Source of the DNA: an uncultured Hyphomicrobiales bacterium
Lineage (GTDB): Bacteria > Pseudomonadota > Alphaproteobacteria > Rhizobiales > Devosiaceae
Assembly (NCBI GenBank): GCA_903842455.1
Contig: CAIMLX010000014.1
Location: forward strand, 1-34,075
Direction of reading: 5' to 3'
Length of the DNA stretch: 34,075 nt
Below the pieces are notes generated by a model, which saw nothing but the letters and a program-made list of their open reading frames with translations, was not told the DNA's origin and ran no database searches. The position numbers and the translations under genes are program-made. The first letter of the stretch is position 1. Every line of letters begins with the position of its first letter. Below are positions 1 to 34,075 of this stretch, piece by piece.

Positions 1-120
1 CAGCTTGCCGGCAGTCCCAGCGCGCTGACCAACCCGGCCGAGCCGGAATATGCGTGGAGGCACTGCCTCAGTTACACCACGCTAAGGGACACGATCCGAG
101 GTAGGGGCCTAACCAGCATG

Positions 121-432
121 GCTCGGTCGGGCTTGTTGCTCCCCCCTCCCCCCTGCCGGCCATGCCTTTCGAGCGCAGCTCTCAAGGCCTTCTCCCCTGG
201 AATCGGTCCACAAGAGCGATTTGCCTGTGGCACGGTTCGAAGGCCCGCAGGCGGGAGAAGGATCGTGCGGTCTACTACCGGTGCCACAAAGGGTCCTTCT
301 CCCGCCTGCGGGGCAAGGGCGGCGGAGCCGACGGAAGGGGGGAGCAACGGGTGCAGTGGCCCCTAGCCCGAGGTGAGGGGGTGGGGGTGGAGGACGTTTG
401 CCTCCTGCCCCTCGCCCGTAGTGCGGGGTAGT
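121..432. repeat. nested palindromic intergenic element, gene-free
   Basis: No convincing gene lies in bases 1-463. Within it, positions 135-147 and 336-348 form a perfect 13-bp inverted repeat (GTTGCTCCCCCCT and its complement). Inside this lie 226-233/281-288 (8 bp) and 244-262/294-312 (19 bp, CCCGCAGGCGGGAGAAGGA), so the stretch can fold as stacked hairpins. The tail at 358-432 is G/C-homopolymer rich. The style resembles the mosaic intergenic palindromes scattered through rhizobial genomes. That identification is from memory and no copy number could be measured. Bases 1-120 show nothing I can assign. Confidence 0.55.
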
Positions 433-469
433 GGTATGCGTCGCCCGTCGCTAGGGGTGCGGGGTGCGC

Positions 470-667
470 ATGGAAGTTGAAAAGCTAGACACCGAAGAGC
501 TTTTGATCATCAACAACGCCCTCAACGAGGTCTGCCACGGACCGGGTGCGATACCGGATTGGGAGTTTGAAACTCGCATAGGCGTCGACAGAGCGGCGGC
601 GAAGCGAGTCCTCAGGCGCATCCAAGAGGCTCTGGACAAAGCCGAGATGGAAATGCCCGAACGCTGA
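470..667 (+). CDS. small conserved-looking hypothetical protein
   Basis: This is a 65-residue acidic, probably soluble protein with no signal peptide or membrane segment. It begins MEVEKLDTEELLIINNALNE and ends in a helix rich in K, R and E. The phrase 'INNALNEV' followed by a 'FETRIGVDR' segment looks like a short conserved family seen in Hyphomicrobiales, but I cannot name it or assign a role. An in-frame GTG at 464 could be used instead of the ATG at 470; neither has a clear ribosome site. It is convergent with the motor-like gene pair to its right. Its codon use fits a real gene, unlike the palindromic DNA just upstream. Confidence 0.6.
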   Translation: MEVEKLDTEELLIINNALNEVCHGPGAIPDWEFETRIGVDRAAAKRVLRRIQEALDKAEMEMPER

Positions 668-776
668 TTTACACGTCGCGCGAATGCGGGGCGGCACCCC
701 ACATAAAAGAGAAGGGCGTGGGCGGGGGTCAGCCGTCGGTCAGCTTGAATTCGATGCGGCGGTTGCGGGAGAGGGC

Positions 777-1757
777 TTAGGGGGTGTCGCCGGGGTCTAT
801 GGGGCGGCTGTCGCCGAAGCCGGCGGCGACGAGGTGCTGGGCGGGGATGCCCTGCTCGACGAAATACTTGGTCACCGCGATGGAGCGGGCGGCCGACAGT
901 TCCCAGTTCGACGGAAATTCGGGGGTGTTGATCGGGCGCTTGTCGGTGTGGCCATCGATGCGCAGGACCCAGTTCACGTCGTCCGGGATCTGGGTTTCGA
1001 GTTCCTTGATGGCGGCGCCGAGCTGCGCGACGGCCGCCTGGCCCTCGGGGGAGATGCTGGCTTCGCCCGGTGCGAAAAGCACCTCGGACTGGAAGACGAA
1101 ACGGTCGCCGACGACGCGGACGTCGGCGCGGCCCTCGAGGATCTGCCGCAGCTTGCCGAAGAAATCGGAACGGTAGCGCGACAGGTCCTGGACGCGCTGG
1201 GCCAGCGCAAGATTGAGGCGGCGGCCGAGGTCGGCGATCTGGCCCTTGGCCTCGACATCCTGGGTTTCGCTGGCCTGCAGGGCCTGCTCGAGGGCGCCGA
1301 TCTGGGTGCGGAGCGCCGAAAGCTGCTGGTTGAGCAGCGCTACCTGCGCGCTTGCCTCGCGGCTGAGGTCGTCCTTGGCGAGGACTTCCCCTTCGAGCTG
1401 GGCGATCCGCGCGTCCTTGCCTTCGTCCTCGCCGCCGATGCCGGCGATCTGGGCGGCGAGCTGGTCGCGCTCGCCGGTGGTGGTGGAGAGGGTGGCCTGC
1501 AGCGTTGCGATCGTGGTGGTGAGGTCGCTGGCGCCCGCCTTTTCAAGCTGCAGCAGGTCGGTGAGTTCGGCGATCTGGGCGTTGAGCCGGGTCATCGCGT
1601 CGTCCTTGCCGGAGATCTCCTGGCCGAGGAAGAACTGGCTCAGCATGAACAGCGAGAGCAGGAAGATGATGACGAGCAACAGGCTCGACAGCGCATCGAC
1701 GAAACCGGGCCAGTAATTGGTGGCCTGGGCGCGGCGGGAGCGGGAGGCGTAGGGCAT
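777..1757 (-). CDS. MotB/OmpA-like peptidoglycan-binding protein, cut short by an in-frame stop
   Basis: The 326-residue protein has a short basic N-terminus and one membrane helix (about residues 18-40) that contains Asp21 in the context WPGFVDALSS. That is the place of the proton-carrying Asp of MotB, TolR and ExbD. A long coiled coil (about 45-185) and an OmpA/MotB C-terminal domain follow (from about 195, with FAPGEASISPEG, DGHTDKRP and LSAARS). Translation stops at a TAA at 777-779. The same frame continues with ALSRNRRIEFKLTDG to a TGA at 729-731, the expected end of an OmpA domain, so the last strand appears lost by a point mutation or sequence error. It lies 10 bp downstream of the MotA-like gene, with a GGAGG site overlapping that gene's stop. 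It is probably a stator partner in the inner membrane. Confidence 0.85.
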   Translation of the reverse strand: MPYASRSRRAQATNYWPGFVDALSSLLLVIIFLLSLFMLSQFFLGQEISGKDDAMTRLNAQIAELTDLLQLEKAGASDLTTTIATLQATLSTTTGERDQLAAQIAGIGGEDEGKDARIAQLEGEVLAKDDLSREASAQVALLNQQLSALRTQIGALEQALQASETQDVEAKGQIADLGRRLNLALAQRVQDLSRYRSDFFGKLRQILEGRADVRVVGDRFVFQSEVLFAPGEASISPEGQAAVAQLGAAIKELETQIPDDVNWVLRIDGHTDKRPINTPEFPSNWELSAARSIAVTKYFVEQGIPAQHLVAAGFGDSRPIDPGDTP

Positions 1758-1767
1758 GCAGCGCCTC

Positions 1768-2763
1768 CTAGTTGGGTTTCTTTTCGGCTTCGCCTTCGCG
1801 GATCATCGCTTCCATCAGCTGCTGGAGCTTCCGGTTGGTTTCGCCCTGCTGGATGATGTGGCCGCGCAGGTCTTCCTGCTCGGCCTTGATGTGCTTGACG
1901 AGACCGTCGATGCCGCGGGCCAGTTCCGCCATGGCGCGGATGGAGTTCTGCGAGGAATTGGCATTCTGCATGGTCGAGCCGAACTGCGCCAGCATGGCCG
2001 ACATCTCGTCGGACGAGAGGCCGAGGCCGGTGGCCTGCATCTGGGTCATGGGGTGATCGAGTTCGGTCATCGAGGTCATCCAGTCCTCGAGGTCGGTATA
2101 GAATGCGTTCTGGGCCTGCGAGGTCTGGAGGTCGAGGAAGCCGAGGATCAGCGAGCCGGAGAGGCCGAGCAGCGAGGCGGAGAAGGCCGTGCCCATGCCG
2201 CTGAGCGGCGCGGTCAGGCCTTCCTTGAGATTGCTGAACAGCGTCGCGGTGTCGCCGGCCGTCGCGTCGAGCGCGCCGATGGTGGCCGACACGTTGGTGA
2301 CGGTTTCGAGCAGGCCGTAAAAGGTGCCGAGCAGACCGAGGAAGACCAGGAGGCCGGTGAGGTAGCGCGAGGTGTCCTTGGCCTCATCGAGGCGGTTGCC
2401 GACCGAATCGAGGATGGAGCGCATCGAAGACGGGGTGATCATCGCTTCGCCCAGCCGGTCGCGCAGCAGGTTGGCGACGGGGGCGAGGAGGCGCGGCTGG
2501 GTGGGCGGGATCCGCCCTTCCTGCAGCGAGTTCACCCACTTGATCTCCGGCATCAGCCGGATCACCTGCCGGAAGCTGAGCACGATGCCGATGGCGAGGG
2601 TGAGCAGAATCAGGCTGTTGATGAATGGGTTGGCCCAGAAGAACAGCAGAAGCTGGGTGGACAGGATGGCCGCCACCAGCACGATCAGCACCAGGAAGAT
2701 GATGATCTTGACGAGATAGACCGCAGGGCTGGCAAGGCGGTACGGGTCGTAGTTCTGCGACAT
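1768..2763 (-). CDS. MotA/TolQ/ExbB-like proton-channel family protein
   Basis: The 331-residue integral membrane protein has two N-terminal helices (about 15-38 and 43-65), a cytoplasmic stretch, and two further helices. These are at about 140-160 (LTGLLVFLGLLGTFYGLLET) and 193-215 (SGMGTAFSASLLGLSGSLIL). The last two match the conserved pore helices of the MotA/TolQ/ExbB family. A charged coiled-coil tail follows (about 280-325). It forms an operon with the MotB/OmpA-like gene 10 bp downstream. No flagellar genes are nearby and the pair resembles non-flagellar motor pairs common in Hyphomicrobiales, so 'flagellar motor protein' would over-interpret it. The function is probably force transmission to the cell wall, by inference. 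The ATG at 2763 lacks a strong ribosome site. Confidence 0.82.
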   Translation of the reverse strand: MSQNYDPYRLASPAVYLVKIIIFLVLIVLVAAILSTQLLLFFWANPFINSLILLTLAIGIVLSFRQVIRLMPEIKWVNSLQEGRIPPTQPRLLAPVANLLRDRLGEAMITPSSMRSILDSVGNRLDEAKDTSRYLTGLLVFLGLLGTFYGLLETVTNVSATIGALDATAGDTATLFSNLKEGLTAPLSGMGTAFSASLLGLSGSLILGFLDLQTSQAQNAFYTDLEDWMTSMTELDHPMTQMQATGLGLSSDEMSAMLAQFGSTMQNANSSQNSIRAMAELARGIDGLVKHIKAEQEDLRGHIIQQGETNRKLQQLMEAMIREGEAEKKPN

Positions 2764-2801
2764 GTCGCTGCCTATCTCGCTGCCTGTGCCGGAGCGAAAC
2801 T

Positions 2802-2820
2802 GTTCTGACTACATCAGAAC
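2802..2820. promoter_or_regulatory. inverted repeat upstream of the MotA-like gene
   Basis: GTTCTGA-CTACA-TCAGAAC is a perfect 7-bp inverted repeat with a 5-base spacer, 39 bp upstream of the MotA-like start. No T-run follows it on the minus strand, so it looks more like a protein-binding site than a terminator of the preceding inositol-phosphatase gene. The binding protein is unknown. Confidence 0.35.
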
Positions 2821-2959
2821 CGCGCTCCAGCGTTGTCTGCGTCGGGAATCCGATCCAACGCAGAACATAAAGCGTTTTCTCGGACGCGCAAACGCCTGCG
2901 AATGCCGACGCCTGCTTAACCCCATGAAATCGCGGCAATACGACCGGATCGTGACCCGA

Positions 2960-3751
2960 TCAGTTGACGGCCTTGACGATCTTCAGCAACTGGCCCTGGA
3001 TATTCTCGTTTCCGGCGATCACCTGGCCGTTCCAGATGGTGCCGGCGGTGCCGGCATAGTCGGTGACCACGCCGCCGGCTTCACGGACCAGCAGGTAGCC
3101 AGGAGCCACGTCCCACGGCTTGAGGCCGGCTTCCCAGTAGCCATCGAAGCGGCCGGCGGCGAGCCAGGCGAGGTCGGTGGAGGCGGAGCCGGTGCGGCGG
3201 ATGCCGGCGACGGCCGGAGTGACCTGCGCCAGCTGCTTGAGCTGCAGCAGATCGATCGCCCGACCCTGCGAGTTGATGCCGGTGACGATCACCGTGTCGG
3301 CGAGGTGCCTGCGGCCGGCGACGCGCAGGCGCTTGCGGTCGTTCAGCCAGGCGCCACCGCCCTTTTCGGCAGTGTAGAGCTCGTCCATGATCGGATTGTA
3401 GATCACCGAGGCGACGATCTCGGTGCCGCGTTCAAGCGCGATCGCCACCGCGAACATCGGGATGCCGTGGAGGAAATTGGTGGTGCCGTCGAGCGGATCG
3501 ACGATCCAGCGGTGCTGGCCGTCGGTGCCCTTCACCTCGGTGCCTTCCTCGCCGAGGAAGCCATAGGTGGGGCGGGCCTTCTGCAGCTCCTCGAAGACGA
3601 TCTGCTCGGCGCGCTTGTCGGCATTGGAGACGAAGTCGGCGGGGCCCTTCACCGACACCTGCAGGTTCTCGACCTCACCGAAATCCTTGGTGAGCGAGCG
3701 GCCGGCCTTGGTGGCGGCCTGGACCATGACGTTCAAAAGCGCCGAGCGCAT
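2960..3751 (-). CDS. suhB: inositol monophosphatase family protein
   Basis: The 263-residue protein belongs to the Mg2+-dependent inositol monophosphatase/SuhB superfamily, which hydrolyses inositol-1-phosphate and related sugar phosphates. All metal-site motifs are visible: GEE (residues 67-69), WIVDPLDGTTNF (82-93) and WDVAPG (213-218, with Asp214). The length is typical of the family. In proteobacteria SuhB can also act in rRNA transcription antitermination, so the physiological substrate cannot be told from sequence. The ATG at 3751 has a GGAG site 8 bases upstream. It is read in the same direction as the Sel1 gene (83 bp away) and the motor-like genes, but a 196-bp gap with a palindrome separates it from the latter. 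Confidence 0.9.
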   Translation of the reverse strand: MRSALLNVMVQAATKAGRSLTKDFGEVENLQVSVKGPADFVSNADKRAEQIVFEELQKARPTYGFLGEEGTEVKGTDGQHRWIVDPLDGTTNFLHGIPMFAVAIALERGTEIVASVIYNPIMDELYTAEKGGGAWLNDRKRLRVAGRRHLADTVIVTGINSQGRAIDLLQLKQLAQVTPAVAGIRRTGSASTDLAWLAAGRFDGYWEAGLKPWDVAPGYLLVREAGGVVTDYAGTAGTIWNGQVIAGNENIQGQLLKIVKAVN

Positions 3752-3809
3752 GCGAAGTACTCCGCGCGTGGAAGAAGAAGTGCGTAGGGAAGGGCCGCCT
3801 TGTGCCCCA

Positions 3810-3825
3810 GAACCGCGGTCGGTTC
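3810..3825 (-). terminator. possible weak hairpin after the Sel1-repeat gene
   Basis: GAACCG-CGGT-CGGTTC is a 6-bp perfect stem with a 4-base loop, 10 bp after the stop of the Sel1 gene on the minus strand. There is no T-run after it, so termination is only a guess. Confidence 0.25.
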
Positions 3826-3834
3826 AAGTGCGCT

Positions 3835-4959
3835 TCACGGGGCGGCTGGTGGGTCGGCCGCTTCGGGCGCCTCGACGGGGGCGGGGCTGGCCGGGGCCTC
3901 GGCCTCGGCGACCCTCGCCCGCAATGGCACGGGCCAGAGGCGGGCGCGCTCCTCGGCGACGGCGATCACGGCCGGCGGCACTTTGGCGAGGAGCCCGTCG
4001 AGCTGCGGATCGGTCAGGCCCTGCCGCCGCGCCAGGGCGCGATACATGGCAGCGGTTTCGGCGTCCTGCTCGACCCCTTCGCCGGCGGCGAGCAGCTTGG
4101 CGTAGCGGTTCTGGCCGACCGGGTTACCGCCCTCGGCGGCCCGCGCATACCATTTCGCGGCCTCGGCGCGGTCCTGCGCGACGCCCCGGCCCAGGTAGAG
4201 CAGGGTCGCGAGATCCACCTGGGCGGAGGCGAGGCCGGCTTCGGCCGCGAGGCGGAACTGTTCGGCGGCGAGGGCCGGATTGGGCGCGACGCCGGCGCCC
4301 TCCATCAGCATGGCCGCGTAGTCGTACTGCGCCTCAGGAATACCGCTGGCGGCGGCTTCGCCGATGAGCCCGGCGGCCCTTACAAGGTTGGGCTCGAGGT
4401 AGCTGCCCTCGATGTAGAGCAGGCCCAGATTGTATTTCGCCATCATGTTGCCGGCGTCGGCGGCGCGCTGGAACAGTTCGGCGGCGCGCTTGCGGTCCTT
4501 GGTCACGCCGTCGCCGTCCTGGTACATGATGGCGAGGGCGAACGTGGCGAGGGGGTCGCCGTTGCGGCTTGCGGCTTCGTACCAGGTGGCGGCCTTCTGC
4601 TTGTCCTGCGCCACGCCAAGGCCGTCGGAGTAGATCTCGCCGATCAGCGTCTGGGCGGCGCGGTCACCCTGCTCGGCGCGGGGCAGGGCAAATTGCAGGG
4701 CCGTCAGGTAGTAGCCGCGCTGGAAGGCGCCATAGGCGGCGTCGACATTGTCGCCGAAAATCTCGGTGGAGATCGCCGCGGCGTCCGGGTTGCCGACCTG
4801 GAGTTCGGGCGGCACGGGGCTGATGGGCAGTTCCTGGTAGCCGAGGTTGTCGTCGAACCGCATGTCGGAGGGGCGCAGGTCCTCGATCTCGGTGTTGGCC
4901 GGCTGAGCCAGTACCGGGGTGGCGAGCAGGGCGGCAAGAAGCGCCAGCCGCCACTTCAT
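3835..4959 (-). CDS. exported Sel1-repeat (tetratricopeptide-like) protein
   Basis: The 374-residue protein starts with a signal peptide (MKWRLALLAALLATPVLAQ, cleavage after about 18). An N-terminal linker is followed by about six Sel1 repeats (roughly 85-310), recognisable from units such as 'YSDGLGVAQDKQKAATWYEA' and 'YQDGDGVTKDRKRAAELFQR'. It ends in an Ala/Pro/Glu-rich tail. Sel1 proteins are adaptor scaffolds for protein contacts; no enzyme motif is present. The start was chosen at 4959 because it gives a clean signal peptide and because ATG overlaps the TGA of the ThiE-like gene (ATGA), indicating translational coupling. A longer frame to 5079 would only read into that gene. Envelope location is inferred. 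Confidence 0.85.
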   Translation of the reverse strand: MKWRLALLAALLATPVLAQPANTEIEDLRPSDMRFDDNLGYQELPISPVPPELQVGNPDAAAISTEIFGDNVDAAYGAFQRGYYLTALQFALPRAEQGDRAAQTLIGEIYSDGLGVAQDKQKAATWYEAASRNGDPLATFALAIMYQDGDGVTKDRKRAAELFQRAADAGNMMAKYNLGLLYIEGSYLEPNLVRAAGLIGEAAASGIPEAQYDYAAMLMEGAGVAPNPALAAEQFRLAAEAGLASAQVDLATLLYLGRGVAQDRAEAAKWYARAAEGGNPVGQNRYAKLLAAGEGVEQDAETAAMYRALARRQGLTDPQLDGLLAKVPPAVIAVAEERARLWPVPLRARVAEAEAPASPAPVEAPEAADPPAAP

Positions 4960-5510
4960 TCGGCGCGCTCCGGCAGCGACAGCCCAAGGCCGATGAATTC
5001 GCAGCCTTCGGCGTCGTAATCGGTGAAACCCGCCATCGGGTCGCTCAATACGCTCGGGATTTCCATCGTCTCGGCCCACCAGCGCGCCATTTCGCGCTCG
5101 TCGGCCGTTATCGCTCCGGAAAGCGGCCCAAATAGGATGTAGTCGACCTCGAGTTCGCCCGCTCCCATGGCGTCGTCACGGGAGTGGACACCGCCGACGC
5201 CGACGATCATCTGCGGCTTGAGGGCCGCGACCGCCTCGCGCACCGCTTCGATATCGCCCGCGACATGCAGCCCGTCGGCGCCGAGGAGGCGGACGAGGCC
5301 GGGTGCGCCCTCGATCACTACGGCGGCGCCGGCCGCCTGGGCCATCGGCGCGACGGATTTCACCAGCGTCTTGTAGGCGTTCTCGCTCAGCGCGCCGCGT
5401 TGCAGCAGCAGGGCCGCGACTTCGCGTTCGGCAAGGGTGGCCTTGAGGGCGGGGCCGAGGATTTCGGCGGGAACATCGATGGGGGCGATCAGGAAGAGCT
5501 GGGCTGACAT
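4956..5510 (-). CDS. ThiE/TenI-like thiamine phosphate synthase family protein
   Basis: The 184-residue protein has the TenI/ThiE barrel motifs GADGLHVAG (about 78-86), GVGGVHSRDDA (about 104-114) and DYILFGPLSG (about 123-132). ThiE joins HMP-PP and HET-P to make thiamine phosphate. Several usual catalytic features are not seen. The expected Asn-Asp after the second strand is replaced by IEG (VVIEGAP), and the usual Gln-Leu-Arg-Glu-Lys segment is replaced by ALLLQRGALSE. It may therefore be a ThiE-like protein of another function. It is coupled by ATGA overlap to the Sel1 gene and lies 124 bp downstream of the aldolase gene, beyond a strong hairpin. No other thiamine genes are in the window. 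Confidence 0.72.
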   Translation of the reverse strand: MSAQLFLIAPIDVPAEILGPALKATLAEREVAALLLQRGALSENAYKTLVKSVAPMAQAAGAAVVIEGAPGLVRLLGADGLHVAGDIEAVREAVAALKPQMIVGVGGVHSRDDAMGAGELEVDYILFGPLSGAITADEREMARWWAETMEIPSVLSDPMAGFTDYDAEGCEFIGLGLSLPERAE

Positions 5511-5572
5511 GGCCGCGAGTTATAGCGAGCCCGGCGGCAAAAAGAAGAGGCGCGGCACCGGCCGAAGCGACA

Positions 5573-5603
5573 AGAACCGGCGCGGTTGAGCCGCGCCGGT
5601 TCT
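5573..5603 (-). terminator. hairpin terminator after the aldolase gene
   Basis: A perfect 13-bp stem (5573-5585 AGAACCGGCGCGG, 5591-5603) with a 5-base loop lies 31 bp beyond the aldolase stop on the minus strand. The T-run after it is poor (TTGTCG), but the stem is very stable. It probably ends the aldolase transcript. Confidence 0.6.
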
Positions 5604-5634
5604 CGCCGGGAGGTTCGGGGGGTCCGAAGGGCTA

Positions 5635-6660
5635 TCAAGCGGCGAGATCGAGATCCGGCCGCCATTCGCCCCTGGCGGCGAGGGCGTTCATCCGCGCACG
5701 GTGGGTAAAGGCCCGCTGTGCGGCAGGAACGTTCTCGCTCTCGCCGTTCCAGGTGACCAGCGCCGAGGTCTGCAGGGCGCGGCCGTAGGAGAAGGTCAGG
5801 GCCCAGGGCAGGCCGGGAATCTGGTTCATGGCGGAGAGGTTGGCGGTTGCCTCCTCGTCGGACTGACCGCCGGAGAGGAAGGCGATCCCGGGAACCGCGG
5901 CGGGGACATACTCGCGCAGCGTGTCGACGGTGCGGCGGGCGATTTCCTCCGCCGAAGCCTTTTCGCGCGAGCGCATGCCGGTGGTCACCATGTTGGGCTT
6001 CAGCAGCATGCCGGAGAGGTCGACGCCGGCGAGGCGGAGTTCCTTGAACACGGCCTCCAGCGTTTCGGCGGTCACCTCGGCGCAGCGTTCGATCGAGTGA
6101 TCGCCCGGCTCGCCATCGGCGAGCACTTCGGGTTCGACCACGGGGACGATGCCGGCTTCCTGGCAGTGGATGGCGTAGCGGGCCAGCACGTGGGCGTTGG
6201 CACGGATGCCGTTGCGGGAGGGGGCGTAGCTGGTGATGGCGATGACGCCGCGCCACTTGGCGAAGCCGGCGCCGAGTTCGGCATAGTGCCTGAGGCGCTG
6301 GCGCAGTCCGTCCAGGCCTTCGGTGATCTTCTCGTCGCGCGCCCCCGGCATGGGAAAGGCGCCGCGATCGACCTTGATGCCGGGGATGACGTCGGCTTTG
6401 GCAAGGATGTCGCGAAAGGGCGTGCCGTCGGCGGCGTTCTGCTCCAGCGTTTCCTCGGTGAGGATGACGCCGGAGATGTACTTGCCCATCGCCTCGGTCG
6501 AGCGGAACAGCATCTCGCGATAGTCGCGGCGCGATTCCAGCGTGACCGGCAGGCCGATCAGGGCGAACCGCTTGGCGATCGTGCCTTCGGACTCGTCGGC
6601 GGCAAGGATGCCTTGCCCACGGGTCACGAGTTTCTTGGCGATTGCATTGAGCGAGGCCAT
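5635..6660 (-). CDS. fba: class I fructose-bisphosphate aldolase
   Basis: The 341-residue enzyme is the Schiff-base (class I, metal-independent) aldolase that cleaves fructose-1,6-bisphosphate to DHAP and glyceraldehyde-3-phosphate. Family motifs are GILAADES (17-24), the Glu-rich VPVVEPEVLADG (172-183), the Schiff-base lysine in LLKPNMVTTG (Lys221) and the phosphate-binding LSGGQSDEEA near 263-272. The length is close to that of eukaryotic-type class I aldolases. The ATG at 6660 has a GGAG site 8 bases upstream, lying inside a small hairpin. The gene is on the same strand as pgk, gap and tkt but is separated from them by the dipeptidase/glycan-binding pair. The cytoplasmic role is glycolysis/gluconeogenesis. 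Confidence 0.95.
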   Translation of the reverse strand: MASLNAIAKKLVTRGQGILAADESEGTIAKRFALIGLPVTLESRRDYREMLFRSTEAMGKYISGVILTEETLEQNAADGTPFRDILAKADVIPGIKVDRGAFPMPGARDEKITEGLDGLRQRLRHYAELGAGFAKWRGVIAITSYAPSRNGIRANAHVLARYAIHCQEAGIVPVVEPEVLADGEPGDHSIERCAEVTAETLEAVFKELRLAGVDLSGMLLKPNMVTTGMRSREKASAEEIARRTVDTLREYVPAAVPGIAFLSGGQSDEEATANLSAMNQIPGLPWALTFSYGRALQTSALVTWNGESENVPAAQRAFTHRARMNALAARGEWRPDLDLAA

Positions 6661-6666
6661 TGGCGG

Positions 6667-6688
6667 GTCTCCATTGCGCAGTGGAGAC
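6667..6688 (-). promoter_or_regulatory. hairpin covering the aldolase ribosome-binding site
   Basis: GTCTCCA (6667-6673) and TGGAGAC (6682-6688) form a perfect 7-bp stem with an 8-base loop. On the minus strand the half next to the gene contains the GGAG ribosome site, 8 bases before the ATG, so folding would hide it. Confidence 0.4.
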
Positions 6689-6782
6689 AGGATGGCCCAG
6701 CGGGCGGTCGGAGAAAATTGGACGTTCAGGTATCAGACGAAAGGGGAGGCTCGCCAATGAGCAACGCGCTCCTTGTCGGTCG

Positions 6783-7553
6783 TCACATCCCAGACGCGGG
6801 AATGCTGGTGCGCCGGGCCGGGAAGTCGAAGGGCCGGCCGGCATCTCCCTCGGGCAGCGAGAAGTGCCACCATTCCTTACGGTAGGGCTGGAAACCTGCC
6901 GCCAGCATGGCGTCGGAGAGCAACTTGCGATTCTGGCGCTGCGCCGCGCTCAGCCCGCTGGCACGCACCCAACTGCGGGGGCTGAAGCAGTCGAAGCTGG
7001 TGCCCATGTCGAGGACGCCCGTAGTGGCTGGGGTGTCGAGGCAGGTCCCAGCCTCGGGTAGCGGCTCAATCGCTATGGGTGTATCCGCATTGGCCAACCC
7101 GACGTCGACAGTGCCGCCCCGGCTGTGGCCGGATTTGTGGGCGATGTAGCCACTGGCGAAAAGGGTGTCGGCGTCGATGGCGGGGGCAAAGAAGGCCTTG
7201 GCGCGGTCACTCTCGAAATCCCGGCGTTCGGCCCAGGTGGCGAAGGCAGCGACGGCCTGGACCGGGCGATAGCAGTCGAACATCACCAGAGTGTAACCTT
7301 GGGGCGCGAGTTCTGCCTGTGCCGTGACCAGGGCCTCGGCTGTGGGGCGCGTCACGATGCACTCGCCGCCGCCCGCGTAGCCGGGCACTACTGCGCCGGT
7401 GAAGTTCGTGGCGGTGGCGTAGTGCATGGCCTGAACGATGCCCGGCGCGACATCGCGGAGCGCGACGAATTCGGCGGCGTGGGCTGTGCCAGCGGCCGAG
7501 ACGGTCAGCAGGACGAGGCCGATGGGGGCGATGACGGGAAAGGGCGACAGCAT
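6783..7553 (-). CDS. exported VanX-like D-alanyl-D-alanine dipeptidase (M15 family)
   Basis: The 256-residue protein has a signal peptide (about 1-26, ending AGTAHA). The mature part has the VanX/DdpX zinc peptidase signature: YRP with Arg96, SGHSRGGTVD (141-150) with zinc ligands His143 and Asp150, and EWWH (227-230) with catalytic Glu227 and ligand His230. The His-Asp spacing of 7 and Glu-His spacing of 3 match VanX (H116/D123, E181/H184). The enzyme should cut D-Ala-D-Ala or muropeptide fragments in the periplasm. No van regulators are present, so a cell-wall recycling or nutritional role is more likely than glycopeptide resistance. The start was chosen for the signal peptide. The glycan-binding gene ends 11 bp upstream, suggesting one operon. 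Confidence 0.88.
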   Translation of the reverse strand: MLSPFPVIAPIGLVLLTVSAAGTAHAAEFVALRDVAPGIVQAMHYATATNFTGAVVPGYAGGGECIVTRPTAEALVTAQAELAPQGYTLVMFDCYRPVQAVAAFATWAERRDFESDRAKAFFAPAIDADTLFASGYIAHKSGHSRGGTVDVGLANADTPIAIEPLPEAGTCLDTPATTGVLDMGTSFDCFSPRSWVRASGLSAAQRQNRKLLSDAMLAAGFQPYRKEWWHFSLPEGDAGRPFDFPARRTSIPASGM

Positions 7554-7564
7554 CGGGACCGCCG

Positions 7565-8269
7565 TTATTCGAACAGGAGCCGCATCTCGGAGACGGCGGT
7601 GTCGGTGTATTTCGTGCCCGCAACCGCGGACGCGATCTGGATGGAAATCCACTTCAGCTTCACCGGCCGATCGAAGTAGCGAACCTGTTCGCCAGGATCG
7701 TCCGCGATTTCTGCGGCGAGCTGCTGGCCATCCGAGGTGTCAATGTAGATCTCGGTGATCCGGCCATTCTTGGCAAACAGGTCGTTCGACTTGTGGTAGC
7801 CGTTGAGCAGCGAAATACCGCTGACCAGGCTCTCCTCGTCGAAGGTGACGGTGAGTTGTTCGCCGACCCCGACGCCTTCCACACCTTCGACCCATGCGGT
7901 GTCGAGCCGATCATCGAACATGTTGGCCGGGCCGTAGGTCACGTTCCGCCATTGCGGCAGGATGCTGCTGGTGCACACCGTACCGAAATCGAGGCGGGTG
8001 CAATTGTCGGCGGGCAAGCTGGGCAGAGCGGTCGGGAGCGGCTCGACCGGTGCTTTCGGCGCACCTGGGGCAGTGGGGCGGGAAGGGGCCGCCCTCGGTG
8101 ACTGCTGGCTGGGCGACATTTCGACGGCCGGAAGCGGTGCCCTGTTGTCGCCCGGACCGCATTCGAGAAAGGGACAACTCGGTTCGCCGTTGTCCTGCGC
8201 CATGGATGGAACGACGGCCAGCGTGCCCAGGCAGAGGAATGCAACCAGCTTCACAAAGGTTCGTCCCAC
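7565..8269 (-). CDS. exported protein with an NADase-type glycan-binding domain
   Basis: The 234-residue protein begins with GTG, preceded by a GGGAG ribosome site. It has a signal peptide (about 1-24, VVPSMA before QDNG) and a Cys-containing segment. A Pro/Ala/Ser-rich linker (about 45-85) leads to a C-terminal beta-sandwich domain (about 88-234). Signature segments are MFDDRLDTAWVEGVEGVGVG and LLNGYHKSNDLFAKNGRITE. These match the discoidin-like glycan-binding domain first described on NAD-glycohydrolase toxins. No NADase catalytic domain is present; the domain stands alone behind a linker. It sits 11 bp upstream of the VanX-like dipeptidase, so a joint role at the cell wall is plausible but inferred. 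Confidence 0.78.
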   Translation of the reverse strand: MGRTFVKLVAFLCLGTLAVVPSMAQDNGEPSCPFLECGPGDNRAPLPAVEMSPSQQSPRAAPSRPTAPGAPKAPVEPLPTALPSLPADNCTRLDFGTVCTSSILPQWRNVTYGPANMFDDRLDTAWVEGVEGVGVGEQLTVTFDEESLVSGISLLNGYHKSNDLFAKNGRITEIYIDTSDGQQLAAEIADDPGEQVRYFDRPVKLKWISIQIASAVAGTKYTDTAVSEMRLLFE

Positions 8270-8313
8270 GCCAAGCTCCCGTTAGACCCGCCGCCAATAG
8301 TAGAGGCGGTGTT

Positions 8314-8349
8314 GCGCCCGGTTCAAGGTCAACTGCATCAACCGGGCGC
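8314..8349 (-). terminator. hairpin after pgk
   Basis: GCGCCCGGTT (8314-8323) and AACCGGGCGC (8340-8349) form a perfect 10-bp stem with a 16-base loop, 17 bp beyond the pgk stop. No T-run follows on the minus strand, so it may end transcription weakly or act as an mRNA 3' stabiliser. Confidence 0.4.
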
Positions 8350-8366
8350 GTGATCTGCGATGCATC

Positions 8367-9566
<1,200 letters not shown>

Positions 9567-9674
9567 GGGTCCGGTCCCGTTGCTGAGCGTTGGCGCTCTC
9601 TTATCAAGGAGTTGCTGCAGGCGGAACAGGGCAGATGGCGGCGCGGCCGGCCCGTGGCCTGTTGTTGGGCACGA

Positions 9675-9962
9675 TCAGGTGCCGAGGAGCCCGGCGATGG
9701 TGCCTGCCATGGCGAAAAAGAGGGCGCCGAGCAGGAACTGGGTCAACCCGAAGTTCAGGTTGGTGTTGAAGTTGAAGCGGGCGAAGCCCTCGCTGGGCCA
9801 GGCACGCGAACCGATGCGGCGGCGCAGCACGCGATCCTGAACCAGCACATAGGCGCCGAAGATCACGACGGCGACGGGGAACCACAGCGGTTCGTGCCGG
9901 AAGCCCGCAACGAGGCTGCCAACCAGATTGAGCCCCACAAGTGCCCGCTCGATGTCCCGCAT
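9675..9962 (-). CDS. small two-helix membrane protein of unknown function
   Basis: The 95-residue protein (start ATG at 9962, with an in-frame ATG at 9995 as a longer alternative) has two hydrophobic segments, about 23-42 (FPVAVVIFGAYVLVQDRVL) and 73-93 (FLLGALFFAMAGTIAGLLG). Between them is a basic connecting loop. It looks like an inner-membrane hairpin protein, but I do not recognise a named family. It lies 108 bp upstream of pgk and 130 bp downstream of the glycolipid-binding-domain gene, on the same strand. A 7-bp inverted repeat (10011-10017/10033-10039) is in the gap upstream. The hydrophobic pattern and codon use support a real gene; its function is open. Confidence 0.65.
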   Translation of the reverse strand: MRDIERALVGLNLVGSLVAGFRHEPLWFPVAVVIFGAYVLVQDRVLRRRIGSRAWPSEGFARFNFNTNLNFGLTQFLLGALFFAMAGTIAGLLGT

Positions 9963-10092
9963 GTCGAAGGTCTCACGCCCAGACGCTGGCACCATTCAAT
10001 ACCGATTCGAGGTAACGGAGCGGCGACAATGACGTTACCGGCGCATGACAGGGACCACGAAAGCCGACGCCGAGGCTTGTGAACCGAGACCG

Positions 10093-10638
10093 CTAGACCC
10101 GGCGGAACAGCGTCGGGTAATCGACGACGAAGCGGTGCTCGTCGACGTCCAGCACCTGGGTGAAGCTGCGGTCGAGGGCCTGATAGCGGAAGTGAGTGTC
10201 GTCGAGCTGGGTGTAGATCTGGCCGTCGCGGAGCGGTTCGAGGGTGTCGAGGCCGACCCACGCCATGTCGAAGCTTTGCGGGACGCCGGGTTCGAAGCGG
10301 CGGCGGCGCATCGGCAGGGTGTTGGTGAAGGGGGTGCCGGAAATGTCGATATCGACGCAGCCCTCGAGCTCGGGGGCGCGGCGGCCGTCGAGCTTCCAGT
10401 CGCCTTCGCCGTTCGAGACGAGGCGCATGATGCGTCCGTCGTGGCGGCGGAGGACCAGCGAGCGGAAGGTCCAGTCGGGGTCGAGCTGGATTTCGTAGAA
10501 GGCGCCGAACGGCATGCCGTCCCGTTGGCCGATCAGGGCACTGCGGACAGCGACGCCGTCCGCAGTTTCGCTCACGTGGCAGTGTTCGAGCCCGACCTCA
10601 TCCAGCGGCTGCCAGCGGAGATCGCGTTCGAGCGCCAA
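10093..10638 (-). CDS. putative glycolipid-binding domain protein (DUF1089 family)
   Basis: The 181-residue protein is probably cytoplasmic, with no signal peptide. It matches the putative glycolipid-binding family (Pfam Glycolipid_bind, formerly DUF1089). Characteristic segments are ELEGCVDIDISGTPFTNTLP (about 90-109), MRRRRFEPG, MAWVGLDTLEPLRDGQIYTQ and the C-terminal VVDYPTLFRRV. The start is read as TTG at 10638, one base after the gap stop codon, because the family begins with a Trp-containing strand (LRWQPLDEV) that an internal ATG would delete. The position just after gap suggests translational coupling. The biochemical role of this family is not established, and the link to glycolysis here is by position only. 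Confidence 0.8.
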   Translation of the reverse strand: MALERDLRWQPLDEVGLEHCHVSETADGVAVRSALIGQRDGMPFGAFYEIQLDPDWTFRSLVLRRHDGRIMRLVSNGEGDWKLDGRRAPELEGCVDIDISGTPFTNTLPMRRRRFEPGVPQSFDMAWVGLDTLEPLRDGQIYTQLDDTHFRYQALDRSFTQVLDVDEHRFVVDYPTLFRRV

Positions 10639-10639
10639 T

Positions 10640-11647
10640 TCAGAGGGTCTTGGCCAGCAGGGCAGTGACGTCGGCCATGCGGTTGGAGAAGCCCCACTCG
10701 TTGTCGTACCAGCCCATGATGTTGACGAAGTTGCCGTCGAGCACCTTGGTCTGGTCGATCAGGATCGTGCACGAGTGCGGATCGTGGTTGAGGTCGGACG
10801 AGACCAGCGGGTGCAGGGTGAAGGTCATGACGCCCTTGAGTTCGCCTTCGGCGGCGGCCTTCAGGGCGTTGTTGACTTCCTCGACCGTGGTGTTGCGCTT
10901 GGCGACGAATTTCAGGTCGACGAGCGAAACGTTCGGGGTGGGCACGCGGATCGAGATGCCGTCGAGCTTGCCCTTCAGTTCGGGCAGCACGAGGCCGATG
11001 GCCTTGGCGGCGCCGGTCGAGGTCGGGATCTGGCTCAGGGCGGCGGCGCGGCCGCGGTAGAGATCCTTGTGCATGGTGTCGAGCGTCGGCTGGTCACCGG
11101 TGTAGGAGTGGATGGTGGTCATCATCCCCTTCTCGATGCCGACGAGGTCGTTCATCACCTTGGCCATCGGCGCGAGGCAGTTGGTGGTACACGAGCCGTT
11201 CGAGATCACCACGTCATCCTTGCCGAGCAGGGCGTGGTTGATGCCGTAGACGATGGTCTTGTCGGCGCCCTCGCCGGGGGCCGAGATGATGACCTTCTTC
11301 GCGCCAGCCGTGATGTGGGCCGAGGCCTTTTCCTTGGAGGTGAAGATGCCGGTGCACTCGAGCACGATATCGACGCCGAGCTCCTTGTGCGGCAGCTCGG
11401 CCGGGTTCTTGACAGCAGTCATCTTGAAGGTCTGGTTGCCGGCGGTGATGGTGTCGCCGTTGACCGTCACTTCATGCGGGAAGCGGCCGTGCACGCTGTC
11501 ATAGCGCAGCAGGTGGGCGTTGGTTTCGACCGGGCCGAGGTCGTTGGCGGCAACGACCTGGATGTCGGTGCGACCGCTTTCGACGATGGCGCGCAGGATG
11601 TTGCGGCCGATGCGGCCAAAGCCATTGATTGCGACGCGAACAGCCAT
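10640..11647 (-). CDS. gap: type I glyceraldehyde-3-phosphate dehydrogenase
   Basis: The 335-residue enzyme oxidises glyceraldehyde-3-phosphate to 1,3-bisphosphoglycerate. The Rossmann motif INGFGRIGR (7-15), the nucleotide-specificity segment AANDL (33-37) and the catalytic site [12 protein letters not shown] (149-160, Cys153) are all present, as is the usual C-terminus [12 protein letters not shown]. The Asn-Asp pair in AANDL fits NAD preference. The ATG at 11647 has an AAGGAG site. The gene follows tkt by 48 bp and precedes the glycolipid-binding-domain gene with no gap, so tkt-gap is very probably one transcript. It is a complete, normal copy. Confidence 0.97.
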
Positions 11648-11695
11648 GATGGCTCCTTAGCGAATACTGGGAAGAGGGAGGAGGGCGCGGGTCTC

Positions 11696-13671
11696 TTACA
11701 ACTGCGACTTGACGGCTTCAACAACGGCTTTCGAGGTGATGCCGAAATGCTCGTAGAGCTTCTCGGCCGGGCCGGACGCGCCGAAGCCGTGCATGCCGAT
11801 GAACTTGCCCTTGTCGCCAAGCAGCTTGGACCAGCTCATCTCGATGCCCGCCTCGATCGCCACCTTGGCGCGGGGGGTGCCGATGACTTCCTTGCGGTAG
11901 CTCTCGGGCTGGGCGGAGAACAGCTCCATCGAGGGACGGAGACGACCTTGGCGGCGATGCCCTCGGCCTTCAGCGCCTCGAGCGCGGCGACCGCGATGGC
12001 GACTTCCGAGCCGGTGGCGAAGATCACCACGGTGGCCGACTTGTCGCCAGCGATGACGTAGGCGCCCTTGGCCGACGGGTTGCCCTCGACGGCTTCGGTG
12101 CGGAGCGCCGGCAGGTTCTGGCGGCTGAGCGCCAGGATCGACGGCTTGTCGGCCTCGATGGCGAGCTGCCAGCATTCCAGCGTTTCGACGGCGTCGGCCG
12201 GGCGGAAGACGAGGAGGCCCGGGATGGCGCGGAGGGTGGAGACATGCTCGACCGGCTGGTGGGTCGGGCCGTCTTCGCCCAGCCCGAGCGAGTCATGGGT
12301 CATCACGTAGATGACCTTCTGGCCCATCAGCGCCGAGAGGCGGATGGCGGGGCGGGCGTAGTCGGTGAAGACGAGGAAGGTGCCGCCGTAGGGGATAAGG
12401 CCGCCGTGCAGCGCGATGCCGTTCATCGCGGCGGCCATCTCGTGCTCGCGGATGCCGTAGCGCATGTAGCGACCGAGGCGGTCTTCGGCGGTGAAGGGCA
12501 GGGTCTCGGGGGTGTTGGTGAGGTTCGAGCCGGTGAGGTCGGCGGAGCCGCCGATGGTCTCTGGCAGGACCTTGTTGATCACCTCGAGGGCCATCTGGCT
12601 CGACTTGCGGGTCGCGACCTTCGGCTTGTCGGCGATGAGCTTGGCCTTGAATGCCTCGATGGTGGCGTTCCAGTTGTCCGGCAGCTTGCCGGCGGTGCGG
12701 CGCTCGAACTCGGCGCGCTTTGCCGGATCGACGGCGGCAAGGCGGCCTTCCCAGGCGCCACGCAGGTTGGACGAACGGGTGCCCGCGGCGCGCCAGGCGT
12801 TGAGGATGTCGGCCGGGATTTCGAAGGCCGGGTAGGTGATGCCGAGCTGCGCCTTGGCGGCGGCAAGCTCCTCGGCGCCGAGCGGCGAGCCGTGCACCGA
12901 GTGCGAGTCGGCCTTCTTGGGAGCGCCGTAGCCGATGATGGTCTTGGCGGCGATCAGGGTGGGCTTGTCGGAGCTCTTGGAGGCGATGAGGGCCTTCTCG
13001 ACGGCGTCCTGGTCGAGGCCGTCGATCTCGATGGTGTTCCAGCCGCAGGCCTTGAAGCGGGCGATCTGGTCGGTCGAATCGGCGTTCGAAACGCGGCCGT
13101 CGATGGTGATGTTGTTGTTGTCCCAGATCACCGTCAGCTTGTTGAGCTTGAGGTGGCCGGCGAGCGAGATGGCTTCCTGCGAGATGCCTTCCATCAGGCA
13201 ACCGTCGCCGGCGATCACCCAGGTGCGGTGATCGACGAGGTCGGTGCCGAACTCGGCGGCAAGCTTGGCTTCGGCGATGGCGAAGCCGACCGAGTTGGCG
13301 AGGCCCTGGCCGAGCGGGCCGGTGGTGGTCTCGATGCCTTCGGCGTGGCCGTATTCGGGATGGCCGGCGGTCTTGGAGCCGAGCTGGCGGAAGTTCTTGA
13401 TGTCGTCGATCGACATGTCCTCGTAGCCGAGGAGATAGAGCGCGGAATAGAGCAGCATCGAGCCGTGGCCAGCCGACAGGATGAAGCGGTCGCGATCAGC
13501 CCAGTGCGGGTCGGTCGGATCGAACTTCATGACCTTGGTGAACAGCACCGTCGCGAGGTCCGCCACGCCCATCGGCAGGCCCGGATGACCCGAGTTGGCC
13601 TTTTCGACCGCATCCATAGAGAGGGAACGGATGGCGTTGGCCAGATCTTTGGCGGCGGCGGAATTGGGCAT
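11696..13671 (-). pseudogene. tkt: transketolase, frameshifted near its 3' end
   Basis: This is thiamine-diphosphate-dependent transketolase, linking the pentose phosphate pathway to glycolysis. The first frame (from ATG 13671, [20 protein letters not shown]) carries GHPGLPMG, the ThDP motif GDGCLMEG with a downstream Asn-Asn (WDNNNITI), and [14 protein letters not shown]. At AAKVVSVP the frame changes to RWSCSPP and stops at 11836. The correct continuation, [20 protein letters not shown] through KAVVEAVKSQL, lies one frame over. One missing base in the GGG run at 11933-11935 (plus strand) explains this, and restoring it gives exactly 658 residues, the usual length. It is either a true frameshift or a homopolymer sequence error; the rest of the gene is perfect, which favours error. 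Confidence 0.93.
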
Positions 13672-13699
13672 GGGCGCGCTCGTCTTTCTGTTCAGGAAA

Positions 13700-13715
13700 G
13701 CCCGGATTTCCGGGC
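13700..13715 (-). promoter_or_regulatory. hairpin in the transketolase leader
   Basis: GCCCGG-ATTT-CCGGGC is a 6-bp GC stem with a 4-base loop. On the minus strand it is followed by TTTCC, 29 bp upstream of the chosen tkt start. If the promoter is near 13750-13774, the hairpin lies in the mRNA leader, so it could attenuate transcription. A near copy follows ybgC and a third precedes pal. Confidence 0.35.
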
Positions 13716-13745
13716 GCTTCACGCCTTTCGGCGGGGGCGGGTGAG

Positions 13746-13774
13746 AGGCTTAACAGGTTCCTTTGACCTGTCAA
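13746..13774 (-). promoter_or_regulatory. candidate tkt promoter with an overlapping operator-like palindrome
   Basis: On the minus strand TTGACA (13774-13769) is followed 16-17 bases later by a weak -10 near TTAAGCC. The -35 lies inside the palindrome TTGAC-CT-GTCAA (13763-13774), which suggests a repressor or activator site. This is a prediction only. Confidence 0.35.
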
Positions 13775-13798
13775 TGTCAGCACAAGGTATGGCGCCAG

Positions 13799-13829
13799 TT
13801 GCCATAATGCTTCGGCTTCGCACTATAAT
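13799..13829 (+). promoter_or_regulatory. candidate promoter of the DUF4164-zapA operon
   Basis: TTGCCA (13799-13804) and a consensus TATAAT (13824-13829) with a 19-base spacer lie 37 bp upstream of the DUF4164 start. The spacer is long, but the -10 box is perfect and rare in this GC-rich DNA. Confidence 0.5.
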
Positions 13830-13866
13830 GGGCTGAAGAGTCGCGGCTTTTCGGGGACAAGGCCAG

Positions 13867-14157
13867 ATGTCGGATCACAGTGCCGAAGATGGGTACGAGG
13901 CGGCCGCGGCGCGGTTCGACCGGGCGTTTTCGCGGCTGGAAGCCAGCGTGCGAAGCCTCAACGGGCGGATGCGAACCCATGCCCGGATCGAGGCCGATAC
14001 CGCCAAGCTCGTGAACGAGCGGGCGCGGCTCGCCGGCGAACTGGAGAAGACTGCGGCCCGGGCGCGGCGCCTCGACGAGAGCGCGGGCGAAGTGGCGCGC
14101 CGCCTCGTGGTGGCGATGGAGTCGGTTCGCGAAGTTCTGGCCGGGGACGAGCGCTGA
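13867..14157 (+). CDS. DUF4164 family coiled-coil protein
   Basis: The 96-residue protein is highly charged and predicted to be almost entirely helical coiled coil (SRLEASVRSLNGRM, ERARLAGELEKTAARARRLD). It has no signal peptide or membrane segment. It fits the small DUF4164 family found directly upstream of zapA in Hyphomicrobiales. The stop and the zapA start overlap (TGATG, sharing base 14157), so the two are translationally coupled and probably act together. A role in division-ring assembly is inferred from this arrangement, not demonstrated. The ATG at 13867 has an AAGG site 5 bases upstream. Confidence 0.78.
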   Translation: MSDHSAEDGYEAAAARFDRAFSRLEASVRSLNGRMRTHARIEADTAKLVNERARLAGELEKTAARARRLDESAGEVARRLVVAMESVREVLAGDER

Positions 14158-14531
14158 TGCCTGAGGTCAATGTCGAGATCAACGGCAAGAAGTATCGCAT
14201 GGCTTGCGAGCCGGGGCAGGAGGAGCACCTGCTCGGCCTTGCCGGCGAGTTCAACCGCCGGGTCGAGGAGTTCAAGGGCATCTTCGGCGAGATCGGCGAT
14301 ATCCGCATGACGGTGATGGCCGGCATTGCGCTGATCGACGAACTTGCTGTCGCCGAGGCCAAGATCGCGGCGCTGCAGCGGGACGTGGCGACGCTGTCGC
14401 AGGCGGGGCAGTCGGTCGCGGCGGAGATGGACGACCTCGAGGCTCGGTTCGCGCGGCGGCTGAACGACGCCGCCCGCAAGATCGAGTCGATTGCGACGGC
14501 CATCGACGAGGCGGGCGCACCTACTTCGTAG
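14157..14531 (+). CDS. zapA: cell division protein ZapA
   Basis: The 124-residue protein has an N-terminal ZapA fold (PEVNVEINGKKYRMACEPGQ, then EEHLLGLAGEFNRRVEEF and IRMTVMAGIALIDELAVAEA). A long C-terminal coiled coil follows (about 60-118). ZapA binds and cross-links FtsZ filaments at midcell. The N-terminal strand-helix pattern and total length match alphaproteobacterial ZapA. It is coupled to DUF4164 by a one-base overlap. Downstream it is convergent with a lytic transglycosylase gene, only 6 bp away. In many proteobacteria zapA is followed directly by the 6S RNA gene; here that gene begins about 1 kb further on. Confidence 0.9.
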   Translation: MPEVNVEINGKKYRMACEPGQEEHLLGLAGEFNRRVEEFKGIFGEIGDIRMTVMAGIALIDELAVAEAKIAALQRDVATLSQAGQSVAAEMDDLEARFARRLNDAARKIESIATAIDEAGAPTS

Positions 14532-14537
14532 ACCGCG

Positions 14538-15443
14538 TCAGTTCCTGCGCACGATGCAGGCACCACCGCTGGCCTGCAATTGCTTGCAGAGCTCTTCGGC
14601 TTCGTCGCGGGTGTCGCGTCCCACCATGGCGTAGTGTCGCAGCCGGGGCCCGAAGTTCGGGTTGCGGGCGAGGAGCAGCATCAGTTTTTCGTCACCCAGT
14701 ACCCCGGAGTGGGCGGCCCGGACGCGCTCGAAGGTCCGGATGGCGGCGGGCTGCGAGAAGTTCTGCGCCAGCAGCACGCCCCATGGCCGCCATTCACCGG
14801 GGGCACGGTCGAGCGAAGGCGTTGCCTCGGTCTCCGCCATCTTCACGCACGCATCAATGAAGGGTGAGGTCTTGCTCAGCCGGTAGTCCGGCGCGGGCGG
14901 GGGGACCTGCTGCCAGGCCTCGACCGGCAGGCCGGTGATGACTTCAACGTAGTGGCGCGTTTCGCCCGGCAAGCGGCCACCGGCGGTCACGTAGCGGGAT
15001 ATCCGCCCCTCGCCGCCATTGTAGGCGGCCGCGGCCAGGCCGGGGTTGCCGTACTTGTCGGCCAGAAAGCGCAGGTATTCCGCCGACTTCGCCAGTGCTT
15101 CGGCGGGATTGAAGGCGTCGGCCAAGCCGCGGAGCCGCGCCGTCGACGGCATGAACTGGGCGATGCCCTGGGCGCCGGCGACACTGATGGCATAAGGATC
15201 GAACCGGCTCTCCTGCCAGATCAGCCGGGCGAAGAATCCCGCCGGAAGCTGTTCTCGCGAGGCGAGGCGGGCGATCGCCGTGCAGGTATCACGGAAGAAT
15301 GCCGATTGCCGGATGCAGATCGCAGTCCAGGGTGGCGCACCGCCAGGGGTCGCGGTGCAGGCACGGGGATCGGCCGGGCCGGTTTCGGCTGCGGTTGCTG
15401 GCCAGCCCAGCAACATCAGGGCGAGGAGGAGGATGGTCCGCAT
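14538..15443 (-). CDS. exported lytic transglycosylase with SLT domain and SPOR-like C-terminus
   Basis: The 301-residue protein has a signal peptide (MRTILLLALMLLGWPATAA). It has an SLT/lysozyme-like domain (about 50-175) with the catalytic glutamate in IWQESRFDPYA (Glu78), AQGIAQFMPSTA (91-102) and AAAYNGGEGR (138-147). These are the signature segments of goose-lysozyme-type lytic transglycosylases that cleave MurNAc-GlcNAc links with 1,6-anhydro product. The C-terminal about 70 residues (IRTFERVRAAHSG... DEAEELCKQLQASGGACIV) look like a SPOR domain, which binds denuded septal peptidoglycan. That fits a gene beside zapA. It is read toward zapA on the other strand. Confidence 0.87.
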   Translation of the reverse strand: MRTILLLALMLLGWPATAAETGPADPRACTATPGGAPPWTAICIRQSAFFRDTCTAIARLASREQLPAGFFARLIWQESRFDPYAISVAGAQGIAQFMPSTARLRGLADAFNPAEALAKSAEYLRFLADKYGNPGLAAAAYNGGEGRISRYVTAGGRLPGETRHYVEVITGLPVEAWQQVPPPAPDYRLSKTSPFIDACVKMAETEATPSLDRAPGEWRPWGVLLAQNFSQPAAIRTFERVRAAHSGVLGDEKLMLLLARNPNFGPRLRHYAMVGRDTRDEAEELCKQLQASGGACIVRRN

Positions 15444-15545
15444 CGGGTCAGGCTAGAGTTCGCCGCCAGGCCCCGCAAGATGCGGTTGCGCCTCATCGGA
15501 CCGGTGGAGAGACGATCACGCTGCCGATTTAACGAGCAATAACGC

Positions 15546-15574
15546 TTTGCGTCCGAGGCCGGGGCACCTATATT
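15546..15574 (+). promoter_or_regulatory. candidate 6S RNA promoter
   Basis: TATATT at 15569-15574 and TTTGCG at 15546-15551 are separated by 17 bases. Transcription would begin near G15581, the start of the conserved 6S structure. Confidence 0.5.
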
Positions 15575-15580
15575 CAGTTT

Positions 15581-15737
15581 GCTGCCCGGTGCGTGTTGGA
15601 TCAAATTTCCCTGGGGCCGTACTGATCCTTAAGGGAGCTGTCCCCGTCCTGACCCGTGGGTCAGGACACACGGCGCCCACCTACGTAAGTAGGTTCCCAG
15701 GATCTGTATCCCACGGCCAGGGCGGCACCTGATTTCT
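15581..15737 (+). ncRNA. ssrS: 6S RNA
   Basis: This about 157-nt gene has the 6S fold, an RNA mimic of an open promoter that sequesters housekeeping RNA polymerase. The stem CCTGGGGCCGT (15610-15620) pairs with ACGGCCAGGG (15713-15722). An outer GGTGC/GCACC pair closes the molecule. The terminal hairpin GTCCTGACCC/GGGTCAGGAC (15646-15667) is perfect over 10 bp. A 6-bp hairpin with a GTAA loop (15679-15694) lies on the 3' side of the central bubble. The position immediately upstream of 5-formyltetrahydrofolate cyclo-ligase is the classic ssrS context. The exact ends are estimated from the structure and the upstream -10 box. Confidence 0.88.
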
Positions 15738-15751
15738 GCTTGAAAGTCTCC

Positions 15752-16345
15752 ATGGACGACGTTGGGATCGAAGCGGCCAAGGCGGCGCTCCGCAGCGAGG
15801 CGCACAAGCGGCGCGCGCAACTGCACCCTTCGTTGCGGGTCGATGCAGCGCGCGACGCGGTGCGGCACTTCCTCGATGGAGTGGACGTGGGCAAGGGCGA
15901 TATCGTCGCCGCCTACTGGCCCATCCGCGACGAACTCGACATCAAGACGTTGATCGGCCGGATGATGGATGCCGGCCAGCCGGTGTGCCTTCCGGTCGTC
16001 CTCGGCCCCGAGGAGCCGCTGGACCTGCGGCTGTGGCAGGATGGTGCACCGCTCTACGAGGCGGGCTTCGGCACGCTTGCTCCCGCGGACAACGCGCCGC
16101 GCGTCGAGCCCGATGTCATCCTGATGCCGCTGCTGGGCTTCGATAAGCGCGGCACGCGCCTCGGCTATGGTGGCGGCTACTATGACAGGACGCTTGCGCA
16201 CCTTAAGAAGCGGCCCCGGCTGATCGGCTTCGCCTTTGCCCGGCAGGAGGCCGAACATATCCCCCGCCAGGCCCACGACGTGCCGCTCAATACCGTGGTC
16301 ACGGAACTGGGCGTGCGAAACTTCGAGAAGGCCCCCATCACGTGA
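15752..16345 (+). CDS. 5-formyltetrahydrofolate cyclo-ligase
   Basis: The 197-residue enzyme uses ATP to convert 5-formyl-THF to 5,10-methenyl-THF. The family signature RLGYGGGYYDR (136-146) with its Gly-rich loop is intact, as are an N-terminal basic helix and the VAAYWPIRDELD segment (52-63). The length is typical for YgfA/MTHFS proteins. I chose ATG 15752; a TTG at 15740 would run into the 6S RNA. The gene follows ssrS as in E. coli (ygfA) and overlaps the next gene by GTGA, so it is coupled to ymdB. It acts in cytoplasmic one-carbon metabolism. Confidence 0.92.
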   Translation: MDDVGIEAAKAALRSEAHKRRAQLHPSLRVDAARDAVRHFLDGVDVGKGDIVAAYWPIRDELDIKTLIGRMMDAGQPVCLPVVLGPEEPLDLRLWQDGAPLYEAGFGTLAPADNAPRVEPDVILMPLLGFDKRGTRLGYGGGYYDRTLAHLKKRPRLIGFAFARQEAEHIPRQAHDVPLNTVVTELGVRNFEKAPIT

Positions 16346-17157
16346 GACTGCTCTTTCTGGGCGACGTCGTCGGCCGCTCCGGCCGTGACGCCGTCACCGA
16401 CCGGCTTGCGGGCCTCGTGCAGAAGCACCGCTTCGATTTCGTCGTCATCAATGGCGAGAATGCCAGCCACGGACGCGGGCTGACCGAGGGGCATTTCAAC
16501 GACCTGAAGTCGGCGGGCGCCGATGTGGTGACGCTGGGCGACCACGCTTTCGACCAGCGCGACACGCTCAGCTACATCGCGCGCGAACCGACGCTGCTCC
16601 GCCCGGTGAACCTGCCATCGGGCACGCCCGGACGTGGCGCAAACCTCTACGAGAGCCGCGCCGGGCATCGCGTGCTGGTGGTCAACGCGCAGGGCAGGGT
16701 GTTCATGGAACCCATCGACGATCCGTTCCGGGCGGTCGAGGCCGCGGTCGCGGCCTGTCCGCTGGGCGAGCAGGCCGACGCCATCCTGCTCGACTTCCAC
16801 ACCGAGGCAACGTCCGAGATCCAGGCGATGGGGCACTTTCTCGACGGCAAGGTCAGCCTCGTCGTCGGCACGCACACCCATATCCCGACCTCCGACCACC
16901 GAATCCTGCGCGGCGGCACGGCACTGATGGCCGATGCCGGCATGTGCGGCGACTACGACTCGGTGATCGGGGTGGAACTCGAGGAGCCGCTCAACCGGTT
17001 TCTCACCGGCATCTCGGGAGGGCGCTTTACGCCCGCCGAGGGCGAGGCGACGCTGTCGGGCATCGCGATCGAGACCGATCCGCGGACTGGCCTCGTGACG
17101 TACGTGTCGCCACTGCGGGTGGGCGGTTCGCTGGCGCAGGTGGAGCCGGCGTTCTAG
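16342..17157 (+). CDS. ymdB: YmdB family metallophosphoesterase (TIGR00282)
   Basis: The 271-residue protein belongs to the YmdB calcineurin-like phosphoesterases. In Bacillus a homologue hydrolyses 2',3'-cyclic nucleotides. Metal-site motifs are FLGDVVGRSGR (Asp8), VINGENASHG (Glu39/Asn40), LGDHAFDQ (65-72), DFHTEATSE and VGTHTHIPT. The start is GTG at 16342, in GTGA overlap with the cyclo-ligase stop, which sets the frame and implies coupling. The stop TAG shares the palindrome CTAG (17154-17157) with the stop of the opposite-strand gene. The role in alphaproteobacteria is not well defined. Confidence 0.9.
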   Translation: MRLLFLGDVVGRSGRDAVTDRLAGLVQKHRFDFVVINGENASHGRGLTEGHFNDLKSAGADVVTLGDHAFDQRDTLSYIAREPTLLRPVNLPSGTPGRGANLYESRAGHRVLVVNAQGRVFMEPIDDPFRAVEAAVAACPLGEQADAILLDFHTEATSEIQAMGHFLDGKVSLVVGTHTHIPTSDHRILRGGTALMADAGMCGDYDSVIGVELEEPLNRFLTGISGGRFTPAEGEATLSGIAIETDPRTGLVTYVSPLRVGGSLAQVEPAF

Positions 17158-17507
17158 GGCAACGGAAGCTCGTTCTGATCGCCAGTGCCCCAGGCCTGCC
17201 CCATCTTTTCCTCGGCCCTATTTGCTGCGGCTTCAAGTTGGCGAATATCGGCTTTAGCTGTGAGGTAGAGCGTTAGTCCGACGAACAACATGGCGGCACC
17301 CGACGCCGCGGCTATCGCCATCCACAAGCCTTCCACTTTCTGGGGGTTCCATACCGCAAGCACGAGGAAGGCGATGCCTCCTAACCAGAGGTTTCTACCG
17401 GCGTTCTTCCGCTGCCGTAGTTGGTCCGCGGCCATGTTCCATGCGTCGCGCATGCCTCGCGCAAACTCTGGATCGGCCCAATCGGGCCACTGCCACCCAA
17501 GTTTCAT
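17154..17507 (-). CDS. small membrane protein of unknown function
   Basis: The 117-residue protein has a soluble N-terminal 40 residues (MKLGWQWPDWADPEFARGMR), two hydrophobic helices (about 40-56, LWLGGIAFLVLAVW, and 63-83, AIAAASGAAMLFVGLTLYLT) and a charged helical tail (KADIRQLEAAANRAEEKMGQ). I do not recognise a family. It is the only minus-strand gene between ymdB and yebC and has lower GC and less biased codon use than its neighbours, which suggests later acquisition. Its TAG stop and the ymdB TAG are read from the same CTAG on opposite strands. The upstream gap to yebC (about 100 bp) may hold both promoters. Confidence 0.62.
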   Translation of the reverse strand: MKLGWQWPDWADPEFARGMRDAWNMAADQLRQRKNAGRNLWLGGIAFLVLAVWNPQKVEGLWMAIAAASGAAMLFVGLTLYLTAKADIRQLEAAANRAEEKMGQAWGTGDQNELPLP

Positions 17508-17608
17508 CCCTCCCCGTTCCTCTTGGTCGACTACTCAGGCTTGGACTCTGCCTTTAGTTTGCCTATAAGCCCACGATCAATCAAACAGCTTTCTGAGGGG
17601 ATGACCGC

Positions 17609-18358
17609 ATGGCCGGCCATTCGCATGCCAAGAACATCATGCACCGCAAGGGCAAGTCCGATGCGGTGCGCTCGAAGGTGTTTTCCAAACTCGCCCGCGA
17701 AATCACCGTTGCCGCCAAGCTCGGCATGCCGGACCCGGCCTTCAACGCTCGCCTGCGGCTCGCGGTGCAGAACGCCCGGGCCCAGTCGATGCCGCGCGAC
17801 AATATCGAGCGGGCGATCAAGAAGGCCTCGGGCGCCGATACCGAGAACTATGACGAGATCCGCTATGAGGGCTACGGCCCGGGTGGGGTCGCCGTCATCG
17901 TCGAGGCGCTGACCGATAATCGCAACCGCACAGCCGCCAACGTGCGTTCGTATTTCGCCAAGAACGGTGGCGCGCTGGGCGAGACCAACTCGGTCGGCTT
18001 CATGTTCGACCGCGTCGGTGAAATCTACTATCCAGCGGCGGCCGGCAGCGAAGACAAGGTGATGGAAGCTGCCATCGAGGCGGGTGCCGACGACGTCGAG
18101 AGCGACGAGGAAGGCCACTGGATCTACACCTCGTTCGAGAGCCTCAACGAGGTTTCCGGGGCGCTGGAAAAGGTGCTGGGCGAGGCCGAAAGCGCCAAGT
18201 TCGTGTTCAAGCCGCAGAATCAGGTGCCGGTCGATGCCGAAAAGGGCGCGACGCTGCTCAAGCTGATCAGCATCATCGAAGACGACGACGACGTGCAGAA
18301 CGTGTATGCCAATTTCGACATTTCCGAAGAAGACATGGCCAAGATCGACGCTGCATAG
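17609..18358 (+). CDS. yebC: YebC/PmpR family protein
   Basis: The 249-residue protein starts with the family signature [15 protein letters not shown], followed by [16 protein letters not shown] and the conserved [20 protein letters not shown] segment (about 86-105). A C-terminal acidic domain with [14 protein letters not shown] follows. YebC proteins were long annotated as transcriptional regulators; recent work describes ribosome-associated roles in translating proline-rich stretches. A strong AGGGGATG ribosome site precedes the ATG. In many genomes yebC is followed by ruvC; here two minus-strand GGDEF genes lie between them. It is a complete, typical member. Confidence 0.94.
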
Positions 18359-18389
18359 CAGCGACGCGACCGAAGACTGAAGTTCTCGG

Positions 18390-19184
18390 TCAGGCGGCTG
18401 CGGCCGGAACAGATTCGTAGTGCACGATGGGCGAGACCGAGACGCGGTTTCGTCCATTCTGCTTGGCGGCATAGAGCTGCTGGTCGGCGACGCGCAGCAG
18501 GTCGGACAGCGGCAAGCGGCGATCGAATACGGCGCCGCCGACGGAGACGGACAGCCGGTGCAGCCGGTCCCCGGGCAGGAACGGCACGACGCTTACGGCG
18601 TGGCGGATGCGTTCGCCGACGGCATCGGCGGTGAGCTGCGTGGCCCCGGGCAGGAAGACACAGAACTCCTCACCACCGATCCGCCCTATCAGGTCGGTCT
18701 TGCGCAGCACGCTCCGCGCCGCGTCGGTGATCAGCTTCAGCGCGATGTCGCCTTGCTCGTGACCATAGCTGTCGTTGATCGACTTGAAGTTGTCGGCGTC
18801 GAGGATCAGCAGCGCGCCGCGGACCGATGCGCTGTCGTCGCTCGCAAGCTTCTGCTCGATCAGCGCGGTCAGCGCGCCGCGGTTCAGCACCCCGGTCAGC
18901 GGGTCGGTCGAGGCGAGAGTGGCGAGGCGGTCGTGGGCAACCCGGAGGTCGCGCAGCTTGCGCATGAAGAAATAGATCGGCGGTCCCGCGAGGGCCGCCG
19001 GCAGGAACACATTGATCATTATCGCCCGCATCAGGCGATCTGGTGGCATCGAGGCGAAATTGAAGCTGTCGACAAACAGCGCAACGCAGATGCAGAACAG
19101 GGTGCCTGCAGCAGTCGCCAGGTAGATGCGGCCCTTGCCGAAAGGTGAGAGGTCCACGAAACGTGTCTCGAGCAGATCGTCCAC
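18390..19184 (-). CDS. membrane diguanylate cyclase (GGDEF)
   Basis: The 264-residue protein has two membrane helices (about 20-40 and 55-74), a short signalling helix and a C-terminal GGDEF domain (about 90-255). The active-site motif is GGEEF (170-174), a functional variant, and an RxxD inhibitory site (RKTD, 161-164) lies exactly 5 residues before it. Both synthesis of cyclic-di-GMP and feedback control are therefore expected. No periplasmic sensor domain is visible; the loop between the helices is short. The start is GTG at 19184, without a good ribosome site. It is a tandem paralogue of the next gene upstream, 63 bp away on the same strand. Confidence 0.9.
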   Translation of the reverse strand: MDDLLETRFVDLSPFGKGRIYLATAAGTLFCICVALFVDSFNFASMPPDRLMRAIMINVFLPAALAGPPIYFFMRKLRDLRVAHDRLATLASTDPLTGVLNRGALTALIEQKLASDDSASVRGALLILDADNFKSINDSYGHEQGDIALKLITDAARSVLRKTDLIGRIGGEEFCVFLPGATQLTADAVGERIRHAVSVVPFLPGDRLHRLSVSVGGAVFDRRLPLSDLLRVADQQLYAAKQNGRNRVSVSPIVHYESVPAAAA

Positions 19185-19247
19185 TCGTGCGACGGTAGGC
19201 CCCGCGACTTCCGATGGGCTGTAAACTAAGGGTTGGAATTTAAGTAC

Positions 19248-20012
19248 TCAGGCCGAGGCAGCGCTTGGCAGCTCGCCGCTATCGTCCATCAACAGAAGGT
19301 TGCGGCCCTGCCGCTTCGCCTCGTAGAGCCGCTGGTCGGCCACCCGGAACAGCTCGGCAAAGCCGATGTCTCCGGCAAAAGTGGCGCCGCCGATCGACAC
19401 CGACAGCCGCTGCGCGATGTCCCCGGAGCGCACGAACAGAGCGTTGATCGCCTTGCGGATACGCTCGCCCACATGCATGGCCACGATCTCGTTGGCGCCG
19501 TGCATGAACACGCCGAACTCCTCCCCACCGAGCCGGCCGACGAGGTCGCCGTCACGCACGTTGGCGCGGATGGCTGCGGCGATCAGTTGCAGGACTTCAT
19601 CGCCCCGGTGGTGACCGAAGCGGTCGTTGATGGTCTTGAAATGGTCGGCATCGATGACCAGCAGCGAATGGCCGTCGGTGTTTGCGCTGCTGAGCGCCGT
19701 ATCCACTCTGGTGGTGAAAGCGCGGCGATTGAGGCAGTCGGTCAGCCAGTCGGTGGCCGCGAGAGTCTCTAGCTTGCGATTGGCCTCGGCAAGTTGCGCA
19801 GACCGCAACTGCATGTAGAACATCACCGGTCCGCCGAGGATGATGGGCAGCAGGAACGAGGCTATGAATCCCGCCAGGTCCATACCCCGGCTCAGCACCA
19901 GCATTATCGCTTCAGACACGACGACCGAGAGGAGGCAGGACGCTCCGGTGACCATGGCGGTCCTTCGCCATACCCGCACCCAACCGCTGCGTGACAACGT
20001 CCAGTCCATCAT
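19248..20012 (-). CDS. membrane diguanylate cyclase (GGDEF), tandem paralogue
   Basis: The 254-residue protein has the same layout as its neighbour: two membrane helices (about 20-40 and 46-67), a helical linker and a GGDEF domain. The motif is GGEEF (162-166), with the RxxD inhibitory site RDGD at 153-156 and the metal residues in LLVIDADHFKTINDRFGH. The start was set at ATG 20012 because AAGGA lies 8 bases upstream; an in-frame ATG at 20039 is possible. Shared architecture and motif context (VGERIR, RVADQ.LY.AK) show a duplication, though the sequences have diverged. The output is probably cyclic-di-GMP, and the input signal is unknown. Confidence 0.9.
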   Translation of the reverse strand: MMDWTLSRSGWVRVWRRTAMVTGASCLLSVVVSEAIMLVLSRGMDLAGFIASFLLPIILGGPVMFYMQLRSAQLAEANRKLETLAATDWLTDCLNRRAFTTRVDTALSSANTDGHSLLVIDADHFKTINDRFGHHRGDEVLQLIAAAIRANVRDGDLVGRLGGEEFGVFMHGANEIVAMHVGERIRKAINALFVRSGDIAQRLSVSIGGATFAGDIGFAELFRVADQRLYEAKRQGRNLLLMDDSGELPSAASA

Positions 20013-20170
20013 CTCATGCGTCCTTCGCGATGAGGCCATGAGTAGGAGGGGAACCTTGCATACCGATTAACTACCAGTTCCAGATGTGGGGCGGTTTGCA
20101 TTTGTGAGTTCGTTTCCGTTTCGTTCACAATGCTATTGGTAGCCTGGCGGCCCTCGCGTAAAGCTCCGGG

Positions 20171-20674
20171 ATGGCTCCCATGGTACGAATCATCGGCATC
20201 GACCCCGGTCTCAGGCGCTGCGGCTGGGGCGTCATCGAGAGCGAAGGCAACCGGCTGACCTATGTGGCCTGTGGCACGCTCACGCCGCCCACCGACCTGC
20301 CGCTGGCGGAACGGCTGGTGCTGATCCACTGCGGACTGAACGAGCTGATCGATCGATTTCGGCCGGACGAGGCCGCCGTGGAGGAAACGTTCGTCTCGGC
20401 GGGGGCGCGTTCGGCGCTGCAGCTTGGCCAGGCACGAGGCGTGGCGTTGATGACGCCGGCGCTCAAGGGATTGTCGGTGGGGGAATATGCCGCCAACCTC
20501 GTAAAGAAAGCCGTTGTCGGTTCCGGCCATGCCGAGAAGGCGCAAATCCAGATGATGGTGAAAATCCTGCTGCCTGCCGCCGACTTCAAGGGCGCCGATG
20601 CTGCCGATGCGCTCGCCATCGCCATCTGCCACGCGCATCACCGCACCATTCGCCAGATCCGGGCCATCGCATGA
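20171..20674 (+). CDS. ruvC: Holliday junction resolvase RuvC
   Basis: The 167-residue endonuclease cleaves Holliday junctions symmetrically together with RuvAB. All four acidic catalytic residues are seen: Asp11 in [14 protein letters not shown], Glu71 in AAVEETFVS, and Asp143/Asp146 in [12 protein letters not shown]. The length is usual. The start could be ATG 20171 or ATG 20180 ([10 protein letters not shown]); neither has a strong ribosome site. The stop overlaps the ruvA start (ATGA), so these two genes are coupled. Upstream lies the divergent GGDEF gene, and the 158-bp gap between them must hold promoters for both. Confidence 0.95.
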
Positions 20675-21288
20675 TCGGAAAACTGAAAGGCCTCGTCGAC
20701 GGTTTTGGCGACGACTTCGTCCATCTCGACGTCAATGGCGTGGTGTACGAGGTGTTCTGTTCGTCAAAGACGCTCTCGTCACTGCCGCAGGTCGGGCACG
20801 CGGCGATGGTCCACACCGAGATGATCGTGCGCGAGGACATGATCCGGCTCTACGGGTTCTTCTCGGAGACCGAGAAGGCCTGGTTCGGCGTGCTGACCAC
20901 GGTGCAGGGAGTGGGCACGCGGGTAGCGCTCTCGATCCTCTCGACGCTGACGCCGTCGGAACTGTCGAGTGCCATCGCGCTGCAGGACAAGGCGATGATC
21001 GGCCGCGCCAATGGCGTGGGGCCGAAGCTCGCGGTGCGGCTTGTCACCGAACTGAAGGGCAAGGCGCCGGTTGGTGGTACCGTCGACGCGGGAACGCTCG
21101 GGCTGCAGGCGGCGCTCGGCGAGGGGGTCGCGAGCGGCAATGTCGCGGACGCGGTGTCGGCGCTGGTCAACCTCGGATACTCGAGCGCCCAGGCGTCGGC
21201 CGCCATCGCGCGCATCATCGCCAAGGAAGGCGAGGGGCTGGCGACGGACAGGCTGATCCGCTTGGGGCTGCGGGAGCTGAGCCAGTAG
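20671..21288 (+). CDS. ruvA: Holliday junction branch migration protein RuvA
   Basis: The 205-residue protein has three RuvA domains. The N-terminal OB fold begins [20 protein letters not shown]. The central helix-hairpin-helix pair includes [16 protein letters not shown] and [19 protein letters not shown]. The C-terminal domain III that contacts RuvB includes [20 protein letters not shown]. RuvA tetramers hold the Holliday junction square-planar for RuvB. It is coupled to ruvC by ATGA overlap. Unlike the usual order, the next gene is not ruvB but an AbrB-type antitoxin 68 bp downstream. Confidence 0.96.
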
Positions 21289-21310
21289 GCTTGCAACTGG
21301 CGCGAGCGTT

Positions 21311-21334
21311 CCTTACTTTTATAGCTAGGTAAGG
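21311..21334 (+). promoter_or_regulatory. inverted repeat and AT-rich promoter region of the toxin-antitoxin module
   Basis: CCTTAC-N12-GTAAGG brackets the AT-rich core TTTTATAGCTAG, 23 bp upstream of the antitoxin start. The layout suits an operator for AbrB-type autoregulation over a -10 box (TATAGC or TTATAG). It is much more AT-rich than the flanking ruv genes. Confidence 0.5.
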
Positions 21335-21356
21335 CGCATATTTGGAGGTAAGTGGG

Positions 21357-21617
21357 ATGCTTACTACACTTACATCGAAGGGGCAGATGACGCTGCCCAA
21401 GGCAGTGCGGGATGACCTCAAGGTCAAGCCGGGCGATCAGATCGATATCGTCAAGGAGGGCGACAGGTATGTGCTGCGGCCGCGTAACCGCAGTGCAGCC
21501 GAGCTCTATGGCATCCTTCACCGACCAGATGAGAAACCCATGACCATCCACGAAATGGATGAGGCACTCGGGAAGGCTCTGGCCGAAGACGACGAGCGCA
21601 TTCGTGCTGGGCGCTGA
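21357..21617 (+). CDS. vapB: AbrB/MazE/SpoVT-type antitoxin (VapB-like)
   Basis: The 86-residue protein has the swapped-hairpin AbrB DNA-binding domain at 1-45: TTLTSKGQMTLPKAVRDDL, then KPGDQIDIVKEGDRYVLRPR. An acidic helical C-terminus (IHEMDEALGKALAEDDERI) would wrap the toxin. The ATG at 21357 has a perfect GGAGGTA site. The last codons overlap the toxin gene by 14 bp, the usual coupling for vapBC. The product should bind and neutralise the adjacent PIN-domain RNase and repress its own promoter, for which the 21311-21334 repeat is a candidate site. Confidence 0.88.
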   Translation: MLTTLTSKGQMTLPKAVRDDLKVKPGDQIDIVKEGDRYVLRPRNRSAAELYGILHRPDEKPMTIHEMDEALGKALAEDDERIRAGR

Positions 21618-22002
21618 CACCAACGTACTTGTCCGGTTCGTCACCCGTGACGATCCGGTTCAATCACCGCAGAGCCGGGATCTCATCACCCATTCGGCAA
21701 ATCAACCCATCCGGATCTGCGTGGTCGCGCTGGTGGAACTCGTCTGGGTGCTCACCAAAGGGAAACACTGGCCTGTCGATGAGGTGTTCGCAGCCTGCGG
21801 CGCCCTGCTCAACAGCAGCGATTTCGAGATTGAGGAACGAGAGTTGGTGATACGGGCCCTTGAAGACGCGCAGAACGCCAGGTGTGACCTCGCCGATGCC
21901 TTGATCGCGCTGTTCAACAGGCGCGCCGGATGCGAGGCGACCGCCACTTTCGACGTGGATGCCCAACGGCTCGAGCATATGACCCCGGTCGTTTCACGAT
22001 GA
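21604..22002 (+). CDS. vapC: PIN-domain ribonuclease toxin (VapC-like)
   Basis: The 132-residue protein has a complete PIN domain. Acidic metal ligands are visible at Asp5 ([11 protein letters not shown]), Glu45 ([11 protein letters not shown]), Asp95 or Asp98 ([12 protein letters not shown]) and Asp117/Asp119 (TFDVDAQRL). It is expected to cut RNA in a Mg2+-dependent way when free of antitoxin. I chose GTG 21604, which places the first Asp at residue 5; an upstream ATG at 21559 lies inside the antitoxin gene and adds a non-family extension. The TGA stop overlaps the ruvB ATG (ATGA at 21999-22002), so toxin and ruvB translation are coupled, which is unusual. Confidence 0.88.
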
Positions 22003-23039
22003 CCGATCTCACCTCTGCCAGCGCTGACCGGGATGGTCCGCTCGACGTAGCACTCCGCCCATCGGGGTTTTCCGAGTTTGTCGGGCAGGCCGATGCGCGG
22101 GCCAATCTCGAGGTGTTCATCTCGGCGGCCAAGCAGCGGAAGGCGGCGCTCGACCATGTGCTGTTCGTCGGGCCGCCGGGGCTCGGGAAGACGACGCTGG
22201 CGCAGATCGTGGCGCGGGAACTCGGGGTGGGGTTCAGGGCGACGTCGGGCCCGGTGATCGCCAAGGCGGGCGATCTCGCGGCGCTGCTGACCAATCTCGA
22301 AGAGCGCGACGTGCTGTTCATCGACGAGATTCATCGGCTCAATCCGGCGATCGAGGAAATCCTCTATCCGGCGATGGAGGACTACCAGCTCGACCTGATC
22401 ATCGGCGAAGGGCCGGCGGCGCGGTCGGTGCGGATCGACCTGGCGAAGTTCACGCTGGTGGGGGCGACGACGCGGGCCGGCCTGCTGACGACGCCGCTGC
22501 GCGACCGGTTCGGTATTCCGATCCGGCTGAACTTCTATACGCCCGAGGAACTGGTGCAGATCGTCGAGCGCGGGGCGAGGCTGATGGGGACGCCGATGGC
22601 CCGGGATGGGGCGATGGAAGTGGCACGGCGGTCGCGCGGCACCCCGCGCATTGCCGGGCGGCTGTTGCGGCGGGTGGCGGACTTCGCGCTCTACGAGGGG
22701 GCGGCCACCATCGATCGGAAGCTGGCCGACAAGGCACTGCTGCGGCTCGACGTCGATGCGCGCGGGCTCGACATGCTCGACCGGCGCTACCTCAAGACCA
22801 TCGCCGAGTTCTACAATGGCGGGCCGGTGGGGATCGAGACGATCGCCGCGGCGCTCAGCGAACCGCGCGACGCGATCGAGGAGATCGTCGAGCCCTACCT
22901 GCTGCAGCAGGGCTTCATCCAGCGCACGTCGCGTGGCCGCATGCTCACCGGCATCGCCTTCCAGCACCTCGGAATGGCCGTGCCGCAGGGGTTCATGGGC
23001 CAGCAGGCGAGCCTGTTCGAGGAGCCCGAACAGGAGTGA
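21999..23039 (+). CDS. ruvB: Holliday junction branch migration helicase RuvB
   Basis: The 346-residue AAA+ motor drives branch migration with RuvA. Motifs are the N-terminal [12 protein letters not shown] (19-30), Walker A GPPGLGKT (58-65), Walker B VLFIDEIH (105-112), sensor segment [10 protein letters not shown] and arginine-finger region LRDRFG. The C-terminal winged helix contains [20 protein letters not shown]. The ATG at 21999 overlaps the toxin stop; a longer open frame upstream lies inside vapC and is not needed. The stop overlaps the ybgC start (GTGA). The gene is intact, so the inserted toxin-antitoxin module has not broken RuvB. Confidence 0.97.
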
Positions 23040-23431
23040 GCACCAGCCGCCTGACGGTCCGCGTCTACTACGAAGACACCGATTTTTCGGGCAACGTGTA
23101 CCATGCGGCGTACCTGCATTTTTTCGAGCGGGGGCGGACCGAGTTCCTGCGCGAACTGGGCGTGCACCACTCCGAACTGATCCATGAGGGCATCGCCTTC
23201 GCGGTCCGGAAGATGAGCATCGATTTTCTCGCGGCGGCGCATATCGACGATGCGCTGGTGGTGACCACCGAAGTGGCGTCGGCGACGGCGGCGCGGCTCA
23301 ACCTGGTGCAGGCGATCAGCCGGGACGGGGCGGAACTGGTGCGGGCCGAGGTGCAGGTGGTTTCGATCAAGATCGGTGGCGGCGCGGCGCGCATGCCCAA
23401 GGCTCTGCGCGCGCTGATCGTCAAAGGTTGA
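23036..23431 (+). CDS. ybgC: Tol-Pal-associated acyl-CoA thioesterase YbgC
   Basis: The 131-residue hotdog-fold thioesterase carries the 4-hydroxybenzoyl-CoA thioesterase-type signature [20 protein letters not shown] (11-30). Its catalytic aspartate is Asp16. It hydrolyses acyl-CoA and is the usual first gene of tol-pal clusters. The start is GTG at 23036, overlapping the ruvB TGA, so it is co-translated with ruvB. A hairpin followed by TTTTCTCTT lies 70 bp downstream, and tolQ begins 172 bp further on, probably with its own promoter. The product is cytoplasmic or associated with the inner-membrane face. Confidence 0.93.
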
Positions 23432-23501
23432 TCGGCCCGACTCGCCGATCTTAACCCTTCGTTGACCACAACTAAGGCAGTTCAGTCCTACGCTGCCAAA
23501 G

Positions 23502-23526
23502 GTCCGGAAATCCGGGCTTTTCTCTT
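23502..23526 (+). terminator. rho-independent terminator after ybgC
   Basis: GTCCGG-AAAT-CCGGGC is a 6-bp stem with one wobble pair, followed by TTTTCTCTT. It should end the ruvCAB-ybgC transcript before tolQ. Confidence 0.7.
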
Positions 23527-23541
23527 AAATTTGACAAATTT
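23527..23541 (+). promoter_or_regulatory. AT palindrome over a possible tolQ -35 box
   Basis: AAATTT-GAC-AAATTT is a 15-base palindrome containing TTGACA (23531-23536), 68 bp upstream of the tolQ ATG. No good -10 box is seen at the right distance, so promoter use is uncertain. Confidence 0.35.
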
Positions 23542-23603
23542 GGTCCGCATCGCCTGAACCATCAAGTTCGGTCGCCGGGGCCGGGCTGAAAAGGACTCCA
23601 CAC

Positions 23604-24314
23604 ATGGACCCAACGGTTGCTGCCGCGGCTGCTCCACATGCCGATCTTTCGATCTGGGCGCTGTTCTGGCAGGCCGACATCGTCGTCAAGAGCGTGATGG
23701 TGGGGCTGCTTGCGGCTTCGGTGTGGTGCTGGGCGATCATCGTCGACAAGTCGATGCTGTATAGCCGGGTCAAGCGCGAGATGAACCGGTTCGAGCGGGT
23801 GTTCTGGTCGGGCCAGTCGCTCGAGGAACTCTACCAGCAGATGAGCGAGCGGCCATCGCCGGGGCTCGGCGCGATCTTCGTTGCGGCCATGAAGGAGTGG
23901 AAGCGGAGCCACGAGCAAAACGCTTCCTCGTTCATCGGCATTCAGGGGCGGCTGGAGAAGGTACTCGATGTGGCCATCGCCCGTGAGAGCGAGGCGCTGG
24001 AGAAGCGGCTTTCCTTCCTCGCGACAATTGGTTCGGCGGCGCCCTTCATTGGCCTTTTTGGCACGGTATGGGGGATCATGAACGCATTTACCGCCATCTC
24101 GGCTGCGGCAAGCACCAACCTGTCGGTCGTGGCCGGTCCGATCGCCGAGGCGCTGTTCGCTACGGCGATCGGCCTTGTCGCGGCCATTCCGGCGGTGATC
24201 GCCTACAACAAGCTGTCAGGTGACGCCAACAAGATGATCGGACGCCTCGAAGGCTTCGCCGACGAGTTCTCCACCATCCTGTCGCGGCAACTCGAAGCGC
24301 GGGGGACCCGCTGA
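23604..24314 (+). CDS. tolQ: Tol-Pal proton-channel protein TolQ
   Basis: The 236-residue inner-membrane protein has three helices: about 22-45 (VVKSVMVGLLAASVWCWAII), about 135-158 (LATIGSAAPFIGLFGTVWGI) and about 172-197 (VAGPIAEALFATAIGLVAAI). The last two form the TolQ/ExbB pore that, with TolR, uses proton flow to move TolA. The length matches TolQ. The stop shares a base with the tolR start (TGATG at 24312-24316), so translation is coupled. The ATG at 23604 follows an AAAAGGA ribosome site. The system keeps the outer membrane tied to the division septum. Confidence 0.95.
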   Translation: MDPTVAAAAAPHADLSIWALFWQADIVVKSVMVGLLAASVWCWAIIVDKSMLYSRVKREMNRFERVFWSGQSLEELYQQMSERPSPGLGAIFVAAMKEWKRSHEQNASSFIGIQGRLEKVLDVAIARESEALEKRLSFLATIGSAAPFIGLFGTVWGIMNAFTAISAAASTNLSVVAGPIAEALFATAIGLVAAIPAVIAYNKLSGDANKMIGRLEGFADEFSTILSRQLEARGTR

Positions 24315-24781
24315 TGGCAATGTCGATGGCAGGAGGCAAGGGCGGCGGTGGCCGGCGGCGCGGCCGGCGGCGCGGCGGCAATTCGGGCCTGATCTCCGAG
24401 ATAAACGTCACGCCGATGGTCGACGTGATGCTCGTGCTGCTAATCATCTTCATGGTGGCGGCACCGCTGATGACGGTCGGCGTGCCGATTGACCTGCCGC
24501 AGACGGCGGCCCAGCCGATGAACACCGACCAGAAGCCGGTGATCATTTCGGTGACCAATGAAGGTGCGATCTTCCTCGGGGAAGATCCGGTGCTGCTCGC
24601 CGATCTGCCGCAGCGGCTCGCAGAGCAGGGCGTCGACGCGGCGGTGACGCGGGTGAATGTCCGCGGTGACCTGGCAGCGAACTACGGTTCGGTGATGCAG
24701 GTGATGGGGGCGCTGTCAGGGGCCGGCTACGCCAAGATCGGCCTGATCACGGAGCAGGCGCAGCAGGCGCCGGCCCAGTAA
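24314..24781 (+). CDS. tolR: Tol-Pal energising protein TolR
   Basis: The 155-residue ExbD/TolR family protein has a Gly/Arg-rich cytoplasmic N-terminus (GGKGGGGRRRGRRRGG). One membrane helix (about 36-56) is preceded by the family motif EINVTPMVDVML with the essential proton-carrying Asp37. A periplasmic domain follows (about 75-145) with ISVTNEGAIFLGEDPV. The basic N-terminal tail is longer and richer in Arg than in E. coli TolR. It overlaps tolQ by one base and is followed by tolA after 5 bases. It forms the stator with TolQ. Confidence 0.95.
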   Translation: MAMSMAGGKGGGGRRRGRRRGGNSGLISEINVTPMVDVMLVLLIIFMVAAPLMTVGVPIDLPQTAAQPMNTDQKPVIISVTNEGAIFLGEDPVLLADLPQRLAEQGVDAAVTRVNVRGDLAANYGSVMQVMGALSGAGYAKIGLITEQAQQAPAQ

Positions 24782-24786
24782 CCCCG

Positions 24787-25920
24787 ATGCGCTCCGGTCT
24801 CATCGTATCGACCGCTATGCATGCCGGCCTGATCGCTCTTGCGGTCGTGGGGCTAGGCATCGGCCAGCCTATCGAGGCGACGCCGGTGGAATCGATTGCT
24901 GTCGACCTGGTGCCGATCTCCGACTTCTCCAACATCCGGGTCGGGGCGCTCGACAGCACGGTCGTCGAAACCGAGACGCCGTCGGCCGTGGATGACGATA
25001 CGCCCGCCGAGATAGCGCAGCCGACCGGCAACACCGAAGAAGACCAGCCGACGCCCGAGGACACGCCCAACCCGACCCCAGCGCCCACGGTGCAGACCGC
25101 TCCCGCGCCCGAGGCAACCGAACCCGATCCTGCGCCCGAGCCGGTGGAGGAAACAGCGCCGGTGCCGGTCGAGCGCCCGGCTCCGGCCGAGCCGGCTCCA
25201 GCGCCCGAGCCCGAGCCTGAGCCGGAGCCTGTGGTCGAACCCGAGCCGCCGGCGGTGGAGACACCGCCGCTGGCCGTCGATACGCCGGCGCCGGACCCGG
25301 CGGACGCCGCGCCCCGGCCGATCATCAAGACCGCCGCGCTCGCCGAAAAGCGCGCCGATTTCAAGAAGCAGCAGGAGGCGGCCAAGCAAAGGGCCGCCGA
25401 TGAGGCCGAGGCTGCAGACGAAGCCAAGAAGGCCGAGGAAGAGAAAAAGAAGGCCGAGGACGCCAAGAAGGCAGCCGACAAGAAGAAGGCCGACGAGCAG
25501 AAGCGCATCGAGCAGGCCCGGGCCGAAGAGGCCAAGCAGGCCGACGAACTGGCCAGCATCATCAACAACGAGGAGTCGCGCGGCGCCACAACGGGCGACG
25601 GCGGCGAGAAGACGCTCGGCCGGCAGGATGGCCGCTCGGCGACACTCAGCCAGTCGCAGATCGACGGCCTCGTCAGCCAGATCCGTGGTTGTATCGCCGT
25701 GCCGCCGGGTGCCTCGGAGGCAGGCTCGGAGGCGCAACTGCTGTTCACCGTTGGCGGCGACGGCTCGCTGGTGGCGCAGCCGCAAGTGGTCGGCCTGACC
25801 AGCGACACGGTTGCCGACGCCTATGCGCGCGCCGTTACCCGGGCTGTGATGCGGTGCGGTCCATATGCGGTCGTGGCGGGGCAGGACGTGAAAGCAACTT
25901 TCCGGGCCAGGGATTTCTGA
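24787..25920 (+). CDS. tolA: Tol-Pal trans-envelope protein TolA
   Basis: The 377-residue protein has an N-terminal membrane helix (about 5-25) with the SxxxH motif (Ser8, His12) that contacts TolQR. A long Pro/Glu-rich stretch (about 75-170, many PEPEP-like units) precedes an Ala/Lys/Glu coiled coil (about 183-262, AAKQRAADEAEAADEAKKAE). The C-terminal TolA/TonB-like domain (about 290-377, ISQIRGCIAVPPGASEAG, then VTRAVMRCGPY with two Cys) completes it. It transmits force from TolQR across the periplasm to TolB/Pal. The domain order is normal. The repetitive middle is a region where assemblies often err, but the frame is open throughout. Confidence 0.92.
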   Translation: MRSGLIVSTAMHAGLIALAVVGLGIGQPIEATPVESIAVDLVPISDFSNIRVGALDSTVVETETPSAVDDDTPAEIAQPTGNTEEDQPTPEDTPNPTPAPTVQTAPAPEATEPDPAPEPVEETAPVPVERPAPAEPAPAPEPEPEPEPVVEPEPPAVETPPLAVDTPAPDPADAAPRPIIKTAALAEKRADFKKQQEAAKQRAADEAEAADEAKKAEEEKKKAEDAKKAADKKKADEQKRIEQARAEEAKQADELASIINNEESRGATTGDGGEKTLGRQDGRSATLSQSQIDGLVSQIRGCIAVPPGASEAGSEAQLLFTVGGDGSLVAQPQVVGLTSDTVADAYARAVTRAVMRCGPYAVVAGQDVKATFRARDF

Positions 25921-25954
25921 TGCCCGCTACCGATATCCAGTATGGAGACATGAC

Positions 25955-27259
25955 ATGACCCTGTTCACCCGGCGCAACGCGCTGAAGCTAGGCCTCGCCG
26001 GCGGTGCGCTGGCGCTTGCTACTCCGTCGCAGGCCCTCGTCGAGATCATCGTCACCGGCGGCGATTTCACACCGCTGCCGATCGCCATCCCGGACTTCGC
26101 GTCGTCCGACCCGGCGTTCGGGGCGGAGATCGCGCAGATCGTCCGCGACAACCTCAAGCGCTCGGGCCTGTTCGTGCCGCTCGATCCGGCCTCGTTGCCG
26201 ATCCGGGTCGGCGACGTGCAGAACGAGCCGGACTTCGCCTCCTGGCGTGCCGCGACGGTGGACGCGCTGGTGATGGGCTCGGTGGAGCGGGGCGGGCAGG
26301 TGAACTCGCAGGTGCGCGTGTGGGACACGCAGGCCGCCCAACAGGTGGTCGGGAAGTCCTACCAGACCGATCCGCAGAACTATCGGCGCATCGCCCATAT
26401 CGTTTCGGACGCGATCTATTCGTCGCTTTCGGGCGGCACCGGGTATTTCGACACGCGCGTGCTCTTCGTGTCCGAGTCCGGTCCGAAGGCCAATCGCGTC
26501 AAGAAGCTGGCCATCATGGACCAGGACGGCGCCAACGTGCAGTACCTGAGTTCGGGCAAGTCGCTGACCTTCGGGCCCAAGATCGGGCCCAAGGGCGACA
26601 GCCTTGTCTACACGTCCTACGAGGATGGCAATCCGCAGGTCTACTACGCGGGCCTCGGCGGCAGCGCCAAGAAGCTCATCCAGGGCGCTCCGATGTCGTT
26701 TGCGCCCAACTTCTCGCCCGATGGCGGCACGGTGGCCTTCTCGGTGTCGAATGGCGGCACCACCAATATCTATTCGGCGACGCTCGCCGGCCAGCCGACA
26801 CAGCTGACCAATGGCGCGGCGATCGACACCTCGCCAAGCTTCTCGCCTGATGGCAGCAGGATCGTGTTCGAGAGCGACCGCGGCGGCAGCCCGCAGCTCT
26901 ACATCATGGGCGCCGGTGGCGGCGGGGCGCAGCGCATCTCCTACGGCGAGGGGACCTACTCGACGCCGGTGTTTTCGCCCGATGGGCAGCTCATCGCCTA
27001 CACGCGGCAGTCGGGCGGCCAGTTCCATATCGGCATCATGCGGACGGACGGTTCGGGCGAGCGGATTCTCTCGTCGTCGAACGCGGTGCAGGAGGGGCCG
27101 ACCTGGGCACCCAACAGCCGCGTCATCATGTTCTTCCGCGATCCGGGCGGCGATGCTGGCCCGAGCCTCTGGTCGGTCGATATCTGGGGACGCAACGAGT
27201 TCAACCTCAGGACCGACGGCTTCGCTTCCGATCCGAGCTGGTCGCCGCTCAGGGGCTGA
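25955..27259 (+). CDS. tolB: Tol-Pal periplasmic beta-propeller protein TolB
   Basis: The 434-residue protein starts with a signal peptide of unusual form: MTLFTRRNALKLGLAGGALA, a twin-arginine-like motif followed by a hydrophobic stretch and ATPSQA. The mature protein has the N-terminal TolB domain (DFASSDPAFGAEIAQIVRDN) and a C-terminal six-bladed propeller. Blade repeats such as APNFSPDGGTVAF, SPSFSPDGSRIVFESDR and TPVFSPDGQLIAYTR are clear. TolB contacts both Pal and TolA. A GGAGA site precedes the ATG, and a strong hairpin follows the stop. Normal TolB is exported by Sec, so the twin arginine deserves a test. Confidence 0.95.
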   Translation: MTLFTRRNALKLGLAGGALALATPSQALVEIIVTGGDFTPLPIAIPDFASSDPAFGAEIAQIVRDNLKRSGLFVPLDPASLPIRVGDVQNEPDFASWRAATVDALVMGSVERGGQVNSQVRVWDTQAAQQVVGKSYQTDPQNYRRIAHIVSDAIYSSLSGGTGYFDTRVLFVSESGPKANRVKKLAIMDQDGANVQYLSSGKSLTFGPKIGPKGDSLVYTSYEDGNPQVYYAGLGGSAKKLIQGAPMSFAPNFSPDGGTVAFSVSNGGTTNIYSATLAGQPTQLTNGAAIDTSPSFSPDGSRIVFESDRGGSPQLYIMGAGGGGAQRISYGEGTYSTPVFSPDGQLIAYTRQSGGQFHIGIMRTDGSGERILSSSNAVQEGPTWAPNSRVIMFFRDPGGDAGPSLWSVDIWGRNEFNLRTDGFASDPSWSPLRG

Positions 27260-27263
27260 CAGG

Positions 27264-27291
27264 GTTGAGGAAGCGTTCATGCTTCCTCAAC
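27264..27291 (+). terminator. hairpin after tolB
   Basis: GTTGAGGAAGC-GTTCAT-GCTTCCTCAAC is a perfect 11-bp stem with a 6-base loop, starting 4 bp after the tolB stop. Only TTCC follows, so it may attenuate rather than fully stop transcription into pal. Confidence 0.6.
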
Positions 27292-27324
27292 TTCCGTGAC
27301 CATTGCAAACGCGCAACATCACGG

Positions 27325-27341
27325 AAAAGCCCGGATTCCGG
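27325..27341 (-). repeat. third copy of the GCCCGGATT-CCGG motif
   Basis: AAAAGCCCGGATTCCGG lies 111 bp upstream of pal. Related copies are in the tkt leader (13697-13715) and, inverted, after ybgC (23502-23521). On the minus strand it looks like a short GC stem followed by TTTT, but no minus-strand gene ends here. Confidence 0.4.
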
Positions 27342-27451
27342 CCACATTGGCGCCTGATTGGCGAACAATTAACCCTGCCAGACAACCCGCCCTTAAGATT
27401 AAGAGCGGTAAAAAACAGTCAGCAAATCTTAGCCTTCAGGAGACTGTCCGG

Positions 27452-27940
27452 ATGCGTTCCCTAACGCCCATTTTCACCGTGCTGCGCGCTGTCGCACTGG
27501 TGGTTCTCGTCGTGGCAGTGGCTGCTTGTGCGCGAAATGGCGCTGGGGGTGTCGGGGTCGGCAATACCCCTGGCGGCGGTGCGCCGGGCAGCCAGCAGGA
27601 ATTCCTCGTTTCGGTCGGCGACCGGGTGTTCTTCGAGACCGACTCGTCGAGCCTTACGCCGACCGCCATGGCGACGCTCGACAAGCAGGCCGCCTGGCTC
27701 AACAAGTACAACCAGTACCGCATCATGCTCGAAGGCCATGCGGACGAGCGCGGCACCCGCGAGTACAACATCGCGCTGGGCGCCCGCCGCGCCGCGGTGG
27801 TGGTTAACTACCTGGTCAGCCGTGGCGTGAACCAGGGCCGTCTCACGTCGAAGTCGTTCGGCAAGGAACGTCCTGTGGCCATCTGCAACGATATCTCGTG
27901 CTGGTCACAAAACCGCCGTGCTGTGACGGTCGTACAATAG
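27452..27940 (+). CDS. pal: peptidoglycan-associated lipoprotein Pal
   Basis: The 162-residue lipoprotein has a signal with lipobox VAVAAC, the acylated Cys coming at about residue 26. A Gly-rich linker leads to an OmpA-type peptidoglycan-binding domain (from about 50: VFFETDSSSLTP, LEGHADERGTREYNIALGAR, SKSFGKERPV, NRRAVTVVQ). The conserved Asp and Arg in that domain bind diaminopimelate. The start was chosen at 27452 because AGGAG lies 8 bases upstream and the protein then begins with the lipoprotein signal; a longer open frame from 27296 lacks this. A strong terminator follows. Pal anchors the outer membrane to the wall and binds TolB. Confidence 0.95.
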   Translation: MRSLTPIFTVLRAVALVVLVVAVAACARNGAGGVGVGNTPGGGAPGSQQEFLVSVGDRVFFETDSSSLTPTAMATLDKQAAWLNKYNQYRIMLEGHADERGTREYNIALGARRAAVVVNYLVSRGVNQGRLTSKSFGKERPVAICNDISCWSQNRRAVTVVQ

Positions 27941-28025
27941 GCTCGGGCTGACTTCGGGGCGGGGCGCGGCTCAATATAGCGGCGCTCCGTGCGTAATCCC
28001 CGAGGCTGGTTCGACTGGAGGCAAG

Positions 28026-28068
28026 AGCGCCGGGTACCCTCGTATTTGGGTCCCGGCGCTTTCTTTTT
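28026..28068 (+). terminator. rho-independent terminator after pal
   Basis: AGCGCCGGG/CCCGGCGCT plus an inner ACCC/GGGT (one bulged base) forms a stem of about 13 bp, followed by TTCTTTTTG. It is a textbook terminator 86 bp after pal. Confidence 0.88.
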
Positions 28069-28076
28069 GTCGAAAT

Positions 28077-28100
28077 CCTCTGCTAACTCGATTGCAGAGG
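28077..28100 (+). promoter_or_regulatory. inverted repeat between the pal terminator and cpoB
   Basis: CCTCTGC-N10-GCAGAGG is a perfect 7-bp inverted repeat 42 bp upstream of the cpoB start. It could be an operator for a cpoB promoter that must lie after the pal terminator. No clear -10 or -35 box was identified. Confidence 0.3.
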
Positions 28101-28141
28101 CGCATGGGCGCCATACGAATTCGGACCACGATGGAGCCTTG

Positions 28142-29155
28142 ATGGTGCCTCACAATCCCAAACGCGGCAGGGTACGCCCCGCGATCCTGATCGCTGCGCT
28201 TCTCGCCGGTGTCGCCGTGCCGGCGGCGGCTGCCAACTCGTTCTTCGGCCCGCAGGCGCCGGTGGCTGCCGATGGCCGTATCCATGTGGCGCAGAACAAC
28301 CAGAACGCCGCCGAACTGCTGGTGCGGATCCAGGACCTCGAGGAGACGGTGCGGCAGATGACCGGCCGCATCGAGGGGCTGGAGTTCCAGCTCCAGCAGA
28401 TGCTCAAGGTGCAGGAAGACAATGACTTCCGCTTCCAGCAGCTGGAAGGGACCACCCCCGTGGGAAAACCCCAGGCGGCAGTGCCAACTGACGGCGTGAC
28501 GCCGTCAGACGCCCTGCCGCAGGACCAAAGCCCCGACGTCGCCCTCGACACCTCGAGCGACCGCCTGCCAGCCACGACCGACGAGGCGATCGACGTCCCG
28601 GACCTGCCGGACAGCGACCTGCCGATGCATGGCCAGGGTGACTCGTTCGATCCGCTGCTCAATGGCGGGACCGACCAGCTCGGCACCCTCGAGGGCACGG
28701 ACGAGGCGCTGCTCAATCGCCCGCTCGACCTGACGCTCGGTGGCGACGAGACGATTTCGAGCGGCGATGCCAAGGCGCAGTTCGAAGCCGGGCGCGATGC
28801 CATGACCCGCGGCGACTATGGCTTTGCCAGCGAGCAACTGGCGCAGTTTCTCGAATATTACAGCGACGACCCGGCGGCGCCGGATGCCGTCAACTACCTC
28901 GGGGAAGCGCTGATCCAGCAGCAGGACTATCAGCAGGCATCGCAGGTGCTGGCCCAGGGCTACATCGACTACAGCCAGTCAAACCGGGCACCCGATATCA
29001 TGCTGCGGCTGGGCGTCGCGCTCAACGGGCTCGGGCAGGTCGAACTGGCTTGCGAGAATTTCGCCAAGCTGCGCGAGCGCTATCCCAATGTCGCGCCGAG
29101 ATTCAAGGAACGGCTCGACGTGGAAGCGCAGAAGGCGCAATGCCCGGCCGGCTGA
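28142..29155 (+). CDS. cpoB: Tol-Pal system coordinator CpoB/YbgF
   Basis: The 337-residue protein has a signal peptide (about 1-30, ending AVPAAAA). A coiled-coil trimerisation segment follows (about 55-100, ELLVRIQDLEETVRQMTGRI). A long acidic Asp/Pro/Thr linker (about 105-200) precedes C-terminal tetratricopeptide repeats (about 215-330, with FEAGRDAMTRGDYGFASEQL and NYLGEALIQQQDYQQASQVL). CpoB links Tol-Pal with peptidoglycan synthesis at constriction. The linker is longer than in E. coli. The start was set at ATG 28142, with GGAG 5 bases upstream and a clean signal peptide. It overlaps tilS by 16 bp and lies beyond the pal terminator. Confidence 0.9.
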   Translation: MVPHNPKRGRVRPAILIAALLAGVAVPAAAANSFFGPQAPVAADGRIHVAQNNQNAAELLVRIQDLEETVRQMTGRIEGLEFQLQQMLKVQEDNDFRFQQLEGTTPVGKPQAAVPTDGVTPSDALPQDQSPDVALDTSSDRLPATTDEAIDVPDLPDSDLPMHGQGDSFDPLLNGGTDQLGTLEGTDEALLNRPLDLTLGGDETISSGDAKAQFEAGRDAMTRGDYGFASEQLAQFLEYYSDDPAAPDAVNYLGEALIQQQDYQQASQVLAQGYIDYSQSNRAPDIMLRLGVALNGLGQVELACENFAKLRERYPNVAPRFKERLDVEAQKAQCPAG

Positions 29156-30147
29156 TCGACCTGGCGAGCCTGTTCGGGCCGCTTGGCGAGGCGAAGGGCA
29201 TTGGACTGGCCGTGTCTGGCGGCGCCGACAGCCTGGCCTTGATGCTGCTCGCTGCCCGCTGGCGCGACGCCACCCTGGCCGCGCCTCCGCTTTTCGTCTA
29301 CTCCGTCGACCACGGACTGCGTGCCGAGGCGGCCGGCGAGGTGGCGTTCGTCCTCGCCGAAGCGGCCAAGCTCGGCCTGCCGGCCCGGGCGCTCCGCTGG
29401 GAAGGCGAGAAGCCGGTGACGGGCGTGTCCGAGGCGGCCCGGTCGGCGCGCTACCGGCTGATCGGCGACGCCATGCGACGCGACGGCGCCGACGTGCTGG
29501 TGACCGCGCATCATCTCGACGACCAGGCCGAGACCGTGCTGATGCGACTGGCGCATGGGTCTGGTCTTGCGGGACTGCGCGGCATGGCGGCGCTTGCCGA
29601 GGTGGAGGGAGTGACGGTCGCGCGGCCATTGCTCGGGATTTCACGCGCCGAGCTCGCCGCGCTGGTGGTTGAGGCGGGGCTGTCGCCAGTGGCCGATCCC
29701 AGCAACGCTGATCCTCACTATGAGCGGATCCGCTGGCGCCAGGCGATGCCGCAACTGGCAGCGCTCGGCCTCGATGCCGGCCGCCTTGCGCTGTTCGCGG
29801 CGCGGGCGGGTGAAGCGCACGAGGCCATTGCGCAGATTGCCGAGGCAACGATCGCCCGCCATGCCCAGCCACTTGCGGATGGACTTTCGTTGCCGGCCAA
29901 CGAACTGGCGGGGCTGCCACGCGCTGTGCTGGTGGAGGTGCTCGGCCGGCTGCTCGAGCAGGTCGGGGGGGCCGGAAAGCGCCGGCAACTGGCGCAGATC
30001 GAGTTGCTGGCGCTCAGGCTTCAGGATGGTGCCGCCCTCAAGCGGACAAGTTTGCATCGCTCTATGGTGGAGAGTGACGGGGTCACGCTCAGCGTCCGCA
30101 GGGAACCGGGCCGGAGCAGGCGCGTCTCCCCCTCAGCGGGAAATTAA
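29140..30147 (+). CDS. tilS: tRNA(Ile)-lysidine synthetase TilS
   Basis: The 335-residue enzyme adds lysine to the CAU anticodon wobble base of tRNA-Ile, so that it reads AUA. The N-terminal PP-loop motif is AVSGGADS (24-31). It is followed by VDHGLR, the conserved ARYRLI and TAHHLDDQAETVLMRLAHGSG segments, and RPLLGISRAEL with the downstream DPSNADPHYERIRWR motif. The C-terminal domain is short, as is common in alphaproteobacteria. The start at ATG 29140 overlaps cpoB by 16 bp and gives the family N-terminus; a longer frame from 29050 would read through cpoB. The enzyme is essential and cytoplasmic. Confidence 0.93.
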   Translation: MPGRLIDLASLFGPLGEAKGIGLAVSGGADSLALMLLAARWRDATLAAPPLFVYSVDHGLRAEAAGEVAFVLAEAAKLGLPARALRWEGEKPVTGVSEAARSARYRLIGDAMRRDGADVLVTAHHLDDQAETVLMRLAHGSGLAGLRGMAALAEVEGVTVARPLLGISRAELAALVVEAGLSPVADPSNADPHYERIRWRQAMPQLAALGLDAGRLALFAARAGEAHEAIAQIAEATIARHAQPLADGLSLPANELAGLPRAVLVEVLGRLLEQVGGAGKRRQLAQIELLALRLQDGAALKRTSLHRSMVESDGVTLSVRREPGRSRRVSPSAGN

Positions 30148-30174
30148 CCGCGAGGGGCGAAACTAAGTAGAAAC

Positions 30175-30188
30175 CGGCCATATGGCCG
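30175..30188. promoter_or_regulatory. 14-bp perfect palindrome between tilS and ftsH
   Basis: CGGCCATATGGCCG lies 99 bp upstream of the ftsH ATG. The symmetry suggests a protein-binding site; the protein is unknown. Confidence 0.3.
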
Positions 30189-30211
30189 CACCCTTAGCGT
30201 ACAGTGCCGCC

Positions 30212-30240
30212 CTTGTAAGGCCCCGGAGCGAGGCCTACAT
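30212..30240 (+). promoter_or_regulatory. possible heat-shock (sigma-32 type) promoter of ftsH
   Basis: CTTGTA (30212-30217) and CCTACAT (30234-30240) with a 16-base spacer lie 47 bp before the ftsH ATG. They resemble alphaproteobacterial RpoH promoters (CTTG...CYTAT). ftsH is a heat-shock gene in many bacteria, so this is plausible but unproven. Confidence 0.3.
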
Positions 30241-30286
30241 TCGCCCTAATTCCCGGCGCCTCCGCCGGACCTCAGGACACAGGTTG

Positions 30287-32218
<1,932 letters not shown>

Positions 32219-32229
32219 TCCAATACCTC

Positions 32230-32258
32230 AGGGCCGCCTCCGGGCGGCCCTTTGCTTT
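32230..32258 (+). terminator. rho-independent terminator after ftsH
   Basis: AGGGCCGCC-TCCG-GGCGGCCCT is a perfect 9-bp stem with a 4-base loop, followed by TTGCTTTT and starting 12 bp after the ftsH stop. Confidence 0.9.
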
Positions 32259-32277
32259 TGCGCCTTGCCAATTCCAC

Positions 32278-33156
32278 ATGCCTGTCGCAAACCCCTTCGC
32301 CATGGCCCAGAAAAAACCCCGCCGGCACGAGGACCTCGACCTCTTCGCCCGTATCTTCAAGGTGTTCGCCGATACGCCCTGGCTGCACTATGGCCTTTGG
32401 CTTCCCGGCGAAACGCCGACCATGCCGAAGCTGCGCGAGGCGCAGGAACGGTATGTCGACAAGCTCGTGGCACTGCTGCCACCGGCGCCGGCCAGGGTGC
32501 TCGACATCGGCGGCGGCACCGGGGCGATGGCGGCGCGGCTGCACAGCCTCGGCTACACGGTTGAGATGCTGACGCCGAGCGAAGTGCAGGTCGGCCTCGC
32601 GCGGGAGGAACTGGGCGAGCGGGTGCAGGTGCATCACACGCGGCTCGAGGAATTCTCCACCGACCGCAGGTTCGATGTCTGCCTGTTTTCCGAGAGCTTC
32701 CAGTACATGCCGATGGCGCTTTCGCTGCCCAGGGCGAAGGCGATGCTGACGCCGGGGGGCAGGGTGGTGATCGCCGACTGCTTCCGCAGCGACAATTACC
32801 GAGGTGACCGGCAGATCGGCGGGGGCCATCGATTCGCCAAGCTCGCTCCCGCCGCGGCCGAGGCCGGCTTCCGGATCGCTTCGGATGAAGATGTGACCGC
32901 CATGGCGGCCGGCACCATCCTCCTCGACCGACGGGTCTATCGCGAGGTGATCTCCCCGATCGTCAGGGATCTCGGCGTTTCGCTTCGCGCCCGCAGCGCA
33001 GTGCTGCACTGGCTGATCGGTGGGGTGTATCGGCTGCTGGTCAAGCAGGCCGAGCGCGAGCGCATCGCCGACCGCCTGAAGGCCGAGCACCGGACGCCGG
33101 AGCGTTTCATTGAAATGAACACCTATCGCTTCCTGATGCTGGAGCAGATTTCGTAG
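32278..33156 (+). CDS. class I SAM-dependent methyltransferase
   Basis: The 292-residue protein has the SAM-binding motif VLDIGGGTGAMAARL (74-88). Acidic and Pro-containing loop segments follow (MLTPSEVQVGLAREE, FDVCLFSESFQYMPMALSLP, GGRVVIADCF). The WLHYGLWLPGE segment before the SAM domain recalls the tocopherol/sterol/cyclopropane-type small-molecule methyltransferases. The substrate cannot be told. The C-terminal 80 residues are basic and helical (VYRLLVKQAERERIADRLKA) and may bind membrane lipids. ATG 32278 starts just after the ftsH terminator; ATG 32302 is an alternative. It sits alone between ftsH and glmM with about 150 bp before glmM. Confidence 0.85.
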   Translation: MPVANPFAMAQKKPRRHEDLDLFARIFKVFADTPWLHYGLWLPGETPTMPKLREAQERYVDKLVALLPPAPARVLDIGGGTGAMAARLHSLGYTVEMLTPSEVQVGLAREELGERVQVHHTRLEEFSTDRRFDVCLFSESFQYMPMALSLPRAKAMLTPGGRVVIADCFRSDNYRGDRQIGGGHRFAKLAPAAAEAGFRIASDEDVTAMAAGTILLDRRVYREVISPIVRDLGVSLRARSAVLHWLIGGVYRLLVKQAERERIADRLKAEHRTPERFIEMNTYRFLMLEQIS

Positions 33157-33231
33157 CCGGCAGGCAACACTGCGGACTGAACTGTGGCGACTGGGCAGAC
33201 AGGCCTAAATCAAGCCGCGATTCGGCGGTTA

Positions 33232-33256
33232 ACGAAACGGCACCAATCTGTTTCGT
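33232..33256. promoter_or_regulatory. inverted repeat upstream of glmM
   Basis: ACGAAAC-N11-GTTTCGT is a perfect 7-bp inverted repeat 55 bp upstream of the glmM ATG, overlapping a weak -10-like TATGCT (33256-33261). It could be an operator controlling cell-wall precursor supply. Confidence 0.35.
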
Positions 33257-33310
33257 ATGCTCGGGCGCTGGCGGCTAAAGTCCGCCGGACCGATGCGAAG
33301 AGGGCATTCC

Positions 33311-34075
33311 ATGGCGCGCAAGTATTTCGGCACGGACGGTATCCGCGGGCTGGCCAATGGCGACAAGCTTACGCCGGAGCTGGCGATGAAGGTCGGCATG
33401 GCCGCCGGCCTCAAGTTCGTGAATGGCGACCACCGCAACCGGGTCGTGATCGGCAAGGATACGCGACGCTCGGGCTATATGCTGGAGAACGCGCTGACGG
33501 CCGGATTCACCGCGGTCGGTATGGATGTCTACCTGCTCGGCCCGATGCCGACGCCCGCCGTCGCCATGCTGACGCGGTCGCTGCGGGCCGACCTCGGCGT
33601 CATGATCTCGGCGTCGCACAATCCCTACGAAGACAACGGCATCAAGCTGTTCCGTCACGACGGCTACAAGCTTTCGGACGCGCTCGAGGACGATATCGAG
33701 AAGCTGATCGATTCGAACATGCTGGGCTCGCTGTCGACCGGCCGCGACGTGGGCCGGGCGCATCGCGACGAGGCGGCGCAGACGCGCTACATCGAATACG
33801 CCAAGCGCACCCTGCCCAAGAACATCGATCTCAGCGGCCTGCGCGTGGTGCTCGATTGCGCCAATGGGGCGGCCTACAAGGTGGCGCCGACGGCGCTGTG
33901 GGAACTGGGCGCGGAGGTGTTCACCATCGGCGTCGAGCCGGACGGTTTCAATATCAACGACAAGGTGGGCTCCACGGCGCCCGAGGCGCTGATCGCCAAG
34001 GTGCGCGAACTGCGCGCCGATATCGGCATCGCGCTCGATGGCGACGCCGACCGGGTGATCATCGTCGACGAGAAG
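33311..34075 (+). CDS. glmM: phosphoglucosamine mutase GlmM, 5' part only
   Basis: This is the N-terminal 255 residues, running off the right end. The enzyme converts glucosamine-6-phosphate to glucosamine-1-phosphate for UDP-GlcNAc, the precursor of peptidoglycan and lipopolysaccharide. The start [18 protein letters not shown] is typical. The phosphoserine loop [14 protein letters not shown] has Ser102, and the metal loop DGDADR is at 243-248. A good GAAGAGGG ribosome site lies 6 bases upstream. About 190 residues of the usual 445 or so are missing because the window ends, not because of damage. Confidence 0.95.

Follow-up and report, generated by a model that had tools for sequence, protein, structure and literature searches.

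Toxin-antitoxin pairs are usually viewed as loosely placed mobile modules. Restriction specificity genes, an example of allele-swapped loci with core flanks, have conserved borders around a divergent, exchangeable middle. The locus described here has that layout too, but a toxin-antitoxin pair makes up its cargo, which lies within an operon and overlaps the core gene that follows. By its components the locus belongs with the VapBC type II family, with which it shares a PIN domain with conserved acidic residues, a small overlapping upstream antitoxin, and a palindrome over promoter-like sequence. It departs from that family in being fixed within ruvAB, in having a stop codon that overlaps the ruvB start, and in its allele-like swapping at one core-gene slot.

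The nearest described arrangement is in R. leguminosarum 3841, where the vapBC pair RL3987-RL3988 is reported immediately upstream of ruvA, and where vapC, ruvA, and ruvB fall in one fitness class (PMC11406972). That pair, an 87-aa SpoVT-AbrB protein and a 133-aa PIN protein, likewise adjoins ruvA-ruvB, but it is placed upstream of ruvA, and the excerpted text of the report mentions neither conservation, operator, ruvB overlap, nor swapping (PMC11406972). Beyond this adjacency, no description of vapBC within ruvAB occurs among the matches listed from open-licence PubMed Central, and the arrangement goes unmentioned in the excerpted texts of PMC10932983, PMC10945364, and PMC2701414.

A VapBC module between ruvA and ruvB

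The window, meaning the whole 34,075-nucleotide stretch analyzed, is one entire contig (CAIMLX010000014.1) from a 280-contig genome of an uncultured Hyphomicrobiales bacterium of the family Devosiaceae (GCA_903842455.1). The features relevant here are the following.

20171..20674, + strand: ruvC (Pfam RuvC, 161.4 bits)
20671..21288, + strand: ruvA, left border of the slot (NCBIfam TIGR00084, 180.7 bits against a cut-off of 85)
21290..21295, + strand: -35-like CTTGCA (sequence comparison)
21309..21336, + strand: VapB operator-like palindrome TTCCTTACT-N10-GGTAAGGCG (15/18 to consensus)
21314-21319, + strand: -10-like TACTTT, beneath the palindrome (sequence comparison)
21344..21348, + strand: Shine-Dalgarno-like GGAGG ahead of vapB (sequence)
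21357..21617, + strand: vapB, AbrB/MazE-type antitoxin, 86 aa, ATG start (Pfam and NCBIfam matches)
21604..22002, + strand: vapC, PIN-domain toxin, 132 aa, GTG start within vapB (Pfam, alignment, AlphaFold2)
21999..22002, + strand: ATGA, overlap of vapC stop and ruvB start (sequence)
21999..23039, + strand: ruvB, right border of the slot, ATG start (NCBIfam NF000868, 500.5 bits against a cut-off of 282)

All genes lie on the + strand in the order ruvC-ruvA-[promoter/operator-like]-vapB-vapC-ruvB, with 68 nt from ruvA to vapB and a 14-nt overlap of vapB with vapC. A sequence-only reading of this DNA had proposed a VapBC-like module here, and its coordinates, 21289-22002, prove exact. Its identification is borne out by matches above the Pfam cut-offs, VapB to MazE_antitoxin (42.4 bits, cut-off 24.7) and VapC to PIN (PF01850; 40 bits, cut-off 23.6). 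VapB also matches lp_hng_hel_AbrB at 48 bits; two narrower NCBIfam models, NF040493 for VapB (13.7 against 60 bits) and TIGR00028 for Mtu VapC (25.4 against 73.6 bits), scored below their curated cut-offs. Divergent from ruvC, on the minus strand at window 19248-20039, is an ORF with GGDEF-like sequence, as judged by eye.

In an alignment of 29 of the 42 Devosiaceae slot toxins described below, the window toxin among them, D5, N7, E45, D98, D117, and five more residues are invariant in 29/29. D5, E45, D98, and D117 are presumably the acidic active-site residues of VapC, and the earlier assertion that they are intact is supported. An AlphaFold2 model of the vapC product, made from the same 29 toxins, is confident (pLDDT 96.8), and its top Foldseek matches are mostly VapC/PIN structures, all weak (best E 3.3e-4, TM 0.47, rmsd 11.2). 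Sequence searches of the PDB returned no match for the toxin and three matches, all weak, for the antitoxin. Neither protein matched any PADLOC defence family at E<=0.1, and the window's own genome has no second copy of the toxin at E<=0.001. In 16 toxin-sharing pairs of loci, vapC dN/dS ranges from 0.045 to 0.364, purifying selection that agrees with the reading of a functional module. A degenerate toxin relic is ruled out by these ratios, by the invariant residues, and by the stop-free character of all 42 Devosiaceae matches. On sequence grounds, the best reading of the module is a functional type II toxin-antitoxin VapBC, with RNase activity and neutralization by the antitoxin predicted.

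Contents of the slot in Devosiaceae

Our Devosiaceae sample comprised 136 genomes. Searches detected RuvA in 128 and RuvB likewise in 128, and in 124 genomes the two genes share a single contig and strand. Gaps between ruvA and ruvB in these 124 measure 2-5 bp in 39, 33-118 bp in 17, 131-300 bp in none, and 346-1261 bp in 68. The toxin occurs in 42 of the 136 genomes (E<=1e-8), one per genome and every one within the slot; 40 of these genomes belong to the set of 124. vapB was located in 41 of the 42, the exception being G064, where the contig ends early. VapBC is the most frequent slot cargo in the Devosiaceae examined. The arrangement is neither common to all relatives nor accompanied by degenerate toxin residues, with the toxin in 42/136 genomes and its acidic residues invariant. 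A lone insertion in one strain is ruled out, since 42 Devosiaceae and 80 Rhizobiaceae genomes have a slot toxin, and no sign was seen at E<=1e-8 of a general mobile VapBC with extra Devosiaceae copies. The antitoxin has weaker relatives outside the slot.

The remaining 28 long gaps hold other genes, including a HEPN-domain protein, a 114-aa family, an exported family, membrane-like proteins, and a lone AbrB protein; six of eight such cargo proteins scanned had no Pfam match. A HEPN-like gene replaces VapBC in L010, L016, and L097 (the slots of G101, G023, and G087), solitary in L010 and with the 114-aa family after it in L016 and L097; the Pfam scan covered the L010 protein alone. A small exported-looking protein with a motif like ADQNEATAVAIWFVE recurs in slots L022, L080, L081, L083, L026, and L095, and its L080 copy, when scanned, had no Pfam match.

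Among the 17 short gaps, two contain clear scars of the vapC 3' end (G070, G016), which show deletion of the cassette, and two more are borderline (G054, G055); the 13 others match the vapC 3' end no more closely than shuffles do. The suggestion that the module is kept because its deletion harms ruvB finds no support in these data, given the two clear scars, the 39/124 genomes with gaps of 2-5 bp, and the overlap of ruvA with ruvB in all 25 empty sites read. Two irregularities of the ruv genes themselves were encountered. A sister genome has a second, diverged ruvA/ruvB pair (G085:C222:5842-6917; 55% and 73% identity), either a paralogue or contamination. ruvB is in two pieces in G013:C2 and G062:C1 and has an inner stop in G135:C96, through mutation or assembly error.

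The slot in Rhizobiaceae and beyond

In Rhizobiaceae, 81 of 247 genomes have a toxin match at E<=1e-22, and in 80 of these 81 the match sits between ruvA and ruvB; G587, the exception, has its sole listed match elsewhere. The loci examined were the best match of all 81 genomes plus four second matches. The 81 Rhizobiaceae-side slot loci counted hereafter are those of the 80 genomes plus L155. The family meant here by Rhizobiaceae is f23, one genome of which agrees fully with Aliihoeflea sp. 2WW in ruvA, vapC, and ruvB (L155, L203); in a broad sense the name is probably right. A scan of named genomes found ruv genes at four of the best 80 loci, three from Devosia and one from Aliihoeflea. In three Rhizobiaceae loci (L241, L265, L273), about 250-770 bp of extra sequence lies between vapC and ruvB, so a slot may be able to take further cargo beside the first.

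Across the order, 36 of 249 genomes match at E<=1e-15, 31 of them outside Devosiaceae. Among these 31, two are in the slot by coordinates (G202, G337), five loci that were read have no ruv gene nearby, 23 matches are far from ruvA/ruvB or on another contig, and for G340 ruv positions are not listed. At the level of the class, 19 other genomes of 289 match at E<=1e-22, and ruvA, ruvB, and ruvC are absent from the flanks (<=~1.5 kb) of the loci read; the same slot throughout the class was not seen in this sample. Separately, ruvA-ruvB gaps of about 3-4.5 kb occur in G268, G365, and G295, from other Hyphomicrobiales families, which suggests that the junction accepts inserts more widely in Hyphomicrobiales. 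That Rhizobiaceae share the slot, and that its contents turn over fast, both go beyond the sequence-only reading.

Operator- and promoter-like sequence

That reading had also credited the module with its own promoter-like region and inverted repeat. A simple scan for a sigma-70 promoter found none; comparison with relatives, though, bears the proposal out at the level of sequence, revealing a conserved -35/-10-like pair and a palindrome at 21290-21336. The consensus element is TTCCTTACT-N9/10-AGTAAGGAA, lying over a CCTTG..TACTAT pair. The window's palindrome matches at 15/18 with a spacing of 5 and likewise at 15 with a spacing of 10 (hand count), the latter being the commonest spacing among the palindromes of relatives. 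The -35-like element is CCTTG(C/T) in many relatives, and the window's CTTGCA falls within the conserved flank when the window is compared with G085.

Scores of at least 15/18 are reached at 40/41 Devosiaceae loci, and of at least 14/18 at 63/81 Rhizobiaceae-side loci; the best of 122 single-base shuffles scored 13/18, and none of 44 non-VapBC gaps or inserts longer than 30 bp scored above 13. The palindrome is not specific to the slot, as expected of a VapB operator: 26/84 non-slot loci score at least 14 even at slot spacing, and many non-slot loci have CCTTAC/GTAAGG half-sites at other spacings. The palindromic operator over promoter-like sequence, a feature of VapBC membership, is therefore present at sequence level.

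Overlap of vapC with ruvB

The proposed sharing of ATGA by the vapC stop and the ruvB start is correct, and it is no peculiarity of the window. The 4-nt overlap, with ruvB's start in frame, recurs exactly at 42/42 Devosiaceae loci and 73/81 Rhizobiaceae-side loci, being absent from the other 8/81. Of the 39 empty sites 25 were read; ruvA runs into ruvB at every one, with an overlap of 4 nt at 24 sites and of 8 nt at the remaining site. Among the 28 other Devosiaceae cargoes, 13 overlap ruvB through a terminal NTGA. A rule that only coupled inserts survive is ruled out for other cargo by this last count, and coupling is not indispensable, because more than half of those cargoes, and the eight VapBC loci just mentioned, lack the overlap.

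Shine-Dalgarno-like runs of four or more bases were counted before ruvB, with expectations drawn from shuffles. Such runs precede ruvB at 23/25 empty sites (expected 10.1), 10/14 class 1 cassettes (2.6), 2/28 class 2 cassettes (3.7), 15/45 other Devosiaceae junctions (10.6), and 15/78 Rhizobiaceae-side loci (7.7). The window's ruvB has none. Together with the exact overlap, this anatomy supports the earlier suggestion that translation of RuvB may depend on translation of the toxin.

Probable exchange of cassettes between conserved flanks

Genomes nearly identical in RuvAB can carry very different toxins: 99.5% against 39% identity for G040-G057, 97% against 36% for G088-G092, and 97% against 33% for G000-G085. 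The correlation of toxin identity with RuvAB identity over 40 Devosiaceae loci is weak (rho 0.31). Among the Devosiaceae pairs listed with RuvAB identity of at least 95%, toxins fall below 50% in 18/28 (a hand count of pairs that share genomes and so are non-independent), and in Rhizobiaceae the corresponding figure is 15/30. In nine pairs, three of them unswapped controls, the alignments place the loss of identity between the ruvA end and the operator, with recovery at the last vapC bases or at ruvB; Rhizobiaceae lose identity in the slot in the same pattern. rpoB is close in G088-G092 (96.5%) and in G040-G057 (95.4%, partial, 1315 bp); of the 22 genomes in the rpoB sample five yielded no rpoB, including G085 and G066, and the window genome yielded only a fragment. 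Cassette GC is lower than that of the flanks at 40/40 Devosiaceae and 81/81 Rhizobiaceae-side loci.

Mapped onto a tree built from ruvA and ruvB of 109 genomes, the contents of the slot require at least 49 changes (shuffled mean 64.8), a figure that recombination may inflate because the tree is built from the flanks themselves; the window's toxin class takes 13 changes for 13 genomes. On the toxin tree, three labels take 7 changes against a shuffled mean of 92.8, a low count that near-copies favor. The toxin trees are weakly resolved. On the full one, the window's class adjoins non-slot toxins. A reduced tree, made from a random subset of 80 rows after eight non-slot rows, R_L245, and D_G106 had been excluded as long or odd, puts the slot toxins all on one side of a branch with support 87, unstarred. 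With the reduced set, an AU test left a single clade of both Devosiaceae classes unrejected (p 0.294), and the slot toxins may or may not share one origin.

In four of 17 toxin-sharing pairs vapC dS is significantly lower than ruvB dS, in two it is higher, and in 11 the two do not differ; G080-G029 has a vapC dS of 0.066 against a ruvB dS of 0.432. One toxin-sharing pair, L155-L203, is identical. Its two members probably represent the same genome, which makes the pairs of each with L204 duplicates.

Discussion

Gene order, the operator- and promoter-like sequence, the vapC-ruvB overlap, purifying selection, and divergent toxins between near-identical flanks are all read directly from the genomes compared. 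Our main reading, to which we assign a probability of roughly 0.6, is a functional, autoregulated VapBC in a recombination-swapped ruvA-ruvB slot, where translation of ruvB is tied to that of vapC and the cassette probably contributes a promoter inside the operon. VapB together with VapC would bind the TTCCTTAC..GTAAGGAA palindrome and repress that promoter, whose transcript would continue via vapBC into ruvB. ruvB would then be read from two promoters, that of ruvCA and that of VapBC, the latter rising upon degradation of VapB. Ribosomes ending vapC would restart at the overlapping ruvB start, a restart that may substitute for the ruvA-to-ruvB coupling of empty sites. Homologous recombination within the conserved flanks would move cassettes between species, as a unit running approximately from the operator to the end of vapC.

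Much of the same evidence might be produced by a plain selfish or hitchhiking VapBC, in a slot that tolerates inserts and with nothing given to ruvB or the cell beyond addiction. The use of the slot by HEPN-domain, 114-aa, membrane, and exported proteins, fewer than half of which overlap ruvB, is what such tolerance predicts, as are the frequent cargo-free sites, the vapC scars, and the low GC of the cassettes. We nevertheless regard this explanation as unlikely, if a real contender, since slot toxins group apart from non-slot ones across two families (near-copies contribute to that result) and no other address was found within Devosiaceae at E<=1e-8. At the opposite pole, VapBC autoregulation might serve as a stress-inducible ruvB promoter, breakdown of the antitoxin raising RuvB along with free toxin and so coupling growth arrest to repair. 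The conserved promoter/operator-like sequence ahead of vapBC-ruvB and the vapC-ruvB overlap are consistent with such a device, as is the placement of the adjacent R. leguminosarum vapC in the same mutant phenotype class as ruvA and ruvB, according to the excerpted report (PMC11406972). Against it, that common phenotype may reflect polarity, vapBC is placed upstream of ruvA in that paper (PMC11406972), and close relatives lack the cassette; we find the proposal distinctly doubtful.

Two bolder proposals start from the swapping itself. The Hyphomicrobiales ruvA-ruvB junction could be an allelic slot dedicated to conflict genes and swapped by recombination, in which toxins diversify while the operator and the ruvB overlap stay near-fixed. 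Each strain's own, different VapBC would then be tied to the Holliday-junction motor and would fire upon an attack on recombination or on RuvAB expression; this we consider a long shot. A polymorphic defence or guard locus, whose RuvAB-linked toxins diversify and exchange in answer to phages or elements that meddle with recombination, appears quite improbable. Its allele swapping resembles that of restriction loci, and a HEPN-domain gene is among the alternative cargo, but the cassette matched no PADLOC model at E<=0.1 and no RuvAB-sensing part was identified in it.

The VapBC module is real, and the place it occupies is unusual, shared widely, and subject to rapid swapping. Over two families VapBC pairs hold one address in a core repair operon, where the toxin gene runs into the core gene that follows it, yet they swap like alleles. 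The slot thereby offers a direct test of the selection for chromosomal VapBC and of the idea that modules of this kind control neighboring genes.
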